The notes below the pieces were generated by a model, which saw only the letters and a program-made list of their open reading frames with translations, did not search any database and was not told the DNA's origin. The translations under genes were made by a program, and so were the position numbers. A stretch of DNA of 64,000 nt from Luteibacter jiangsuensis (lineage in GTDB: Bacteria; Pseudomonadota; Gammaproteobacteria; Xanthomonadales; Rhodanobacteraceae), in the NCBI RefSeq assembly GCF_011742555.1, contig NZ_JAAQQR010000003.1:434001-498000 (forward strand), written 5' to 3'. Each line of letters starts with the position of its first letter. The first letter of the stretch is position 1. Below are positions 1-64,000 of the stretch, piece by piece.

Positions 1-48
1 TCAAGCGAGCTTGACATAGGCTCGCAGGGGACCGGACGGGGAAAGCCA

Positions 49-450
49 ATGCGAGCCGTACACAAGCGTTACCTGCGCGAGTTCTTTCCGGCGATGTTCG
101 CCTATGTCGTGCTGATCCTGCTGTCCGTGAGCTGGCTGAAGTCTCTGGAGGGCACGGCCCCGCGCACGGTCGTCACGCTCCTGCCCGTGCTGCCGATCGC
201 CTTCGTCATCCGGGCGATGGTGCGGGTGATCCGCGACCAGGACGAGTTCGAGCGCCGTGTCGACCTGGAGGCCATCGCCATCGGCGGTGCGGTGGGCGGC
301 TTCGGATTTTTCACCTACGGCATGTTGCTGAACGCCAAGGTGATCGCGCAGCCTTCGGCGGAATCCGTGGCGATCTGGGTGTTGCCAGTGCTCATGGGCA
401 GCTTTGGCGTGGCCAAGTGCGCGCTCGGCTGGTACTACCGCTCGCGATGA
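49..450 (+). CDS. Small four-helix membrane protein, first gene of an overlapping cassette
   Basis: This 133-residue protein has a short basic N-terminus (MRAVHKRY) followed by four hydrophobic segments, at roughly residues 14-32, 40-57, 76-96 and 107-125. No catalytic motif is visible. A GGGGA stretch lies just upstream of the ATG. Its TGA overlaps the ATG of the next gene (ATGA). Small integral membrane proteins of this size are often encoded directly before a compact XRE regulator, as here, but the molecular role of the pair is unknown to me. The gene is probably real because codon use and the tight coupling match its neighbours. Function unassigned. Confidence 0.75.
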   Translation: MRAVHKRYLREFFPAMFAYVVLILLSVSWLKSLEGTAPRTVVTLLPVLPIAFVIRAMVRVIRDQDEFERRVDLEAIAIGGAVGGFGFFTYGMLLNAKVIAQPSAESVAIWVLPVLMGSFGVAKCALGWYYRSR

Positions 451-647
451 ATAACCGCGTCCGCGAATTGCGCACGTTGTTGGGGTGGTCCCAGGCCGAC
501 CTGGGCGACAAGCTCGACGTTTCCCGGCAGACCGTCAACGCGATCGAGACAGGGAAATACGATCCCAGCCTTCCGCTGGCCTTCAAGATAGCCAGGTTGT
601 TCGAAATGCCCATCGAATCCATCTTCACTCCCGGGGAGCAGGCATGA
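447..647 (+). CDS. Compact XRE-family helix-turn-helix regulator
   Basis: This 66-residue protein consists almost entirely of one Cro/C1-type HTH domain. The scaffold is RVRELRTLLGWSQADLGDKL, then VSRQTVNAIETGKYDPS for the recognition helix and turn. It belongs to the YozG/SdpR-like group of very short regulators. I chose the ATG that overlaps the stop of the preceding membrane protein (ATGA). An upstream in-frame ATG at 417 would add ten residues lying inside the previous gene. Its own stop overlaps the next start. The likely role is local transcriptional control of this cassette; the operator was not identified. Confidence 0.85.
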   Translation: MNNRVRELRTLLGWSQADLGDKLDVSRQTVNAIETGKYDPSLPLAFKIARLFEMPIESIFTPGEQA

Positions 648-2203
648 AACGAATGCCACGGATCGCCATGGTGGTCGTCATACTTGCCGCGGCTTTCGGC
701 GTGCGGCAGTGGACACGACACGACGGTACCGACACGGCAACGGGCACCCAGCCCCTCGCCGCCACGAAACCCGCACCGCCGCGCGTCTGGAAACTGGGTT
801 CGCTGGAACTGCGCCCGTGCGAACTCGCGCAACCGCATTCCGGCTTGTCGACCGCCGCGTGGTGCGCGCCTTTCGAGGTGCCGGAAGACCGCTCGCATCC
901 CGAGGGACGGAAGATATCGCTTCGCCTGGCCGTGCTGCGCAGCAGTGCGCAGGTGCCCGCGCCCGACATAGTGACCTTCATCGCGGGAGGTCCCGGCCAG
1001 TCGGCGGCGGAAAGTTACACCGTGATCGCTCCCGCGCTGGCGCCGTTGCTCACACATCGCAACGTGCTGTTGCTCGACCAGCGCGGCACGGGCGAATCGA
1101 ATCCCCTGAGTTGCCGCGACGACGAACCGGGTGTGCCGGGCGGCGCGGAAGACGAGAGCGGCTTCGACGCGGCGGCGGTGCGGAAGGAAACCCTTGCCTG
1201 CCTCGACCGTCTTTCGAAAGAGGCCGACGTCCGCTTCTACACGACCACCGACGCGGTCGCCGATCTGGAAGACGTGCGTCGTGCGCTGGGTTCGCCACGC
1301 TTCGACATGCTGGGCGTGTCCTATGGCACGCGGGTGGCGCAGCAATACGCCATGCGCCACCCCGACGGACTGCGCACCCTGATCCTGGACGGGATTGCGC
1401 CGAACGGCCTGGTGCTCGGCGAGGACTTCGCGGTGAACCTCGACGCCGCGCTCAAGGCACAGTTCGCCCGCTGCCATGCCGACGAGGCCTGCCGCTCGCG
1501 CTTCAGCGACCCTTACCAGACGCTTTACCAGTTGAGGGATGCGCTGCGCGCCAACCCGCACAAGGTGAGTTTCCGCGACCCGCAGAACTACGCCTCGGTG
1601 CAGCGCGTGCTCAGCGAATATTCGCTGGCGACGGTGGTGCGCATGTTCGCCTATTCGCCCGAAACCGCCGCGCTTCTTCCCTTGTCCATCGATGCCGCCG
1701 CGCATGGCGACGTCGGCCCGCTTCTCGGGCAGGCCAAGCTTCTCACCGGCGACCTCGGCGACAGCATGGACGGCGGCATGCAGTATTCGGTGATCTGTTC
1801 CGAAGATGCCGACCTGCTGCGGTCGCGGCCGGAAGACAAGGACACCATCCTCGGCGACACCATGATCGAGGCGTTCCGCACCGCCTGTTCGGTGTGGCCG
1901 CACGGCACGCGGCCTGCGGACTTTCACCAGCCGCTCAAGAGCGACGTGCCTGCGTTGCTCATGTCCGGGGAGTTCGATCCCGTGACGCCGCCCCGCTACG
2001 GCGACGACGTGCTGAAGGGCCTGCCGAACGGACGTCACTTCGTACTGAAGGGGCAGGGCCACAACGTGGTGGCGCGCGGCTGCATGCCCCGCCTGCTGGA
2101 TCGTTTCATCGACAAGGCCGACGCGAAGGGACTGGATGCCAGCTGTCTCGACCGTCTCGCGCCCTTGCCGGTCTTCGTCGGTTTCAACGGAGCCACCCCA
2201 TGA
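644..2203 (+). CDS. Alpha/beta hydrolase of the TAP-like (tripeptidyl aminopeptidase) family
   Basis: This 519-residue serine hydrolase has an N-terminal hydrophobic segment (residues 4-19), so it is probably exported or membrane-anchored. It carries the oxyanion-side GGPGQS motif, the LLDQRGTGES strand turn and the nucleophile elbow GVSYGTR (Ser226). Asp445 (in SGEFDPVTPP) and His473 (in GQGHNVV) complete a plausible triad. Length and the C-terminal Asp/His region fit the TAP-like C-terminal domain family. These enzymes release short peptides or hydrolyse small esters; the real substrate is unknown. The start is the ATG overlapping the regulator stop. It sits between the XRE regulator and an ABC exporter with ATGA overlaps on both sides. 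Confidence 0.85.
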   Translation: MKRMPRIAMVVVILAAAFGVRQWTRHDGTDTATGTQPLAATKPAPPRVWKLGSLELRPCELAQPHSGLSTAAWCAPFEVPEDRSHPEGRKISLRLAVLRSSAQVPAPDIVTFIAGGPGQSAAESYTVIAPALAPLLTHRNVLLLDQRGTGESNPLSCRDDEPGVPGGAEDESGFDAAAVRKETLACLDRLSKEADVRFYTTTDAVADLEDVRRALGSPRFDMLGVSYGTRVAQQYAMRHPDGLRTLILDGIAPNGLVLGEDFAVNLDAALKAQFARCHADEACRSRFSDPYQTLYQLRDALRANPHKVSFRDPQNYASVQRVLSEYSLATVVRMFAYSPETAALLPLSIDAAAHGDVGPLLGQAKLLTGDLGDSMDGGMQYSVICSEDADLLRSRPEDKDTILGDTMIEAFRTACSVWPHGTRPADFHQPLKSDVPALLMSGEFDPVTPPRYGDDVLKGLPNGRHFVLKGQGHNVVARGCMPRLLDRFIDKADAKGLDASCLDRLAPLPVFVGFNGATP

Positions 2204-2934
2204 TCGAAGTCAGGGACCTGCACAAGACGTTCGGCGACGTGCGTGCCGTGAACGGTGTGAGCTTCACGGCGCGCGACGGCGAGATCACCGGCCTGCTCGG
2301 GCCCAACGGCGCGGGAAAGACCACCACGCTGCGCATGCTCTACACGCTGATGACACCGGACGCGGGACAGGTGCTCGTCGACGGCGTGGACGCTTCCGTC
2401 GATCCGATCGCCGTGCGGCGGCAGCTTGGCGTGCTTCCCGATGCGCGCGGCCTGTACAAACGGCTGACGGCGGCGGAGAACATCGACTACTTCGGCCGGC
2501 TGCACGGCGTCCCCGCGGGGCTGCTGCGCGAACGCCGCGAAGCGCTGATCGACGCACTGGAGATGCGCGACATCGCCGGGCGGCGCACCGAAGGGTTCTC
2601 GCAGGGCCAGCGGGTGAAGACGGCGATCGCACGTGCGATGGTGCACGACCCGCGCAACGTGTTGCTGGACGAACCCACCAATGGGCTGGACGTCATGGCC
2701 ACCCGCGCCATGCGGCACTTCATGCATCGCCTGAAGGCCGAGGGCCGTTGCGTGCTGTTCTCCAGCCACATCATGCAGGAGGTCGCCGCGCTGTGCGACC
2801 GCATCGTGGTGATCGCGCACGGACGCGTGGTGGCGGACGAGACACCCGACGCGTTGCTGGCGCAGACCGGCGAGACCACGCTCGAGGACGCTTTCGTGAA
2901 AATCATCGGAACCGACGAGGGCCTCGCCGCATGA
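2200..2934 (+). CDS. ABC exporter ATP-binding subunit, NatA-like
   Basis: This 244-residue ABC ATPase has Walker A GPNGAGKTT (residues 34-42), the degenerate signature FSQGQ in place of LSGGQ, Walker B NVLLDEPTNGLD and the switch His in FSSHIMQEV. It most resembles NatA-type subunits of Na+/drug/peptide exporters. The ATG overlaps the stop of the hydrolase gene, and its own stop overlaps the permease start (both ATGA). It should pair with the downstream permease as a homodimeric ATPase plus NatB-like membrane subunit. The cargo is not predictable from sequence. Confidence 0.9.
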   Translation: MIEVRDLHKTFGDVRAVNGVSFTARDGEITGLLGPNGAGKTTTLRMLYTLMTPDAGQVLVDGVDASVDPIAVRRQLGVLPDARGLYKRLTAAENIDYFGRLHGVPAGLLRERREALIDALEMRDIAGRRTEGFSQGQRVKTAIARAMVHDPRNVLLDEPTNGLDVMATRAMRHFMHRLKAEGRCVLFSSHIMQEVAALCDRIVVIAHGRVVADETPDALLAQTGETTLEDAFVKIIGTDEGLAA

Positions 2935-4106
2935 GCGCGTTCACCACCGTCTACTGGAAGGAAGTGCGCGAAAACCTGCGCGACCGGCGCACGCTGATCA
3001 ACGCGTTGATCACCGGGCCGCTGCTGGGTCCGGTGATGTTCATCATGCTGATGAACGTCATGATCAACCAGCAGCTGTCGAAGTCGGACCGGCCGCTCTC
3101 GGTGCCCGTCATCGGTGCCGACCTCGCCCCCAACCTCGTCGGCGCGTTGCGCAGCGCCGGCATCGATGCGGCACCGGCGCTCGCCGATGCGGAAACGGCC
3201 GTGCGCGAACAGCGTGCCGACGTGGTCGTACGCATCTCCCCGGCCTATGCGAAGGCCTGGAGCGAGGGGCAGGCCGTGCAGGTGGAGGTGATCTACGACT
3301 CCTCGCGGCGGGACGCGTCGACCCCCGTTGCGCGCGTGCGCAATGCCGTGGAGTCATACGGCAAGCGGGAAGGCGCCATGCGCCTCATCGCGCGCGGCAT
3401 GTCGCCCACCACCGCATGGCCGGTGCAGGTGGCCGAACGCGACCAGGCCACGTCGCAATCGCGGTCCGCGCTCATGTTCTCGTTCCTGCCGTATTTCTTC
3501 GTGCTTACCGTGTTCCTGGGCGGCATGTACCTCGCCATCGACCTCACTGCCGGCGAGCGCGAGCGGCAGTCGCTGGAGCCGCTGTTCGTCAATCCGGTGT
3601 CGCGCTGGAAGATCCTCGCCGGCAAGCTCGGCGCCATCTGCAGCTTTTCGGTGGTGAGCCTGCTGCTCAGCGTGGCCGCCTTCGCCACCGCGCCGTGGTT
3701 CATCCCCACCGACAAGCTGGGCATCGCGCTCGATCTGGGCTTCCGCTTCGGGGCGCAGGTGGTATTGCTGATGCTGCCGTTGATCCTTCTGCTCGCCGCG
3801 CTGCAGTCGCTGGTGTCCGCCTTCGCGAAAAGCTATCGCGAGGCGCAGACGTACCTGTCGATCCTGATGATCGTGCCGGTGCTGCCCAGCGCGCTGCTCT
3901 CGGTCATCCCCGTGCGCGCGGAGCCGTGGATGTACGCGGTGCCGCTGCTGGGACAGAACCTCGGCATCGTGCAGTTGCTGCGTGGCGACGGCGTGCCCGG
4001 CTGGCAGATGGGCCTGTGCCTTGCCGGTGGCTTCGCCGCGGCGATACTGGCCGTATGGGCCACGGCATGGATGTACCGCTCGGAGCGCCTGGCCATCTCG
4101 GGCTGA
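2931..4106 (+). CDS. ABC exporter permease, NatB-like (ABC-2 family)
   Basis: This 391-residue permease has one N-terminal membrane segment (about residues 26-46) and a large extracytoplasmic domain (about 47-175). A C-terminal bundle of five to six helices follows, starting at FSFLPYFFVLTVFLGG and including the conserved ABC-2 region TAGERERQSLEPLF. This is the NatB arrangement. It is the last gene of the cassette and is followed by a REP element. With the upstream ATPase it should export an ion, peptide or small toxic molecule; which one is unknown. Confidence 0.88.
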   Translation: MSAFTTVYWKEVRENLRDRRTLINALITGPLLGPVMFIMLMNVMINQQLSKSDRPLSVPVIGADLAPNLVGALRSAGIDAAPALADAETAVREQRADVVVRISPAYAKAWSEGQAVQVEVIYDSSRRDASTPVARVRNAVESYGKREGAMRLIARGMSPTTAWPVQVAERDQATSQSRSALMFSFLPYFFVLTVFLGGMYLAIDLTAGERERQSLEPLFVNPVSRWKILAGKLGAICSFSVVSLLLSVAAFATAPWFIPTDKLGIALDLGFRFGAQVVLLMLPLILLLAALQSLVSAFAKSYREAQTYLSILMIVPVLPSALLSVIPVRAEPWMYAVPLLGQNLGIVQLLRGDGVPGWQMGLCLAGGFAAAILAVWATAWMYRSERLAISG

Positions 4107-4112
4107 TCGAGG

Positions 4113-4263
4113 GCCGGCTCCCACAGAAGATATTCCTCCATGCAAGGCGAGCACGCTTTGTGTGGGAGCCGCTTCAGCGGCGATGGGTGCTTGTCGCAAC
4201 CGTGCCCGCTGCCGCGGGATCGCCGGCGAAGCCGGCTCCCACAACGAGCAGCCGGCTCTCACA
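4113..4263. repeat. REP doublet plus flanking half-units
   Basis: The core at 4162-4242 starts GTGGGAGCCGCTTCAGCGGC and ends with GCCGGCTCCCAC, so its ends are inverted copies. Between them lie CCCGCTGCCGCGGG and a GATGGGTGC linker. Half-units (CCGGCTCCCACA and CAGCCGGCTCTCACAA) flank it at 4113-4125 and 4249-4263. It lies between convergent genes, the permease and the TonB receptor. Confidence 0.9.
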
Positions 4264-4274
4264 AGGGAACACAG

Positions 4275-6386
4275 TTATCGCCAGCGCACGTCCACGCCCA
4301 CCAGGAAAGTTCTCCCCGGCGCGGGTTCGTAGTAGCGGCCGTTCCCGTCGTTGACGATCACCGAGCCGATCACGTGCCGGTCCGCCACGTTATCCACGCG
4401 GGCGAAGGTGTTCACGCGCCACGGACCCTGGTCGAACACATAACCGCCCGAAAGACCGAACAACGCGTATCCGGGTGCCGATTCGGTACCCAGATCGTTT
4501 ACCGAGGTGGCGCCCATCGCGCTCACATCGAGACTTGCCTGCCATCCCTTCGTGGCGCCATAGCGCAGTGCGGCGTAACCCATGGAGCGCGGGACACCGG
4601 GGATGCGCGTGCCGGCCTGTACCGGCGTGTCGGGTGCGGGGCACCCCGCGGAGACGCAGGTCAGGAACGGTGTGCGAAAGCTGGCCTGCAAGTGGGTGTA
4701 CGACGCGACGACATGCAGATCGTTCGTCAGCTCGTCCTTGAACGATGCCTCGATGCCCTGCCGGCGTGATCGCGCGATGTTCTGGTAAGTCGTGCGGCCA
4801 CCGAGGTTGGTCGCCACGGCGAGTTCGTCGTCGCTGTCGGCACGGAAGAGCGCAAGGCCCGCCTCCATGCCCTCTGCCGGGCGAAGTTTCAGGCCAAGTT
4901 CGGCGTTGCGCGAATGCGACGGCTTGAGGTCGAAGGCGAGGCCCGGGCCTCGATCCGCCCGGTAGCCCAGTTCGGAGAACGTCGGGGTCTCGAAGCCCCG
5001 CCCCCAGTTCGCATAGACATGCATCCACGGCGCCGCGCGCCACAGCACGCCGAACACGGGCGTCGTCGCGGAATACTTCACCGTGCCGCTGTCGTCGGGG
5101 TTTCCCGGCGCGACATAGCGGTCGCTCGAACGGAAGCGCACCTCGCTGTGCCGCGCACCCCCCATTAGCGTCCAGTCGTCGGCTACGCGCCAGGTGGCCT
5201 GCGCATACTGGTCGAAGTCGAACACGCGATCGATCTCGTCGCGGCGCTTCCTGCCGCGCACGCCCAGCGCATCGCCCACGAAGTTCTCGTAGCCCTGCCG
5301 ATGCTGTTCCTGATTGTCATACGCGACGCCGGCGGCCAGCTCGAAGGGGCGCCCGGCAAGCGTGTCGCTCCAGGTCCAGCGCACGTCGCCGCCGCCATAG
5401 TCGTTCGACAGGTCCACCACGCCGCCCGAATTCCCGGGCTGCGAGACCTGGGTAGCCACGGGAATCGACAGGTACTGGGTCACGCCGCGCTGTCCGTAGT
5501 AACCCATGACGCGAAGACGGTTGGCGTCGTCGATACGCTGGTCGTAAATGAGGCCCGCCTGCTGCTGGTCGGCCGACTTGCGCGTGTCGAACGTCTTCGC
5601 CGCGGCGGCCACCTGGCGCGGGTCGGCCTGGTACTGCGCACGGGTGAGTCCGAGCGGGTCCTGCGCGTCCGGCACATCGAGCGTGTTGACCACGAGGGTG
5701 AGCTTCGCGTCGTCGTCGATCTTCCAGCCGATCTTGGCGTTGCCCGATTCCCGGCGCGCGGCACTGTGGTCCCGGTAGCCGCTGGTGCGGAAGTGGGTGA
5801 AGTCGACGTTGTAGTCCACCGGCCCTTCCACACCCCTGGCATTTACCGACGCCCTGAGGTTGCCGTTGCTGCCCCCCGCGACGCCGAAGCGTAGTTCGGG
5901 GGGATCGGTGCCGTCGGCGGTGAATACCTGCACGACGCCTCCCGAAGCGTTTCCGTAGAGTGCCGAGAAGGGACCGCGCAGCACTTCCACGCGATCGGCC
6001 GAATCCAGGTTGAAGTGCGACACCTGCCCCTGGCCGTCCGGCATGCTGGCGGGGATGCCGTCCGTATAGAGGCGCACCCCGCGGATGCCGAACGTGGAAC
6101 GGGCACCGAATCCGCGAATCGAAACCTGCGCATCCTGGGCATAGTTCTGCCGGTCGCGCGCCACGATGCCGGGGATGGCCTGCACGCGCTCCGAGAGGTT
6201 CACGTCGAGCGAGCCGTCCGGTGGAGTTGCCGCCACGTCGATGGCGGCAGGGATGTCGTAAGGGGCCTGCGCGGTGCGGGTGGCCGTGACCACGACCGGA
6301 GCGAGCCGGGCCTCCTGCGCCGCGGCCGTCGCGCACAGCGCGAAGAAGATGGCGCCAGCCAGGGGGCGGGCGTGATGCAGTGGCAT
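4275..6386 (-). CDS. pqqU: TonB-dependent receptor, PqqU/YncD type (PQQ uptake)
   Basis: This 703-residue outer-membrane receptor has a signal peptide (about residues 1-23, cleaving after TAAAQ), a TonB-box-like VVVTATR segment, a plug domain and a 22-strand barrel. Throughout its length it closely follows my recollection of E. coli YncD (PqqU). Examples are NYAQDAQVSIRGFGARSTFG, VDRVEVLRGPFSALYGNASG-like plug ends, SNDYGGGD, RGFETPTFSELGYRAD and the terminus NGRYYEPAPGR. PqqU imports pyrroloquinoline quinone through the outer membrane. No pqq biosynthesis gene is in the window, which fits scavenging of external PQQ for a PQQ-dependent dehydrogenase. Confidence is high for the family and moderate for the ligand. 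Confidence 0.85.
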   Translation of the reverse strand: MPLHHARPLAGAIFFALCATAAAQEARLAPVVVTATRTAQAPYDIPAAIDVAATPPDGSLDVNLSERVQAIPGIVARDRQNYAQDAQVSIRGFGARSTFGIRGVRLYTDGIPASMPDGQGQVSHFNLDSADRVEVLRGPFSALYGNASGGVVQVFTADGTDPPELRFGVAGGSNGNLRASVNARGVEGPVDYNVDFTHFRTSGYRDHSAARRESGNAKIGWKIDDDAKLTLVVNTLDVPDAQDPLGLTRAQYQADPRQVAAAAKTFDTRKSADQQQAGLIYDQRIDDANRLRVMGYYGQRGVTQYLSIPVATQVSQPGNSGGVVDLSNDYGGGDVRWTWSDTLAGRPFELAAGVAYDNQEQHRQGYENFVGDALGVRGRKRRDEIDRVFDFDQYAQATWRVADDWTLMGGARHSEVRFRSSDRYVAPGNPDDSGTVKYSATTPVFGVLWRAAPWMHVYANWGRGFETPTFSELGYRADRGPGLAFDLKPSHSRNAELGLKLRPAEGMEAGLALFRADSDDELAVATNLGGRTTYQNIARSRRQGIEASFKDELTNDLHVVASYTHLQASFRTPFLTCVSAGCPAPDTPVQAGTRIPGVPRSMGYAALRYGATKGWQASLDVSAMGATSVNDLGTESAPGYALFGLSGGYVFDQGPWRVNTFARVDNVADRHVIGSVIVNDGNGRYYEPAPGRTFLVGVDVRWR

Positions 6387-6511
6387 GTGCGGCTTCCCGG
6401 GGGACGTGGGGAGACAATGATGCTTAAGGAAGTGTATGCGTTATCTCAAGGCGGCGGGCGCGCCCGGTCGTGCTAGCCTTCCCGCCCACCCCCACAGGAA
6501 GCGGCGTCGTC

Positions 6512-7366
6512 ATGAAGAAATTCGCGAAGAAGTTCATCGTTGCCAATGTGATCGGCCTCGTGGCCTCCGTCGTGGCCGTTGCCTATGACGTCGACCAGCC
6601 CAGGCAGACCACGCCGCCGGCCAGTGCGGGGCAGGTGGCCTCCGCCCAGCTTCAGCAGGCCGTGAACGGCAGCTGGCGCTCGGAAAAGAACAAGGCCCGC
6701 GACCCCTATCGCCACCCGGCTCAGACACTCGGCTTTTTCGGCATCCGGCCCGACATGACCGTGATCGAGATCTGGCCGTCCGGTGGCTGGTTCACCGAGG
6801 TCATCGCGCCGTTCCTCAACGCCAACGGTCACTACATCGGCGCCGTGCCGAACGGGTCCAAGAGCAAGCTGGCGCTGGAGAACAAGTTCAAGTTTGACCA
6901 GGCGCACTACGGCAACGCGAAGCTTCTCGAATTCGACGACAAGGCGCCAAACCTCGGCCCGGAAGGCTCGGCCGACATGGTGCTGACCTTCCGCAACGTG
7001 CACAACTGGGCCGCCGACGGCAACGCCGAAACCATGTTCAAGGCGTTCTACAAGGTGCTGAAGCCGGGTGGCGTGCTGGGTGTGGAAGACCATCGCGCCG
7101 ATAAGGGCAAGACGCTCGACCAGGTGGTCAACACGGGCTACCTGCCCACGGATTACGTCATCAAGCTGGCGACCGACGCGGGCTTCAAGCTCGACGGGCA
7201 GAGCGAAATCAACGCGAACCCGAAGGACAACCACGATCACCCGAAGGGCGTCTGGACGTTGCCGCCCACCTATGAACTGGGTGAGCAGGACAAGGCGAAG
7301 TACGCGGCGATCGGCGAGTCCGACCGCATGACGCTCCGCTTCGTGAAGCCCGCCACCGCAAAGTGA
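6512..7366 (+). CDS. Exported/anchored class I SAM-dependent methyltransferase (COG4798-like)
   Basis: This 284-residue protein begins with a basic stretch and a hydrophobic segment (residues 9-24), so the enzyme may be exported or inner-membrane anchored. The motif TLGFFGIRPDMTVIEIWPSG corresponds to the SAM-binding strand I region, followed by GGWFTEV, FRNVHNW (motif IV-like) and LKPGGVLGVEDH (post-motif). It looks like the predicted methyltransferases of COG4798, whose substrate is unknown. The start is the ATG preceded by AGGAAG. It is transcribed divergently from pqqU across a 125-bp gap. Confidence 0.8.
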   Translation: MKKFAKKFIVANVIGLVASVVAVAYDVDQPRQTTPPASAGQVASAQLQQAVNGSWRSEKNKARDPYRHPAQTLGFFGIRPDMTVIEIWPSGGWFTEVIAPFLNANGHYIGAVPNGSKSKLALENKFKFDQAHYGNAKLLEFDDKAPNLGPEGSADMVLTFRNVHNWAADGNAETMFKAFYKVLKPGGVLGVEDHRADKGKTLDQVVNTGYLPTDYVIKLATDAGFKLDGQSEINANPKDNHDHPKGVWTLPPTYELGEQDKAKYAAIGESDRMTLRFVKPATAK

Positions 7367-7422
7367 CGCGTGCGACACCGGATCGCGCCGTGCAAGGTCA
7401 CGGCGCGCGGAGGATGTGCTGA

Positions 7423-7989
7423 GTGCTGGTGGCGTTGAACAAGCCCTTCGGCGTGCTCTGCCAGTTCACGGGCGAAGCCGGCCGGCGCACGCTGGCCGAC
7501 TTCGTGCCGCAGAAGGGCGTATACGCAGCCGGCCGGCTCGACCAGGACAGCGAAGGGCTGTTGCTGCTGACGGACGACGGAGCGCTGCAGCACCGTCTCG
7601 CCGATCCCAAGCACAAGCAACCGAAGACCTATGTGGTTCAGGTGGAAGGGTCGCCTTCGGAAGAAGCGCTCGAACGCCTGCGTCGCGGCGTGGTGCTGAA
7701 AGACGGCCCCACGTTGCCGGCCGGTGTCGAGGCCATCGATGAACCCGAATGGCTATGGCCGCGCGATCCGCCGGTCCGCTACCGCAAGACTGTGCCGGAT
7801 GCGTGGCTTCGCATTGTCTTGCGCGAGGGCCGCAACCGTCAGGTACGCCGCATGACCGCCGCGGTGGGCCTGCCGACGCTGCGTCTGATCCGCGAAGCCG
7901 TGGGCGGCTATCGGCTGGATGGACTGGCGCCGGGCGAGGTGCGGGTGATCGATGCGCGGGTAGCCGCGGCAGGTCCGAATCGCCGCTGA
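7423..7989 (+). CDS. rluE: 23S rRNA/tRNA-type pseudouridine synthase, RluE-like
   Basis: This 188-residue protein of the RsuA/RluB/E/F family carries the catalytic motif [17 protein letters not shown] (catalytic Asp in RLD), the start [10 protein letters not shown] and the late motif [19 protein letters not shown]. RluE converts U2457 of 23S rRNA to pseudouridine in E. coli; the target here is inferred. The start is a GTG, well spaced from a GGAGG at 7408-7412. The last residues and the TGA stop lie inside a REP half-unit, so the repeat defines the C-terminus. The N-terminal S4 domain found in RsuA and RluB is absent, as expected for RluE. Confidence 0.85.
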
Positions 7990-8166
7990 AGCGGCTCCCA
8001 CACAAAGCTCGCATGTTTGTAAGGAAACCTCGGTGCTTGCGGAGGTCTTCTGTGGGAGCCGGCTAACCGGCTCCCACACAGAGCTCGCATGCTTGTGAGG
8101 AAACCTCTGTGTGTGAGGAGGTCTTCTGTGGGAGCCGGCTATGCCGGCGATCCCGCGGCAACGGGC
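7979..8166. repeat. REP array of three part-units with a conserved spacer duplicated in tandem
   Basis: Three REP pieces are present: half B at 7979-8001, a short palindrome at 8052-8077 and half A with CCCGCGGCAACGGGC at 8128-8166. Between them a spacer is repeated with a period of 76 bp: CTCCCACACAAAGCTCGCAT (from 7995) and CTCCCACACAGAGCTCGCAT (from 8071). Both run on to TCTTCTGTGGGAGCCGGCT. The array separates rluE from the convergent dgoD gene. Confidence 0.9.
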
Positions 8167-8179
8167 ATCGTGCCCGCAA

Positions 8180-9331
8180 TCACCACTCCGCCACGGACCC
8201 ATCCGGATGCCGCCACAGCGGGTTGCGCCAATCGGCGGCGGCGCGGCTGCGTTCGATCACCAGTTCCTCGTTGACCTCGATGCCGAGGCCCGGCGCGGTG
8301 AACGGTTTCGCGTAGCCGCCGTCGTCGAGCGCCAGCGCCTCCTTGTTGAGCACGTAGTCCAGTACTTCGCCGCCGCGGTTGTAATGGATGCCCATGCTCT
8401 GTTCCTGCAGCGTGGCATTCCAGCTGACGAAGTCGGCGTGCAGGCAGGAGGCGAGCGCGATGGGGCCGAGCGGACAGTGCGGCGCGAAGGCCACGTCGTA
8501 GGCTTCCGCCATCGCCGCGATGCGCACGCACTCGGTAATGCCGCCGGCATGCGACAGGTCGGGCTGCACGATGGCGATGCCGCCGCGCTCCAGCACGTGC
8601 TTGAATTCGAAGCGCGAGTACATGCGCTCGCCGGCGGCGAGGGGAATGGACGTCTGCGCGGCGATGCGCGGGTAGTACTCGGCCTGTTCCGCGAGCACCG
8701 GTTCCTCGATGAAGAGCGGTCGGAACGGTTCCAGTTCCTTCACCAGCACCTTCGCCATGGGCGCGGAAACACGGCCGTGGAAATCGAGACCGAACTCGAT
8801 CGTGTTGCCGAAGGCCTCGCGAATTTCCGCTACCCGCGCCACGGCATCGTCCACGGCTTTGCTCGACCCGATCATGCCCATCTCTTCGCAACCGTTCATC
8901 TTGAACGTGTCGAAGCCGTGCGCGAGGCGCTCGCGGATCTGCGCGATGACGTCGGCGGGACGGTCACCACCCACCCAGCAATAGGTCTTCATGCGGTCGC
9001 GTACGCGGCCGCCAAGCAGTTCGAACACCGGCGCGCCGAGGGCCTTGCCCTTGATGTCCCACAGGGCCTGGTCGATGCCGGCGATGGCGCTCATGAACAC
9101 GGCGCCCCCGCGATAGAAACCCCCGCGGTACATGGTCTGCCAGAGGTCGTTGATGCGCGAGGGGTCCTTGCCGATCACATACTCGGACAACTCGTGCACC
9201 GCCGCCTCGACGGTGCGCGCGCGACCTTCGATCACGGGCTCGCCCCAGCCGACGATGCCTTCGTCGGTTTCCATCTTCAGGAACATCCAGCGAGGCGGGA
9301 CGCGATAGGTGGTGATGCGGGTGATCTTCAT
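8180..9331 (-). CDS. dgoD: D-galactonate dehydratase (mandelate racemase superfamily)
   Basis: This 383-residue enolase-superfamily enzyme catalyses D-galactonate to 2-keto-3-deoxygalactonate. Length and motifs match DgoD. The N-terminal capping domain begins [15 protein letters not shown]; metal ligands lie in [14 protein letters not shown] and AGERMYSR; and the catalytic His is in [11 protein letters not shown]. DgoA follows the dehydratase reaction and its gene is immediately adjacent. It is the last gene of the minus-strand sugar cluster, two bases after the dgoA stop. Related dehydratases act on other sugar acids, so the substrate is inferred from family match and context. Confidence 0.9.
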
Positions 9332-9333
9332 GC

Positions 9334-9945
9334 TTATACCGAGCGATAGGCTTTGACGAAGGCCTGCGCGCGCTCACGCGTGCGCGATACCGGCTGTCCC
9401 GCTTTATACAGGTCGCCGCCCAACCCTGCACCGATACAGCCGGCGTCGAGGAACTGGCCGATGTTCTCGGGCGTGACGCCTCCCACGGCGAGCAGGGGCA
9501 CGTCGGGAGGCAGGACGGCACGGATCGCCTTCACGTAGCCCGGCCCCCATTGCGACGCCGGGAACAGCTTCAGTGATTGCGCGCCCGCCGCCAGCGCGAC
9601 GAAGGCCTCGCTGGGCGTGGTGAAGCCGATGGACGTATACATGCCGCGCTCGCGGCCGCGACGGACCACGGAGGCATCGGTGTTGGGCGTGACCAGCAGG
9701 TGGCCCCCGAGATCGGCCACGGCATCCACGGCATCCGGCGTGAGCACAGTGCCGGCACCCACGAGGGCGCGGTCGCCGGCCGCCTCGAGTGCCAGCGGGA
9801 TGCTGCGCTGCCAGTCGGGCGAATTGAGCGGTACTTCGATGGCGTCGAAGCCGGCTTCGAGCAATGCCTCGACATGAGCGACCACCTCGTCCGGGGTAAT
9901 GCCGCGGAGGATGGCGATGAGGGGTAGGGCGGTGGGCCAGGCCAT
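9334..9945 (-). CDS. dgoA: 2-dehydro-3-deoxy-6-phosphogalactonate aldolase
   Basis: This 203-residue class I aldolase splits 2-keto-3-deoxy-6-phosphogalactonate into pyruvate and D-glyceraldehyde-3-phosphate. It matches DgoA from start to end: [47 protein letters not shown] (the Schiff-base Lys) and GGVTPENI with [14 protein letters not shown] chose the ATG at 9945 because it aligns with the E. coli start. A GTG at 9954 overlaps the SDR stop (GTGA) and would add three residues, so translational coupling from that GTG is also plausible. Confidence 0.9.
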
Positions 9946-9950
9946 GGCGT

Positions 9951-10754
9951 TCACTCGTGGTAGAGCTGGGAGCGGCCGCCGTCGATGCGAATGTCGGCGG
10001 CGTTGATGTAGCGGGCTTCGTCGGACGCGAGGAACAGTGCGGTATAGGCAATTTCCTCGGGCTCGCCGATGCGCTTGTTGGGCAGTATCTCGGTCTGCTT
10101 CCGCCGCTCGGCTTCGGGATCGGGCGCGGCGGCGAAGCCGGCTTCGGCGATCGCGGTGAGCACGAGGCCGGGCGAGATCGAATTCACCCGGATGCCACGC
10201 GCGGCGTATTCGATGCCCAGGGCCTTCGTGAGGCCGATCAGGCCATGCTTGGCCACCGGGTAGGGGAAACAGTGCGGAATGATCTTGTGCCCGTGCACCG
10301 AGGCGATGTTCACGATGCTGCCGTGCCCGAGCGCGAGCATGCCCGGCAACACCGCCTTCGCGCAGTTCCAGGCGCCTTTCAGGTCCACCTCGAAGCAGCG
10401 CGTCCATTCCTCGTCGCTCAACGACAGCGGGTCGTTGAAGACATTGATGCCGGCGTTGTTCACCAGCACGTCGGGCGGCCCGAAGCGCTCGTTGGCGGCG
10501 GCGACCATGCGCCCGATGGCATCGGGGTGGGTCACGTCCGCCTCGAAGAGCATGGCGTCGCCGGTGTCGAGGCTGGCGAGCGTGTCGCGTGCCTGCGCAT
10601 TGTCCTCGAGCACGTTGAGGACGATCTTCGCGCCATGCGCGGCGAACAGCCGCGCGGTGGCCGCGCCGATGCCCTGGGTGGCGCCGGTGACGATGGCCAC
10701 CTTGCCGGCGAGCCGGGGAAGCGGTGTGGTGCGGGGATCGGGGCGGCGGGTCAT
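9951..10754 (-). CDS. SDR-family sugar dehydrogenase of the galactonate cluster
   Basis: This 267-residue classical short-chain dehydrogenase has the cofactor motif TGATQGIGAAT, the NNAG strand (LVNNAGINVF), the catalytic Ser in IVNIASVHG, and Tyr/Lys spaced as YPVAKHG. In this operon it most plausibly oxidises the incoming aldose at C1 (a galactose or arabinose 1-dehydrogenase type), feeding the downstream lactonase. That role is inferred from context, not from diagnostic residues. The ATG overlaps the stop of the lactonase gene. Confidence 0.8.
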   Translation of the reverse strand: MTRRPDPRTTPLPRLAGKVAIVTGATQGIGAATARLFAAHGAKIVLNVLEDNAQARDTLASLDTGDAMLFEADVTHPDAIGRMVAAANERFGPPDVLVNNAGINVFNDPLSLSDEEWTRCFEVDLKGAWNCAKAVLPGMLALGHGSIVNIASVHGHKIIPHCFPYPVAKHGLIGLTKALGIEYAARGIRVNSISPGLVLTAIAEAGFAAAPDPEAERRKQTEILPNKRIGEPEEIAYTALFLASDEARYINAADIRIDGGRSQLYHE

Positions 10755-11641
10755 GCCTTCACTCCGTGACCGTAGCGCGCTTCCGGCAAGCCGCGGCCCT
10801 GCGCCGGGCTGCCGATGAAGATGGCGCCGTTGGCGGGCTCGTCGCGCAGCACCGACTCGTCCAGGCCCTTGTGGGCCGAGGTGATCACCATGCGGTCGAG
10901 CTCGCGGCCGGCGAAGCTCACGCAGCTGGGTTGCCGCGCCGGCAGTTCGATCGTCGCGTCGACCCTGCCGTCCGGCGCGTAACGCACGACGCGCGAACCG
11001 CCCCACTGGGCGTTCCAGAGGAAGCCTTCCGCGTCTACCGTGGAGCCGTCCGGCTCCAGTCCGGGCGACAGTGCCGCGAACACCCGGATACGGTCGACCT
11101 CGCCGCTGGCGGCGTCGTAGTCGCAGGCCATGATCTGGGCGGTGGGCGAGTCGGTGAAGTACATCGTCTCCCCGTCGGGGCTGAAGCAGATGCTATTGGT
11201 GATCGCTGCCTTGGGCAGGGCGAGGCGGCCCAGCTTGCCGTCGTGCGTATAGCGCCAGAACGAGGCCGTTTTCTCCGGGCCGCGTTCGTTGAGCGTGCCG
11301 AACACGAAGTTGCCGCCGCGGTCGCAGCGCCCATCGTTGGCGCGCATGCCGGTCAGGTCGGGCTCGATGTCCTCCAGCACGTGCAGCGTGCCGTCGCGGG
11401 TGTCGTAGCGCGCCAGCTGTTTCTCCAGCGCCAGCAGCAGCACCCCCGGCACGTGGGTGAGTGCGAAGCAGCACAGACGGGCGGGAAGCACCGCCTCCGA
11501 CACGGCGCCCGTGGCCGGGTCGTACGCGTACAGGCGCGAGGTGGCGATGTCGGTCCAGCGCACCAGGCTGGCGTGGTCGTCCCAGATCACGCCCTCGGCG
11601 TGGGCCTGGCGTTGTGGCGAAATCGGCTTGAAGTCGGTCAT
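10751..11641 (-). CDS. SMP-30/gluconolactonase-family sugar lactonase
   Basis: This 296-residue six-bladed beta-propeller is of the SMP-30 (regucalcin) family. Metal-binding positions are visible as the Glu in HAEGVIW, the Asn in MRANDGRCDRGGNFVFG and the Asp in LEPDGSTVDAEGFLW, plus TNSICFSPDG. Members hydrolyse aldonolactones to aldonic acids. It should open the lactone made by the SDR dehydrogenase to give the DgoD substrate. It is tightly coupled: its start shares a base with the permease stop (TGATG). Confidence 0.85.
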   Translation of the reverse strand: MTDFKPISPQRQAHAEGVIWDDHASLVRWTDIATSRLYAYDPATGAVSEAVLPARLCCFALTHVPGVLLLALEKQLARYDTRDGTLHVLEDIEPDLTGMRANDGRCDRGGNFVFGTLNERGPEKTASFWRYTHDGKLGRLALPKAAITNSICFSPDGETMYFTDSPTAQIMACDYDAASGEVDRIRVFAALSPGLEPDGSTVDAEGFLWNAQWGGSRVVRYAPDGRVDATIELPARQPSCVSFAGRELDRMVITSAHKGLDESVLRDEPANGAIFIGSPAQGRGLPEARYGHGVKA

Positions 11642-12642
11642 CAGCGGGATTGCCTGCGGTTCTTTAGCTGGTCCACGAGCACGGCGATCAGGAGGATCGC
11701 GCCACGCACGAGGTACTGGTAGAAGGCGTCGATGTTCATGAGGCTCATTGCATTCTGCACGGTGCCCATGATGAGCACGCCAACGAGCACGCCACTGATG
11801 GTCGCACGGCCGCCCATCAGCGACACGCCGCCCAGCACGCACGCCGAGATCACGTTGAGCTCGAAGCCCTCGCCGGCGTTGGGTTGCCCGCTGGTCATGC
11901 GCGAGGCGAGGATCACTCCCGCCAGCGCGGCAACGAGCCCCTGGATGAGGAAGATGGCGATGCGCACGCGGTCGACGGCCACGCCGGCGAGGCGCGCCGC
12001 ATCGGGGTTGCCGCCGATCGCCAGGGTGTTGCGGCCGTAGATGGTCTTGTTGAGCAGCACGCCGAAGACGACGAAGCAGGCGAGCGTGACCCATACCGGC
12101 ACCGGAAGCCCCAGGAACTGCGAGCTGCCGAGGGTGAAGAAGGCTTCGCTGCTGACGCCGACCGCCTGGCCGTGAGAGGCGATGAACGCAAGGCCGCGCA
12201 CGATCTCCATCGTGGCCAGGGTGGTGATCAGTGCGTTGATCTTGAGCTTCGCGATGACCACGCCATTGACGAAGCCCACGAGCGCGCCGGCGACGATGGC
12301 CGCGGCCATGCCGATGGCCACGCTACCGGTGGCGTTGGACACGATGGCGCAGAACACGCCGGCAAACGCCACGGTGGAACCGACCGAAAGGTCGAAGTCG
12401 CGCGAGGCAAGGCAGAACATCATGGTGCAGGCGACCATGCCGATCTGCGACACCGACAGGGCCAGGCCCACGACGTTGTCCCACGAGAAGAAGTAGCGCA
12501 CCGTCATGCTCAGCACGGCGAACAGCACGATAAAGATGCCGATCAGGCTGTAATCGTCGACTAGCTGCCAGAGCAGGGCGCAGCGGCGGTCGCGGGGCGC
12601 CTCGCGAGTCGCGGCGATGGCGGCGGCGTTGGACTCGGTCAT
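11641..12642 (-). CDS. Monosaccharide ABC importer permease, AraH-like
   Basis: This 333-residue inner-membrane permease of the BPD_transp_2 (AraH/RbsC/XylH) family has about eight to ten hydrophobic segments. It contains the family signature GRNTLAIGGNPDAARLAGV near residue 220 and LGGVSLMGGRATISGVLVG near residue 280. It works with the ATPase encoded three bases upstream and the lipoprotein binding protein. Among CUT2 importers it resembles AraH most, from memory. An RbsC/MglC-type assignment cannot be excluded from sequence alone. Confidence 0.88.
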   Translation of the reverse strand: MTESNAAAIAATREAPRDRRCALLWQLVDDYSLIGIFIVLFAVLSMTVRYFFSWDNVVGLALSVSQIGMVACTMMFCLASRDFDLSVGSTVAFAGVFCAIVSNATGSVAIGMAAAIVAGALVGFVNGVVIAKLKINALITTLATMEIVRGLAFIASHGQAVGVSSEAFFTLGSSQFLGLPVPVWVTLACFVVFGVLLNKTIYGRNTLAIGGNPDAARLAGVAVDRVRIAIFLIQGLVAALAGVILASRMTSGQPNAGEGFELNVISACVLGGVSLMGGRATISGVLVGVLIMGTVQNAMSLMNIDAFYQYLVRGAILLIAVLVDQLKNRRQSR

Positions 12643-12645
12643 GGG

Positions 12646-14172
12646 TCAGGCATTCCTTGGAAGGGTGGTTCCCGCGCCTTCGGGCAGGGCGGCGGCGAGG
12701 ACGTTCTGTTCGTTGGCCGAGGCGCGATCGAACTGCCCCGTGATGCGGCCATGGCACATGGTGATCACGCGATCGGAAACGCCCAGTACTTCGGGAAGTT
12801 CGCTGGAGATCATCACCACGGCAACGCCGCGGTCGGCGAGCTCGTAGAGCACGTTGTAGATTTCGTTCTTGGCACCCACGTCGATGCCGCGCGTGGGTTC
12901 GTCGACGATCAGCACCCGCAGGTCCTTCTCGGCGAGCCAGCGCGAAAGCACGGCCTTCTGCTGGTTGCCGCCGGAAAGCAGGCGGATTTCCTGCCGGCGG
13001 TGCGGCGTGCGGATGCGCAGGCGCTCGATGAAGCGGTCGGCCGTGCGCGCCTCCGCGCGGTCGTTCACGAAGAGCCCCGCCGTGAGATGGTTCCGCCGCG
13101 CGCTGATGTTGATGTTCTCCGACACGGAGCGCACGCCGATGATGCCTTCTTCCTTGCGGTCCTCGGGGCAGAAGACGAGGCCGTGGCGGATGGCGTCGCG
13201 GATGCGCGACGCCTTTACCGGGCGTCCATCAACACGCACCTCGCCGGCGGTGCGCCGGTCGGCGCCGTACACGACGCGCATGATCTCCGAGCGTCCGGCG
13301 CCCACCAATCCGAAGAAGCCCACGATCTCGCCGGCACGCACGTCGAAGGTGGTCGGCGCCGGCAACGCGCGGCCGGTGACTCCCTCGACCGAAAGGCGCA
13401 CGTCGCCCTGTGCACGCGGGCGGTAGCCGAAGATGTCGCTGATCTCTCGGCCGACCATGCGTTGCACGAGCGTGTCGCGCGTGACGCCTTCCAGAGTGTC
13501 GAAATCGGCCACTTTGCGGCCGTCACGGAAGATGGTGGCGGCGTCGCAGAGTTCGAAGATCTCGTCCATGCGGTGCGAGATGTAGATCATCGCCTTGCCC
13601 TGTGCGCGCAGGTCGCGCACGAGGCGGAACAGCACGTCCGTCTCGCGGTGCGACAGCGAACTGGTCGGTTCGTCCAGCGCGAGGATCTTCGCGTCGCGGA
13701 GAATGGCCTTCACGATCTCAACCATCTGCCGCTGGCCGATGGAGAGTTGCTTCAGCTTCGCGCGCGGGTCGAGATCGACACCCAGCGCGTCCAGTCGTTC
13801 GCGGGTCCAGGCCAGCGCGCGGCGGCGATCGACAAGGCCGAAGCGTGTCGGCAGGCGCCCTAGCAGCAGGTTCTCCATGACCGAAAGCTCCGGCACGTAC
13901 TGGAGTTCCTGGTGGATCACCGCCACCCCGGCCTCGATGGCGTCGGCGGCGCTGCGAAAGTGCATCGTCTGCCCGTCGATGGCCACCTCGCCCTCGTCGG
14001 GAATGTATTCCCCGCCAAGGATCTTCATCATCGTGGACTTGCCTGCGCCGTTCTCGCCGAGCAGGCCGTGCACGCTGCCCGCGCGTACCTCGAAGCCGAC
14101 GTCACCGAGCGCCCGCACGCCGGGGAAGGTCTTCCCGATGTGGCGGAACTCGAGGCGCGGAACGTCGGCCAT
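12646..14172 (-). CDS. Monosaccharide ABC importer ATP-binding protein, AraG-like (duplicated ABC)
   Basis: This 508-residue protein has two ABC domains in one chain, as usual for CUT2 sugar importers. Domain 1 has [12 protein letters not shown] (residues about 35-46), the signature-like [11 protein letters not shown] and [11 protein letters not shown]. Domain 2 has a degenerate Walker A ([11 protein letters not shown]), [11 protein letters not shown] and [15 protein letters not shown]. It energises uptake through the AraH-like permease. The start is two bases after the stop of the binding-protein gene. Confidence 0.9.
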
Positions 14173-14174
14173 GG

Positions 14175-15164
14175 TCAAAGCCCCATTTCCTTGCGGATCT
14201 CGTCCGCATTGGCGCGCGTGATGAGGCGGCCGGTGGTGAGCGTGAGCGCCGGCGGTGCCTTGTCGTTCTTGATCCACTCGTACATGTTCACCGAGGTCTC
14301 GTAACCGTGGCGCTTCGGGCTGATGAGCACGCTGCCGAAGAATCCGGTGGCCTGTGCCTTGGAGAATTCGTTGAGGGCCGACTTGCTGCCGCCGATGCCC
14401 ACGCCGATGATGTTTTCGGCCGAGAAGCCGCGGCCTTCCGCTGCGCGCACGGCGCCGAGCACCGCTTCGTCGTTGAGGCCGAAGGCCACCCAGTGCTTGA
14501 AGTCCGGATGCTGGGTGATGGCGATGTTCGCCGCGTTGAACGCGTTCTCCGTATCGGTTTTCGCCTGGGGCGCGTTGACGATGTTGTCCTTCGGGAACCC
14601 GGCGGCGGTGAGTGCCTCGACCGCGCCTTCGGTACGTTCGCGCGCGGTGGGCAGCTGGTCGTAGGACACTCGCAATGCGCCGGTTTCTTCTGGCTTCCAG
14701 CCGCGCTTCTTCATTTCGTCGGCGATCGCCTGGCCGACCTGCTCGCCGATCTTCGATGCGGAAATGCCCATGTGCGGCACGGCCTCGATCGGCTTGCCGG
14801 CGCCGTCGACGAGGCGGTCGTCCACCGTCATAAGCTTCAGGCCGTCGGCCTTGGCCTTGGCGACGATCGAAGGGCCGAGCTTCACGTCCGGCGTGCAGAT
14901 GATGAAGCCCTGCGCGTGCTGTGCCTTCAGGTTGTCGATGGTGGTGAGCACCTGACCGCCGTCGGGCGCGCCGATCTTCACCAGGGTGAAGCCCTTCTCC
15001 TTCGCCGCCTGCTCCGCGTACTTCCATTCGTCCTGGAACCAGGGTTCCTCGGGCTGCTTCACCACGAAGCCGATCTTCACTTCGTCGTTGGGTGCCGCGG
15101 AGCAGCCGGAAAGGGCGAGCGCCAGGGCAAGCGCCTTCAGACCGTTGGCGATGTTCATCTTCAT
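14175..15164 (-). CDS. Sugar-binding lipoprotein, AraF-like (arabinose/galactose)
   Basis: This 329-residue periplasmic binding protein of the Peripla_BP_4 group closely follows Ara[41 protein letters not shown] and [12 protein letters not shown]. AraF of E. coli binds both L-arabinose and D-galactose. Unusually for a Gram-negative sugar-binding protein, the signal peptide ends in a lipobox (ALALSGC), so the mature protein should be membrane-tethered with Cys at about residue 21. A GAGGAG sequence precedes the ATG. With galactonate enzymes downstream, galactose is my favoured ligand. Confidence 0.88.
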
Positions 15165-15191
15165 GTGCTGCTCCTCGTCAAACGCAGGGGA

Positions 15192-16190
15192 TTACCCGAC
15201 CAGCCCGCGCCGGCGTGCCACGGCGATGGCGCCGTGTCCCGCGAGGTCGCGTTGCTCGTCGTCGCCCAGCACCGTGACGGTGCCGGAAAAGAAATCGTCG
15301 CCTTCCACCAGGCGGGCGATGGCCTCGCGCAGGATGGGCTTGCCGCTCACCACGAAGCGCGTGCCCGGGCTCATCCGGATCGCGCTGGAATTCTTGAGGG
15401 TGAGGAGGTCGGAGCCGAGCACGGCGCCGAGCAGGAAGTTCGCGCGCGCGTTGGCGTCGTACACCGCGAACTGGTCCAGGATGCGCACGCTGAAACAGGC
15501 GCGGCCCAGGCCGATCTTCTTCGCCGAGGCGGCGCCCGCGAGTAGCATCTCCCCATCGATGCGCTGCGCGAAGCCTTCCTTGAGCGAGCTGGCGAGGATC
15601 GTGTCGTGCGAGATCACGTGCAGCAGTTCGCCCGCGAGCGTGGTGACGCAGCCCTCGATCCGGCGCTCGGCATCGATGCTGACGAACTTGGAATGCGAAC
15701 CCGGCAGCACGATGACGGTGGGCTCGTCGAGGCCGAGACGTTCCACCAGCGCGAAGGATTCCACCTCCTCGCCGCGCATCATGTCCATCGCCTCGCAGTT
15801 GTGCAGGCCGATGTGTTCCACCGCGTTCCGTACGCCCGGAACGAACCAGATGGGGTCGCGCCACACGTTGGGCAGGTGGCTCTCGCGCATGGCGCCGGCC
15901 AGGTCGTCGATGCTCGTGGCGGCGACCACGTGCGGAATCTCGCACAGGCCCATGTTGGAGGTGATCATGCCGGACGCCAGGGCCCGGTCGATGTCGCCTT
16001 CGTCCAGTTCCGCGGCGGCCAGGGCTTCGGCGATCGTCTCGCGAACACCTTCTTCGAGCCGGGTTCTGCTGCCGGTGATGGCCGTGTCGCGTACGCCGAC
16101 CTGCCGCGCCGCCTGTCCGATGACGGCGCCGCGCTGCCACACGCTGACGCGCGTGTTGGTCGTGCCGGTGTCGATGGTGAGGATGTTCAT
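15192..16190 (-). CDS. dgoK: 2-dehydro-3-deoxygalactonokinase
   Basis: This 332-residue sugar kinase of the DgoK family phosphorylates 2-keto-3-deoxygalactonate, the step between DgoD and DgoA. Visible motifs are the N-terminal phosphate-binding TIDTGTTNTRVSVW, ASGMITSNMGLCEIPH, FVPGVRN, MRGEEVES and VLPGSHSKFV. It is the first gene of the minus-strand cluster, facing the LysR regulator across a 103-bp gap. The DgoK assignment fits the full DgoKAD set being present, although E. coli DgoK is shorter (about 292 residues). Confidence 0.88.
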   Translation of the reverse strand: MNILTIDTGTTNTRVSVWQRGAVIGQAARQVGVRDTAITGSRTRLEEGVRETIAEALAAAELDEGDIDRALASGMITSNMGLCEIPHVVAATSIDDLAGAMRESHLPNVWRDPIWFVPGVRNAVEHIGLHNCEAMDMMRGEEVESFALVERLGLDEPTVIVLPGSHSKFVSIDAERRIEGCVTTLAGELLHVISHDTILASSLKEGFAQRIDGEMLLAGAASAKKIGLGRACFSVRILDQFAVYDANARANFLLGAVLGSDLLTLKNSSAIRMSPGTRFVVSGKPILREAIARLVEGDDFFSGTVTVLGDDEQRDLAGHGAIAVARRRGLVG

Positions 16191-16248
16191 CGGAGATCCG
16201 CTCTAGGGACCCCGGATTCTTGGCGTGGCCTTCCGACGCAGGCAAACT

Positions 16249-16280
16249 AGAAATTCTTCGGGCCTTCCCCAAATTTTTCT
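16249..16280. promoter_or_regulatory. Candidate LysR-type operator between dgoK and its regulator
   Basis: Within the 103-bp divergent gap, AGAAATT (16249-16255) and AAATTTTTCT (16271-16280) form an imperfect AT-rich inverted repeat around a 15-bp GC-rich centre. It lies 14 bp before the regulator ATG. LysR regulators commonly bind T-N11-A palindromes in exactly such divergent gaps. Binding is inferred. Confidence 0.4.
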
Positions 16281-16293
16281 TGATGACCTTGCA

Positions 16294-17229
16294 ATGAAGC
16301 GCTCGCTACCCCTCAACGCCGTGCGCGTGTTCGAGCTTGCAGCGCAGCATTCGAGCTTCACGAAGGCGGCCGAGGAACTGGCGCTGACGCCCGCAGCGGT
16401 CAGTGCGCAAGTCAAATTGCTGGAATCCTATCTCGGCACACCGCTCTTTGTGCGGCGCAACAATCGACTGAAACTCACGGCCGCCGGCGAGAATTATTTT
16501 CCGCGCGTTCGCGACGTTTTTCGTGCGCTGCAGCAAGCGACCGACCAGGTTCTCGGCCAGAGGAACGCCTCGCTGCGGGTCTCGGTACCTCCCACCTTCG
16601 GCACGAAGTGGCTCGTGCCTCGCCTGTTCCGCTTCTTCGCGAAGCACCCGGACATCGCCGTCGAGGTGGTCACCGACGGTGGCGATGGCGGCGACTGGGA
16701 TCTGGCGGTGGACGACCGCCTCGGTGAGGGACGCGAGCAATCGATCCTTGTCGTGAGTCGTTACACCCCGGTGTGCTCGCCGGCCGTGGCAGGGCAATTG
16801 CGCGGCCCCGAAGACCTTCCCACCCAGGTGCTGCTACACGAGCGCCCCGGCCGCCGCGCGGCTCCCGCCGTGGGCTGGGACCAGTGGTTCGAACGTGCCG
16901 GCGTCGCTCCCGGCGCCGTGTCGCGCGAAATGGGCTTCGGCGACGGCACGATGATGTTGCAGGCCGCCATCGAAGGGCAGGGCGTGGCGTTGGCGCAGGA
17001 GCTTCTTGTCGCTTACGACCTTGCTGCCGGAAGGCTTGCCGAGCCGTTCCGCATCGACGTTCCGTTGCAGCACACGTATTACCTTTCCGTATCGCACGAG
17101 GCGACCGCGCGGGAAGAAACCGAACTGTTCAGGGCCTGGCTGTTCGCCGAACTGGGAAATGTGGGAGCCGGCTACGCCGGCGATCCCGCGGCAGCGGGCG
17201 AAGTTCCCTCAAGCCCCCATCGCCGCTGA
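16294..17229 (+). CDS. LysR-family regulator (GcvA-like) of the galactonate cluster
   Basis: This 311-residue regulator has an N-terminal winged HTH (KRSLPLNAVRVFELAAQHSS, FTKAAEELALTPAAVSAQVK) and a substrate-binding domain. The start ATG at 16294 matches the family N-terminus; the upstream in-frame ATG at 16225 would add 23 residues with no family counterpart. It is divergent from dgoK and likely senses a pathway intermediate. The end is odd: the last 22 residues (from VGAGYAGDPAAAG) and the stop are encoded by a REP element that has replaced the native terminus. Confidence 0.88.
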   Translation: MKRSLPLNAVRVFELAAQHSSFTKAAEELALTPAAVSAQVKLLESYLGTPLFVRRNNRLKLTAAGENYFPRVRDVFRALQQATDQVLGQRNASLRVSVPPTFGTKWLVPRLFRFFAKHPDIAVEVVTDGGDGGDWDLAVDDRLGEGREQSILVVSRYTPVCSPAVAGQLRGPEDLPTQVLLHERPGRRAAPAVGWDQWFERAGVAPGAVSREMGFGDGTMMLQAAIEGQGVALAQELLVAYDLAAGRLAEPFRIDVPLQHTYYLSVSHEATAREETELFRAWLFAELGNVGAGYAGDPAAAGEVPSSPHRR

Positions 17230-17368
17230 AGCGGCTCCCACACAAAGCACGCATGCTCGTCGGGAAGCCACGGTGCTCGGGGGCTTCTGTGGGAGCCGGC
17301 TACGCCGGCGATCCCGCGGCAGCGGGCATGCTTGGCGCGAATCCCATCGCCGTTGAAACGGCTCCCAC
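17161..17368. repeat. Two REP doublets with conserved linker
   Basis: Unit 1 (17161-17241) and unit 2 (17289-17368) each read GTGGGAGCCGGCTACGCCGG, then CCCGCGGCAGCGGGC, then CATCGCCG..GGCTCCCAC. The 47-bp linker (ACAAAGCACGCATGCTCGT onward to GGCTTCTGT) resembles the spacer at 7995-8140. Unit 1 overlaps the 3' end of the LysR gene. Confidence 0.92.
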
Positions 17369-17376
17369 ATTACACA

Positions 17377-17991
17377 CTAGCAATCCCTCGCCGCCTTCTT
17401 CTTCCGCCACCAGATCACGCCGAGCACCACCACGGCGGCGGCGATGGCGAGCCAGACGCCGGTCTGGCCGCGGCGGATCCACATCGCCAGCCATTCGTGG
17501 TTGTGCGCGCCGAAATAGCCGAGGTAGACCCAGATCGGCACGCTGATGGCGGCGGCGAGGCCGTCGAGCAGCAGGAAGCGGAAGAAGCCCACGCGGTGCG
17601 TGGCGCCGGCCGTGATGAACACGGCGGTGCGCATGCCGGGCAGGAAGCGCGCGACGAACATCATGCGGTTGCCGTAGCGCTCGAATTTCTCCTGCACCTT
17701 GGCATAGCGTTCCGGCGTCAGCAGCCGGGCCACGAGGCGCCAACTCATGATGCGCCCCCCGAAATGGCGGCCGAGCAGGAACATCGTGGAGTCGCCCACC
17801 AGCACGCCGGCCATGCCTACGCCGACCATGGTGTGCACGTCGCCGTAGCCCAGGCCGGTGATGATGCCGCCCGCGACCAGGCTGATGTCTTCGGGAAGCG
17901 GAAGGCCTGCGCCGCACAGCATCAGTGCGAAGAAGACAGCGAGGTAGCCGTTCCTTCCGAAGAAATCGACGAGGTCGTTGAGCAGGTCCAT
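17377..17991 (-). CDS. DedA-family membrane protein
   Basis: This 204-residue inner-membrane protein of the DedA/SNARE-associated family has the signatures GAGLPLPEDISLVAGG, GDSTMFLLGRHFG, F.RYGNRMMFVARFLPGMRT and ITAGATHRVGFFRF. Four or more membrane segments and a basic C-terminus (WRKKKAARDC) are present. DedA proteins act in lipid (undecaprenyl- or glycero-phospholipid) translocation and envelope homeostasis. I chose the ATG at 17991 because it aligns with family N-termini. An ATG at 18093 would add 34 residues and overlap dnaG by 11 bp. Confidence 0.88.
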   Translation of the reverse strand: MDLLNDLVDFFGRNGYLAVFFALMLCGAGLPLPEDISLVAGGIITGLGYGDVHTMVGVGMAGVLVGDSTMFLLGRHFGGRIMSWRLVARLLTPERYAKVQEKFERYGNRMMFVARFLPGMRTAVFITAGATHRVGFFRFLLLDGLAAAISVPIWVYLGYFGAHNHEWLAMWIRRGQTGVWLAIAAAVVVLGVIWWRKKKAARDC

Positions 17992-18082
17992 CAGTGGCGC
18001 ACGAATCCGGCCCGGGCCGGTCCCTTGGAAATACGAAGGCGGGATGATCCCATGGATCGCGTTATGCCAGCGATGCAGCGCA

Positions 18083-19825
18083 TCATTCGCCATCCGCCGG
18101 GGCGGGTGCCGCGCGGGCAGCGAGCAGCACGCGTAGTTCCGCCTTTTCGGTGTCGTCGAGCACGCCCTCGCGGCTGCGGGCGATCAGGTACTCGCGGCGT
18201 TGTGTGGTGACCTGGCGCTGCATCTGGGCCAGGGCGTCCAGGAACTCCACGCGCTGCATGTCGGCCTCGCCGATCACTTCGGCCTGCATCAGCTTCTGCA
18301 ATGACGGGTACTCCGGCCGGTCGAGGAAATGCTCGACCAGCACGGCCGGGTTGATGCCCGGGCGGGCGCGGGCGACGTCGATCAGTTCGGCCAGCAGGTC
18401 GACGCCTGGCCGGTCCAGGCGCAGGAAGGGATAGGGCGGCTCCACTTCGTCGGCCAGCGAGGGCTGGGCCAGGAGGAGGGTGATGGCGCTGCGGACGAGG
18501 CTGCGCTGCACGTTTGCCGGCCGGGCAGGAGCACGGCGCGCCGGTTCCGGCTCGGCGTCGAGCACGGCGCGTGCCCCCGTACGGCGCTGGAGTTCCTGCG
18601 CCATCAGGTCGCGGAAGGCGCCGTCGGGCAGCTTCGCGATGAGCGGACGGGCCCGTTCGGCGAGACGCGCCTTGCCGTCGATGCGGGTGGTGTCGACGTC
18701 GCGACCGAGTTCCTCGAAGAAGTACTCGGACATCGGCATGGCGTTCTTCATGCGCTGCTCGAAGCCGTCCTTGCCCTCCTTTCGTACCAGCGTATCCGGA
18801 TCCTCGCCGTCGGGGAGGAACAGGAAGTGCGCCTGGCGGCCGTCGCGCATGCGGGGAAGGATGGATTCCAGCGCGCGCCACGCCGCCTGGCGGCCGGCGC
18901 GGTCGCCGTCGAAGCAGAAGTAGACGTCGGGTGCGGCGCGGAAGAGCACTTCAGCGTGCTCCGGCGTGGTCGCGGTGCCCAGCGTGGCCACGGCGATGGG
19001 CAGGCCTGCCTGGTGGAGTGCGATGACGTCCATGTAGCCCTCCACCACCATGATCCGGGTGAGGTGCTGATGGGCCTGCTTGACCTGCCAGAGGGCGAAG
19101 AGCTCGCGGCCCTTATGGAAAAGCGGCGTTTCCGGCGAGTTGAGGTATTTCGGGCTCTGCTCGGACGACAGCACGCGACCGCCGAAGGCGATGACGCGGC
19201 CGCGCCGGTCGAGGATGGGGAACATCACCCGCTCGCGGAACCGGTCGTAGCGGTTGCCGCGCTCGTTGCTGGCGACCATGCCCGCTTCGTTGAGCAACTG
19301 GCGCCGACGGTCGGTAGTGCCCAGCGCCTTCAGCACGCCATCGAACCCCGCGGGCGCCCAGCCGATGCGGAAGCGCTTCACGATCTCGTCGTCGAGGCCG
19401 CGGCGGTCGATGTAGGCGCGGGCTTCGGGACTGTTGCCCAGTTCGCGCTGGTAGAACGAGGCGGCCTCGTCGAGCAGTGTGTAGAGGTCGCTGCGGTCTT
19501 CCCGCGGCTTATCGTCGCGGGCGCCCTCGTAAGGCACTTTCAGGCCCGCCGACTGCGCCAGTTCCTCGATGGCGTCGGGGAACTCCAGGCGGTCGTAGTC
19601 CATGATGAACTTGATCGCACTGCCGTGCGCCCCGCACCCGAAGCAGTGGAAGAACTGCTTCTGGGGGCTTACGTAGAACGACGGCGACCGCTCATTGTGG
19701 AAGGGGCAGCAGGCCGTCCATTCCCGGCCTGCCTTCTTCAGGGGCACGCGCCGCTCGATCACGTCGACGATGTCGACGCGGGTCAGCAGTTCATCGATGA
19801 AGCTGTCGGGAATTCGGCCACGCAT
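18083..19825 (-). CDS. dnaG: DNA primase
   Basis: This 580-residue protein has an N-terminal CHC2 zinc finger (CPFHNERSPSF, HCFGCGAHG), an RNA-polymerase core, and a TOPRIM domain with VVEGYMDVIALHQ and CFDGDRAGRQAA. A C-terminal DnaB-binding region follows. It synthesises RNA primers at the replication fork. Its usual rpsU partner lies on the same strand about 1 kb upstream, so this is an expanded macromolecular-synthesis neighbourhood (tsaD, rpsU, yqeY, DUF1328 gene, dnaG). No rpoD is seen; a DedA gene follows instead. Confidence 0.97.
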   Translation of the reverse strand: MRGRIPDSFIDELLTRVDIVDVIERRVPLKKAGREWTACCPFHNERSPSFYVSPQKQFFHCFGCGAHGSAIKFIMDYDRLEFPDAIEELAQSAGLKVPYEGARDDKPREDRSDLYTLLDEAASFYQRELGNSPEARAYIDRRGLDDEIVKRFRIGWAPAGFDGVLKALGTTDRRRQLLNEAGMVASNERGNRYDRFRERVMFPILDRRGRVIAFGGRVLSSEQSPKYLNSPETPLFHKGRELFALWQVKQAHQHLTRIMVVEGYMDVIALHQAGLPIAVATLGTATTPEHAEVLFRAAPDVYFCFDGDRAGRQAAWRALESILPRMRDGRQAHFLFLPDGEDPDTLVRKEGKDGFEQRMKNAMPMSEYFFEELGRDVDTTRIDGKARLAERARPLIAKLPDGAFRDLMAQELQRRTGARAVLDAEPEPARRAPARPANVQRSLVRSAITLLLAQPSLADEVEPPYPFLRLDRPGVDLLAELIDVARARPGINPAVLVEHFLDRPEYPSLQKLMQAEVIGEADMQRVEFLDALAQMQRQVTTQRREYLIARSREGVLDDTEKAELRVLLAARAAPAPADGE

Positions 19826-19877
19826 CAGTCCCCTAGGATGCCATGCATCCGCTTCCGTATGGAGTCCGGCCGGGGTG

Positions 19878-20051
19878 TCAGAAGGCGAGCTTGAAGACGC
19901 CGATGACAGCCAGGATGGCGATCACGAACAGGATCAGGAAGATGGCGAAGCAGACCTTGGCAATGGTCGCGGCCACGCCGGAGACGCGGCTGAAGCCGAG
20001 CGCGCCGGTCACGAGCGCGATCAGGCCGAAGATGATGGCGTACTTGAGCAT
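19878..20051 (-). CDS. DUF1328 (YtjA-like) small membrane protein
   Basis: This 57-residue protein begins [20 protein letters not shown] and has two hydrophobic helices separated by [12 protein letters not shown], the DUF1328/YtjA pattern. A strong AGGAGG lies seven bases before the ATG. YtjA-type proteins are stress-associated small membrane proteins without a defined mechanism. The gene sits in the gap between dnaG and yqeY. Confidence 0.88.
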
Positions 20052-20125
20052 GGAGATCCTCCTTGGGGCGCGGGGAGGATGCGGCGGCGTGCGTGGGGAG
20101 GCCGTGAAGCCGCGGATGCAAGGGG

Positions 20126-20183
20126 GGAGCCGTCACCCTTTTGGAACCGTCACCCTTTGGGAACCGGCAACCTTGTGGGAGCC
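20126..20183. repeat. Three imperfect tandem 17-18-mers abutting a REP
   Basis: Consecutive units read roughly GAGCCGTCACCCTTTTG, GAACCGTCACCCTTTGG and GAACCGGCAACCTTGTGG, and the last runs into the REP start. They look like slipped duplications of the REP-flanking sequence. No coding role is apparent. Confidence 0.6.
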
Positions 20184-20255
20184 GGCTATGCCGGCGATCC
20201 CGCGGCAGCGGGCATGCTTGCCGCGAGCACCCATCGCCGCTGAAGCGGCTCCCAC
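20175..20255. repeat. REP doublet
   Basis: It reads GTGGGAGCCGGCTATGCCGG, then CCCGCGGCAGCGGGC, ending ATCGCCGCTGAAGCGGCTCCCAC. It lies in the gap between the DUF1328 gene and the 3' end of yqeY. Confidence 0.92.
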
Positions 20256-20280
20256 AAAGGCCCTCAGTAAAGAGGTGGTG

Positions 20281-20733
20281 TTATCCGGCTCTGGCCAGCT
20301 TGGCCTTCACCTTGCCGGCAACGGCGGCCATATCGGCGCGGCCGGCGGCCTTTTCCTTCACCAGGGCAACCACCTTGCCCATATCCCGGGCGGAGCTGGC
20401 GCCCGATTCGGCGATGGCCGCGGCGATGATGGCGTCGAGTTCGGCCTCGTCGAGCTTGGCGGGCAGGTAGCCGGCGATCACGCCCATCTCGTAGCGCTCG
20501 ACGTCGGCCAGGTCGGTGCGGCCGGCCTTGTCGTATTGCTCGATCGAGTCGCGGCGCTGCTTCTGCATCTTCTCGAGTACGGCCAGCACCTGCGTGTCGT
20601 CGAGCTCGATCCGTTCGTCGACCTCGCGCTGCTTGATCTGGGCCTGGACCAGGCGGATGACGCCCAGGCGGTCCTTCTCCCCGCCCTTCATGGCGGCCTT
20701 CATGTCTTCGGTGATCTTTGCCTTGAGGCTCAT
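20281..20733 (-). CDS. yqeY: GatB/YqeY-domain protein
   Basis: This 150-residue protein matches YqeY: SLKAKITEDMKAAMKGGEK, RLGVIRLVQAQIKQREVDER, EIGVI-like GVIAGYLPAKL and a C-terminal helical tail domain related to the GatB C-terminus (GKVVALVKEKAAGRADMA). It is thought to bind tRNA or assist amidotransferase-type reactions; no enzymatic activity is established. Its place between rpsU and dnaG is the common arrangement in gammaproteobacteria. Confidence 0.92.
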   Translation of the reverse strand: MSLKAKITEDMKAAMKGGEKDRLGVIRLVQAQIKQREVDERIELDDTQVLAVLEKMQKQRRDSIEQYDKAGRTDLADVERYEMGVIAGYLPAKLDEAELDAIIAAAIAESGASSARDMGKVVALVKEKAAGRADMAAVAGKVKAKLARAG

Positions 20734-20755
20734 GATTCTTTTCTCCGGGACGACG

Positions 20756-20790
20756 AAAAGCCGGCTTCACCTTTCGGCAAAGCCGGCTCG
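20756..20790 (-). terminator. Rho-independent terminator after rpsU
   Basis: On the minus strand AGCCGGCTT and AAGCCGGCT pair across a 12-nt loop, followed by TTTTCG. It is about 80 bp past the rpsU stop and just before the yqeY start, so it would limit read-through from the very strong rpsU promoter. Confidence 0.65.
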
Positions 20791-20869
20791 GGATTTCCGC
20801 CTGATTGCGGCGGCGGCGAGAACGCGCCAGCCGCGGTACCATGCCGGCCCGGGAAGGCCGGCCGGTGCA

Positions 20870-21085
20870 TCAGTACATGCGGGTCCGGCGCGTCGTGTCG
20901 CGGGACAGACGGCGCAGGTGGCGCTTCACAGCAGCGGCGCGCTTGCGCTTACGCTCCTGGGTCGGCTTTTCGTAAAATTCGCGCTTGCGCGTTTCGGCCA
21001 GCACGCCAGCCTTCTCGCACGTACGCTTGAAGCGGCGAAGGGCAAGCTCAAACGGCTCGTTCTCGCGGACTTTAACGCTCGGCAT
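20870..21085 (-). CDS. rpsU: 30S ribosomal protein S21
   Basis: This 71-residue protein is the usual S21 length, with [38 protein letters not shown] and a basic C-terminus. It sits at the 3' end of 16S rRNA and helps initiation. A GTGGAG precedes the ATG. It is transcribed from a near-consensus promoter that overlaps the start of tsaD, the usual divergent partner. Confidence 0.97.
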
Positions 21086-21133
21086 GGAAACTCCACTTGG
21101 TTAAACTGACCCGTGAATCCGGGTGAGCCGTGG

Positions 21134-21163
21134 ATTATAACGTGAGTTTGATGAGAAATTCAA
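21134..21163 (-). promoter_or_regulatory. Sigma-70 promoter of rpsU
   Basis: On the minus strand, -35 TTGAAT (21163-21158) and -10 TATAAT (21139-21134) are separated by 18 bp. The -10 is a perfect consensus. The -35 lies inside the tsaD reading frame (codons 3-5), so the tsaD 5' end is under double constraint. Confidence 0.8.
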
Positions 21164-22191
21164 AGCCCGTGCTTGGCGTGGAAACGTCCTGTGACGAGAC
21201 GGGCGTTGCCCTGCTGCGCTGGGACCCTGACCAACCGGGTCGCGGGCTCCTTTCGCACGCGCTTTTCAGCCAGATCGCCCTGCACGCGGAATACGGCGGC
21301 GTCGTGCCGGAATTGGCCAGTCGCGATCACGTGCGCAAGCTGCTGCCGCTGGTGCGCCAGGCCCTGAAGGACGCCGGCCTGACGCCGGCCGACCTGGGCG
21401 GGGTGGCCTATACCGCCGGTCCCGGCCTCGTGGGCGCCTTGCTCGTGGGCGCGTCGGCGGCGCGGGCCATGGCCTGGGCGCTCGGCGTGCCGGCCATCGG
21501 CGTGCACCACATGGAAGGCCACCTCCTGGCACCGCTGCTCGAGGACGACCCGCCGGAGCCGCCGTTCGTGGCGCTGCTGGTTTCCGGCGGGCATTCCATG
21601 CTGGTGGAGGTCAAGGCCATCGGGGAATACCGCATCCTCGGCGATACGCTGGACGACGCCGCGGGCGAAGCCTTCGACAAGACCGCGAAGCTCATGGGCC
21701 TGCCGTATCCGGGCGGCCCGGCGCTCGCCAAGCTCGCCGAGCAGGGCACTCCCGGCCGGTTCCGCTTTTCCAGGCCCATGGTCGACCGCCCGGGGCTGGA
21801 TTTCAGCTTTTCCGGATTGAAGACCCAGGTGCTGCTGGCCTGGCAGGCCTCCGACAAGAGCGACCAGACCCGCGCCGACATCGCGCGCGGGTTCGAGGAA
21901 GCCATTGTCGACACCCTGGCCATCAAATGCCGGCGCGCGCTGGAAGCCACCGGCGCCAAGCGGCTGGTGATCGCCGGTGGCGTGGGCGCGAACAAGCGCC
22001 TGCGCGAGCAGCTGGCGCAGGCCGGAGCCGCGGACGGGTTCCGCGTCTACTTCCCGCGCCTGGCGTTCTGTACCGACAACGGGGCCATGATCGCCCTCGC
22101 GGGTGCCATCCGGCTGGCAGCGGGCCAGCACCAGGACGAAACCATCCAGGTGTTCCCGCGCTGGAACCTCGAGACGCTGCCCGCGGCTTGA
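21151..22191 (+). CDS. tsaD: tRNA threonylcarbamoyladenosine synthase subunit TsaD
   Basis: This 346-residue ASKHA-fold protein has the metal-binding [10 protein letters not shown] motif, the N-terminal [15 protein letters not shown] and the nucleotide-binding [13 protein letters not shown]. It transfers the threonylcarbamoyl group from TC-AMP to A37 of ANN-decoding tRNAs together with TsaB and TsaE. I chose the ATG at 21151, seven residues before VETSCDET. In-frame GTG codons at 21130 and 21142 lie upstream but overlap the rpsU promoter. It is divergent from rpsU. Confidence 0.97.
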
Positions 22192-22195
22192 GTGT

Positions 22196-22276
22196 GTGGG
22201 AGCCGGCTACGCCGGCGATCCCGCGGCAGCGGGCAAGTTCGCGGCGAGTACCCATCGCCGCTGAAGCGGCTCCCAC
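22196..22276. repeat. REP doublet
   Basis: It starts GTGGGAGCCGGCTACGCCGG five bases after the tsaD stop and ends CGCCGCTGAAGCGGCTCCCAC. It separates tsaD from folB. Confidence 0.92.
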
Positions 22277-22346
22277 AGAAAGCAGGCGCTTGCGCAATCG
22301 GCCTTCCTCGCCGACCCTGTACGACCCTCTTCATCGTTACACCCCC

Positions 22347-22706
22347 ATGGACATCGTCTTCATAGAGGACCTGCGCATCGACGCGGTCATCGGTATCTAC
22401 GATTGGGAGCGGCGCATCCGGCAGACGCTGTCGTTCGACCTGGAAATGGCGTTCGACAATCGCCGTCCCGCGGCCAGCGACGATATCGCCGACACCCTCA
22501 ATTACAAATCGATCTCCAAGCGCCTTCAGGCCTATGTGGAAGCCTCGAGCTTCGGCCTCGTGGAGACACTGGCAGAGCGGTGCGCCGAGATCGTGCAGAA
22601 CGAATTCGGCGTGGCCTGGGTCCGGCTCAAGCTGTCCAAGCCGGGCGCCGTGCGCGGTGCGAAAGCGGTCGGCGTGCGTATCGAGCGCGGTACGCGTCCG
22701 CAATGA
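22347..22706 (+). CDS. folB: Dihydroneopterin aldolase
   Basis: This 119-residue enzyme converts 7,8-dihydroneopterin to 6-hydroxymethyl-dihydropterin in folate synthesis. Diagnostic segments are IEDLRIDAVIGIYDWERR, LNYKSISKRLQAYVE, FGLVETLAERCAE and the C-terminal KLSKPGAVRGAKAVGV. The folate partner folK lies one gene downstream. Its TGA overlaps the start of the mechanosensitive channel gene (ATGA). Confidence 0.95.
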   Translation: MDIVFIEDLRIDAVIGIYDWERRIRQTLSFDLEMAFDNRRPAASDDIADTLNYKSISKRLQAYVEASSFGLVETLAERCAEIVQNEFGVAWVRLKLSKPGAVRGAKAVGVRIERGTRPQ

Positions 22707-23968
22707 TCGATCCGCGCGATATACAAACGTTCCTTGACGAGGTCATTCCGTCGGCCGTGTGGCGCAGCGTGGTGCTGGTCGGTGGACTCGTCGTCATCGC
22801 CTGGCTGGTGGACCTGCTCGGCCGCCTGTTCCTCCATCGCGTGGTGCGCGCGGCCACACGGCACACGCATTGGCGCTGGGACGACGCGCTCTATGAATTC
22901 GGCTGCTTCCGCTGGCTGGCGCGCGTGCTGCCCGGCGTTGTCGTTTACTACGGCATCGCCCTGCTGCTGCCGGTGGACGACGGCGTGGGCGCGTTCGTGC
23001 GCAGCCTTGCCGTCTGCTGGATCATCGTGTGCGTGATCTCGGCCATGGGTCGCGCCCTGCTCGCGTTCGAATCGCTGTACAGCGCCACCCCGGCGGGGAA
23101 GCGATCGATCAAGGGCATCGTCCAGTTGCTGCAGATGGCGTTGTGGATCGTGGCGCTGGTGCTGGTGATCACCAAGCTCACCCATCAGAGCGTCGGCCTG
23201 CTGCTGTCCGGCATCGGTGCCATGTCCGCCGTGCTGCTGCTGGTGTTCAAGGACACCATCCTGGGCTTCGTCGCCGGCATCCAGCTGAGCACGAACGACA
23301 TGTTGCGCATCGGCGACTGGATCACCATGCCTTCCGCGGGCGTCGACGGCGACGTCATCGACATCACGCTGCATACGGTGAAGGTTCGCAATTTCGACCG
23401 CACGATCGTCACGGTACCCACCTGGAAGCTGATTTCCGAATCGTTCCAGAACTGGCGCGGCATGGCCGAATCGGGCGGGCGACGGATCAAGCGCGAACTG
23501 TTCGTCGACGCGGCATGCGTGCGCTTCCTCGAGGACGAGGAAATCGAACGCTATGGAAGCGTGTACCTGCTCAAGGCCTACCTGGAGCGCAAGCGCGAGG
23601 ATATCCGCCGCTGGAACGAGGCGCTGGGCGAACCGGGCAAGCTCCCGGTGAACCGGCGCCGGCAGACCAATATCGGCGCCTTTCGCGCCTATGCCGAGGC
23701 GTACCTCGCGGCGCACCCGGACGTGCACGACAAGATGACCCGCATGGTCCGCATGCGCGACCCGGGTGCGCAGGGCATCCCGCTGGAAGTCTATTGCTTC
23801 ACCAATACGGTGGTGTGGCTCGATTACGAGCGCATCCAGGCGGACATCTTCGACCACCTGATCGCGATCCTTCCCGAGTTCGGACTGCGGCCGTTCCAGC
23901 AGCCGTCGGGCGGCGACGTGCGCGACGCCGTTGCCGGCATGCGTGTCGCGGCTGCCCGGGAGGTCTGA
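22703..23968 (+). CDS. MscS-family mechanosensitive channel, YbdG/MscM-like
   Basis: This 421-residue channel has five predicted membrane helices in the first 180 residues. The pore-lining TM helix and beta domain carry GAMSAVLLLVFKDTILGFVA and LSTNDMLRIGDWI, then TVPTWKLISESFQNWRGM. The long C-terminal domain and total length fit the YbdG group better than short MscS. It opens under membrane tension during osmotic downshift. It lies between folB and folK with an ATGA overlap to folB, a conserved but functionally unexplained arrangement. Confidence 0.9.
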   Translation: MIDPRDIQTFLDEVIPSAVWRSVVLVGGLVVIAWLVDLLGRLFLHRVVRAATRHTHWRWDDALYEFGCFRWLARVLPGVVVYYGIALLLPVDDGVGAFVRSLAVCWIIVCVISAMGRALLAFESLYSATPAGKRSIKGIVQLLQMALWIVALVLVITKLTHQSVGLLLSGIGAMSAVLLLVFKDTILGFVAGIQLSTNDMLRIGDWITMPSAGVDGDVIDITLHTVKVRNFDRTIVTVPTWKLISESFQNWRGMAESGGRRIKRELFVDAACVRFLEDEEIERYGSVYLLKAYLERKREDIRRWNEALGEPGKLPVNRRRQTNIGAFRAYAEAYLAAHPDVHDKMTRMVRMRDPGAQGIPLEVYCFTNTVVWLDYERIQADIFDHLIAILPEFGLRPFQQPSGGDVRDAVAGMRVAAAREV

Positions 23969-23969
23969 C

Positions 23970-24479
23970 GTGGGGCGCGCCTACCTCAGCCTGGGTTCCA
24001 ACATCGATGCGGAGCACTGGCTCGGTCTCGCCGTGGCGGAACTGCGGGCACGCTTCGGGAAGCTGGACGTGTCGCCGGTCTACCGCAGCGCGGCGGTCGG
24101 TTTCGACGGGCCCGATTTCCTGAACCTGGCCGTGGGCCTGGACAGCGACCTCGCTCCCGAAGCCCTGAACGACTGGCTCCACGCCCTGGAAGACCGGCAT
24201 GGCCGGGTGCGCGGCGGCAAACGCTACGCCAGCCGCACCCTCGACGTGGACATCGTCCTCTACGACGACCTCGTGCTGAGCGGCGAGGGCCACCTTCAGG
24301 TGCCCCGCGGCGAACTGCGGCATGCGTTTGTGCTGAAGCCCATGGCCGACATCGCACCCGACGTCCGTCACCCCGTCAGCGGGAAGACGATGGCGGAACT
24401 CTGGGCGGCCTTTCCGGTGGGGAACGAGCCGCTCGCAGTCGATGAACGTTGCTCCGCGGCCATCCAAGAATCGCCATAG
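23970..24479 (+). CDS. folK: 6-hydroxymethyl-dihydropterin pyrophosphokinase
   Basis: This 169-residue HPPK transfers pyrophosphate from ATP to the pterin, the step after FolB. Motifs are AYLSLGSNI, VSPVYRSAAVGFDGPDFLNL, RTLDVDIVLYDD and VPRGELRHAFVLKPMADIAP. The start is a GTG one base after the channel gene's stop. An upstream in-frame ATG at 23931 would lie inside that gene and add unrelated residues. The extension after the catalytic core is short. Confidence 0.94.
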   Translation: MGRAYLSLGSNIDAEHWLGLAVAELRARFGKLDVSPVYRSAAVGFDGPDFLNLAVGLDSDLAPEALNDWLHALEDRHGRVRGGKRYASRTLDVDIVLYDDLVLSGEGHLQVPRGELRHAFVLKPMADIAPDVRHPVSGKTMAELWAAFPVGNEPLAVDERCSAAIQESP

Positions 24480-24518
24480 CAGCAAGAAAATCTCTCGGCC
24501 CCTCTCGTCTTGCCGTCT

Positions 24519-24595
24519 GTGGGAGCCGCTTCAGCGGCGATGGGTGCTCGCGATCGTGCCCGCTACGCGGGATCGCCGGCGCAGCCGGCTCCCAC
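24519..24595. repeat. REP doublet (opposite half-order)
   Basis: It reads GTGGGAGCCGCTTCAGCGGC first and GCCGGCGCAGCCGGCTCCCAC last, the reverse orientation of the 22196 copy. It lies in the 189-bp gap between folK and the DUF6159-like gene, which otherwise shows nothing beyond a possible promoter. Confidence 0.92.
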
Positions 24596-24668
24596 ATTCA
24601 GGCAACTGGCGGGCCACCGACCAAGATGCTACAACGCGTCCGACATCGGACCATGGGGAAACAAGGAA

Positions 24669-25523
24669 ATGGGTAAGTTCGCACGCAGTTGGGCGCTGAT
24701 GAAAGCCAGTGCCAACATCCTTCGCCAGGACAAGGAGCTGATGCTCTTTCCTCTGCTGGCGGGTTTCGCATCGTTGCTGGTGATCGCCACCTTCGCGTGG
24801 CCGGTCTGGACCTTGTTCGCCCACCATCAGGCGGATTTCGAAGGCCAGCGCCAGCACGTCTCGCCGTTGTTCATGCTGGTGAGCTTCCTGTTCTATTTCG
24901 TGCAGTACGGCGTGGTGATCTTCTTCAACGTCGCTCTGGCTTCGGCTGCGCTCATCCGTCTGGACGGTGGCAATCCCACACTCGGCGACGGCATCCGCAC
25001 GGCAATGGGCAAGCTGCCCAACATCATCGGCTACGCGCTCATCGCGGCCACGGTCGGCATGATCCTGCGCGCCCTGCAGGAACGCCTCGGTTTCGTCGGA
25101 CGCATCGTCGCGGGCTTCCTCGGCTTCGGCTGGACGGTGGCGACGTTCCTGGTGGTGCCGGTGCTCGCCGCGCAGGACGTGGGCCCGGTCGATGCCGTGA
25201 AGCGCAGCACCTCGCTGCTCAAGCAGACCTGGGGCGAGAACCTGATCGGCAATGCCGGCATCGGCGTTGCGGGCGGTATCCTCACCTTCTGCCTGATCTT
25301 CGCCAGCGGCGTGCTCTTCTTCGCCGCCGCGGCGACGCACTCCGTGGCGCTGATGGTCATCGTCGGTGTCGTGGCGGTGATCGCGCTGATGGCCCTCAGC
25401 CTGTTCCAGACGGCGATGCACGGGGTGTATTCGGCCGCGCTCTACCGCTTTGCGGAGGAAGGCGATCCGGGCCAGGGCTTCGACCGCGCACTGCTCGAAT
25501 CGGCATTCCGTCCGAAGAACTGA
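24669..25523 (+). CDS. DUF6159-like integral membrane protein
   Basis: This 284-residue protein begins GKFARSWALMKASANILRQD, then KELMLFPLLAG, the start pattern I associate with DUF6159. Five to six hydrophobic segments follow (about residues 30-50, 72-100, 125-145, 150-172, 195-222 and 225-250). Between two of them DAVKRSTSLLKQTWGENL resembles the short amphipathic motif of this family. The C-terminus (YRFAEEGDPGQGFDRALLESAF) is soluble. Function unknown. An AAGGAA precedes the ATG. Confidence 0.8.
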   Translation: MGKFARSWALMKASANILRQDKELMLFPLLAGFASLLVIATFAWPVWTLFAHHQADFEGQRQHVSPLFMLVSFLFYFVQYGVVIFFNVALASAALIRLDGGNPTLGDGIRTAMGKLPNIIGYALIAATVGMILRALQERLGFVGRIVAGFLGFGWTVATFLVVPVLAAQDVGPVDAVKRSTSLLKQTWGENLIGNAGIGVAGGILTFCLIFASGVLFFAAAATHSVALMVIVGVVAVIALMALSLFQTAMHGVYSAALYRFAEEGDPGQGFDRALLESAFRPKN

Positions 25524-25550
25524 AACACCGCTCCAGGGGAACACCGGAAC

Positions 25551-25578
25551 CGTCGGCGTGCGGGCTCGCACGCCGACG
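25551..25578. terminator. Perfect 12-bp hairpin between convergent genes
   Basis: CGTCGGCGTGCG pairs perfectly with CGCACGCCGACG around a GGCT loop, between the stops of two convergent genes. There is no T-run on either strand, so it may be a stem-only bidirectional terminator or an mRNA 3'-end stabiliser. Confidence 0.5.
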
Positions 25579-25587
25579 GGGCCGCGA

Positions 25588-26325
25588 TCAGATCGTCAAT
25601 GCGCGACCGCCGTCCACGCGGACGATCTGGCCTGTCGTGTAGCGCGCGTCCAGCAACAGCCAGCGAACGGCCTCGGCGACGTCCTCGGGTTCGCCCTTGC
25701 GTCCGAGCGGCGTTTTCGCGATCAGGCTTTCCGCCGCTTCCTCCGGCTTGCCCGAGGCGGGCCACAGGATGGCGCCGGGCGCGACGGCGTTGACGCGCAC
25801 CTCGGGTGCCAGTTCCTTCGCCAGCGACAGGGTCAGCATGGCGAGCGCGGCCTTGGCCATCGAATACACGGTGTGCCCGGCGAGCGGCCGTTCCGCATAG
25901 ATGTCGACGATGCTCACGATAGCGCCGCCGGCCTCCCGCAGGGCCGGCGCCGCGGCCTGGGCAAGAAAGAACGGCGCCCGCGCGTTGGCCGAGAACAGGT
26001 CGTCCCAGTGCGCCGATGTCGTCTCGCCGATGCGCGTGGGGTAGAAGGCCGAGGCATTGTTCACCAGCCCGTCCAACCGGCCGAAGCGTTGCACCACCGC
26101 CTCGATCAGGGGGTGAAGTGTCGTATCGTCGTCGAGCGCCGCCGGGAACGTGGCCACGCTGCCCGCACGCACCGCATCGAGTTCGCGCGCGAGCGCTTCG
26201 GCGTCGGAACCGGAATGGCGGTAGTGGATGGCGACCGAACAGCCCGCCGCATGCAGGCGCCGGACGATGGCGGCACCGACACGGCGGGCACCGCCGGTGA
26301 CGAGGACGACCGGGGACGGATTCAC
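25588..26325 (-). CDS. SDR-family pteridine reductase-like oxidoreductase
   Basis: This 245-residue short-chain dehydrogenase has the cofactor motif VTGGARRVGAAI; the arginine-containing TGGARR form is characteristic of pteridine reductases (PTR1/FolM-like). It also has LVNNASAFYPT, the catalytic Tyr/Lys in YSMAKAAL and a C-terminus GQIVRVDGGRALTI. It could reduce dihydropterins or dihydrofolate. The start is a GTG at 26325, five bases after GGAGC. An in-frame ATG at 26364 lacks such a site. Confidence 0.82.
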   Translation of the reverse strand: MNPSPVVLVTGGARRVGAAIVRRLHAAGCSVAIHYRHSGSDAEALARELDAVRAGSVATFPAALDDDTTLHPLIEAVVQRFGRLDGLVNNASAFYPTRIGETTSAHWDDLFSANARAPFFLAQAAAPALREAGGAIVSIVDIYAERPLAGHTVYSMAKAALAMLTLSLAKELAPEVRVNAVAPGAILWPASGKPEEAAESLIAKTPLGRKGEPEDVAEAVRWLLLDARYTTGQIVRVDGGRALTI

Positions 26326-26392
26326 GGCAAGCTCCTTTTCGCAACGCGCACGAGCTTGCCGCAAACGGTGCCGCGCGTCACGTCGCGGCCAC

Positions 26393-27280
26393 TCAACCTG
26401 CCTTGCGTCGCGTCCCGGCTTTCTTCACGGCCGCGGCAGGTGCGACAGCTTTCGTCGCCTTCTTGCGCGCCACGGTCTTCTTGGTGGCCGACTTCTTGGG
26501 CGCCGTCTTCTTTACGGCCTTCCTGGCCGTGGTCGATCGTCCCTTCGTCGTCGCTCTGGCCTTCGGAGCCGACGCGCCTTCCGCGGCGCGCGCGTGCCCG
26601 CCGCCCGACGCCTTAGCCGCGGCGTGCCTCTTTCCGGCCGCGGGCGCATCGCCATCGTCGACGTGCACGTCGCCGCTGAAGAGGTCGATCGCGGTTTTCG
26701 CCACCTGTCCGGTGTCGTAGTACGCATAGGCACCGACACCTAGCGCGCCGACGATCGGCAGCCAGCGCGAGACGCCCTTGCCGACCGCACGCTTGGACAC
26801 GCTGACACCGATGCGGCCCGCCAGGCGCTGCAATACGCCGGTGGCGGCAGTGCGGAACACGAGGCGGTCGCCGACGCGAATGGCCACGTCACGGAAGGCC
26901 TGGGCGGCGGTGTGCCGGAACAGGCACCAGAGCATCTGTTCGCGTCCGAGCGTCGCGGTCTTCCCGTATGCGGCGGCGATGTCGCTGACCATCTGGCCCT
27001 GGATGCGCCAGATCGCCACCAGTTCGGGGAGCACCGTCAGCCAGCCCAGCGGGCCGGGCGGCAAGGCGAGCGACCCTGCTGTGATCGCCGCCTTGTTGGC
27101 CGCGGCGCTGGCCAGCTGCCGGCACGTTTCCTCGGCGGAGCCCTTGCCGGCGCGGGGCACGTCGCTGTCCGGGATGCGGCTGACGAATTCGAGGATTGCC
27201 TTCGCGACGGGACTGTCGCCGCGGTCGGCCGTGACGGGAACGATCTCCTTCGATGTCGAAGCCGGATCGCGTTTTGCCAT
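26393..27280 (-). CDS. EcsC-like domain protein with a lysine/alanine-rich histone-H1-like tail
   Basis: In this 295-residue protein, residues about 20-205 resemble the EcsC family (AAANKAAITAGSLALPPGP, VLPELVAIWRIQGQMVSDIA, QMLWCLFRHTAAQAFRDVA and the small-residue helix WLPIVGALGVGAYAYY). From about residue 210 to the end the chain changes to a low-complexity Lys/Ala/Thr tail with repeated KKTAPKK, ATKKTVARKK and ATKAVAPAAAVKK, like bacterial H1-type DNA-binding tails. A GGAGT precedes the ATG. A membrane-associated protein able to contact DNA or RNA is an inference. Confidence 0.72.
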   Translation of the reverse strand: MAKRDPASTSKEIVPVTADRGDSPVAKAILEFVSRIPDSDVPRAGKGSAEETCRQLASAAANKAAITAGSLALPPGPLGWLTVLPELVAIWRIQGQMVSDIAAAYGKTATLGREQMLWCLFRHTAAQAFRDVAIRVGDRLVFRTAATGVLQRLAGRIGVSVSKRAVGKGVSRWLPIVGALGVGAYAYYDTGQVAKTAIDLFSGDVHVDDGDAPAAGKRHAAAKASGGGHARAAEGASAPKARATTKGRSTTARKAVKKTAPKKSATKKTVARKKATKAVAPAAAVKKAGTRRKAG

Positions 27281-27398
27281 GTCGTTACTCCGGATGCGAA
27301 TGCGTGGACATGGTCGCCGCCGCGGCGTGATTCGTCCATGAAGCACCGGACGTGTCGAGGGCGAAAGCGGGACGAAAGCTTCGCCCCCCAGACTAATT

Positions 27399-27411
27399 GA
27401 TACGTTATAAC
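27399..27411. promoter_or_regulatory. Possible Zur (zinc-uptake regulator) site before a TonB receptor
   Basis: GATACGTTATAAC, followed by ATTTTA, fits 9 of the 12 defined positions of the core GTTATANTATAAC that I recall for gammaproteobacterial Zur boxes. Its right half (TTATAACATTTT) is near-perfect. It lies 19 bp before the receptor ATG in a locally AT-rich gap. The consensus is from memory, so this is a lead only. Confidence 0.4.
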
Positions 27412-27429
27412 ATTTTACGAAGTGAGCCC

Positions 27430-29538
27430 ATGACTCCTGTTCGCCTCGCGTCCTGTATCGCCCTCGCACTCCTGGCCGCCGCCGCCCATGCCGACGACGC
27501 CCCGCCGCAGAAAGCCACCAACCTCGGCGAGGTCGACGTCACCGCCCGGCTGGACGAGGCGCGCAACAGTCTGTCGCCCGATACCGGCAGCAGCCAGTAC
27601 GTGATGGACCGCCAGACCATCCAGGCCCTGCCGCTGGGAGATTCCACGCCGCTGAACCAGGTGATCCTCCAGGCGCCGGGCGTGGTGCAGGACTCTTACG
27701 GCCAGCTGCACGTGCGCGGCGACCACGCCAACCTGCAGTACCGCATCGACGGCGTGCTCATCCCGGAAAGCATCGGCGGCTTCGGCCAGACCCTGGATGC
27801 GCGGACGATCCAGAACGTGAAGCTGCTCGACGGCGCCTTGCCCGCGCAGTACGGCGACCGCACGGCGGCCGTGGTGGACATCACTACCCGCACGCCCTCG
27901 AAGGACGGTATCGGTGGCAGCGTGGGCGTGACGGGCGGCCAGTTCGGTACGCTGAATCCGAACGCCACGCTGTTCGGGCGCAGCGGCGCCTGGAGCTGGT
28001 TCCTCACCGCCAACTATCTCGAGAACGACGTCGGCATCGAAAACCCGACGGCAAGCCGCAAGCCGATCCACGACCATACGAACCAGGTGAAGGCGTTCGG
28101 CGATGTCTCCTACCTGATCAATGCCGATACGCGCCTCAGCTTCCTCTTCGGGGTGACGAACAACCGCTTCGAGATCCCGAACAACCCGGGCCAGGAACCG
28201 ACGTTCGGGTATCTCGACGTGACGAACTTCGATTCGGCGCAGTTGAACGAGCGCCAGCAGGAAAAAACGCGCTTCGGCGTCCTCAGCCTGCAGGGCAAGC
28301 TCGGCGGCACCGCCTACCAGGTGTCTGCCGGACAGCGGTACAGCGGTCTGCACTTCACGCCGGACGACATCGGCGACCTGATGTTCAACGGCGTCGCCTC
28401 CGATGTGCGCCGCGCCAACCGGGCGAGCACGTTGCAAGCCGATTTCGCGACTCCGCTGGGCGACAGTCATACGTTGCGCTACGGCATGTACGCATCGTTC
28501 GAACGCGCGAGCGCGACCAACGATGCGCTCGTCTTCCCCGCGGACGCCGACGGCAACCAGACATCGACCACGCCATTGTCCATCGTGGATGCCAGCCGCA
28601 TTCTCGCGCGCACCTACGCGCTCTACCTGCAGGACGAGTGGAGCATCGGCGATAAGTGGACGGTGAACTATGGCGTCCGCGCCGATCGCTACGACGCCTT
28701 CCGTCCCGAGAGCCAGCTCAGCCCGCGTGTGGGTCTGGTCTATCAGCCCACGGACAGCACGACGATCCATGCCGGCTATTCGCGCTACTTCACGCCGCCC
28801 GCGTCGGAGATGATCAGCCCGACGTCCATCGCGAAATTCGCGGGCACCACCAATGCGTTGCCGGACAACGGCAACGATACGCCGCTGGCCGAGCGTTCCA
28901 GCTACTACGACGTGGGCATCTCGCAGAAGCTGGGCAGCGCGTGGACCGTGGGTCTCGACAGCTACAAGCGCAACGTGTCGCGCATCCAGGACGAGGGCCA
29001 GTTCGGCACCGCACTGGTGTACTCCACGTTCAATTACGACCAGGGCAAGGTGAAGGGCGACGAGTTCACGCTGAACTACGACGGCGGCGCGCTCACCGCG
29101 TACTTCAACTTCGCGTACAACCGTTCCGTGGGCAAGCGCATCATCACGGGCCAGTACAACTTCAACCCCGACGACCTTGCGTATATCCAGGATCATTTCA
29201 TCCACCTGGACCACGACCAGAAATACACCTCGTCGGGTGGCATCAGTTACGCGATCGACGACGACACGCGCATCGGAGCGGACTACCTCTTCGGCTCGGG
29301 CCTGCGCCGCGACGGTCTCGTGCCGAACGGCGACACGATGCCGGCGTATTTCCAGATGAACTTCAGCGTCTCGCACGACTTCCACCTCACCCCGGCGGGC
29401 GCCACGCATACGCAGCTGGCGCTGGTGAACGCGTTCGACCGCACCTACGAACTCCGCGACGGTTCGGGCATCGGCGTTGGCGCGCCCCAGTTCGGACCGC
29501 GCCGCGGGGTGTTCCTGTCCCTGCAGCAGGATTTCTAG
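27430..29538 (+). CDS. TonB-dependent outer-membrane receptor, ligand unknown
   Basis: This 702-residue receptor has a signal peptide (about residues 1-23, ending AAAAHAD), a plug domain (GEVDVTARLDEARNSLS, QVILQAPGVVQDSYGQLHVR, DGALPAQYGDRTAAVVDITT) and a barrel ending in the aromatic terminus LSLQQDF. The ATG at 27430 starts a normal signal peptide; an earlier in-frame ATG adds residues before it. It differs from the PqqU-type receptor at 4.3 kb. His/Asp-rich loop segments (IHDHTNQ, FIHLDHDQK) and a Zur-like upstream site suggest zinc, but this is speculative. Confidence 0.88.
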   Translation: MTPVRLASCIALALLAAAAHADDAPPQKATNLGEVDVTARLDEARNSLSPDTGSSQYVMDRQTIQALPLGDSTPLNQVILQAPGVVQDSYGQLHVRGDHANLQYRIDGVLIPESIGGFGQTLDARTIQNVKLLDGALPAQYGDRTAAVVDITTRTPSKDGIGGSVGVTGGQFGTLNPNATLFGRSGAWSWFLTANYLENDVGIENPTASRKPIHDHTNQVKAFGDVSYLINADTRLSFLFGVTNNRFEIPNNPGQEPTFGYLDVTNFDSAQLNERQQEKTRFGVLSLQGKLGGTAYQVSAGQRYSGLHFTPDDIGDLMFNGVASDVRRANRASTLQADFATPLGDSHTLRYGMYASFERASATNDALVFPADADGNQTSTTPLSIVDASRILARTYALYLQDEWSIGDKWTVNYGVRADRYDAFRPESQLSPRVGLVYQPTDSTTIHAGYSRYFTPPASEMISPTSIAKFAGTTNALPDNGNDTPLAERSSYYDVGISQKLGSAWTVGLDSYKRNVSRIQDEGQFGTALVYSTFNYDQGKVKGDEFTLNYDGGALTAYFNFAYNRSVGKRIITGQYNFNPDDLAYIQDHFIHLDHDQKYTSSGGISYAIDDDTRIGADYLFGSGLRRDGLVPNGDTMPAYFQMNFSVSHDFHLTPAGATHTQLALVNAFDRTYELRDGSGIGVGAPQFGPRRGVFLSLQQDF

Positions 29539-29586
29539 ACCGCCGCCGGGAGGGGCCCGGTACTTCTGCGAGATGGCGGGCTGTGT

Positions 29587-29667
29587 GTGGGAGCCGCTTC
29601 AGCGGCGATGGGTGCTCGCGGCACGCATGCCCGCTGCCGCGGGATCGCCGGCGTAGCCGGCTCCCAC
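29587..29667. repeat. REP doublet
   Basis: It runs from GTGGGAGCCGCTTCAGCGGC to GCGTAGCCGGCTCCCAC, in the 220-bp gap between the TonB receptor and the methyltransferase gene. The rest of the gap shows only a possible TTATCC -10 element shortly before the next ATG. Confidence 0.92.
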
Positions 29668-29758
29668 AGGAGCTGAGGCCAGACCCTTATCGGTGGCGCT
29701 TGACGCCGTGCGCGCCACGATCCGTTATCCTGCGGGTTCGATCTCGAACACGCACGGC

Positions 29759-30952
29759 ATGAACCCGAAACTCCCCGAACCCGCCGCCGACGAGCGCGCC
29801 CACTCCGACCACCTCGCGGCCCTCCTTCGCGAGGAAATCGCGGCCCAGGGGCCGATGCCGTTCTCGCGCTTCATGGAGCGCTGTCTCTACGCCCCCGGCC
29901 TCGGTTATTACAGCGCCGGCAAGGCCAAGTTCGGCACCGAGGGCGACTTCGTCACGGCTCCCGAGCTGGGCACGCTCTTCGCGCGGTGTGTCGCGCGCGC
30001 CTTCGAACCGGTGCTGGCCTCGTTGGGTCCGCAGGCCGACTTCCTGGAGCTTGGCGGCGGTACCGGCGCCTTCGCCGAAGCCGCGTTGCTGGCGCTCGAC
30101 GTCGCCGGCCGTGCACCGCGCCGTTTCATGATCCTGGAACCGAGTGCCGACCTGCGCGAGCGCCAGCGCGAGCGTCTTCGCGAAGCACTGCCGCCTTCCC
30201 TGTTCGCCCGCGTGACATGGCTCGACGGCCCGCTCGAAACGCCGTGGGACGGCGTGCTGTTCGCGAACGAAGTCATCGACGCCTTGCCCACCACACGCTT
30301 CACCACCCGCGACGGCGAGGTGTACGAGGAACACGTGGTACTCGACGGCGAAGGGAGGTTCGTCCGCAGCGACCGGCCTGCCGACAGTCTGGTGGGCGGC
30401 GCGGTGCGCCATGTCGAGCGCGACCTCGGCCGCGAGTTCGAGGCGGGATATCGCAGCGAGATCCTGCCGCAGCTGCCGTACTGGGTGCAGGCGGTGGCGG
30501 GCACGCTTCAGCACGGCGCCATGATCTTCGCCGACTACGGTTATACGCGCGGGGAGTTCTACCTTCCCGAGCGCACGGACGGCACGTTGCGCGCGTTCTA
30601 TCGTCACCGCACGCACGCCGACCCGTTCCTGTTGCCGGGCCTGCAGGACCTCACCGCGTCCGTGGATTTCACTGCCCTTGCCGAAGCGGGCAACAGCGCG
30701 GGCTTCGGCGTGGCGGCCTACATGCCGCAGGCGCAGTTCCTTCTCGCCTCGGGCATGCAGGAATTCTTCGAGAGCGATTACTTCGCCCTCGACGACGAGG
30801 CGGCCCGTTACCGGCTGGCGCAGGAGGTGAAGAAACTCACGCTGCCCGAAGAGATGGGCGAGCGCTTCCAGGTGATGATGTTCGCCAAGGGCATCGACGC
30901 CGCGGCGCTGCCGGCGGGCGTGATGGCGGCGGACCAGGGGTCGCGGTTGTAG
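29759..30952 (+). CDS. MidA/NDUFAF7-family SAM-dependent methyltransferase
   Basis: This 397-residue protein of the COG1565 family contains FSRFMERCLYAPGLGYYSAG, FVTAPELGTLFARCVARAFE, the SAM-binding LELGGGTGAFAE and FANEVIDALPTTRF. The eukaryotic homologue NDUFAF7 dimethylates an arginine of complex I; the bacterial substrate is not established. The start is the ATG aligned with family N-termini, and no strong ribosome site is visible. It is convergent with cca. Confidence 0.9.
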   Translation: MNPKLPEPAADERAHSDHLAALLREEIAAQGPMPFSRFMERCLYAPGLGYYSAGKAKFGTEGDFVTAPELGTLFARCVARAFEPVLASLGPQADFLELGGGTGAFAEAALLALDVAGRAPRRFMILEPSADLRERQRERLREALPPSLFARVTWLDGPLETPWDGVLFANEVIDALPTTRFTTRDGEVYEEHVVLDGEGRFVRSDRPADSLVGGAVRHVERDLGREFEAGYRSEILPQLPYWVQAVAGTLQHGAMIFADYGYTRGEFYLPERTDGTLRAFYRHRTHADPFLLPGLQDLTASVDFTALAEAGNSAGFGVAAYMPQAQFLLASGMQEFFESDYFALDDEAARYRLAQEVKKLTLPEEMGERFQVMMFAKGIDAAALPAGVMAADQGSRL

Positions 30953-30957
30953 CTTTC

Positions 30958-30971
30958 GCCGGCTCCCACAC
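30958..30971. repeat. Isolated REP half-end
   Basis: CGCCGGCTCCCACA lies between the convergent ends of the methyltransferase gene and cca. It is the terminal portion of a REP unit, with the rest missing. Confidence 0.7.
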
Positions 30972-30981
30972 AAAACCGAGG

Positions 30982-32211
30982 TTACGGAGCAGGTTTGGCC
31001 ACCGAGGCGATGGCCTTCATCTGCGCCTTCTTCATGGCCTCCCCAATCGCCGGCCCTTCGAGGCCTTGCTCCACGAAGGGCCGTGACACGACCGAAGCGG
31101 CGGCGTCGCGACACGCGCGCAGGAAATCGGCTTGCGGGTAAGCGGCGTCTTCACTGCCCAGCCGGCCGCGCTTGTCGGCCATGCAGGCGAGCAGGAATGT
31201 TTCGAGACGCTCGGGGCGGCGCAGGGCACCGAGGCCTTCCAGCAGGCGCAGGATCGTCGACGGTTTCAGCTCAAGTGCCATGTGCGCGTTCAGGTGGTGC
31301 TTGCACACCATCTCCGCCATGAACGCGTAGTCCCCCGGCACCTTCAGCCGCGCCGACATGGCTCGCACGGGTTCGACGCCGCGCTGCTCATGCATGATGT
31401 GCCGTGGCAGGACGTCCTGCGGCGTGAGCGCCTTCCCCAGGTCGTGCGTGAGCGCGCACCATCCGACCAGCGCATCGCCGGGCGCGAGTCGCGCCGCGGC
31501 ATCGACCACCAGTTCCACATGCACACCCGTGTCCACCTCGGGGTGGAACTCCGGCCGCTGCGGCACGCCGTACAACGCCTCCACTTCCGGAAACAGGACG
31601 CGCAGCGCGTCGCTCTCGCGGAGCACACGCAGGAACGCGGATGGCATGGGCTCGGCGAGCGCCTTGCGCGTTTCCGCCCACACGCGTTCGGGAACCAGGT
31701 GGTCGATCTCGCCCTCGTCCACCATGCGCCGCATGAGGGCCATGGTCTCGTCGGCGACGGTGAAGCCCAGAGGTGCGTAACGCGCCGCGAAGCGCGCGAC
31801 GCGCAGCAGCCGCACCGGGTCTTCGACGAACGCGTCGGATACATGCCGCAGCGTGCGGGTTTCGATATCGCGCACACCGCCGAAAGGATCGACCAGGGTG
31901 CCGTCCTCGCGTTGCGCGATGGCATTGATGGTGAGGTCGCGGCGTTCCAGGTCCTGCTCCACCGTGACCGACGGATCGGCATGGAACGCGAAGCCGTGAT
32001 AGCCACGCCCCGTTTTCCGCTCGGTGCGCGCAAGCGCGTATTCCTCCTTGGTCTGGCCGTGGAGAAACACGGGGAAATCCTTGCCCACAGGCCGGTAGCC
32101 GGCGTCGAGCATGTCCTCGGGCGTGGCACCCACCACCACCCAGTCGCGGTCGGTCACTGGGCGTCCGAGCAGTCTGTCGCGGACGGCGCCGCCCACCAGG
32201 TAGATATCCAT
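30982..32211 (-). CDS. cca: CCA-adding enzyme (tRNA nucleotidyltransferase) with HD domain
   Basis: This 409-residue class II nucleotidyltransferase adds or repairs the tRNA 3' CCA. Motifs are [13 protein letters not shown], the catalytic DRDWVVVG (metal aspartates), [11 protein letters not shown], and the nucleotide-selecting [12 protein letters not shown] region. A C-terminal HD phosphohydrolase domain ([10 protein letters not shown], ...CKHHL) makes it the E. coli-type, HD-containing form. It begins three bases after the stop of the NAD(P)-binding protein gene, so the two are likely co-transcribed. Confidence 0.96.
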
Positions 32212-32214
32212 GCG

Positions 32215-33153
32215 TCAGGGCCGGCGTCGTGCACGCGCCGCGTCGAGACGTTGCTGGCGCACGGACGGTCCGAGCAGGCGCGGCAACCACGCGGAAAGCC
32301 GCTGCGGCTGGATGCCGAGTTGTGCCAGGCCGTCGGTGTGGCCGACGGAGTCGGTGAGCAGCGAGCGGAAGTTGTCGGGAGTGAACGGCTTGCCGGGCAC
32401 GAACTGCGCCACCTGTGCCTGCACGCGTCCCAGCATGTCGGGCATGGGGAGCACGGCCCGGCGGCGGCCCCGCGCATCGCGGATGGCACGCACGATGTCG
32501 ATCAGCGTCCAGGTTTCGGGGCCGTAGAGCTCGTAGGTGCGCAGCAGGGATGCGTCGTCGGACACGCAGCGTGCGATCGCCTCCGCGACGTCGCCGACGT
32601 ACACGGGTGCCATCTTCGCTCCAGGGCGGGGCAGCGGCACCACCGGCGACATGCGTAGCAGGCTGTCGAAGCGCGAGACGAGTCCATCCCCGGGGCCGAA
32701 GATCGTGCTTGCCTCGTAGATGGTCCAGTCGAGCGTGGACGCCTTCACCAGTGCTTCCGCTTCGCCTCGCGAGCGCAGGTAACGGGAGGTCCCCTTGCCC
32801 GCCTGCAGCGAACTCATCAGGTGCAGTCGATGCACGCCGCTATCGACGCAGGCTTCCACCACCAGCCGGGCGAGATCGACGTGCGCGCGCTGGAACGTGT
32901 TGCGGCCACTTTCGTTGAGGATACCGACGAGGTGGATGACCGCATCTGCGCCGGCGAGGTATCGACGCAGCGTGGGCGGATCGTAGATATCGGCAGTGGC
33001 CACCGTGACGTGGCGGCCCACCGTGCGCTGTTTGTGAACTTCCCGGTTGCGGGACAGCAGCAGGAGGCGATGCCCATCGGCGGCGAGCCGAGGCACGAGA
33101 ACGCCGCCGAGGAACCCGGTGCCGCCGAGGATGACGATGCGTTGCGACTTCAT
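32215..33153 (-). CDS. NAD(P)-binding NmrA/NDUFA9-like atypical SDR
   Basis: This 312-residue extended or atypical SDR has the N-terminal VILGGTGFLGGVLVPRLAAD dinucleotide motif, VIHLVGILNESG, LMSSLQAGKG and TIYEASTIFGPGDG. It resembles the complex-I NDUFA9-like family often annotated as NAD(P)H-binding. The usual catalytic Tyr-x3-Lys is not obvious, which is typical of this group. A redox sensing or quinone-related role is plausible but unproven. It lies upstream of cca. Confidence 0.82.
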   Translation of the reverse strand: MKSQRIVILGGTGFLGGVLVPRLAADGHRLLLLSRNREVHKQRTVGRHVTVATADIYDPPTLRRYLAGADAVIHLVGILNESGRNTFQRAHVDLARLVVEACVDSGVHRLHLMSSLQAGKGTSRYLRSRGEAEALVKASTLDWTIYEASTIFGPGDGLVSRFDSLLRMSPVVPLPRPGAKMAPVYVGDVAEAIARCVSDDASLLRTYELYGPETWTLIDIVRAIRDARGRRRAVLPMPDMLGRVQAQVAQFVPGKPFTPDNFRSLLTDSVGHTDGLAQLGIQPQRLSAWLPRLLGPSVRQQRLDAARARRRP

Positions 33154-33193
33154 CCGCGAAGCGTAGGCTGCTTACCTTGCGCCGCCAAGCCCG

Positions 33194-35293
33194 TCACTGG
33201 CGCGGCTCGTCCGGGCTGGGCGCGGATGAGGCGGCGGCGGGTGCCGGTTCGACGACGGCCGGCGGGGAGGGCGGCGTGGGCTTCGCCACGGCGGGCGAGG
33301 GGCAACTCACGGGCCTGCGCACCGCGCCGCTCGTCGGCAAGGCATAGGCGCTGCCGATCGGCGTCATGCGGCTGGTGAGCGAAAGCGCATTGCCGTTGAG
33401 TCGCCAGTCGTAGATCACCGCGAACGCCATCACGCGAGCTACGTACTCGCGGGTCTCCTTGAACGGAATGCTGGCAACGAAGAGGTCCGGCGCCAGCCCG
33501 CCCCGCGCGGCCACCCATTGGTCGACCCTGTTCGGGCCGGCGTTGTAGGCAGCGCTGGCGAGCCAGGGGGCGCCGCTGTATCGCGCCGCCATCTGCGCGA
33601 GGTACCGCGTGCCCAGCACGATGTTCGTCGCCGGCTCGTACAGGCTTTCGCCGCCGCTCCAGGCAAGGCCGTTGCGTCGTGCCACCAGTTCGGCCGTGCT
33701 CGGCAGCAGCTGCATCAGGCCGCGCGCGTCGGCGCCGGAACGCGCGTCGCTCATCCAGGCGCTCTCGGCGCGGATGATGGCGTACGCCCACGGTGCCTCG
33801 ATGCCCGCCTGGCTCGACTGCTCCACCACGCCGTCCTGCCGCGCCAGCGGGAAACGCTGTTCGTAGAGGCGCAGCGCGTCGCCGGACGAGAGTCCGAATA
33901 CGGCACGGTCGTACCAGCCCTTGCGGAAGGCGAGGTCGGCGGCCAGCCGCCGGGTGTCGCTGTCGCGGCCGGACAGCGCGGCGGCCCACTCCCGCCGGGC
34001 GAACTTCTGCAAGCCCACGGCGTAGAGTTCGAAGGCGCGATCGAGCCCCGGATCCGAAAGGAGCGCGGCTTCGCGGGTCTCGTCCGTGGCCATGCTGGCA
34101 GGGCAGATGGCATAGGCGGCGTTCACGCGGTCGGCGGCCAGGAAGCCGAAGTACGTGGCTTCCTCGGCCACCGAGCGGAAGAGCGCCTGTGCTTCCGACT
34201 GGCGGCCGAGCTTCTGGAGCACCACGGCCCGGAAGTAGCGCCACTCGCCATCGTCCTTCTGCGCTTCGCTCAGGGCATCGAGCGCGGTCAGCGCGGCTGC
34301 CCAGTCTTCCCGCGCGAGCGCCACGCGCACACGCCATTCCCGGGTGGCATCGGTTTGCGCACCCGGGGCGAGAGCGGCCAGACGGCTGAGTGCCGATTCG
34401 TCGAAATCCGTGGCATGGAACAGCGCCAGGGCGTTCTCCACGGCGCCGCGCTGTTGCTCGCTGAGCGTGAAGCGTGGCCCGAGCGACTGCCAGGCGGCAT
34501 CCGCCGCAGTGGACTGCTTGCGCGCCATGCGTTGCAGGGCCAGCGTCAGTGCCTGCCGGTGACGTGGCGTATCGGGCCACTCCGAGGCGTCGCGCAGGGC
34601 GCCGGCCGGGTCGTTGAGCGCCTGTGCGATGCGTTTGCCCGCGGGGGCATCCGACGGCGGCAGCCACGGAGCGAGAGAAGCCACCGTGCCGCCCTTGCCG
34701 GCTTCGGCCGCTGTCTGGATGCGCGCCCACAGCCGATCCGCCGTCAGCAGGCCCTGGTCGTGCGCTGCGGCGATGACCGGGTCGCAGGCATTGGGCAGGT
34801 TCGGTTTCTTCCACAGGTCGGCGAGGTCGCGCTCGAACACCAGGGGCTCGTTGCGCGACAGCTTCGCCTGCAATGCGAAACAACTCAGGCTGTCCCCCAG
34901 GCCCGGTTGGTACATCGCGCTGAAGGTGGTCCAGTCCTTGCGGCGCGCCAGTTCGCCGAGGAAATCGCGACGGAGGTCCGCGGCGGGAATCAGCCCCGGA
35001 TACCTGGTGAGATAGGCCTCAACGCGCGCGCGATCGAGCGTGCGCAGATCGTGTTCGAGCGCGGCGGCTTCCAGATAGGGAAACAACACGTACTGCTCCA
35101 GGCCCGCGGCCTGCGCGCGCCATGCGTCGCCGCCTTGCTGCGCGGCGGCGTACGCCTGGCGGAAACGGGCGCGCTCGGCATCCGTGCCCGCCGCCATCGC
35201 AGCGGTGGCCAGAAATCCGGTGGCGGCGAGGGCGATGCAGGCCAGGGTACGGAGGGAGCGGGCGGCGCGTCGCGATGCCGGAGCAGCCATCAT
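33194..35293 (-). CDS. slt: Soluble lytic murein transglycosylase
   Basis: This 699-residue periplasmic GH23 enzyme has a signal peptide (residues about 1-35, ending AAMA), followed by a long alpha-superhelical U/L domain. Near the C-terminus is the lysozyme-like catalytic domain, with the catalytic Glu in IIRAESAWMSDARSG, then GLMQLLPSTAE and SAAYNAGPNRVDQWV. It cleaves the glycan strand to 1,6-anhydro muropeptides. A Pro/Ala-rich tail (PSPPAVVEPAPAAASS) extends past the catalytic domain. Two adjacent ATG codons start the frame; an AAGGA lies just upstream. Confidence 0.93.
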   Translation of the reverse strand: MMAAPASRRAARSLRTLACIALAATGFLATAAMAAGTDAERARFRQAYAAAQQGGDAWRAQAAGLEQYVLFPYLEAAALEHDLRTLDRARVEAYLTRYPGLIPAADLRRDFLGELARRKDWTTFSAMYQPGLGDSLSCFALQAKLSRNEPLVFERDLADLWKKPNLPNACDPVIAAAHDQGLLTADRLWARIQTAAEAGKGGTVASLAPWLPPSDAPAGKRIAQALNDPAGALRDASEWPDTPRHRQALTLALQRMARKQSTAADAAWQSLGPRFTLSEQQRGAVENALALFHATDFDESALSRLAALAPGAQTDATREWRVRVALAREDWAAALTALDALSEAQKDDGEWRYFRAVVLQKLGRQSEAQALFRSVAEEATYFGFLAADRVNAAYAICPASMATDETREAALLSDPGLDRAFELYAVGLQKFARREWAAALSGRDSDTRRLAADLAFRKGWYDRAVFGLSSGDALRLYEQRFPLARQDGVVEQSSQAGIEAPWAYAIIRAESAWMSDARSGADARGLMQLLPSTAELVARRNGLAWSGGESLYEPATNIVLGTRYLAQMAARYSGAPWLASAAYNAGPNRVDQWVAARGGLAPDLFVASIPFKETREYVARVMAFAVIYDWRLNGNALSLTSRMTPIGSAYALPTSGAVRRPVSCPSPAVAKPTPPSPPAVVEPAPAAASSAPSPDEPRQ

Positions 35294-35440
35294 CGGGGTT
35301 CCTTCACGAAAACATGTCGGTCCATTGTAGGGAAGAGCTTGCGCAAGTCGGATGAACGAAGGGCTTTGGGGGGGATTCGCCCTCGACGGCGCCGCCCGCT
35401 AAGCTTGCGGCGCTTTCCCCTTGCTTCCGATTGGAACGGC

Positions 35441-37072
35441 ATGACGCTCCACACCTCGTACGCGCGGCTTGCGCGACCGCTAGCATGGATCGTCCTGGTG
35501 CTCGCCGCCGTCTTCGGTGCCGGCTACTGGTGGTCGCTCGGCCGCCCGGTGCCCTTGCCGGATTCGCCGACCACCAGGATCGCCTGCGTATCGTATGCAC
35601 CGTTCCGCTTCGCCGGCGAGACGCCCTTCGATCCGCATGCCTTCGTGTCGCCCGAGCGCATCGATGCGGACCTCAAGGACCTGTCCACCCGTTTCGACTG
35701 TGTGCGCACGTATTCAATGGGGCAAGGGCTCGGCGCGGTGCCCGAGATCGCCGGCCGCTACGGCATGAAGGTGCTGATGGGCGTGTGGCTCGGGCGCGAT
35801 CCCGCCGCGAACGAGCGGGAGATGCAGCTCGCGCTGGCCTCCGCGAAGAAACACGCCGCCAACCTGCGTGGCATCGTCGTGGGCAATGAGGTGCTGCTGC
35901 GCGGCGAACTGACCGAGAAGGCGCTTGCGGGCTACATCGCGCGTATGAACGCGGCCACCGATGTGCCGGTCACCTATGCGGACGTGTGGGAGTTCTGGCA
36001 GGCCCATCCTGCGCTCGCCAAGGTCACCGATTACGTCACGATCCATATCCTTCCCTATTGGGAAGACGAGCCGGTGGCCCCGGCGCAGGCCGTTCGGCAT
36101 GTCGCGGACGTCTACCAGCGCATGAAGGCAGAGTTCCCGGGCAAGGCGGTGATGATCGGCGAGACGGGCTGGCCGAGCCAGGGCCGCACGCGTCGGCAGG
36201 CCAGCGCCAGTCTGGTGAACGAGGCGCGCTACATGCGCCAGTTCCTCAACTACGCCGCGACCGTCGACATGCCCTACAACGTGATCGAAGCCTTCGATCA
36301 GCCCTGGAAGCGCGACCTGGAAGGCACGGTGGGCGGCTATTGGGGCATTTTCGACGTGCAGGGGAGGCCGAAGTTCGCCATGACCGGTCCGGTGGTCGAA
36401 GAGCCGCGCTGGGCGTGGGCCCTGGGCGCAGGCGGGGTGCTGGCGATCGTCTTCGTCGGTGCCGGTGCGTTCCGCCGTCGCTGGCGCGGCGCGGCGGGGT
36501 GGGCATCCCTGGCGTTAGCCGGTTTCGCGACCGGAACGGCGCTCGCCGCGCACGCCCGGCTGCTGGAATTCGCTTGCCGCAACCGGCTGGAATGGGCCGT
36601 GGGAATCGCCGTCGGAGTCGCCGGGGCCTGCACCGCGCTGTCGCTGGCGCGCGCCATCGCATCGCGCCTGGCGGCGCCCGTGAATACCGCGGACGTCGCG
36701 CCGACGCCTACGGAGCGGCGCCTCCTGGGCATCGCATGGACCGACCGCTTCACGCCACAGCGCTTCTTCTGGATGTTCGTCCTGGCGCTCTACGGCATCC
36801 TCATGGTCTTCAACGGCCGCTACCGCGATTTCCCCATTGGACTGTTCGCGATGCCGGCGGTCGCGTTCCTCGTGCTTGCCCTGCTGCGCACGCGCGAAGA
36901 CCCGCTGAAGCCCCTGTTGGAAGAGCGGCTGCTCGCGGTCTGGCTCGTGTTGCTGGGGGGCGCGGTCGTGGTGCAGGAAGTGGGCGCAAGCGCCGTCGCA
37001 TGGGGATGGCTGCTGCTGAACGTCGCCATGGCGTTGCCGGTGCTGCTGGCCTGGCGTCGAGCTAGAGCATAG
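35441..37072 (+). CDS. Membrane-anchored GH17-family glucan hydrolase/transglycosylase
   Basis: In this 543-residue protein an N-terminal membrane anchor (about 13-32) is followed by a GH17 domain (about 45-320). The acid/base Glu is in IVVGNEVLLRGE and the nucleophile Glu is in IGETGWPSQG; YWGIFD also fits. The C-terminal third has about six to seven membrane helices. Comparable proteins remodel cyclic or periplasmic beta-glucans (NdvC-like beta-1,3 transferases). No glycosyltransferase gene is adjacent. The start ATG follows a TAAGCT that may be a -10 element. Confidence 0.85.
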   Translation: MTLHTSYARLARPLAWIVLVLAAVFGAGYWWSLGRPVPLPDSPTTRIACVSYAPFRFAGETPFDPHAFVSPERIDADLKDLSTRFDCVRTYSMGQGLGAVPEIAGRYGMKVLMGVWLGRDPAANEREMQLALASAKKHAANLRGIVVGNEVLLRGELTEKALAGYIARMNAATDVPVTYADVWEFWQAHPALAKVTDYVTIHILPYWEDEPVAPAQAVRHVADVYQRMKAEFPGKAVMIGETGWPSQGRTRRQASASLVNEARYMRQFLNYAATVDMPYNVIEAFDQPWKRDLEGTVGGYWGIFDVQGRPKFAMTGPVVEEPRWAWALGAGGVLAIVFVGAGAFRRRWRGAAGWASLALAGFATGTALAAHARLLEFACRNRLEWAVGIAVGVAGACTALSLARAIASRLAAPVNTADVAPTPTERRLLGIAWTDRFTPQRFFWMFVLALYGILMVFNGRYRDFPIGLFAMPAVAFLVLALLRTREDPLKPLLEERLLAVWLVLLGGAVVVQEVGASAVAWGWLLLNVAMALPVLLAWRRARA

Positions 37073-37114
37073 CGTCGTCCAGGACATAGCGTTGCCCAGA
37101 ACATGCAGCTTTGT

Positions 37115-37205
37115 GTGGGAGCCGCTTCAGCGGCGATGGGTGCTCGCCGCTACCTTCCCGCTGCCGCTGCCGCGGGATCGCGATCGCCGCTGAAGCGGCT
37201 CCCAC
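37115..37205. repeat. Symmetric REP doublet
   Basis: Both ends are of the GCTTCAGC type: GTGGGAGCCGCTTCAGCGGC at the left and GCCGCTGAAGCGGCTCCCAC at the right. It lacks the GCCGGC half found in most copies. It overlaps the 3' end of the small membrane-protein gene. Confidence 0.9.
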
Positions 37206-37560
37206 CGGACGACTGCACGCGCACCAGGCGCAGCGTGCCCACGAGCAGCGCGAGCGCACCGCCCTCGTAGCAATACAGTTGCAGCGCGACGGCGCCGAGG
37301 CACACGGCCAGCACGGCAGCGAACGTGCTCCGCCAGAACACCGCCAGCAGCGCGGCAAGTACCGCCGCGTAGCCGTAGCCATATGAAAGAAAGCCCTGTA
37401 CGACGAGGTCGCGTGTGGCGCACCACCACGGCCCGGTCTGCACCTCGCACGCGTGCGCGATATGCGGGGGCTCGACAAACCCATAGCGCACGACGCTCGC
37501 CGCCAGCGCCACGCCGACGATGACGGCCCAGGGCAGGGCGGTTCGGAAAATGGATTTCAT
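37150..37560 (-). CDS. Small four-helix membrane protein with a REP-encoded tail
   Basis: This 136-residue protein has hydrophobic segments at about residues 8-25, 52-72, 75-95 and 99-115, plus a Cys pair (ACEVQTGPWWC) in the first extramembrane loop. The last 18 residues (GGSRFSGDRDPAAAAAGR) are translated from REP sequence, so the native terminus appears lost. The ATG overlaps the end of the exonuclease-like gene. No family recognised. Confidence 0.7.
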   Translation of the reverse strand: MKSIFRTALPWAVIVGVALAASVVRYGFVEPPHIAHACEVQTGPWWCATRDLVVQGFLSYGYGYAAVLAALLAVFWRSTFAAVLAVCLGAVALQLYCYEGGALALLVGTLRLVRVQSSGGSRFSGDRDPAAAAAGR

Positions 37561-38387
37561 GTGCGTGGAGCGGCCTCGTCCGTGGTTGCCGCGCCGGCGG
37601 CCTGCGCCAGGGACAGCGGCAGGCGGATTTCGGCGGCGAGAGGCAGATGATCGGAGAAGGCGCGGGGCAATGTCCACATTCGATCGAGCTTGATGTCGGC
37701 GGACGTGAGAATGTGGTCGAGTGCGCGGCGCGGCTTCCAGCTCGGGAACGTGGGCGTCGCCACCGAGGGCGGCTGTAGCGCCGTTCGTGAGAAGAGGTGC
37801 CGCATCTCGGTGCTGCTGGGCTCGGTGTTCAGATCGCCCATGAGCACGGCGTGCGGGTAGGGCGCGAGCAGTTCTCCGATGAAAGCCAACTGCCCCATGC
37901 GGGCGGCGGCACCGAGCGAGAGATGGGCGATGACGATTACCAATGCTTCCGTGCCTTCGCCGAAACGCACGAACAGTGCGCCTCGCCCCTTGATGCGGCC
38001 GGGCAGCGGGTAGTCGATGACTTCGGTGGGTTCGATACGGCTGAGCAATCCGTTCGCCGAGTGCGCCACGCGTGCCATGGGCCGATTCGGCTGGTGGCTC
38101 CAGTACGGCATGCCGGCGGCTTCGGCGATGTAGCGCGTCTGGTTGAGGAAGCCCGAGCGCAGGCTGCCGGCGTCTGCCTCCTGGAGGCCCACGACGTCGA
38201 ATTCGTGGAGCAGTTCCGCCAGCGAATCGAGGTTCGCCAGTTTCGACCGGCCGGGCAGCACGGCATTGACGCTGCGGGTGACATAGTCGCTGTAACGCTG
38301 GACACTCGCGCCGGCCAGGATGTTGCAGCTCAACAGGCGCAGCGTGCGTTCCGGAGCGGTGAGGATGTTCGGCGTGGCGAGCGTCAT
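37557..38387 (-). CDS. Endonuclease/exonuclease/phosphatase-family hydrolase
   Basis: This 276-residue EEP-fold protein has LLSCNILAGAS, VVGLQEAD (metal Glu), IVIAHLSLGAAARMGQL, LMGDLNTEPSS (catalytic Asp/Asn) and FSDHLPLAAEI (catalytic His). No signal peptide is evident. The EEP family spans nucleases and lipid or inositol phosphatases; the substrate cannot be told. It is followed, with overlap, by the small membrane-protein gene. Upstream lies the dsbA-like pair. Confidence 0.88.
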   Translation of the reverse strand: MTLATPNILTAPERTLRLLSCNILAGASVQRYSDYVTRSVNAVLPGRSKLANLDSLAELLHEFDVVGLQEADAGSLRSGFLNQTRYIAEAAGMPYWSHQPNRPMARVAHSANGLLSRIEPTEVIDYPLPGRIKGRGALFVRFGEGTEALVIVIAHLSLGAAARMGQLAFIGELLAPYPHAVLMGDLNTEPSSTEMRHLFSRTALQPPSVATPTFPSWKPRRALDHILTSADIKLDRMWTLPRAFSDHLPLAAEIRLPLSLAQAAGAATTDEAAPRT

Positions 38388-38472
38388 GGGTGCTGCGTCT
38401 GTTCTCGGCTGGCCCGGGAGGCCAGAGGATGCCCCCCGCCATGTGAACGGAGGGCATCGGTCGGGGGGCGGA

Positions 38473-39120
38473 TTACTTCCCGCCCTTCAGTTCCTTGTCC
38501 ACCAGGTACTTGGCGACGCCGTTGAGTTCGTCGAAGTCCTTGATCTGGGCGCTGCGATACTTGCCGTTCACCACGAGGGTGGGCGTGCCGTCGATGCCCC
38601 AGCCCTGGATCAGCTTGCCGTCGGCGAGGATGCGCTGGCGGATACCGTCGTCCTTGGTGGCCAACGCCACGAACTTCGCCTTGTCGACGCCGTAGTTCGT
38701 GGCATACCAGTCGGCAAGCTCGTCGATGGTATGGATCGGATAGTGGTCCGTATGGATCGCCTTGAACAAGGCGGCATGGGCCTTCTGCGCGACACCGAGC
38801 TTCTGCGCCGCGTAGTAGGCCTGCGCATAGGGCAGCCAGGCGTCGTTGAACGCTGCGGGCACGACGCGGAACGTGACGCCCTTGGGCAGCTGCTTCTGCA
38901 GCGCCTCCGCATACGATTCGTAGTGTGCGCAGTGAATGCAGCCGTACGAGAACACCTCGACGACTTCCACCTTGCCGTCCTTCGGATCGAGGCGCTGCGG
39001 CGTGGTGGTGGCCACGTACTGCTGGCCTTCGGTATAGGTGGCCGCGCCATCGGCGGGACGCGCGCTGCACGCGGCAGTCAGCGCGAGGCCGACGAAGAGG
39101 AGCGAAAGACGCTTGAACAT
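38473..39120 (-). CDS. dsbA: DsbA-like thiol:disulfide oxidoreductase, lipoprotein (CIHC active site)
   Basis: In this 215-residue thioredoxin-fold protein the active site is CIHC in EVFSYGCIHCAHYESY; the cis-Pro is in WGIDGTPTLVVNGKY. A lipobox (ALTAAC) ends the signal peptide, so the mature protein should be lipid-anchored rather than freely periplasmic. DsbA oxidises cysteines of exported proteins. It is the second of two tandem DsbA-like genes, 30 bp after the first. Confidence 0.9.
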   Translation of the reverse strand: MFKRLSLLFVGLALTAACSARPADGAATYTEGQQYVATTTPQRLDPKDGKVEVVEVFSYGCIHCAHYESYAEALQKQLPKGVTFRVVPAAFNDAWLPYAQAYYAAQKLGVAQKAHAALFKAIHTDHYPIHTIDELADWYATNYGVDKAKFVALATKDDGIRQRILADGKLIQGWGIDGTPTLVVNGKYRSAQIKDFDELNGVAKYLVDKELKGGK

Positions 39121-39150
39121 GGATATCTCCGGCTTAGGGTCGAATCGCGG

Positions 39151-40050
39151 TCACTTGCCCGCGGCTTCCTTGGTGATGAGCCACTGGGTGAGTTCCACGG
39201 CCTGCGGGTAACCGCCGGCACTGTTCGGGGTGAGGCGGTACTTGCCGTTCACCACGATCGTGGGCGTGCTATCGACCTCATAGGCGCGGATCAGTTCATC
39301 GGCGCGCTTCATCTTCGTGTTGATGGTGAAGGAGTTGGCGGTGGCGACGAATTCGTCGGGCTTGACGCCGAACTTCGCATAGAACTTGGCGACATCGTCG
39401 ATCGTGGGCCACGCAGCGGGCGGCTTAGGCCGGCCGGCCTTCTGGTCCATGATGCCGAGCTCGCCGCTCTTGAAGACGGCGTCGAACATGGCGTCGTGGC
39501 TCTTCTGGTCGACGCCGAACGCCTGCGCCGTGAGGTAGGCGCGCTGCAGCAGAGGCCAGTTTTCGTCGGGGCGGAACGACGCCGGCGTATAGGTCATCAC
39601 GGTGCCCTTGGGCAGGCTCTTCGCCAGTTCGTCCACGATGCCGTGGAACTGGAAGCAGGCCGGGCAGCCGTACGAGAAGACCTCGGTGACCTCGATCTTG
39701 CCCGGGGTGCTCGTCGGCTGGGCGGGATCGATGCGGAAGTAGTGCTTGCCTTCCACCCACTTGCCGTCGTCGACGAAGGGCTTCGGCGCGGGGCGCTTGT
39801 CGTCGGCATCGGCCGTCGGGGCGGACACGGCCGGAGCTGCCGCGGTGCCGGTCGCCGCGGGTGCGGCTGTCGCTGCGGTGGATGCGGCGGCGGGGGCTGT
39901 GGCGGTCGTCGCCGGCTGCGCGGGGGCGGCCGGCGCGGTCGTGGCGGTGGACGCCGCGGCCGGGGCGTTCGCCGCGGTGTCGCTGTTGCCGCCGCTGCAG
40001 GCGGCGAGGCCGATCAGAGCGGCGCAGAGGAGGGGAAGGCGCATACGCAT
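39151..40050 (-). CDS. DsbA/DsbC-fold lipoprotein with Ala/Pro linker (CPAC active site)
   Basis: This 299-residue protein has a signal peptide ending in the lipobox GLAAC, an approximately 75-residue linker rich in Ala, Thr and Pro, then a DsbA-like domain. The active site is CPAC in EVFSYGCPACFQFHG and the cis-Pro region is EVDSTPTIVVNGKYRL. The linker would hold the domain away from the membrane. A CPAC dipeptide tends to be a less oxidising redox pair than the classical CPHC. It lies between cytochrome c4 and the second dsbA, suggesting joint work in maturing exported proteins. Confidence 0.88.
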   Translation of the reverse strand: MRMRLPLLCAALIGLAACSGGNSDTAANAPAAASTATTAPAAPAQPATTATAPAAASTAATAAPAATGTAAAPAVSAPTADADDKRPAPKPFVDDGKWVEGKHYFRIDPAQPTSTPGKIEVTEVFSYGCPACFQFHGIVDELAKSLPKGTVMTYTPASFRPDENWPLLQRAYLTAQAFGVDQKSHDAMFDAVFKSGELGIMDQKAGRPKPPAAWPTIDDVAKFYAKFGVKPDEFVATANSFTINTKMKRADELIRAYEVDSTPTIVVNGKYRLTPNSAGGYPQAVELTQWLITKEAAGK

Positions 40051-40080
40051 GAGGGGTCCTTTTCTTACCTTCTTAAACAG

Positions 40081-40105
40081 GAACGGGCCCGAAGGCCCGT
40101 TCGAT
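40081..40105 (-). terminator. Hairpin after the cytochrome c4 gene
   Basis: GAACGGGCC and GGCCCGTTC pair around CGAA, followed on the minus strand by CTGTTT. It lies between the c4 stop and the start of the CPAC protein gene. It has a weak T-tract, so it may attenuate rather than fully terminate. Confidence 0.55.
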
Positions 40106-40132
40106 TTCAGACTGCCCTTAACTTTAACGCCT

Positions 40133-40942
40133 TCAGGGCGTGGCCGGCGCGGCGGCGGCCGGTTCGTTCGTGTGCAGGCCTTCGAGATAGCTCGCCACGG
40201 CGGCGATGTCCTTCTCGTCGAGCTTCTGCGCGATGCCGGCCATGATCTTGGTGTGCGGATCGTCGCTCTGCGTGCCGTTGTCGTGCCAGGCCTTCAGGCG
40301 TGCCTCGACGTACTTCGCGTGCTGGCTGGTGACCTGCGGGTAGTGCGCGCCCGGGTTGCCGCGGCCGTCCGGGCCGTGACAGGCCATGCAGGCCGGAATG
40401 CCGCGATCGACATCGCCCTGGCGGTACAGGGTCTGGCCCTGGTCGACCAGCGCCTGATCGGCCACGCCGGGCAGGGATGTCTTGGTGGCGAAGTACGCGC
40501 CGAGGTCATGCATGTCCTGTTCGGACAGCGGCTGCGCGAAGCCCATCATGATCGGGTTCATGCGCTTGCCCGACTTGAAGGCGGCCAGCTGCGCGGCGAT
40601 GTACTGCTCGTTCTGACCGGCGAGGCGCGGGTACTGCGGATCGGTGGAGTTGCCGTCCATGCCATGGCAGGCGCCACAGACGGCGGCCTTGCCCTGACCG
40701 GCGGTAGCGTCGCCGGGCTTCAGCGCGGCGGTGGCTTCGGCACCGGCCGGCGCGGTGGGGGTCTCGGCCTTCGGCATGCCCGGCGTGGCCGGATCCGTGG
40801 CCGCGTTCGCGCCGGGCTTGGCTTCGGCGGTGGCGGCGGGAGCCGGCGCGGATGCCGGCTTCGCGGGGGCGGCGGTCTGGGCCGCGGCTGCATTCATGAC
40901 GAGCAACGCGGTGATGGCAGCGGCGGCGTGCCGAAACTTCAT
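40133..40942 (-). CDS. Di-haem cytochrome c4
   Basis: This 269-residue exported protein has a signal peptide (cleavage near AAAQ), a 50-residue Ala/Pro-rich linker and two c-type domains with CXXCH haem sites: VCGACHGMDG and ACMACHGPDG. Axial Met candidates lie in NPIMMGFAQPLSEQDMHDLG and HTKIMAGIAQKLDEKDI. Cytochrome c4 donates electrons to terminal oxidases; subunits of an aa3-type oxidase are encoded 12 kb away. It is divergent from engB. Confidence 0.92.
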   Translation of the reverse strand: MKFRHAAAAITALLVMNAAAAQTAAPAKPASAPAPAATAEAKPGANAATDPATPGMPKAETPTAPAGAEATAALKPGDATAGQGKAAVCGACHGMDGNSTDPQYPRLAGQNEQYIAAQLAAFKSGKRMNPIMMGFAQPLSEQDMHDLGAYFATKTSLPGVADQALVDQGQTLYRQGDVDRGIPACMACHGPDGRGNPGAHYPQVTSQHAKYVEARLKAWHDNGTQSDDPHTKIMAGIAQKLDEKDIAAVASYLEGLHTNEPAAAAPATP

Positions 40943-41119
40943 AAGTCTCTCCAAAGGGGAACCTTCCGGACCGGGGCGCGTTCCCTGCCGCGCCTCAACC
41001 AAAAGATTATGGCGGGCGCGAGAGAGCCCGGTCAAACCGCGCCGGCAGGCGCGCCGCGACCCGATCGCATACACTCCCGGACCTTCGTTATCGACGTACC
41101 CCAGGCGCTTTACGTACCC

Positions 41120-41764
41120 ATGTCTTCGAATCCCCTGAACGGCGCGCGCTTCGTCCTGGCTGCGCATGAAATCACCCAGCTTCCCTACGACCAGGGGGCG
41201 GAGGTGGCCTTCGCGGGGCGGTCGAACGCCGGCAAGTCCAGTGCGCTGAATGCGCTGACGGGGCACAACGGCCTGGCGCGTACCTCGAAGACGCCGGGCC
41301 GCACGCAGCTCATGGTGGTGTTCGATCTGCCGCCGCTGAAGGTGGAGGGCGCCGCGCCGCTCGATGCGCGCCTCGTCGATCTTCCCGGCTACGGCTACGC
41401 CAAGGTGCCCGAAGCGATGCGCCAGCACTGGCGGGGCGAGATCGACGCGTATCTGAAGATGCGCCGAAGCCTCCGTGGCATCGTCCTGATCGTGGATATC
41501 CGCCACGAACTGAAGGATTTCGACCGCACGATGCTCGAATTCTGCGCGGCCACCGAGCTGCCGTGCCATGTGCTGATGACGAAGGCCGACAAGGTGTCGC
41601 GCGGCCAGGCGTCGGCCGCGCTGGAGGCCCTTCGCAAGGACTTCCGCAAGAACGGCGTGCCCGGCACGGCGCAGATCTTCTCTTCCACGGCGAAAACCGG
41701 CGTGGAAGAGGCGCGCGCGCGAATCATGGAACTCCTGGCGACCCCGCGGCCCCACGAGTTGTAG
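41120..41764 (+). CDS. engB: Ribosome biogenesis GTPase EngB/YsxC
   Basis: This 214-residue GTPase has the G1 motif FAGRSNAGKSSALNALT, the G2 region SKTPGRTQLM, G3 DLPGYGYAKV, G4 MTKADK and G5 SSTAKTG. It is needed for assembly of the 50S subunit. The ATG aligns with the family start (RFVLAAHEITQLP). A TACACT hexamer about 45 bp upstream may be its -10 element. A REP follows the stop by 10 bases. Confidence 0.96.
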   Translation: MSSNPLNGARFVLAAHEITQLPYDQGAEVAFAGRSNAGKSSALNALTGHNGLARTSKTPGRTQLMVVFDLPPLKVEGAAPLDARLVDLPGYGYAKVPEAMRQHWRGEIDAYLKMRRSLRGIVLIVDIRHELKDFDRTMLEFCAATELPCHVLMTKADKVSRGQASAALEALRKDFRKNGVPGTAQIFSSTAKTGVEEARARIMELLATPRPHEL

Positions 41765-41774
41765 ACGCGAATCT

Positions 41775-41854
41775 GTGGGAGCCGGCTATGCCGGCGATCC
41801 CGCGGCAGCGGGCAACCTTGCTGCAAGCACCATCGCCGCTGAAGCGGCTCCCAC
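41775..41854. repeat. REP doublet
   Basis: It runs from GTGGGAGCCGGCTATGCCGG to CGCCGCTGAAGCGGCTCCCAC, between the convergent ends of engB and msrC, and occupies most of the 101-bp gap. Confidence 0.92.
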
Positions 41855-41865
41855 ACAGGGCCAGG

Positions 41866-42354
41866 TCAGCCCAGCGTGGCCATGAACACCCGGCACAGCG
41901 CCTCCATCCCCTTGCGGTCTTCGTCGTCGAAGCGCGCCACGGAGGGGCTGTCCACGTCCCATACCCCGAAAAGGGTGCCGTCGGCCTTGACCAGCGGCAC
42001 CACGATTTCCGAATTCGATGCGGCATCGCAGGCGATGTGTCCGGCGAACTCGTGCACGTCGCGCACCACCTGGGTCTGGCGCGTCTGCGCCGCCGTGCCG
42101 CACACACCGCGGCCGAGCGCGATGCGGATGCAGGCCGGCTTGCCCTGGAACGGTCCGACGACGAGCTCGTTCCCGTCGAACAGATAGAAGCCCGCCCAGT
42201 TCAGATCCGGCACGGCGTCGTAGACCAGGGCGGCGAAGTTGGCGGCATTGGCGATGGCGTTCGGTTCGCCGTGCATCAGGCCCTCCGCCTGCTGGACCAG
42301 CTCGGCGTACAGGGCGGCCTTGTCGTCGGTGGCGATGGCCTTGGCTTCGAACAT
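41866..42354 (-). CDS. msrC: Free methionine-(R)-sulfoxide reductase (GAF domain)
   Basis: This 162-residue GAF-fold enzyme reduces free Met-R-sulfoxide. Three cysteines fall at the expected places: QGKPACIRIALGRGVCGTAA carries two and the GHIACDAASNSEIV segment carries the third. Metabolite-binding acidic residues (DVDSPSVARFDDED) are present. Length matches the YebR/MsrC family. It is divergent from bioD. Confidence 0.93.
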   Translation of the reverse strand: MFEAKAIATDDKAALYAELVQQAEGLMHGEPNAIANAANFAALVYDAVPDLNWAGFYLFDGNELVVGPFQGKPACIRIALGRGVCGTAAQTRQTQVVRDVHEFAGHIACDAASNSEIVVPLVKADGTLFGVWDVDSPSVARFDDEDRKGMEALCRVFMATLG

Positions 42355-42428
42355 GGCGGTACCGGTGCGATTCGTGGACAGAAGCCGTGTATGGTGCCAC
42401 GTCCCCGCTTCCGCAAGGCCGCCTATCC

Positions 42429-43103
42429 ATGCCCAGGCACCTCTTCGTCGCCGGTACCGACACCGGCATCGGCAAAACCCACGGCGCGCAGGCGCTCGTG
42501 CATGCGTTCCGACTGGCCGGGGAGCGCGTGGCCGGCATGAAACCCGTGGCCAGCGGTTCGGCGCGGGCCGGTGGTGGCGGCTTGCGTAATCAGGACGCGC
42601 TCGACCTGCAGGCGGCGAGCCTGCCGCCGCCCGACTACGCCCTGGTCAATCCGATCGCCCTGGAGGAAGCGGTGGCGCCGCACCTTGCCGCCGCCCGCTC
42701 GGGCGTCCGGATCGCGTGGCCGCCCCTGGACGCCGCGTTCCAGGCGCTGACCCACGACTACGAGCGCGTGGTGGTGGAAGGCGTGGGCGGGTGGATGGTT
42801 CCGCTGGGCGACGGCATGTCGATGGAAGACATGCCCCGGCGCTGGGACCTCGACGTGGTCCTGGTGGTCGGCATCCGGCTCGGCTGCATCAGCCATGCGC
42901 GACTCACGGCGCGGGCCATCGAGGCGGACGGATGCCGCCTCGCGGGGTGGATCGCGAACGTGCTGGAGCCGACCATGCCGCTGCTGGAGGAAAACATCGC
43001 CACGCTGCGCGAATGCCTGCCCGCACCGTGCCTCGGCGTGCTGCCATACCGCGTCGCACCCGCCTCCGCGGCCGTGCTGCTCGACGTCGCGTCGCTCGCC
43101 TGA
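42429..43103 (+). CDS. bioD: Dethiobiotin synthetase
   Basis: This 224-residue ATP-dependent carboxylase-type enzyme forms dethiobiotin from DAPA and CO2, the penultimate biotin step. The P-loop is AGTDTGIGKTHGAQAL; VAGMKPVASG, NPIALEEAVAPHLAA and VEGVGGWMVPL also match BioD. The Asp-Leu-Asp-Val strand (WDLDVVLVVGIRLGCI) is typical. Other bio genes are not in the window. Confidence 0.95.
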   Translation: MPRHLFVAGTDTGIGKTHGAQALVHAFRLAGERVAGMKPVASGSARAGGGGLRNQDALDLQAASLPPPDYALVNPIALEEAVAPHLAAARSGVRIAWPPLDAAFQALTHDYERVVVEGVGGWMVPLGDGMSMEDMPRRWDLDVVLVVGIRLGCISHARLTARAIEADGCRLAGWIANVLEPTMPLLEENIATLRECLPAPCLGVLPYRVAPASAAVLLDVASLA

Positions 43104-43140
43104 CGGCCCCTTCACACCAACCCGCTTAACTAGTTCACCC

Positions 43141-43476
43141 ATGACGACCTACTTTCTCTCCGTCAAGGACATGGAAAAAGCGAAGGGCCCGGACCCCGAG
43201 CTTTCCTTCGAGGGCATCGGCCCGGACAAGCTCGCCGCCGACATCGCTGCCGCGATGCGGGACGATGCGCTTTTCCAGCGCTGGCGCGCCAAGCAACCCG
43301 AACCCGACGAGGTCGACCCGTCCCTGGGCGTCACCGACGCGGGCGCCTCGGCCAGGGGCGAGCTTTCCAACGGGCGTACCGACGTGCAGCTCACGACGTC
43401 GCTGCCGATGCGCATCGTGAAGCATCGCCTCAACCTGCTGATCGGATCGAGCTGGGAGCTTCGCGACACGCGGTGA
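43141..43476 (+). CDS. Conserved hypothetical protein, 111 aa
   Basis: This acidic soluble protein has no membrane segment or recognised domain. The N-terminal half (SFEGIGPDKLAADIAAAMRD, DALFQRWRAKQ) looks helical; the C-terminal part (TDVQLTTSLPMRIVKHRLNL) could be beta. It lies between bioD and dcp on the same strand, with a short gap to bioD. It is probably a lineage-conserved protein. Function unknown. Confidence 0.7.
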   Translation: MTTYFLSVKDMEKAKGPDPELSFEGIGPDKLAADIAAAMRDDALFQRWRAKQPEPDEVDPSLGVTDAGASARGELSNGRTDVQLTTSLPMRIVKHRLNLLIGSSWELRDTR

Positions 43477-43560
43477 GCGCAGGCCTGACCTGTGGCGGTT
43501 GTCCCGGGCCGGCGCGGGCCGCTAGAGTCGGTGCCTTTCACCGCTCAAGGGGACACGCCC

Positions 43561-45750
43561 GTGCCGAAGCTCCGCCTGCTCGCGATCGCCACGTCGATCG
43601 CACTCACCGCTGCCTGCTCGTCGTCCAACGACGCCGAAAAGGCCGCACCGGCCCCGGCCGCCCCCGGCACCGCTCCTGCGGCGCCGGCCAGCGCCCCCAC
43701 CGCACAGGCTTCGCACGTGAATCCGCTGCTGACCCAGAGCACGCTTCCCTTCCAGGCCCCGCCGTTCGACAAGATCGTCGATGCCGACTTCCAGCCGGCG
43801 ATCGAAGAAGGCATGAAGCAGCAGATCGCCGAGATCGAAGCGATCGCCAACTCGTCCGACGAGCCCACCTTCGAGAACACCATCGTCGCGATGGAGAAGT
43901 CGGGCACGCTGCTCAAGCGGGCGGAAGCGGTGTTCAGCGCACTCACCGGTGCGAACACGAACGACACGCTGCAGAAGGTCGAGGAAGAGGAATCGCCGAA
44001 GCTCGCCGCGCACAGCGATGCGATCTACCTCAATGACAAACTGTTCAAGCGCGTGGAAACGCTGTACGACAAGCGCGATTCGCTGAACCTCGATCCGGAA
44101 TCCGCACGGCTGCTGGAGGTGACGTACAAGGATTTCGTGCATGCGGGCGCGAAGCTCTCGCAGGCGGACAAGGACAAGCTGAAGGCGATCAACAAGGAGG
44201 AGTCGACCCTCAGCACGAAGTTCACCAACCAGCTGCTCGCGGCCACCAAGGCCGGTGCCCTCGTGGTCGACGATCCGAAGGCGCTCGACGGCATGTCCGA
44301 GGGCGACATCCAGGCCGCCGCGCTGGCGGCGAAGGACCGCAAGCTCGACGGCAAGTACGTCGTCACCCTGCAGAACACCACGCAGCAGCCAGCGCTGCAG
44401 GCGCTCAACGACCGGGCCACGCGCGAGAAGCTGTTCAAGGCGTCGTGGGAGCGTGCGGAACACGGCGACGCCAACGATACCCGTGAGATCGTTACCCGCA
44501 TCGCCCAGCTGCGCGCGGATCGCGCGAAGCTCCTCGGATTCCCGAATTACGCCGCCTGGAAGCTCGACGACCAGATGGCGAAGACCCCCGATGCCGCCGA
44601 GAAATTCATGGAGCGCCTCGCACCCGCGGCGATCGCGCGCGCGAAGGCCGAGTCGGCGGACATCCAGAAGGCGATCGACGAAGAGAAGGGCGGATTCCAG
44701 GTACAGGCCTGGGACTGGGACCACTACGCGGAGAAGGTGCGCAAGGCTAAGTACGACCTCGACGAGTCGCAGATCAAGCCGTACTTCGAACTCGACAACG
44801 TGCTGCAGAACGGCGTTTTCTATGCCGCCAACCAGCTTTACGGCATCACGTTCAAGGAGCGCAAGGACATCCCGACGTGGCAGCCCGACATGCGCGTCTT
44901 CGAAGTGTTCGACAAGGACGGCACGTCCATGGCCCTGTTCTATTGCGACTACTTCAAGCGCGATAACAAGGGCGGTGGCGCGTGGATGAGCAACCTCGTC
45001 GACCAGTCGAAGCTGCTCGGCACGAAGCCGGTTGTGTACAACGTCACGAACTTCACCAAGCCCGCGGCCGGACAGCCGGCCTTGCTCTCGTTCGACGACG
45101 TGACCACGATGTTCCACGAGTTCGGGCACGCGCTGCATGGCATGTTCGCCAACTCGCAGTATCCGTCGCTCTCCGGCACCAACACCGCGCGCGACTTCGT
45201 GGAATTCCCGTCGCAGTTCAACGAACAGTGGGCCACCGATCCGAAGGTGTTCGCCAACTACGCCAAGCACTACCAGACCGGCGAACCCATGCCGGCCGAA
45301 CTCGTGGCCAAGATCAAGAAGGCGAAGAGCTTCAACCAGGGCTATGCGATGAGCGAGCTGATCTCCGCCGCGCTCCTCGACATGCGCTGGCACATGCTGC
45401 CCGCCGGCGGCCCGAAGCAGGACGTGGACGCGTTCGAGGCCAATGCGCTGAAGCAGGCAGGGTTCACCCTGCCGCAGGTGCCGCCGCGCTATCGCTCCAG
45501 CTACTTCCAGCACATCTGGGGCAACGGCTACGCGGCGGGCTACTACGCTTACCTGTGGACGCAGATGCTCGATTCCGATGCGTTCGAGTGGTTCAAGGAG
45601 CACGGCGGACTCACCCGCGAGAACGGCCAGATCTTCCGCGACAAGATCCTCTCGCGCGGCAACACCGAGGAACTCGGCAAGCTCTATCGCGATTTCCGCG
45701 GCAAGGATCCGAGCATCGAACCGATGCTGAAGGATCGCGGCCTGAAGTAG
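43561..45750 (+). CDS. dcp: Peptidyl-dipeptidase Dcp (M3), lipoprotein form
   Basis: This 729-residue zinc metallopeptidase removes C-terminal dipeptides. The M3 active site TMFHEFGHALHGMF holds the HEXXH motif, with the distal Glu in NTARDFVEFPSQFNE. From about residue 60 the chain follows the Dcp/oligopeptidase A pattern, ending YRDFRGKDPSIEPML. I chose the GTG at 43561: AAGGGG lies just before it and it begins a clean lipoprotein signal peptide (ALTAAC). The stop TAG is also the first three bases of a 100-bp repeat. Confidence 0.93.
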   Translation: MPKLRLLAIATSIALTAACSSSNDAEKAAPAPAAPGTAPAAPASAPTAQASHVNPLLTQSTLPFQAPPFDKIVDADFQPAIEEGMKQQIAEIEAIANSSDEPTFENTIVAMEKSGTLLKRAEAVFSALTGANTNDTLQKVEEEESPKLAAHSDAIYLNDKLFKRVETLYDKRDSLNLDPESARLLEVTYKDFVHAGAKLSQADKDKLKAINKEESTLSTKFTNQLLAATKAGALVVDDPKALDGMSEGDIQAAALAAKDRKLDGKYVVTLQNTTQQPALQALNDRATREKLFKASWERAEHGDANDTREIVTRIAQLRADRAKLLGFPNYAAWKLDDQMAKTPDAAEKFMERLAPAAIARAKAESADIQKAIDEEKGGFQVQAWDWDHYAEKVRKAKYDLDESQIKPYFELDNVLQNGVFYAANQLYGITFKERKDIPTWQPDMRVFEVFDKDGTSMALFYCDYFKRDNKGGGAWMSNLVDQSKLLGTKPVVYNVTNFTKPAAGQPALLSFDDVTTMFHEFGHALHGMFANSQYPSLSGTNTARDFVEFPSQFNEQWATDPKVFANYAKHYQTGEPMPAELVAKIKKAKSFNQGYAMSELISAALLDMRWHMLPAGGPKQDVDAFEANALKQAGFTLPQVPPRYRSSYFQHIWGNGYAAGYYAYLWTQMLDSDAFEWFKEHGGLTRENGQIFRDKILSRGNTEELGKLYRDFRGKDPSIEPMLKDRGLK

Positions 45751-45848
45751 GAGCGCGTCCTGCGCGCGACAGTTTTTCGCCGAACCTTGGAGCTGGCGCG
45801 CCAGCTAGAGGTGCGTTGCGAAGGCTGTCGCGCGCAGGCGCACTCCCG
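45748..45848. repeat. Family-2 palindromic repeat, copy 1 (starts at dcp stop codon)
   Basis: It begins TAGGAGCGCGTCCTGCGCGC and ends with CTGTCGCGCGCAGGCGCACT, an imperfect inverted repeat. The centre carries the 16-bp palindrome AGCTGGCGCGCCAGCT. It is shorter than the other two copies and lacks their ATGTCGTAC segment. Confidence 0.85.
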
Positions 45849-45851
45849 CCA

Positions 45852-46373
45852 TCAAGGCTCCAGGTGAATATGGCTGAGCCTGAGGTTCCCCCCGCGCCAC
45901 ACGATGCCCTGCACTTCGTCGAGCGCGGGCGCGTGGTAATCGATGGTGTGGCGGAGCCGGCTGCCCTCCTGGCTGCGCAGTGGCTTGGGCCGGTGCAGGG
46001 TGAAGGCCTGCACTTCCGTCAGCGTGGTGTGCCGTAGCAGGCCGATATGCGCGTCCGCCGTCCGGTCCTCCACTTCGACCTGGAAGGACACGTGCTGGTA
46101 AGCGTGGCGAAACAGAAGCTTGCACGCGCTGCGCAGCCGGGGCTTGCCTTCGTGCACGGCGGTAAGCGCAAGTCCGTCGTCGTCGTCGACGATCAACAGC
46201 GGTTCTTCGCCGGTGACGACGAGAATTTCGCCGAGGTCGTGCGTCTTGTTTGCCGCCAGCGTGCGTGTGGCGGCGTGGGCGAACGTCTCGTTGTAAGGAG
46301 CCGTCGCGGCGGCGCCCTTGCTGCCGGGCAGCGCGGAAAGGCCGTCCTTTCCGGATCGTGGTTCCATGGTCAT
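45852..46373 (-). CDS. Hypothetical soluble protein, 173 aa
   Basis: No family is recognised. The protein has an apparently disordered N-terminus (about 1-40), a middle with an acidic cluster (LLIVDDDDGLALTAV) and a C-terminal half rich in His (FRHAYQHVSF, LRHTTL, RHTIDYHAP, SHIHLEP). A good AAGGAAGG site precedes the ATG, which supports real translation. It is convergent with dcp across the family-2 repeat. Confidence 0.65.
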   Translation of the reverse strand: MTMEPRSGKDGLSALPGSKGAAATAPYNETFAHAATRTLAANKTHDLGEILVVTGEEPLLIVDDDDGLALTAVHEGKPRLRSACKLLFRHAYQHVSFQVEVEDRTADAHIGLLRHTTLTEVQAFTLHRPKPLRSQEGSRLRHTIDYHAPALDEVQGIVWRGGNLRLSHIHLEP

Positions 46374-46447
46374 GTCGCACCTTCCTTCCGTGGGTATCGC
46401 TCGTTGCCAGCATAGGCGATGCGGTTCCTTCCGCCAGCGATATGAGA

Positions 46448-46477
46448 AAGCCCCTTCGCGCGAAAGGGAAGGGGCTT
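46448..46477 (-). terminator. Hairpin downstream of the 2OG oxygenase gene
   Basis: AAGCCCCTT and AAGGGGCTT form a 9-bp stem. On the minus strand it is followed by TCTC, about 85 bp after the oxygenase stop. The T-tract is weak. Nothing else is seen in the 187-bp gap. Confidence 0.5.
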
Positions 46478-46560
46478 GGCTTGGCGGTGCCGTAAATGCG
46501 CCGCGTTTGCCGGTTGCCGCTATTCTTCGGCCGGCGCGCGAATACGGCAGCGCGGGGCGA

Positions 46561-47529
46561 TCACCGCGAGGCTGAAATGCGTCGGCGGTAGCGTACGTAC
46601 AGGCGCTTCATCAGATAGAGGATGTGGCCCGCGAATCCCTTGTCCTGAGCCTGGAGAAGGCGTCCGTTCTCTTCGTACAGATTCTTCATGTGCGAATCCC
46701 GCACCGAGATCAGCTCGCGCAAGGTGGCCACATCGGATTCGGTCAGCGTATGGCCGGCACTGAAGTGTTCCGGAAGCTGCCGGTTGACGTAATGCGTGGT
46801 GTGCCGCGCTGCCGTTTCCTCGGCCGGGCGGTCCTTGGTGTAGAAATACAACGCAATGGATTTTCGCGACAGATCCGGCCTGTCGGCGGGCAACCGGATC
46901 GGATCGAAACCGTGCCAGCTCGATTCCGTGGTTTCGAAGATGACGCAGCGATTGAACAGCGGCGTCACGCGCACGGACGGCTGAGGGTCGGCGTAGGGAT
47001 CGCGGTACAGCTCCAGGAGGCCGCCCCAATCCGCCTGCCATTCCCTGTTGAGATAGACAATGAGATTGAGCCGGCGATGCCAGCGCTCGCTCGGATGGTA
47101 GTTGAAGTCGATGTGGGCACTGAGTGGTTGCCCATTGCGATTCTCGTGAGTGCCGCCGCCAAGGTAGAAGGGGTCGTACAGGAGTCCCTCTATGCCGGTG
47201 ATCCGCCCGATGTAGGCAAGGAACTCAGGTGTCTGGATAACCTCGTCGAGCCGGCGATAGGCCGGCCCCAGCTGCGGCATGGCGTCGACGGTCGACTTGC
47301 CACCCGGGCGGCCGTCGTCACCGATGTAATTCCCGTTCTCGAACGCGGGAAATTCGCGCAGCAATTCGTCGGCGAACGCGGATTCCAGGAAGTCGTCGAT
47401 GACCACATGACGAAACGGCTGCGCTTCGGCGAACGCGCGTGCGTGGCTCCCTTCGCTCTGACGGACCGAGGGACTGACGATGGCTTCGTAACTCACTTGG
47501 AAGGTTCCGCTCCTGGATGCTTTTGACAT
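46561..47529 (-). CDS. 2OG-Fe(II) oxygenase (prolyl-hydroxylase-like)
   Basis: This 322-residue protein has a double-stranded beta-helix domain. The HxD iron ligands are in PLSAHIDFNYHPSER, LNLIVYLNREWQADWGGLLE follows, the distal His is in SSWHGFDPI, and the 2OG-binding Arg is in SRKSIALYFYT. A C-terminal helical stretch of about 80 residues may be a coiled coil (LISVRDSHMKNLYEENGRLL). Such enzymes hydroxylate proteins or sugar/lipid side chains. I chose the ATG at 47529; a longer frame runs upstream into element A of the long repeat family and is not credible. Confidence 0.82.
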   Translation of the reverse strand: MSKASRSGTFQVSYEAIVSPSVRQSEGSHARAFAEAQPFRHVVIDDFLESAFADELLREFPAFENGNYIGDDGRPGGKSTVDAMPQLGPAYRRLDEVIQTPEFLAYIGRITGIEGLLYDPFYLGGGTHENRNGQPLSAHIDFNYHPSERWHRRLNLIVYLNREWQADWGGLLELYRDPYADPQPSVRVTPLFNRCVIFETTESSWHGFDPIRLPADRPDLSRKSIALYFYTKDRPAEETAARHTTHYVNRQLPEHFSAGHTLTESDVATLRELISVRDSHMKNLYEENGRLLQAQDKGFAGHILYLMKRLYVRYRRRISASR

Positions 47530-47565
47530 TGTAGAGCTTGATGAATGCTCTTCGCTGGATACTTT

Positions 47566-47851
47566 GCGGGCTCGGCTTTGCCATCGGGTTGGCGCTCGTA
47601 TGTGGCGGCGGGAGCCCTCGGCTGTCGCCCTCGGCGCTACGCTGCGGTGTCGCTTGGGAAAGGAGGGCCGCTTCGCGGCCAGTGTCTGATGGCTTACGCC
47701 CCGGCGCGCACAGACGGTCGGCGGGGTTTTCCGACTCGACATCCATGTCTCGGCGGAAAAGGCCGGCCGTCCTGGCCGGCCCCCTGCGGGCCTCCTCCGC
47801 CGACCGTCCTCACCTCCGCTACCCGCGCCGAGGGCGACAGCCGAGGGCTCC
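47566..47851 (+). repeat. Long structured repeat, element A
   Basis: The closing stem is a perfect 26-bp inverted repeat (47611-47636 with 47826-47851; arm starts GGAGCCCTCGGCTGTCGCCC). Inside are hairpin H1 GGCCGC-TTC-GCGGCC (47666-47680) and hairpin H2 GCCGGCC-GTCCT-GGCCGGC (47762-47780). The about 45 bp before the stem are shared with element B. Unpaired parts such as GTGTCTGATGGCTT and TTTTCCGACTCG are conserved among copies. Confidence 0.9.
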
Positions 47852-47975
47852 TCCGGACACCGTATTGTGCAAGGAAAGCCAGCGCGTTCTTGTCGACGGC
47901 GGGACTTTGTTATTTATTTTTCGTTCGTCAGCCTTTTCTTCGGGAGCACCGAGCGCAGTAGATATTCCCGCCTTC

Positions 47976-48212
47976 TCACTTGCGCTCCTCCTGCGACAAC
48001 CGCTCGTACTCATCCCATTCCTTCATTTGTTCCGGGTAGTTGTTTCGCTCCTTCTCGCAATATGCGTCGAGCTTCGAAAGTGTTTCCTTGTCGGCACATC
48101 TAAAGAACGCGCCGATCGCGCAAATCGGTATCAGAGGCGATGGTTTGCTACCCGTGGAGACGATTCCACTGAGGTACGCAGCAATCCAGTGGAAGTGCCA
48201 GAAGCAAAGCAT
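47976..48212 (-). CDS. Possible small membrane protein in the low-GC interior between elements A and B
   Basis: This 78-residue frame from ATG 48212 starts MLCFWHFHWIAAYLSGIV, passes through a second hydrophobic stretch (SPLIPICAIGAFF) and ends in a highly charged helix (DKETLSKLDAYCEKERNN, EQMKEWDEYERLSQEERK). A TTG at 48269 would make it 97 residues. No ribosome site is evident. Base composition is clearly lower in GC than the flanks (27 of 60 bases at 47881-47940). The coding status is uncertain. Family unknown. Confidence 0.4.
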   Translation of the reverse strand: MLCFWHFHWIAAYLSGIVSTGSKPSPLIPICAIGAFFRCADKETLSKLDAYCEKERNNYPEQMKEWDEYERLSQEERK

Positions 48213-48340
48213 CGATAACGGGATGGCCGGCGTCACGCTGTGGGCGTGGAACCTAACGAAGAACGACAAGGCGTTTGCCGTTGGACGCCCGGTCAGGCCA
48301 GCTCGCGCTTTCCTCTCAAGCTAACTCAGCGCCACGAAGA

Positions 48341-48632
48341 GCCCTCGGCCGTTCCCCTCGGCGCGGGTAGCGGAGGTGAGGGCGGTTGGCGGATAAGGCC
48401 CGAAGGGGGCCGGCCAGGATGGCCGGCCTTTTCCGCCGAGACAGGGATGTCGAGTCGGAAAACCCCGCCGACCGTCCGTGCGCGCCGGGGCGCAAGCCAT
48501 AGGACATGGGCCACGCAGTGGCCCTCTTTGCCCAAGCGACACCGCAGCGTAGCGCTGAGGGGAGCGACCGAGGGCTCCCGCCGCCACGCCCCCAGGGCCA
48601 ACGCGATGGCGTAGCCGAGCCCCCGCAGCGGA
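48341..48632 (-). repeat. Long structured repeat, element B (inverted relative to A)
   Basis: The closing stem pairs 48341-48363 with 48553-48575 (20 of 23 positions by strict pairing). Its H1 is GGCCAC-GCA-GTGGCC (48507-48521), a compensatory variant of H1 in A. H2 matches that of A except in the loop. The upstream shoulder (48576-48632) matches the one in A. Confidence 0.9.
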
Positions 48633-48652
48633 CCTTTCGCAGAGCGTGAACG

Positions 48653-48684
48653 AAAAAAGGCCACGCTCTCGCGAGCGTGGCCTT
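48653..48684 (-). terminator. Terminator downstream of putA
   Basis: GGCCACGCTC and GAGCGTGGCC form a perfect 10-bp stem with a TCGC loop, followed on the minus strand by CCTTTTTTCG. It lies about 20 bp past the putA stop. Confidence 0.88.
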
Positions 48685-48704
48685 TGCTTTCCAGTGAGCG
48701 GGAT

Positions 48705-51700
48705 TTACTCGCCGATCGTCAGCAGCGACGCGTTGCCGCCTGCGGCCGTGGTGTTGACGGTGAGCGTGCGCTCGCCCGCGAAGCGGAGCAGGTAGTGCGG
48801 GCCGCCGGCCTTCGGGCCGGTGCCCGAGAGGCCTTCGCCACCGAACGGCTGCACGCCAACCACCGCGCCGATCTGATTGCGGTTGACGTAGCAGTTGCCG
48901 ACGCGGGCACGGCTCTGGATGAACTCGATGGTGTCGTCGATGCGGCTGTGCACGCCCAGCGTGAGACCGAAGCCCGTGCCGTTGATCTGGTCGACCACCT
49001 TCTCGAGCTCGGAACCCTTCCAGCGGATCACGTGCAGGACCGGGCCGAAGATCTCGCGGGTGAGCGTTGCCAGCGAAGGGATCTCGTAGGCGCGCGGTGC
49101 GAAGAACGTGCCGTGCGCCGTGCTTTCCGGCAGCGGCACTTCGGCGATCTTCTTCGCCTCGCGCTCCATGCGCTCGACGTGCTCGATGAGGATCTTGCGC
49201 GCGTCCTCGTCGATCACGGGGCCGACGTCGGTGGAGAGCAGGCCCGGATCGCCGACCTTCAGTTCCGCCATGGCACCGGCGAGCATGTCGATGACCTTGT
49301 CGGCGATGTCTTCCTGCACGAACAGCACGCGCGCGGCGGAGCAGCGCTGGCCGGCCGACTGGAACGCGGAGGCGATCACGTCCTTCACGATCTGCTCGGG
49401 CAGGGCGGAGGAGTCGGCGATCATGGCGTTCTGGCCGCCGGTCTCCGCCACCAGGGCGGCGATCGGCGCGTTGCGCGCGGCGAGCGCGCGGTTGATCGCC
49501 CAGGCGGTTTCCGTGGAGCCGGTGAAGGCCACGCCGGACACGCGCGGATCTCGGGTCAGCGCCGCACCCACGGTGGCGCCGTCGCCCGGCAGGTATTGCA
49601 GCACGTCGGCCGGGACGCCCGCGGCGTGCAGCAGCTTCACCGCCTCGTAGCCGATGAGCGAGGTCTGTTCCGCCGGCTTGGCGATCACCGAATTGCCGGC
49701 GGCGAGCGCTGCGGCCACCTGGCCGAGGAAGATGGCCAGTGGGAAGTTCCACGGGCTGATGCACACGAAGACGCCGCGCCCGTTGAGGAACAGCTGGTTG
49801 CTTTCGCCGGTGGGACCGGGGAGCTGCTCCGGCTGGCCGAACAGGCGGCGCGCCATGGTGGCGTAATAGCGCAGGAAGTCGGCGGCCTCGCGGATCTCGG
49901 CGATGGCGTCGGGCAGGCTCTTGCCCGCCTCGCGCACGCACAGCGCGATGAATTCGGCGCGGTTGTGCTCGAGCTGCTCGGCGGCATGCTCGAGGATCGC
50001 CGCGCGGCTCGCCGCCGGAAGGCGGTCCCAGCCCGGCTGCGCCTTCACGGCGGCGGCCAGTGCCTTGTCGACCATGCCCGCGTCGGCGTTCTCCACGGTG
50101 CCGACGATGCGGCGGCGATCGGAGGGATCGGTCACCTCGATCCTCGTGCCGGAGCCGGCGCCACCGGCGACCAGCGGCACGGCATTCCAGGGGCCGCTGT
50201 GGCGGTTCACGGCATCGGCGAGTTCGTTGAGCTCGTTGTCGTTAGCGAAGTTCATGCCCATGGAGTTCTTCCGAAGTTCACCGTAGAGATTGACCGGCAG
50301 GGGGATGCGCGGGTGGGGGATGGACGCGAAGCCGCGGACGATCTCGCACGGGTCGGCCACGAGGTCGCGCACCGGCACGCTCTCGTCCACCACGCGGTTC
50401 ACGAAGCTGGTGTTCGCGCCGTTTTCGAGCAGGCGGCGCACCAGGTAAGGCAGCAGGTCCTCGTGGCTGCCCACGGGGGCGTAGACGCGGCAGGGGACGT
50501 TGAGCTTGTCCTTGCCGATCACTTCCGCGTAGAGGTCGGCGCCCATGCCGTGCAGGCGCTGGTTTTCGTACGGACGGCCCTGGGCGATATGGTGGATCGC
50601 CGCGATGGTATGGGCGTTGTGCGTGGCGAACTGCGGATAGACCGCGTCCGTGCCGGCGGCGAACAGGCGGCGCGCGCAGGCGAGGTAGGAGACGTCGGTG
50701 TTGGGCTTGCGCGTGTACACCGGGTACCCGGACAGGCCGCCTTCCTGAGCACGCTTGATCTCGGCGTCCCAATAGGCGCCCTTCACCAGGCGCACGAACC
50801 AGCGGCGGCCCGTGGCACGGGCCTTTTCGGTCACCCAGTCGATGACGAACGGCGCGCGCTTCTGGTACGCCTGGATCACGATGCCGAGACCGTTCCAGCC
50901 TTCGAGCGACGGGTGTTCGAAGACGTCGCCGATGATGTCGAGCGAGAGCTCGAGCCGGTCGGCTTCCTCGGCGTCCACCGAGAGCGCGATGCCGTTCTTG
51001 AACGCGAGCTGCGAAAGCTCGAGGAGCTTCGCGCCGAGTTCGGCACGGGCGCGGGCGCGATTGCCCACCTCGTAGCGCGGGTGCAGCGCGGAAAGCTTCA
51101 CCGAGATCGACGGGGCTTCCAGGTTGTTCGGGAAGGGGCCGCGCGCGCCGAGCGCGTTGATGGCGTCGCGGTAGTCCTGCTGGTAGCGCTCCGCGGTGGC
51201 CTGGGTGAGGGCCGACTCGCCGAGCATGTCGTACGAATAACGGTAGACCGCGTGTTCCTTCTCGCTGGAGCGATCCAGTGCTTCCTTGATGGTGCGGCCC
51301 ATGACGAACTGGTGGCCCATGATCCGCATGGCCTGGCGCACGGCCAGTCGCACCACCGGCTCGCCCGCGCGGCCGACCAGGCGGCGCAGGGCGGACGTGA
51401 AGTCGTGACGGGTTTCCTCGGCGAGGTTCACCAGATGGCCGGTGAGCATCAGGCCCCACGTGGAGGCGTTGACGAACAGCGATTCGCTCTGGCCCAGGTG
51501 CTTCTTCCAGTCCGCTTCGCCGAGCTTGTCGCGGATGAGCTTGTCGGCCGTGGCCTTGTCGGGAATGCGCAGCAGCGCCTCGGCAACGCACATCAGCAGC
51601 ACGCCTTCCTCCGAGGAAAGGTCGTACTGGCGCATGAAGGATTCCACCGCGCTCTGGTCCTTGGCCCGCGCGCGAACGCGCGTGACGAGGCCGGCGGCCA

Positions 51701-51890
51701 CGTCGATGACTTTTTCGCGCTCGATCGGCGGTAACGTGGCCTGGGCCAGCAGGTCGTTCACGGCCTCGGTTTCGTCGCGCAGCCAGGCGGCCGTGATGCG
51801 CGCGCGTGCCGGCTCTGCGCCGGCCGGAAGTTCGGGACTGAGGATGGTCGGGTTCACGTGGGCGTGTGGGGGGCGAGGAAGACCGCCCAT
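48705..51890 (-). CDS. putA: Bifunctional proline dehydrogenase / delta-1-pyrroline-5-carboxylate dehydrogenase
   Basis: The protein is about 1061 residues. The N-terminal part holds the FAD-binding PRODH barrel (SVKLSALHPRYE, ...RLVKGAYWDAEIKRAQ, YPQFATHNAHT). The C-terminal part holds the aldehyde dehydrogenase domain (FVCISPWNFPLAIFLGQ, VAETGGQNAMIADSS, AGQRCSAARVLFVQE with the catalytic Cys). It oxidises proline to glutamate with channelling. Unlike E. coli PutA it lacks the N-terminal ribbon-helix-helix repressor domain and is far shorter than 1320 residues. The start is uncertain: ATG 51890 is chosen; GTG 51857 and TTG 51944 are alternatives. Confidence 0.93.
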   Translation of the reverse strand: MGGLPRPPHAHVNPTILSPELPAGAEPARARITAAWLRDETEAVNDLLAQATLPPIEREKVIDVAAGLVTRVRARAKDQSAVESFMRQYDLSSEEGVLLMCVAEALLRIPDKATADKLIRDKLGEADWKKHLGQSESLFVNASTWGLMLTGHLVNLAEETRHDFTSALRRLVGRAGEPVVRLAVRQAMRIMGHQFVMGRTIKEALDRSSEKEHAVYRYSYDMLGESALTQATAERYQQDYRDAINALGARGPFPNNLEAPSISVKLSALHPRYEVGNRARARAELGAKLLELSQLAFKNGIALSVDAEEADRLELSLDIIGDVFEHPSLEGWNGLGIVIQAYQKRAPFVIDWVTEKARATGRRWFVRLVKGAYWDAEIKRAQEGGLSGYPVYTRKPNTDVSYLACARRLFAAGTDAVYPQFATHNAHTIAAIHHIAQGRPYENQRLHGMGADLYAEVIGKDKLNVPCRVYAPVGSHEDLLPYLVRRLLENGANTSFVNRVVDESVPVRDLVADPCEIVRGFASIPHPRIPLPVNLYGELRKNSMGMNFANDNELNELADAVNRHSGPWNAVPLVAGGAGSGTRIEVTDPSDRRRIVGTVENADAGMVDKALAAAVKAQPGWDRLPAASRAAILEHAAEQLEHNRAEFIALCVREAGKSLPDAIAEIREAADFLRYYATMARRLFGQPEQLPGPTGESNQLFLNGRGVFVCISPWNFPLAIFLGQVAAALAAGNSVIAKPAEQTSLIGYEAVKLLHAAGVPADVLQYLPGDGATVGAALTRDPRVSGVAFTGSTETAWAINRALAARNAPIAALVAETGGQNAMIADSSALPEQIVKDVIASAFQSAGQRCSAARVLFVQEDIADKVIDMLAGAMAELKVGDPGLLSTDVGPVIDEDARKILIEHVERMEREAKKIAEVPLPESTAHGTFFAPRAYEIPSLATLTREIFGPVLHVIRWKGSELEKVVDQINGTGFGLTLGVHSRIDDTIEFIQSRARVGNCYVNRNQIGAVVGVQPFGGEGLSGTGPKAGGPHYLLRFAGERTLTVNTTAAGGNASLLTIGE

Positions 51891-52004
51891 TGTAGGGGAG
51901 CAAGCCCCTTCGTGTGTTATTGCGGGGGCTTGCGGATGCGACAACTTGTCCCCGGCATCCCTGGCGCCCTATCATCCCAATGTTCCAGGCACGCTTAGGC
52001 TCCC

Positions 52005-52487
52005 ATGATCGTGCTTCGACCGACCGCCGCGGGTCACCCGCGCGTGTTGTGGCTGCGGCCCAACCGTGCGCTGGACAGGCGCGGTCTGCGTCGACTGATC
52101 ATCGGCCTTGCGGCGATGGCCCTGGCGACGGCGACACTCGGTGCGTGGCAGGGGAACGTGTTCGCCCCCTTCTTCGCCCTGCTGGAGGCCTTCGTCGTGG
52201 GTTTCGCGCTTGGCGCGGCCTGGCGGGCCGGCGGCAGGGGTGAACGCATCGCGATCGGTCCGGACACGCTGGAGGTGCGTGCCGTGCCGGGACGTCGGAC
52301 GGTCCGCTTCCAGACATACTGGGTGCGGGTCGGGCTGAAACCGGGGGACGGACGACAGCGTCTGTTGCTCACGTCGCACGGCAACGAGCTGGAAATCGGG
52401 GCCTTCCTTGGGGAAGAGGAAAGGACCGAGGTGTCAAGGAAACTCATGGTGCTGCTGTCCGAAGTCTCTGGCCAGACGCGCAGGTAG
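52005..52487 (+). CDS. DUF2244 membrane protein upstream of coxB
   Basis: This 160-residue protein has two membrane helices (about residues 28-46 and 51-70), followed by a soluble beta-rich domain (RIAIGPDTLEVRAV, VRFQTYWVRVGLKP, LLLTSHGNELEIGAFLGEEE). This is the DUF2244 pattern. Family members sit next to cytochrome c oxidase genes, as here with a 20-bp gap to coxB. An assembly role is plausible but unproven. A TATCAT about 30 bp upstream of the ATG may be its -10 element. Confidence 0.85.
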   Translation: MIVLRPTAAGHPRVLWLRPNRALDRRGLRRLIIGLAAMALATATLGAWQGNVFAPFFALLEAFVVGFALGAAWRAGGRGERIAIGPDTLEVRAVPGRRTVRFQTYWVRVGLKPGDGRQRLLLTSHGNELEIGAFLGEEERTEVSRKLMVLLSEVSGQTRR

Positions 52488-52507
52488 GTTCAACAAAGGT
52501 GCAAGAC

Positions 52508-53416
52508 ATGACATCTGGCGGCATCGGACGATCTGTATCGGCGTGGGCGGCGGGCGCCTTCGCGCTGTTCGGGGGAGCGGCGTGGGCCAATCCCGAACCG
52601 AACCAGCTGAACATGACCAAGGGCGTGGCCGAGTGGTCGCCCTATGCCATGCACATGGTGGCCCTGTGGGTCTGCGTCGTGATCGGCATCGTCGTCTTCG
52701 GCGCCATGTTCATCGCGATGTTCCGCTTCCGTAAGTCGCGCGGCGCCGTCGCCGAGAAGTGGTCGCACAGCACCAAGCTCGAAGTGGTCTGGACGGTCAT
52801 CCCCGTCATCATCCTCATCTTCCTGGCCCACCTGGCCACCGGTGGCCTCACCTCGTTCGCCGACACCACGAATTCCGAGATGACCATCAAGGTCACCGGT
52901 TACCAGTGGAAGTGGCGCTACGACTACGTGGATTACAAAGGCAAGGGCGTCGACAAGGTCGGCTTCATGTCGAAGCTGGAGGAAACCTCCAACCGCACCC
53001 GCCAGCTGAAGTCCAATCTCGACCCGGCGAAGATCCAGGTCGACGGCTATTCCACGTACCTGCTCGACGTGGACAAGCCGCTGGTCGTTCCCACGGATAC
53101 CAAGATCCGCTTCGTCATCGTCGGCGGCGACGTCATCCACTCCTGGTGGGTGCCGGCGCTGGGCTGGAAGATGGACGCGATCCCGGGCATCGCCAACGCG
53201 GCCTGGACGAAGATCAAGGAGCCCGGTGTCTACCGCGGCCAGTGCGCCGAACTCTGCGGCCAGGACCACGGCTTCATGCCCATCGTGGTGAAGGCCGTGC
53301 CCAAGGCCGAGTTCGAACAGTGGCTGGCGGCGCAGGAAGACGAGGCCAAGGTGCAGAAGGCCGCGCAGACCGCGCAGACCGTCCAGGCAGCTCCCGCCCC
53401 GGCCCCCCAGGGTTAA
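52508..53416 (+). CDS. coxB: Cytochrome c oxidase subunit II
   Basis: This 302-residue protein has a signal-like N-terminus, two membrane helices (about residues 45-68 and 85-108), then the CuA cupredoxin domain. The CuA ligands are visible in VIHSWWVPALGWKMD and in RGQCAELCGQDHGFMPIVV. VTGYQWKWRYDY is the aromatic electron-entry patch. A 30-residue Ala/Gln/Pro tail follows. I chose the ATG at 52508, with AAAGG at proper spacing. No cytochrome c domain is fused. Confidence 0.96.
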   Translation: MTSGGIGRSVSAWAAGAFALFGGAAWANPEPNQLNMTKGVAEWSPYAMHMVALWVCVVIGIVVFGAMFIAMFRFRKSRGAVAEKWSHSTKLEVVWTVIPVIILIFLAHLATGGLTSFADTTNSEMTIKVTGYQWKWRYDYVDYKGKGVDKVGFMSKLEETSNRTRQLKSNLDPAKIQVDGYSTYLLDVDKPLVVPTDTKIRFVIVGGDVIHSWWVPALGWKMDAIPGIANAAWTKIKEPGVYRGQCAELCGQDHGFMPIVVKAVPKAEFEQWLAAQEDEAKVQKAAQTAQTVQAAPAPAPQG

Positions 53417-53443
53417 CCCGAACGTTTAGGTAGAGGTAAGGCC

Positions 53444-55057
53444 ATGGCGCACGCAGCCACCCACGACCACCACGATCACCACGGGGCCCCCAAGGGGTTC
53501 TTCCAGCGTTGGGTGATGTCCACGAACCACAAGGACATCGGCACGCTGTACCTGATCTTCTCGCTGACGATGTTCTTCATCGGCGGCGCCTTCGCGATGG
53601 TTATCCGCGCGGAGTTGTTCAAGCCGGGCATGCAGCTCGTGCAGCCGTATTTCTTCAATGAAATGACGACGATGCACGCGCTGGTGATGATCTTCGGCGC
53701 CATCATGCCGTCGTTCGTGGGCCTCGCGAACTGGATGATCCCGCTCATGGTCGGCGCGCCGGACATGGCGCTGCCGCGCATGAACAACCTGTCGTTCTGG
53801 ATCATGCCGTTCGCGTTCCTGCTCCTGCTGTCCACGCTGTTCATGCCCGGCGGCGGCCCGGCGGGCGGCTGGACGATGTATCCGCCGCTGTCGCTCCAGG
53901 GCGAGTCGGTGGCTTATGTGATCTTCGCCGTCCACCTCATGGGCATCAGCTCGATCATGGGCGCGATCAACATCATCGCCACCATCCTCAACATGCGCGC
54001 CCCGGGCATGGATCTGCTGAAGATGCCGGTGTTCGTGTGGAGCTGGCTGATCACGGCGTTCCTCCTGATCGCGGTGATGCCGGTGCTCGCGGGCGCCGTC
54101 ACCATGCTGCTGACGGACAAGTACTTCGGCACCAACTTCTTCAATGCCGCCGGCGGCGGCGACCCGGTGCTGTTCCAGCACATCTTCTGGTTCTTCGGGC
54201 ATCCCGAGGTCTACATCATGATCCTGCCGGCGTTCGGGATCATCTCGGAGATCATCCCCACCTTCGCCCGCAAGCCGATCTTCGGTTACCGCGCGATGGT
54301 GTTCGCCATCGCCTCCATCGCCTTCCTCTCGTTCATCGTCTGGGCGCACCACATGTTCGCCGTGGGCCTGCCGATGGGCGCCGAGATCTTCTTCATGTAC
54401 GCCACGATGCTGATCGCCGTGCCGACGGGCGTGAAGGTGTTCAACTGGGTGTCCACGATGTGGGGCGGCTCGATGACCTTCGAGACGCCGATGCTGTTCT
54501 CGATCGCCTTCGTGATCCTGTTCACCATCGGCGGTTTCTCGGGCCTCATGCTCGCGCTGGCCCCGGCGGACTTCCAGTACCACGACACGTACTTCGTGGT
54601 GGCGCACTTCCACTACGTGCTGGTGACCGGCGCCGCGTTCTCGATCATGGCCGCCGCGTATTACTGGCTGCCGAAGTGGTCGGGCAACATGTACAGCGAG
54701 ACCTGGGGCAAGATCCACTTCTGGTCGAGCGTCATCTCGGTCAACGTGCTGTTCTTCCCGCAGCACTTCCTGGGTCTTGCCGGCATGCCGCGCCGCATTC
54801 CGGACTACAACGTGGCCTTCGCCAACTTCAACATGATCAGCTCCATCGGCGGCTTCTGGTTCGGCGCCTCGCAGCTGATCTTCCTGGGCGTGGTCATCCA
54901 CTGCGTGTTCTTCTCGAAGAAGAAGGCGGCCGACCGCTCCTGGGAGGGCGCGAAGGGCCTGGAATGGACCGTGCCGTCGCCGGCGCCGTTCCATACGTTC
55001 GACGTGCCGCCGGTCATCCACGACGACGAACTCGCCCACGGCAACACGGAACACTGA
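53444..55057 (+). CDS. coxA: Cytochrome c oxidase subunit I
   Basis: This 537-residue protein has 12 membrane helices. The haem a and a3/CuB ligands are visible in TTMHALVMIFGA, WFFGHPEVYIMILPAFG (the His-Tyr cross-link region), WAHHMFAVGL and VVAHFHYVLVTGAAFS. The D-channel entrance and K-channel residues appear conventional for A-type oxidases. An N-terminal His-rich stretch (HAATHDHHDHHG) precedes FFQRWVMSTNHKDIG. It reduces O2 to water while pumping protons. Confidence 0.97.
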   Translation: MAHAATHDHHDHHGAPKGFFQRWVMSTNHKDIGTLYLIFSLTMFFIGGAFAMVIRAELFKPGMQLVQPYFFNEMTTMHALVMIFGAIMPSFVGLANWMIPLMVGAPDMALPRMNNLSFWIMPFAFLLLLSTLFMPGGGPAGGWTMYPPLSLQGESVAYVIFAVHLMGISSIMGAINIIATILNMRAPGMDLLKMPVFVWSWLITAFLLIAVMPVLAGAVTMLLTDKYFGTNFFNAAGGGDPVLFQHIFWFFGHPEVYIMILPAFGIISEIIPTFARKPIFGYRAMVFAIASIAFLSFIVWAHHMFAVGLPMGAEIFFMYATMLIAVPTGVKVFNWVSTMWGGSMTFETPMLFSIAFVILFTIGGFSGLMLALAPADFQYHDTYFVVAHFHYVLVTGAAFSIMAAAYYWLPKWSGNMYSETWGKIHFWSSVISVNVLFFPQHFLGLAGMPRRIPDYNVAFANFNMISSIGGFWFGASQLIFLGVVIHCVFFSKKKAADRSWEGAKGLEWTVPSPAPFHTFDVPPVIHDDELAHGNTEH

Positions 55058-55060
55058 CCG

Positions 55061-55186
55061 ATGCAGGGCACGACGGACATCGCCTTCGAGGCGCGCCGCA
55101 AGCGCGCCCGCCGTACCGCCCTGATAGCGGGCGGTTTCGCGGTGCTCGTGTTCGTGCTCTCCATCGTGCAGATGCTCAAGGCCTGA
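55061..55186 (+). CDS. 41-residue single-pass membrane peptide between coxA and coxC
   Basis: The peptide starts MQGTTDIAFEARRKRARRTA and continues into one hydrophobic helix (LIAGGFAVLVFVLSIVQML), ending KA. Three bases separate it from the coxA stop. Small single-helix proteins occur at this position in related cox operons, usually before ctaG (cox11). Here ctaG is missing and coxC follows after 33 bp. It may be an oxidase assembly or accessory subunit. Confidence 0.75.
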   Translation: MQGTTDIAFEARRKRARRTALIAGGFAVLVFVLSIVQMLKA

Positions 55187-55219
55187 CCGGCCAAACCAAG
55201 ATATCCACGGGAAACCACC

Positions 55220-56110
55220 ATGGGTCACCAGCAACAAGACGTCTACTTCGTACCGAGCAAGAGCTACTGGCCCATCGTGGCCGCGGTCTCCATGTTCGTC
55301 ACCGTGTTCGGTGCCGCGCATTGGCTGAACGCGCAGCCGGGACAAGGCGGTTTCGGCAAGCCGCTCTTCTGGGTCGGCATCGCCATGATCCTGGGCATGT
55401 TCTTCGGCTGGTTCCGCTCGGTGATCAACGAATCGATGGCCGGCAACTACAACGGCCAGGTGGACCGCTCGTTCCGCATGGGCATGATGTGGTTCATCTT
55501 CTCCGAAGTGATGTTCTTCGGCGCCTTCTTCGGCGCGCTGTTCTACGCCCGCATCTTCTCGGTGCCGTGGCTGGGTGGCGAAGGCCATGGCGTGCTCACC
55601 CACCAGTTCATCTGGCAGGGTTATGAAGCCGCATGGGGTGCCAGCGGCGGCGGCGGTCCGGACAAGATCGGCGGTGCGTTCCAGACGATCGGCGCCTGGG
55701 GTCTTCCGCTGCTCAACACGCTGATCCTGCTGTCCTCCGGCGTCACCATCACCATCGCGCACCACGCGCTCAAGGCCGGCCACCGCAAGGCGCTGCTGAT
55801 CGGCCTGGGCGCCACGGTGCTGCTGGGCTGCCTGTTCCTGTGGTTCCAGGCGCACGAGTACGCGGAAGCTTACGAGCACTTCAACCTGACGCTGGGCAGC
55901 GGTGTGTACGGCGCCACGTTCTTCATGCTCACGGGCTTCCACGGCATGCACGTGACCCTGGGCACGATCATGCTGGCGATCATCTGGGTCCGCTGCGCGA
56001 AGGGCCACTTCACGAAGGACGACCACTTCGGCTTCGAGGCCGTGGCGTGGTACTGGCACTTCGTCGACGTGGTCTGGCTGGCGCTCTTCCTCTTCGTCTA
56101 CGTGCTCTGA
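55220..56110 (+). CDS. coxC: Cytochrome c oxidase subunit III
   Basis: This 296-residue protein has seven membrane helices. Family segments are YFVPSKSYWPIVAAVSMF, GMMWFIFSEVMFFGAFFGAL, LLNTLILLSSGVTITIAHHA, FFMLTGFHGMHVTLGTIML and AVAWYWHFVDVVWLALFLFV. The carboxylate in SEVMFF is the DCCD-reactive Glu position. It stabilises subunit I during turnover. A strong terminator follows, so the operon as seen is DUF2244-coxB-coxA-41aa-coxC. Confidence 0.96.
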   Translation: MGHQQQDVYFVPSKSYWPIVAAVSMFVTVFGAAHWLNAQPGQGGFGKPLFWVGIAMILGMFFGWFRSVINESMAGNYNGQVDRSFRMGMMWFIFSEVMFFGAFFGALFYARIFSVPWLGGEGHGVLTHQFIWQGYEAAWGASGGGGPDKIGGAFQTIGAWGLPLLNTLILLSSGVTITIAHHALKAGHRKALLIGLGATVLLGCLFLWFQAHEYAEAYEHFNLTLGSGVYGATFFMLTGFHGMHVTLGTIMLAIIWVRCAKGHFTKDDHFGFEAVAWYWHFVDVVWLALFLFVYVL

Positions 56111-56118
56111 TCCGAAGA

Positions 56119-56143
56119 ACCCGCCGCAAGGCGGGTTTTTTTT
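56119..56143 (+). terminator. Rho-independent terminator of the cox operon
   Basis: ACCCGCC and GGCGGGT pair around GCAA, followed by eight or more T residues, beginning eight bases after the coxC stop. Confidence 0.93.
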
Positions 56144-56201
56144 GGGGGGCGTGCACTTCCGGGGGGACTGCGGCTTCGCTATTTGGCGCTTGCTGCATTC
56201 G

Positions 56202-56494
56202 CTTCGTAGGGTGGGCTCGCCTGTTCGGCCTCGCATCGGCGCCTGTGCCGTGGTCGGGAAGCCGGCAGCCGTCGCCCTCGCCGCGAAGGCTTACGTCGTT
56301 CCTTGCGAAGGGAGAGCCGCTACGCGGCTAGTGTCTTATGGCTTCGCCGCGGCGGACCCGGACGTCCGGGCGGGGGTTTCCGACTCGGCTTCCTGCCTCG
56401 GCGGAAACGGCGGGCCGTCCAGGCCCGCCCCCTGCGGGCCTTTTCCACCCGGTCGCCCTCGACTCCAGACATCGCGGCGAGGGCGACGGCTGCC
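56202..56494 (+). repeat. Long structured repeat, element C
   Basis: The closing stem is a perfect 23-bp inverted repeat (56264-56286 with 56472-56494; arm GGCAGCCGTCGCCCTCGCCG). H1 is AGCCGC-TAC-GCGGCT (56315-56329) and H2 is GCGGGCC-GTCCA-GGCCCGC; both are compensatory variants of those in A. The shoulder starts CTTCGTAGGGTGGGCTCGCC, shared with D. Confidence 0.9.
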
Positions 56495-56580
56495 AGCATC
56501 GGACGGTGCAGCGGGGTGTGGTGTTTGGTGCGTGGCTTGTGTTGTTTTGTCGGTCTGTGGCGACCGTCCGCGCTTGAGTC

Positions 56581-56618
56581 GCTGGGTGCCTGCTTTCGCA
56601 GGCACGACGGTGGGTGGA
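56581..56618. repeat. dRS3-like hairpin, copy 1
   Basis: GTGCCTGC-TTTC-GCAGGCAC with flanks GCTGGG and GACGGTGGGTGG. It is inverted relative to the copy at 56957. It resembles the widespread GTCATTCCCGC..GCGGGAAT class in form but has a different sequence. Confidence 0.75.
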
Positions 56619-56639
56619 GTCTCCCGCGCGTGGTGTACG

Positions 56640-56762
56640 TAGGAGCGCGCCCTGCGCGCGACAGCCTTTCGCACCAGTCCCCACGCTGGCGCGCCAGCTC
56701 CCAGGTTCGGCCCCAAAACATGTCGTACTCGACACGAGCATAAACGCGCAGGGCGCGCTCCT
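56640..56762. repeat. Family-2 palindromic repeat, copy 2
   Basis: The ends AGGAGCGCGCCCTGCGCG and CGCGCAGGGCGCGCTCCT are perfect inverted repeats. The interior has CTGGCGCGCCAG and ATGTCGTACTCGACACGAGC. It is closely similar to the copy at 62972. Confidence 0.9.
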
Positions 56763-56805
56763 GCCATGCTCCCATCCACACGAGAGACGATTCGCGCCGC
56801 TCTCT

Positions 56806-56930
56806 GTGGGAGCCGGCTATGCCGGCGATCCCGCGGCAGCGGGCACTCTCGCGAGCACCCATCGCCGCTGAAGCGGCTCCCACACAAAGCGAAGCGGCTC
56901 ACACACAAAGCGAAGCGGCTCACACAAAGA
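56806..56930. repeat. REP doublet with a degenerate tandem end
   Basis: The core at 56806-56883 runs from GTGGGAGCCGGCTATGCCGG to CGCTGAAGCGGCTCCCAC. The sequence CACACAAAGCGAAGCGGCT then repeats with small changes to 56930, apparently slipped copies of the REP end. Confidence 0.88.
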
Positions 56931-56956
56931 GCGCGATGCGACAGTCTCGCAGCGCC

Positions 56957-56994
56957 CCACCTACCGTCGTGCCTGCGAAAGCAGGCACCCAGCG
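56957..56994. repeat. dRS3-like hairpin, copy 2 (inverted)
   Basis: CCACCTACCGTCGTGCCTGC-GAAA-GCAGGCACCCAGCG is the reverse complement of the 56581 copy with two differences in the flank. Confidence 0.75.
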
Positions 56995-57090
56995 CCCCGG
57001 TCGGCAAGAGACGAAAGCAAACCATCGACTCGCGCTTCGCTCTCCCAACGCGCGCTTCGCTCTCCCAACAGGAACCCGCACCGTCCGTCG

Positions 57091-57305
57091 CCAGTACCCG
57101 TTCCCCTCGCCGCGATGTCTGGAGTCGAAGACCCCCGCACGGACGCTCGGGTCCGCCGCGGCGAAGCCATAAGACACGAGCCGCGAAGCGGCTCTCCTTT
57201 CGCAAGGAACGACGTAAGTCTTCGCGGCGAGGGGAACGGGTACTGGCTCCCAGACAACGACACAGGCGCCGCGTGCGAGGCCGAAGGCGAGCCCACCCTA
57301 CGAAG
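57091..57305 (-). repeat. Long structured repeat, element D (deleted form, inverted relative to C)
   Basis: The closing stem is a perfect 25-bp inverted repeat (57091-57115 with 57222-57246; arm CCAGTACCCGTTCCCCTCGC). H1 at 57179-57193 matches H1 in C with a changed loop. The H2 region is absent, consistent with deletion between two CGACTC copies that are both present in C. The shoulder to 57305 matches C. Confidence 0.9.
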
Positions 57306-57355
57306 CGAACCTCACACTGACTCCACGCTGCGCTCAGCCCTGAAATACGGAAGAA

Positions 57356-57393
57356 CAAAAAAAAGCCCCGAGAGCCAGGGGAGCTCTCGGGGC
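57356..57393 (-). terminator. Strong rho-independent terminator, minus strand
   Basis: GCCCCGAGAGC and GCTCTCGGGGC form a perfect 11-bp stem; on the minus strand eight T residues follow. It would end a transcript coming from the polA side, or the candidate small RNA. Confidence 0.92.
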
Positions 57394-57522
57394 CCGGAGG
57401 ACGACCGGACCCAGGGGAAGATCGGGCCGTCCGCAGGGTGACTCCAGGGAGGTGGAGTCCACCGATGGGACGCCGTTGCGTGCGTCCGTATGTATTGACG
57501 TTTGGGCGGGCCGGAAGTTGCA
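57356..57522 (-). ncRNA. Candidate small RNA downstream of polA
   Basis: A non-coding stretch of about 165 nt is bounded by a strong terminator. On the minus strand it contains the hairpin GGTGGACTCCA-CCTCCC-TGGAGTCACC (57463-57437), whose loop CCUCCC could pair with Shine-Dalgarno sequences. A weak promoter (TTTACT at 57558-57553, 18 bp, TCCAAT at 57534-57529) could start it. A position near polA recalls enterobacterial Spot 42 and pseudomonad ErsA, but no sequence identity is claimed. It may instead be the 3'UTR of polA. Confidence 0.45.
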
Positions 57523-57557
57523 GCCCTCATTGGAAAAAGTCAGCATCCGTTCAGTAA

Positions 57558-57632
57558 AGAGTGAACCGTGAACCGTTAGCTGCCGTCGCCGGCTTGGCAG
57601 GTATGACCCCCTTAACGTTTACGGTTCACTCT
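57558..57632. repeat. Inverted repeat with GTGAACC iterations before polA 3' end
   Basis: AGAGTGAACCGTGAACCGTTA (57558) and TAACGTTTACGGTTCACTCT (57613) pair over most of their length (12 bp perfect, 15 of 16 overall), with a 34-nt loop. A further ACTCTTCACTCTTCAC iteration follows. It lies immediately downstream of polA and could help terminate or stabilise its transcript. Confidence 0.7.
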
Positions 57633-57659
57633 TCACTCTTCACTGTTAACGCTTCACGC

Positions 57660-60392
57660 TCAATGCGCCTCATCCCAGTTCGCACCCACGCCGATATCGA
57701 CCTGGAGCGGCACGCTCAGGGTGGCGGCCCCCGACATGCGCTGCTCGATGCCGGCCCGGACTTCGTCGACGGCATCGGCCCGAACCTCGAACACCAGTTC
57801 GTCGTGCACCTGCATGAGGAGACGCACGTCGTCGCGCGGCTCGATCCAGGCGGCGACGGCGATCATGGCGCGCTTGATGATGTCGGCCGCGGTGCCCTGC
57901 ATGGGGGCGTTGATGGCCGCGCGCTCGGCGCCCGCACGGAACGCCTGGTTCCGTGACTTGAGGTTTTCCAGGTACAGGCGCCGCCCGAACAGGGTCTGGA
58001 CGTAGCCGTCGCGGTGGGCCTGCTCGCGCGTGGCATCCATGAACGCCCGTACGCCCGGATAACGGGAAAAATAGCGGCCCATGTAGTCGGAGGCCTCGCC
58101 ACGGTCGACACCCAGCTGGCGGGCCAGTCCGAAGGAACTCATGCCGTACATCAGGCCGAAGTTGATGGCCTTCGCCGCGCGGCGCTGGTTCGCGGTGACT
58201 TCCGCGGCAGGGACGCCGAATACCTCGGCCGCCGTGGCGCGGTGCACGTCGCCGCCTTCCTGGAAGGCGCGGACGAGGCCCTCGTCCTTGGACAGGTGGG
58301 CCATGATGCGTAGTTCGATCTGCGAATAGTCCGCGGCCAGGATGCGCCAGCCCTCGGGTGCGATGAATGCCTGACGGATGCGCCGGCCTTCTTCGGTGCG
58401 AACGGGGATGTTCTGCAGGTTCGGGTCCGAGGAACTGATGCGACCCGTGGCCACGGCACCCTGGTGATAGCTGGTGTGCACGCGGCCCGTGCGTGGATTG
58501 ACGATGCCGGCAAGCTTGTCGGTGTAGGTGGAGCGCAGCTTCGCCAATCCGCGGTATTCGAGGATGAGTCGCGGCAATTCGTGCATGTCGGCGATGGCTT
58601 CCAGGGCTTCCTCGTTGGTGGAGGGTTGGCCCTTCGGCGTCTTGATCTTGGCGGCGAGCCCCAGCTCGTCGAACAGCACGGCCTGGAGCTGCTTCGGCGA
58701 GTCCATGTTGAAATCATGGCCGGCCGACGCGTACGCCTGCTGCTGCAGCTCCACCATGCGCTTGCCGAGTTGCTGGCTTTGCAGGCGAAGCTCGTTCGCG
58801 TCGATGAGCACGCCGGTGCGCTCCATCCTGGCCAGCACCGGCACAAGGGGAATTTCGATGTCGGTGTACACCGAGCGTAACGAAGGCTCGGCTTCCAATT
58901 GCGGCCACAATGCGTGGTGCAGTCGCAGGGTGATGTCGGCGTCCTCGGCCGCATAGCGGCACGCGGTGTCGCAATCCACCTGCGAAAACGGTATCTGCTT
59001 CGCGCCCTTGCCCGCGACCTCTTCGTATTTGATCGTGGTGTAGCCGAGATAACGCGATGCCAGGGAGTCCATGTCGTGCCGTGTCGCCGTCGCGTTCAGC
59101 ACATAGGACTCGAGCATGGTGTCGTGCGCCAGGCCGCGCAGGGCAATACCGTAATGCGAGAGGATGTTGATGTCGTACTTGCCGTGCTGGCCGACCTTCG
59201 GCCGTGCCGGATCTTCGAAGATGGGTTTCAGTGCGCCGAGCACATGTTCCCGCGAAAGCTGCGTGGGTGCCCCGGGAAAGTCGTGCGCCAACGGCACATA
59301 AGCGGCCTTTCCCGGCTCGACCGCGAGCGACAGACCCACGATGTCGGCCTGCATCGCGTCGATGTTCGTGGTTTCCGTATCGAACGCGATCAGCGGCGCG
59401 GTCTCGAGCTTCTCGAGCCATGCCGCGAAGCGGCTTTCGGTCAGCACCAGTTCGTATTCGCCTTCCCCGGCGAAACCGGGTGCCACGGCCGAAGCCGCGG
59501 GCGCCGGTGCGGGGGCGGTGGAAGCGGGCGCAGCGGCGGTGGCGGTGTCGGCCGTGTCCAGATCCTTCAGCGCGGCCTTGAAGTCGTAGCGTGTATAAAG
59601 CTCGCGCAATGCTTCAACGTTGCGCTCGCGCATGTGCAGGTCGGTCGGCCCGTGATCGAGCGGCACGTCGGTGCGGATCGTGACCAGCTCGCGAGACAGC
59701 GGAAGGCGGGGAATCGCCGCGCGCAGGTTCTCGCCGATCTTGCCGCCGATCTTGTCGGCGTTGGCGAGCAGCGCATCGAGGGTGCCGTATTCGCCCAGCC
59801 ACTTGGCGGCCGTCTTGGGCCCGCACTTCTCAACGCCGGGCACATTGTCGATGCTGTCGCCCATGAGGGTGAGGTAGTCGACGATCTGCTCCGGCCGCAC
59901 GCCGAACTTCTCCACGACGCCGTCGATGTCCATCGTGGTGTTGCTCATGGTGTTGATCAGCACGATGTGCGCGCCGACCATCTGGGCAAAGTCCTTGTCG
60001 CCTGTGGAGATGACGGTGTCGATACCCTGTTCCGCGGCCTGGCGGGCCAGGGTGCCGATGACGTCGTCGGCTTCCACGCCCGGCACGCAGAGGATGGGAA
60101 AGCCCAGCGCACCCACGATCTTCATCATCGGCTCGATCTGCGCGCGCAGCTCCTCGGGCATCGAGGGGCGGTTGGCCTTGTACTGGGGGTAGAGGTCGTC
60201 GCGGAAGGTTCGCCCTGGGGCGTCGCATACGAAGGCCACATAGTCCGACCCGGCCTTCATCGTCGTGCGCAGCATGTTGACGATGCCGAACAGCGCACCC
60301 GTGGGCTCGCCGAAGGTGTTGGTCAGGGGAGGCAGCGCGTGGAAGGCGCGATACAGGTACGAGGACCCGTCGATGAGGGTGAGCGTAGGCAT
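57660..60392 (-). CDS. polA: DNA polymerase I
   Basis: This 910-residue protein contains three domains. The 5'-3' exonuclease (TLIDGSSYLYRAFHALPP, VEADDVIGTLARQA, STGDKDFAQMV) covers about 1-290. The 3'-5' exonuclease with intact metal residues (IAFDTETTNIDAM) covers about 325-510. The family A polymerase (DYSQIELRIMAHLS, RRAAKAINFGLMYGMS, LMQVHDELVFEV) takes the rest. An Ala/Pro linker joins the first two domains. It functions in repair and Okazaki-fragment maturation. It is divergent from the DUF2782 gene. Confidence 0.98.
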   Translation of the reverse strand: MPTLTLIDGSSYLYRAFHALPPLTNTFGEPTGALFGIVNMLRTTMKAGSDYVAFVCDAPGRTFRDDLYPQYKANRPSMPEELRAQIEPMMKIVGALGFPILCVPGVEADDVIGTLARQAAEQGIDTVISTGDKDFAQMVGAHIVLINTMSNTTMDIDGVVEKFGVRPEQIVDYLTLMGDSIDNVPGVEKCGPKTAAKWLGEYGTLDALLANADKIGGKIGENLRAAIPRLPLSRELVTIRTDVPLDHGPTDLHMRERNVEALRELYTRYDFKAALKDLDTADTATAAAPASTAPAPAPAASAVAPGFAGEGEYELVLTESRFAAWLEKLETAPLIAFDTETTNIDAMQADIVGLSLAVEPGKAAYVPLAHDFPGAPTQLSREHVLGALKPIFEDPARPKVGQHGKYDINILSHYGIALRGLAHDTMLESYVLNATATRHDMDSLASRYLGYTTIKYEEVAGKGAKQIPFSQVDCDTACRYAAEDADITLRLHHALWPQLEAEPSLRSVYTDIEIPLVPVLARMERTGVLIDANELRLQSQQLGKRMVELQQQAYASAGHDFNMDSPKQLQAVLFDELGLAAKIKTPKGQPSTNEEALEAIADMHELPRLILEYRGLAKLRSTYTDKLAGIVNPRTGRVHTSYHQGAVATGRISSSDPNLQNIPVRTEEGRRIRQAFIAPEGWRILAADYSQIELRIMAHLSKDEGLVRAFQEGGDVHRATAAEVFGVPAAEVTANQRRAAKAINFGLMYGMSSFGLARQLGVDRGEASDYMGRYFSRYPGVRAFMDATREQAHRDGYVQTLFGRRLYLENLKSRNQAFRAGAERAAINAPMQGTAADIIKRAMIAVAAWIEPRDDVRLLMQVHDELVFEVRADAVDEVRAGIEQRMSGAATLSVPLQVDIGVGANWDEAH

Positions 60393-60507
60393 CCCCGGAT
60401 TCTCTCACGGCCGCGCGCGAACCGTCCGTGTGCGGGCCTTGTCCGGCATCAATGTCCGTACATATGGGAATTGTTATCCTCGTCGTCCCGAAAGGAGGAC
60501 TTCCCCC

Positions 60508-61038
60508 ATGAACCGCTTGCATGCCCTCGCCGCCGCGCTCGCGCTGGTCCTGGCCCTACCCGCCGCCGCGCAGGATGCCTCCTCGTTCAAGCCCGCCCCA
60601 CCGCCCCCGGGCCTGAACGATCCGGGCGTGAAGGCCGGCGAGCCCGATCGCTCGGGGCAGAAGCCCATCGAGCGCCCCGTGCCCTATGATCAGGCGCAGA
60701 ACGGGAAGACCACCCCGGCCACGTCGGACGCCAATCGGAGCGCCCAGTCGCCCGTCGCGCTCCCCTCGATGCAGGACGACGGCGGCACCGACGCGCAGGG
60801 CAACCCGCCCCCGACGCTGAGCCGGTCATACGACCGCGAAGGGACCCATGTCGACGAGTTCACGATGGGCGGCAAGCCGTACATGGTGGTGGTGACCCCG
60901 AAGAACGGCGTGCCGCAGACCTACATGCTCGACCAGTCCGGCAACCCCATCCACGATCCGAAGAACGGCCCGGTCAGCCCGGTGTTCTACAAGGTCTACG
61001 AATGGGGCAAGGCACCGAAGCCAGCCGGCTCGAACTGA
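60508..61038 (+). CDS. DUF2782 exported protein divergent from polA
   Basis: In this 176-residue protein a signal peptide (residues 1-21, ALPAAAQ) is followed by a Pro/Gly/Asp-rich disordered region (about 25-105). A small DUF2782 domain ends the chain (SYDREGTHVDEFTMGGKPYM, VVVTPKNGVPQTYMLDQSG, VFYKVYEWGK). An AAAGGAGGA site precedes the ATG. DUF2782 genes are found next to polA in many gammaproteobacteria. The disordered stretch is longer than in most homologues I recall. Function unknown. Confidence 0.85.
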   Translation: MNRLHALAAALALVLALPAAAQDASSFKPAPPPPGLNDPGVKAGEPDRSGQKPIERPVPYDQAQNGKTTPATSDANRSAQSPVALPSMQDDGGTDAQGNPPPTLSRSYDREGTHVDEFTMGGKPYMVVVTPKNGVPQTYMLDQSGNPIHDPKNGPVSPVFYKVYEWGKAPKPAGSN

Positions 61039-61051
61039 GACCAGGCTCTGT

Positions 61052-61145
61052 GTGGGAGCCAAGCAAGCTTTTTGTGGGAGCCGCTTCAGCGGCGATGGGT
61101 GCTCGCGACAAGGTGGCCCGCTGCCGCGGCATAGCCGGCTCCCAC
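61052..61145. repeat. REP doublet preceded by a truncated REP start
   Basis: A nine-base start (GTGGGAGCC at 61052) is followed by a full unit at 61074-61145, from GTGGGAGCCGCTTCAGCGGC to GCATAGCCGGCTCCCAC. It lies between the convergent ends of the DUF2782 and GST genes. Confidence 0.88.
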
Positions 61146-61150
61146 ATGGC

Positions 61151-61849
61151 TCAGCCGTCCAACTCGGGGTAGTGCCTGAAAATGCCGTTCGTGTTGAACG
61201 GCACGCGCCTTTCGGAAGTGAGATACGCGGCGATATTGGGCCGGTCGGCCACGCGCTTCGCCAGGTCGCGCAGCAGCGGCAGCTTTTGTTTCTTCATGGC
61301 TTTCGGGAAGGCATATTCCAGTCCCGCCATGATCTGGAACAGCGACAGGTCCACGTAGGAATGGCTGCGTAGCGGGTACCTTCCGCCGCCGCGCTCCACC
61401 GCTTTCTCGAAGTAATCGAGGAACTTTGGAATGCGCGACTCGCGGAAGTCCTTTGCACGCTTTTTCGCTTCCTCGCGCTGATCTTCGTAATAGAGCGAGC
61501 CCGCCACCGGATGATGCACGTCGTGCGCTTCGGCCACGAGGTCGGTGATGGTCAGTTCCAGCTGGTGCGCGTAAATGCGCGTGGATTCGCTGTCCGGCAC
61601 CAGGTCATGCCGTGGTGCGAGGTAGTGCAGGATGTTGGCCACCTGCGCGATCACGAGGCGCCCCGACACGAGGAAAGGCGGCGCGAAGGGCAGGGCGCCC
61701 GCGTGCTCGCCTTCGAGGAACGGGGTCATGACGTCGTCGCCCTCGATGCGGGCCACGTCGGTGTACGCGGCGCCGGCATCCTCGAGGCACAGGCGGACGA
61801 ACTCGCCGCGGCCCTGGATGCCCGTCCAGTAATACAGCTGGTAGCTCAT
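61151..61849 (-). CDS. Glutathione S-transferase family protein
   Basis: In this 232-residue protein the N-terminal thioredoxin-like domain (YQLYYWTGIQGRGEFVRLCL, PFLVSGRLVIAQVANILHYL) keeps the cis-Pro and an Ala in place of the usual Ser in the glutathione gamma-glutamyl site (VIAQVAN). The C-terminal helical domain has KFLDYFEKAVERGGG and SYVDLSLFQIMAGLEYAF. The start YYWTGIQGRGE resembles the sigma/pi-type fold with an active Tyr near residue 7. A GGAGGGAG precedes the ATG. Substrate unknown. Confidence 0.88.
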   Translation of the reverse strand: MSYQLYYWTGIQGRGEFVRLCLEDAGAAYTDVARIEGDDVMTPFLEGEHAGALPFAPPFLVSGRLVIAQVANILHYLAPRHDLVPDSESTRIYAHQLELTITDLVAEAHDVHHPVAGSLYYEDQREEAKKRAKDFRESRIPKFLDYFEKAVERGGGRYPLRSHSYVDLSLFQIMAGLEYAFPKAMKKQKLPLLRDLAKRVADRPNIAAYLTSERRVPFNTNGIFRHYPELDG

Positions 61850-62014
61850 CGTGCTCCCTCCTGCCGTAAAGCCTCCGAGCCTGCCACTGCCGGACTGAAG
61901 CGGAAGTGAGGGCTTGCGGCAAGCTCCCTTCGCGGACCGGCGCGCTTTCCTCGGCGTTTACTTTGTGGCTCGGAAGGGGTGCAATGTTTCCCTTTTTGCC
62001 GACCATTCGACCGC

Positions 62015-62974
62015 ATGCGCCGCTTCCTTCCCGACGGCTTCACTCTTTCCCTCGTCCTGACGGTGCTGCTGGCGAGTCTGCTGCCCTGCCGCGGTGCGGT
62101 GGCCAACGTCTTCGAGATCGCAACCGACCTTGCCATCGCGCTGCTGTTCTTCCTGCATGGCGCCAAGCTGCCTCGCGAAGCCGTGCTGGCGGGCATGAAG
62201 AACTGGCGCCTTCATGCGACGGTGCTTGCCAGCACCTTCGTCCTTTTCCCCGTACTGGGGCTCGTGCTGCGACCGGTGCTCGCGCCCCTGGTCACGCCGG
62301 ACCTCTACCTCGGCATCCTGTTCCTGTGCACGCTGCCGTCCACGGTGCAGTCGTCCATCGCCTTCACATCGATCGCCCGCGGCAACGTACCCGCGGCGGT
62401 GGTGGCGGCGTCAGCGTCGAGCCTGCTCGGCATCTTCATCTCGCCCCTGTTGGTCGGCTTGTTGATCGCCGGCACCGGGCATGGCGGCATGTCGTGGCAT
62501 TCGGTGGGCGCGATCGTGGTGCAGCTCTTCATTCCGTTCGCCGCAGGACAGATCGCGCAGCACTGGATCGGCGGCTGGGTGCGCGCGCATGCCAGGTTGC
62601 TGAGCTTCGTCGACCGGGGGTCGATTCTGTTGGTGGTCTATACGGCCTTCAGCGCAGCGGTGCTGCAGGGACTATGGCACCGCTTGCCGCCGCCGGTGCT
62701 GGGTGGCCTCGTCGTCGCCAATGTCGTGTTGCTTGCCCTTGCGTTGCTGGCGACGCGCTATGGCTCGCGTGCGTTGGGCTTCTCCCGCGAAGACGAAATC
62801 ACCATCGTCTTCTGCGGTTCGAAGAAAAGCCTGGCCGCCGGCGTGCCGATCGCCAAGGTGCTGTTCGCGGGACATCCGCTGGGCATGATCGTGCTGCCGA
62901 TCATGCTGTTCCACCAGATCCAGCTGATGGTTTGTGCGGTGCTGGCGCGCCGCTACGCGTCGCGCACATCGTAG
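62015..62974 (+). CDS. SBF-like bile acid:sodium symporter family transporter (YfeH-like)
   Basis: This 319-residue protein has about ten membrane segments of the SBF_like (PF13593-type) fold. Characteristic stretches are ALLFFLHGAKLPREAVLAGM, FLCTLPSTVQSSIAFTSIA, GSKKSLAAGVPIAKVLFAG and IMLFHQIQLMVCAVLARR. These proteins are presumed Na+-coupled organic anion transporters with unknown substrate in bacteria. I chose the ATG at 62015. The stop TAG is the first three bases of a family-2 repeat. Confidence 0.9.
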   Translation: MRRFLPDGFTLSLVLTVLLASLLPCRGAVANVFEIATDLAIALLFFLHGAKLPREAVLAGMKNWRLHATVLASTFVLFPVLGLVLRPVLAPLVTPDLYLGILFLCTLPSTVQSSIAFTSIARGNVPAAVVAASASSLLGIFISPLLVGLLIAGTGHGGMSWHSVGAIVVQLFIPFAAGQIAQHWIGGWVRAHARLLSFVDRGSILLVVYTAFSAAVLQGLWHRLPPPVLGGLVVANVVLLALALLATRYGSRALGFSREDEITIVFCGSKKSLAAGVPIAKVLFAGHPLGMIVLPIMLFHQIQLMVCAVLARRYASRTS

Positions 62975-63095
62975 GAGCGCGCCCTGCGCGCGACATGTTT
63001 TGAGGCCATGCCTTGGAGCTGGCGCGCCAGCTTGAAGACAGGTGCAAAAACATGTCGTACCCGACGCGGGCATAAACGCGCAGGGCGCGCTCCTA
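62972..63095. repeat. Family-2 palindromic repeat, copy 3 (starts at a stop codon)
   Basis: The ends TAGGAGCGCGCCCTGCGCG and CGCGCAGGGCGCGCTCCTA are perfect 19-bp inverted repeats. The centre has AGCTGGCGCGCCAGCT, and an ATGTCGTACCCGACGCGGGC hairpin lies in the right half. Confidence 0.92.
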
Positions 63096-63127
63096 CAGTT
63101 CAATGGCTGAATTGGCGCAATCCTGGC

Positions 63128-64000
63128 TCAATGCCGGAAGTGGCGCACTCCGGTGAACACCATGGCCATGTCGTGTTCGTCGGCGGCGGCGATCACTTCG
63201 TTGTCGCGCATCGAACCGCCGGGCTGGATCACCGCACGGATGCCTGCGGCGGCCGCGGCATCGATGCCGTCGCGGAACGGGAAGAAGGCGTCGGAGGCCA
63301 TGGCGCTGCCGGGCACGACGAGGCCGGCTTCCTCGGCCTTCAGGCCGGCGATCTTCGCGCTGACCACGCGGCTCATCTGTCCGGCGCCGATGCCGATCGT
63401 GCGGTGGTCTTTCGCGTAGACGATCGCGTTGGACTTCACCATTTTCGCGACACGCCAGGCGAACAGCATGTCGTCGAGTTCGGCCGGCGTGGGCTGCCGC
63501 TTGCTAACCACCTTGAGTTCGTCGCGGCCCACCTGGCGGTGATCGGCGGTCTGCACGAGCAGGCCCGAGCCCACGCGCTTCACGTCGTGCGTGTTGCGCC
63601 CCTCGCCCAGGGGGATTTCCAGCACGCGCACGTTGGCCTTCTTCGCGGCTTCGGCCACCGCGTCCTCGGATACCTGCGGTGCGATCAGCACTTCGACGAA
63701 CTGCCGCTTCAGGATCGTTCTGGCCGTTTCCGCGTCGAGCGGACGGTTGAAGGCGATGATGCCGCCAAAGGCGGAGGTGGGGTCGGTGGCATAAGCCAGT
63801 TCATAGGCCGCCAGGGGATCGGCGGCCACGGCCACACCGCACGGGTTGGCGTGCTTCACGATCACGCAGGCCGGCGCGTCGAACTGGCGCACGCATTCCC
63901 AGGCGGCATCGGCGTCGGCGATGTTGTTGAAGGAGAGTTCCTTGCCCTGGAGCTGGCGGAAGGTGGCCAGCGTGCCCGGCGCCGGATAGAGGTCGCGGTA
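63128..64000 (-). CDS. purH: Bifunctional AICAR transformylase / IMP cyclohydrolase, C-terminal part
   Basis: 291 codons run off the right edge, so the N-terminal cyclohydrolase domain lies outside. The visible AICAR transformylase domain has the catalytic Lys-His pair in [14 protein letters not shown], then [46 protein letters not shown] and [13 protein letters not shown], ending FTGVRHFRH. It formylates AICAR with 10-formyl-THF and closes the ring to IMP in purine synthesis. The terminus is intact. Confidence 0.97.

Follow-up and report, generated by a model that had tools for sequence, protein, structure and literature searches.

An inverted-pair repeat widespread in Luteibacter and related genera, with covarying stems and a mostly conserved pair of GGA-loop hairpins on its outward strand

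The 64,000-nucleotide stretch of Luteibacter jiangsuensis DNA analysed here (the window) carries four long elements, A to D, with well-matched closing stems, and the question raised is what these elements are and whether they act as RNA or as DNA. An earlier note had described them as four members of a family with a common internal layout. All four are present where it placed them, as seen by direct reading and repeat search. Reading also bore out the closing stems of A (26/26), C (23/23) and D (25/25), the three mismatches in that of B, where 23 of 26 positions pair (88%), and the H1 and H2 hairpin sequences that had been quoted. The common layout holds for A, B and C, which are complete, but not for D, which is without P2, H3 and H4. 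The four are real but make up two inverted pairs with facing 3′ ends, A (+) with B (−) and C (+) with D (−). Each complete half has a closing stem, the hairpin H1 and a further stem around two more hairpins.

Unit 1 is the pair A-B (47566–48622) and shows the outer motif GGGCTCGGCTTTGCC... at each end. Its long arms are 252 nt and 89% complementary by repeat search, with 482 nt between them. Element A (47612–47850, + strand; nhmmer 194.8 bits and fold) has the closing stem P1, then H1, then P2 around H3 and H4; its partner B (48339–48577, − strand; nhmmer 188.0 bits and repeat search) is also complete. H3 of A (47727–47760, − strand) has the + strand loop ATCCAT, which is ATGGAT on the opposite strand (GACATGGATGTC), and H4 of A (47761–47781, − strand) has the + strand loop GTCCT, or AGGAC on the opposite strand. 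H3 of B reads GACAGGGATGTC on its opposite strand and contains ACAGGGATGT (48441–48450, + strand, the opposite strand of element B), the only match in the window to the CsrA consensus ACARGGATGT. Unit 1 has an orthologous pair in G022 (L056) and a single-element counterpart in G002 (L057).

Unit 2 is the pair C-D (56144–57356). It fills the gap separating two convergent intrinsic terminators, from one T-tract to the other, on flanks which we take, from gene names assigned by eye, to be the cox3 side and the polA side. Element C (56260–56497, + strand; nhmmer 191.4 bits, fold and typing) is complete and of half-type X, and its H3 and H4 (56376–56429, − strand) show the opposite-strand loops AGGAA and TGGAC. 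A, B and C, the complete halves, thus have two GGA-loop hairpins each. Element D (57090–57249, − strand; nhmmer 57108–57249, fold and typing) is of half-type Y and matches model positions 1–139; the inner domain (P2, H3, H4) is missing and the fold displays no GGA loop. The outer inverted repeat of C (TTCGCTTCGTAGGGTGGGCTCGCCT; 56198–56222, + strand) is 100% complementary to that of D (57285–57309, − strand; repeat search). The spacer (56580–56994) consists of REP-like palindromes, with the pairings 56580–56617/56957–56994, 56641–56658/56745–56762 and 56793–56815/56874–56896. When A, C and D were folded against dinucleotide shuffles, z was −6.6 for A as RNA, −4.4 for C as RNA and −5.7 for D as DNA, and in each case 0 of 200 shuffles folded as well.

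Similar units are dispersed in many genomes of Luteibacter, a genus of soil bacteria, and of its relatives. At least 203 elements, in at least 134 units, were collected from the fetched stretches; these copy numbers, and the sharing between genomes, are lower bounds because for each genome copies were fetched only from among the top listed matches (12 candidates scored). Of 23 Luteibacter genomes, 20 are matched in a DNA search with C (all but G012, G013 and G014) and 20 in one with A (all but G012, G013 and G020). Among other genomes of the bacterial family C matches 5 of 14 and A 6 of 14, and 0 of 24 genomes from other families of the order match either. A strict pattern run over GTDB genome contigs yields 19 stretches, all from Luteibacter or Pinirhizobacter. 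A covariance model, R1 (H1 plus the inner domain, 142 positions, 30 sequences), gives matches at E <= 0.001 in 101 of 147 family genomes and 23 of 26 genera, the E-values being rough and the search confined to the family. In 18 stretches (200 kb) R1 gives 9 matches, all at places already matched by the DNA searches. Carriage by plasmids or phages was rejected on the absence of matches to A in plasmids, to C in phages and to the strict pattern in IMG/VR. The element was not found, by title, among the matches listed for literature on Luteibacter repeats and intergenic repetitive elements, nor, by title and start of abstract, among those listed for intergenic palindromes, or in literature on REPINs and on CsrA with repeats.

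The arrangement of the halves is almost invariant. Neighbouring pairs within 1.6 kb are +− (3′-to-3′) in 68 of 69 cases and −− in one, some partners in this count being weak matches (17–40 bits). Half-types could be assigned to 22 pairs, and all 22 are heterodimers, with the two types in either order (G000 4, G022 8, G010 5, G018 3, G007 2); the half-type motifs were picked after seeing the tree, partners below 60 bits are omitted and four A-type pairs are left undivided. Thus it is probably whole units, and not single halves, that are copied or converted. Spacer length varies from 75 to 1187 nt, and C-type spacers contain REP-like palindromes. The A-type spacer of L009 displays two small open frames by eye, neither of which was called by a composition-based gene caller.

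The earlier note had also claimed that the stems covary between copies and had read this as selection on a folded RNA or single-stranded DNA. For alignment, the 203 elements were reduced to 162 that are complete and above 100 bits, of which 159 are distinct and 117 fall under 96% identity; L114:1384–1655 was excluded for length, which leaves 116 copies from 19 genomes (18 Luteibacter and one Pinirhizobacter). Covariation holds in this alignment. Both sides change in 44 of 56 pairs (29.2 when shuffled), 96.9% of cells are paired (82.2% shuffled), and the covariation score is 0.403, versus 0.128 for shuffled and at most 0.085 for slid alignments; in the main closing helix all 18 pairs change on both sides. 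The covariation is therefore real, but matched arms with few G-U pairs need not mean selection on RNA. In 43 helix pairs (P1, H1, H3 and H4, a count that omits P2 and weak pairs), Watson-Crick pairs fill 4854 of 4978 cells, A-C 67, G-T 20 and other combinations 37, so that G-U makes up 0.40% of cells on the strand first read (+) and 1.35% on the opposite, favoured strand. Over all alifold pairs the element shows 2.2% G-U on + and 1.5% (1.54%) on −, whereas RNase P RNA from 23 Luteibacter genomes, taken as control, gives 5.1% with the Rfam structure and 6.8% with the alifold structure; some misalignment is present in this control because 9.7% of cells in the Rfam-structure count are neither Watson-Crick, G-U nor A-C.

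The steps by which the stems change bear on the same point. In same-genome copies with less than 3% unpaired divergence (5 copy pairs) there are 10 both-sided and 9 one-sided changes, and at 3–6% (65 copy pairs) the numbers are 118 and 97. One-sided steps are not commoner at short distance, unlike the expectation from sequential compensation alone, and templated change or block exchange is a real alternative. The pattern would fit a constraint on the palindrome as DNA, change templated by the other arm, or an exchange of blocks between copies or sub-types, and covariation alone cannot tell selection on RNA from upkeep of a DNA palindrome. The main rival to an RNA function, which we regard as quite possible though short of an even chance, is a DNA-level mobile or repetitive element with a REPIN-like layout, whose hairpins would act as single-stranded DNA or cruciforms for an enzyme, RNA being irrelevant; the matched arms would be kept by enzyme recognition or by template switching between arms. 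The near-perfect Watson-Crick stems with few G-U and the parity of both-sided and one-sided changes among the closest copies argue for it, as do the inverted-pair unit with its outer inverted repeats, the nested REPs, and the spacers, where sigma-70-like promoters show no excess over shuffled letters and were dropped from consideration.

What a DNA-level element does not predict is GGA on one strand in both loops. RsmA/CsrA, a regulator of translation, recognises RNA by these letters. The strand opposite to that first read, which reads outwards from the spacer, carries GGA in the H3 loop of 109 of 116 copies and in the H4 loop of 102 of 116, whereas the strand first read carries it in 0 at either loop; shuffled loop letters would give 0.32 (H3) and 0.17 (H4). 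The exceptions are G032, with GGA in 2 of 8 copies at each loop, G001 with 2 of 10 at H4, and G016 with 4 of 5 at H3. The loops are mostly AGGA or TGGA, with the strict AYGGAY a minority. ACARGGATGT is present in 7 of 116 copies on the opposite strand and in 0 on the strand first read, and since it occurs just once on both strands of 310 kb (the window and other stretches), in element B, the exact consensus is rare whereas the GGA loop is general. In the five loci from other genera that were folded (L077, L047, L076, L078, L079; by eye) the stems differ and both loops show GGA on the opposite strand. The opposite strand also gives a fold at least as stable in 97 of 116 copies, and among mismatches A·C on + (G·U on the opposite strand) outnumbers G·T by 46 to 15 genome-column events (p 9e-5). 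This wobble asymmetry is only partly structural, because unpaired columns show a like bias (G>A 0.126 versus C>T 0.074 per opportunity), and it is weakened as proof of an RNA strand.

The earlier note had recognised no named family. It stands that an Rfam scan of the whole window gives no family at gathering score, but the inner domain resembles TwoAYGGAY (RF01731) on the opposite strand, below threshold, in 5 of 29 scanned loci. These give six matches of 33.0–39.4 bits against a gathering score of 43 (L131, L045, L079, L073 in both halves, and L143); the 29 loci represent 28 sites, L037 and L138 being one site, and the E limits were 1, 5 and 10. The window's own copies (L055, L025) show no TwoAYGGAY match in the sub-threshold scan. 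A weak rsmX match (22.7 bits, E 3.5) is found in L155, also on the opposite strand, and rsmX and TwoAYGGAY both belong to Rfam clan CL00106. The region P2, H3 and H4, with 94.4, 98.9 and 96.8% of cells paired, aligns to the Rfam TwoAYGGAY model. In both, a stem surrounds two neighbouring hairpins whose loops are of GGA type on one strand. However, the best score of 39.4 bits is below gathering, the loops favour AGGA and TGGA, and the domain seen here is part of a closed element of 240 nt that occurs in many copies and in inverted pairs. The element may work like TwoAYGGAY and may be related to it; membership is not claimed.

The authors of the proposal that TwoAYGGAY binds CsrA are reportedly Gardner and Eldai. 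Such binding is a proposal (PMC4333381), and the 2010 survey lists TwoAYGGAY as probably RNA, probably not cis-regulatory, and of unknown function (PMC2864571). The element resembles the Csr/Rsm sequestering RNAs (CsrB, RsmX/Y/Z, RsmU) in its GGA loop hairpins and in the weak rsmX match. In Xanthomonas, BLAST gives no CsrB/RsmZ homologue and an RsmA-binding RNA, RsmU, is made from a 3′-UTR, so that it too comes from a 3′ region (PMC7694677). The element is unlike these RNAs in being a dispersed repeat rather than a single gene, with only two conserved GGA loops per half, and as an RNA it is a prediction. Changing all four GGA motifs of RsmU made the complex with RsmA smaller, yet neither RsmA binding nor its effect was lost (PMC7694677), and GGA loops alone are for that reason weak proof. 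A further likeness is to rrA, rrB and rrF of E. coli, which are described as nearly identical copies that lie directly after a terminator, arise by read-through and interact with CsrA; they differ in being tied to rRNA operons and are not described there as inverted pairs, and their deletion had modest effects only on CsrA-regulated traits (PMC8144298). No match to csrA is found in the 1.46 Mb of sequence examined.

Like a REPIN, the unit has a palindromic module twice, in inverted orientation, on either side of a spacer, but the module here is a branched one of about 240 nt rather than a short REP, and the halves are of two distinct types. RAYT (Y1_Tnp) genes are found in 22 of 23 genomes, with one copy in 20, two in G012 and three in G013. 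The four RAYT loci that were read (L164, L223, L227, L225; of 25 places) are one conserved site with short REPs only and none has the element beside the gene, in further contrast to REPINs; RAYT was rejected as mobiliser for this conserved locus and its short REPs. In addition, G012 and G013 carry RAYTs and give no match to the element. At L164 the GTGG-type REPs that flank the RAYT gene resemble by eye the REPs of the unit 2 spacer. The outer end GTTCTTCRCG resembles ISL3 ends, which suggested an ISL3 origin. ISL3, the sole autonomous partner tested for a possible MITE of a DDE transposon, has one match in the window's own genome, which is below the cut-off, and this origin was dropped. Neither a cognate transposase nor, at the sites examined, a clean target-site duplication has been seen, and both absences count against a DNA-level mobile element.

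The genomic setting of the units is biased. A gene caller based on codon composition assigned 110 of 134 units to junctions, of which 56 are convergent, 50 tandem and 4 divergent, versus 25, 49 and 19 of 93 background junctions (those 100 bp or longer, taken from the window and from 13 stretches of G000 and G022). The convergent excess (Fisher p 6e-4) and divergent deficit (Fisher p 2e-4) are accompanied by an orientation of single elements, whose 5′ end faces a gene 3′ end in 43 of 52. Terminators read into the element at 45 of 169 flanks and away from it at 9. These counts, with the T-tracts at the boundaries of unit 2, would fit a back-up terminator, 3′-end stabiliser or insulator between convergent genes, for which any stable fold would suffice. 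We consider this improbable: any 3′-biased repeat would look alike, 124 of 169 flanks show no inward terminator by the scan used, and conserved loops would be unneeded. At unit 2 the homology of four relatives (G022, G002, G008, G012) to the polA flank ends at 57356–57358, no more than two bases from the T-tract on the polA side, and in the stretches examined beyond polA in these relatives no cox3 match is found; this suggests that a rearrangement has used unit C-D. No such unit is seen by eye in the 590 bases after cox3 in G008, G012 and G002.

In a tree the copies group according to genome, with 31 label changes versus 89.8 shuffled, although the window's own genome, G000, is barely clustered (11 versus 12.6) and has sub-types common to G022. 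By at least one flank, 66 of 134 units fall into 22 groups of shared sites; in 12 of the 22 both flanks match for at least one pair, and one group comprises five species with both flanks matching in 10 of 10 comparisons. At sites common to distant species the copies are 64–83% identical (18 comparisons), whereas unlinked copies of the same genomes have medians of 88–97%, the exceptions being G008 (one other copy, 67%) and G019 (no other copy). In the close species G000, G002 and G022 site-mates are 88–97% identical and nearest paralogues 90–98% (9 comparisons). Copies within a genome are thus mostly kept alike while species diverge, as by whole-unit conversion or re-amplification, and at one orthologous site G000 and G022 hold different sub-types (L012, L275). 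These patterns do not fully distinguish concerted evolution from repeated use of the same sites.

Of some units only the outer arms are left. Three sites occupied in G022 are outer-arm remnants in G000 (L269, L270, L024), as expected of a long imperfect palindrome. Homology overlaps by about 4 bases at two sites, and both carry outer-arm remnants rather than being clean empty sites with target duplications; at a fourth candidate empty site (L092 versus L272) the left flank alone matched. An ordinary selfish intergenic repeat without function, with its apparent conservation due to recent amplification only, would account for the clustering by genome and for remnants in G000 where G022 retains units. 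It is the reading to which we give least credence, a very improbable one, as the architecture and loops persist across species, in copies only 64–83% identical, and across genera.

The element is thus a repeat of wide occurrence, built as inverted pairs, whose copies are alike within genomes and partly stable in their sites; the covariation is real, and the two GGA hairpins of the outward strand are mostly conserved. Our best reading, held tentatively and somewhat short of an even chance, is a predicted RsmA/CsrA role. On this reading the elements are the paired halves of a repeat unit, about 0.4–1.7 kb long, that is dispersed and passed on vertically, an inverted heterodimer of half-type 1, spacer and half-type 2, situated downstream of genes and in part against an intrinsic terminator. 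The unit would be transcribed, for example by read-through, and with read-through of a complete pair from either side one half would always be in the GGA orientation. The RNA may bind RsmA/CsrA, as proposed for TwoAYGGAY and known for Rsm RNAs, and the copies together would form a dispersed decoy, or 3′-end marks on neighbouring transcripts. For this RsmA/CsrA role speak the matched stem changes beside loops that keep GGA on one strand only, the sub-threshold TwoAYGGAY and weak rsmX model matches at the same place and strand, the fold stability and G·U bias of the outward strand, the spread of R1 over genera, and the fixed geometry, heterodimers, concerted evolution and gene-3′-end context. 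Against it are the rarity of G-U even on the favoured strand, the spacers without promoter excess, TwoAYGGAY matches below 43 bits and lacking in the window's own copies, the copies of G032 and G001, often without GGA, the RsmA binding that RsmU retains when its GGA motifs are changed, the like bias of unpaired columns, and the failure to find csrA in the 1.46 Mb examined.

A fuller form of this reading, which we rate as rather unlikely, is that the bacterial family spreads an RsmA/CsrA antagonist as a population of concertedly evolving heterodimers, with TwoAYGGAY as the widespread core. If true, global translational control would be tuned by a repeat population and not by one sRNA gene, and tens of inverted pairs would present GGA hairpins whichever side is read through. 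Apart from this fuller form, the element is a candidate RsmA antagonist in relatives of Xanthomonas, where no CsrB/RsmZ homologue is reported (PMC7694677), and it provides TwoAYGGAY, listed in the 2010 survey (PMC2864571), with a testable genomic setting. The units also illustrate clearly how dispersed non-coding repeats can be alike within a genome while lying at sites common to species, and the finding joins intergenic palindromic repeats with the Csr/Rsm system, two subjects usually kept apart.

The outer limit of unit 2, the inverted pair of elements C and D (window 56144–57356), is on the polA side a terminator T-tract at a sequence resembling sX13, a Xanthomonadaceae sRNA. This match (window 57359–57477, minus strand) is sub-threshold, with 37.7 bits against a gathering value of 50 (E = 0.0004), and adjoins polA, the gene name being assigned by eye.

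Four of the seven G015 units inspected by eye (loci L107, L108, L109 and L110) show another palindromic structure replacing the element in the far half, with the stem GGCCGGGTTGGCCCTTGGGGCC / GGCCCCAAGGGCCAACCCGG. By eye, L275 positions 4380–5200 in G022 hold a unit of the sub-type of genomes G010 and G007, whereas the same site in the L. jiangsuensis genome carries a C-type unit. The L275 unit displays the closing stem and hairpin H1 but the inner domain is apparently missing (by eye), and R1, the covariance model of H1 plus inner domain, gave no matches to it.

In G004 (L131, 1112–1478, minus strand) the gene for RNase P RNA, an RF00010 match of 314.7 bits, has an element starting 87 bases from its 5′ end. 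In G020, a C4 antisense RNA (L045, 982–1071, plus strand; 60.8 bits, above the gathering value of 45) is situated approximately 0.4 kb from an element match.

The RAYT (Y1_Tnp) transposase gene is flanked by dihydrolipoamide-dehydrogenase-like and permease-like genes, named by eye, in the four loci read (L164, L223, L227 and L225). GTGG/GTAG-type REPs, short palindromes that vary among species (by eye), accompany it there.

In L. jiangsuensis, two small open frames, seen by eye, lie in the spacer (L009, 3966–5152) that separates the halves of the second A-type pair. This spacer shows no long match to the shorter one of the orthologous G022 pair; cargo exchange is possible.
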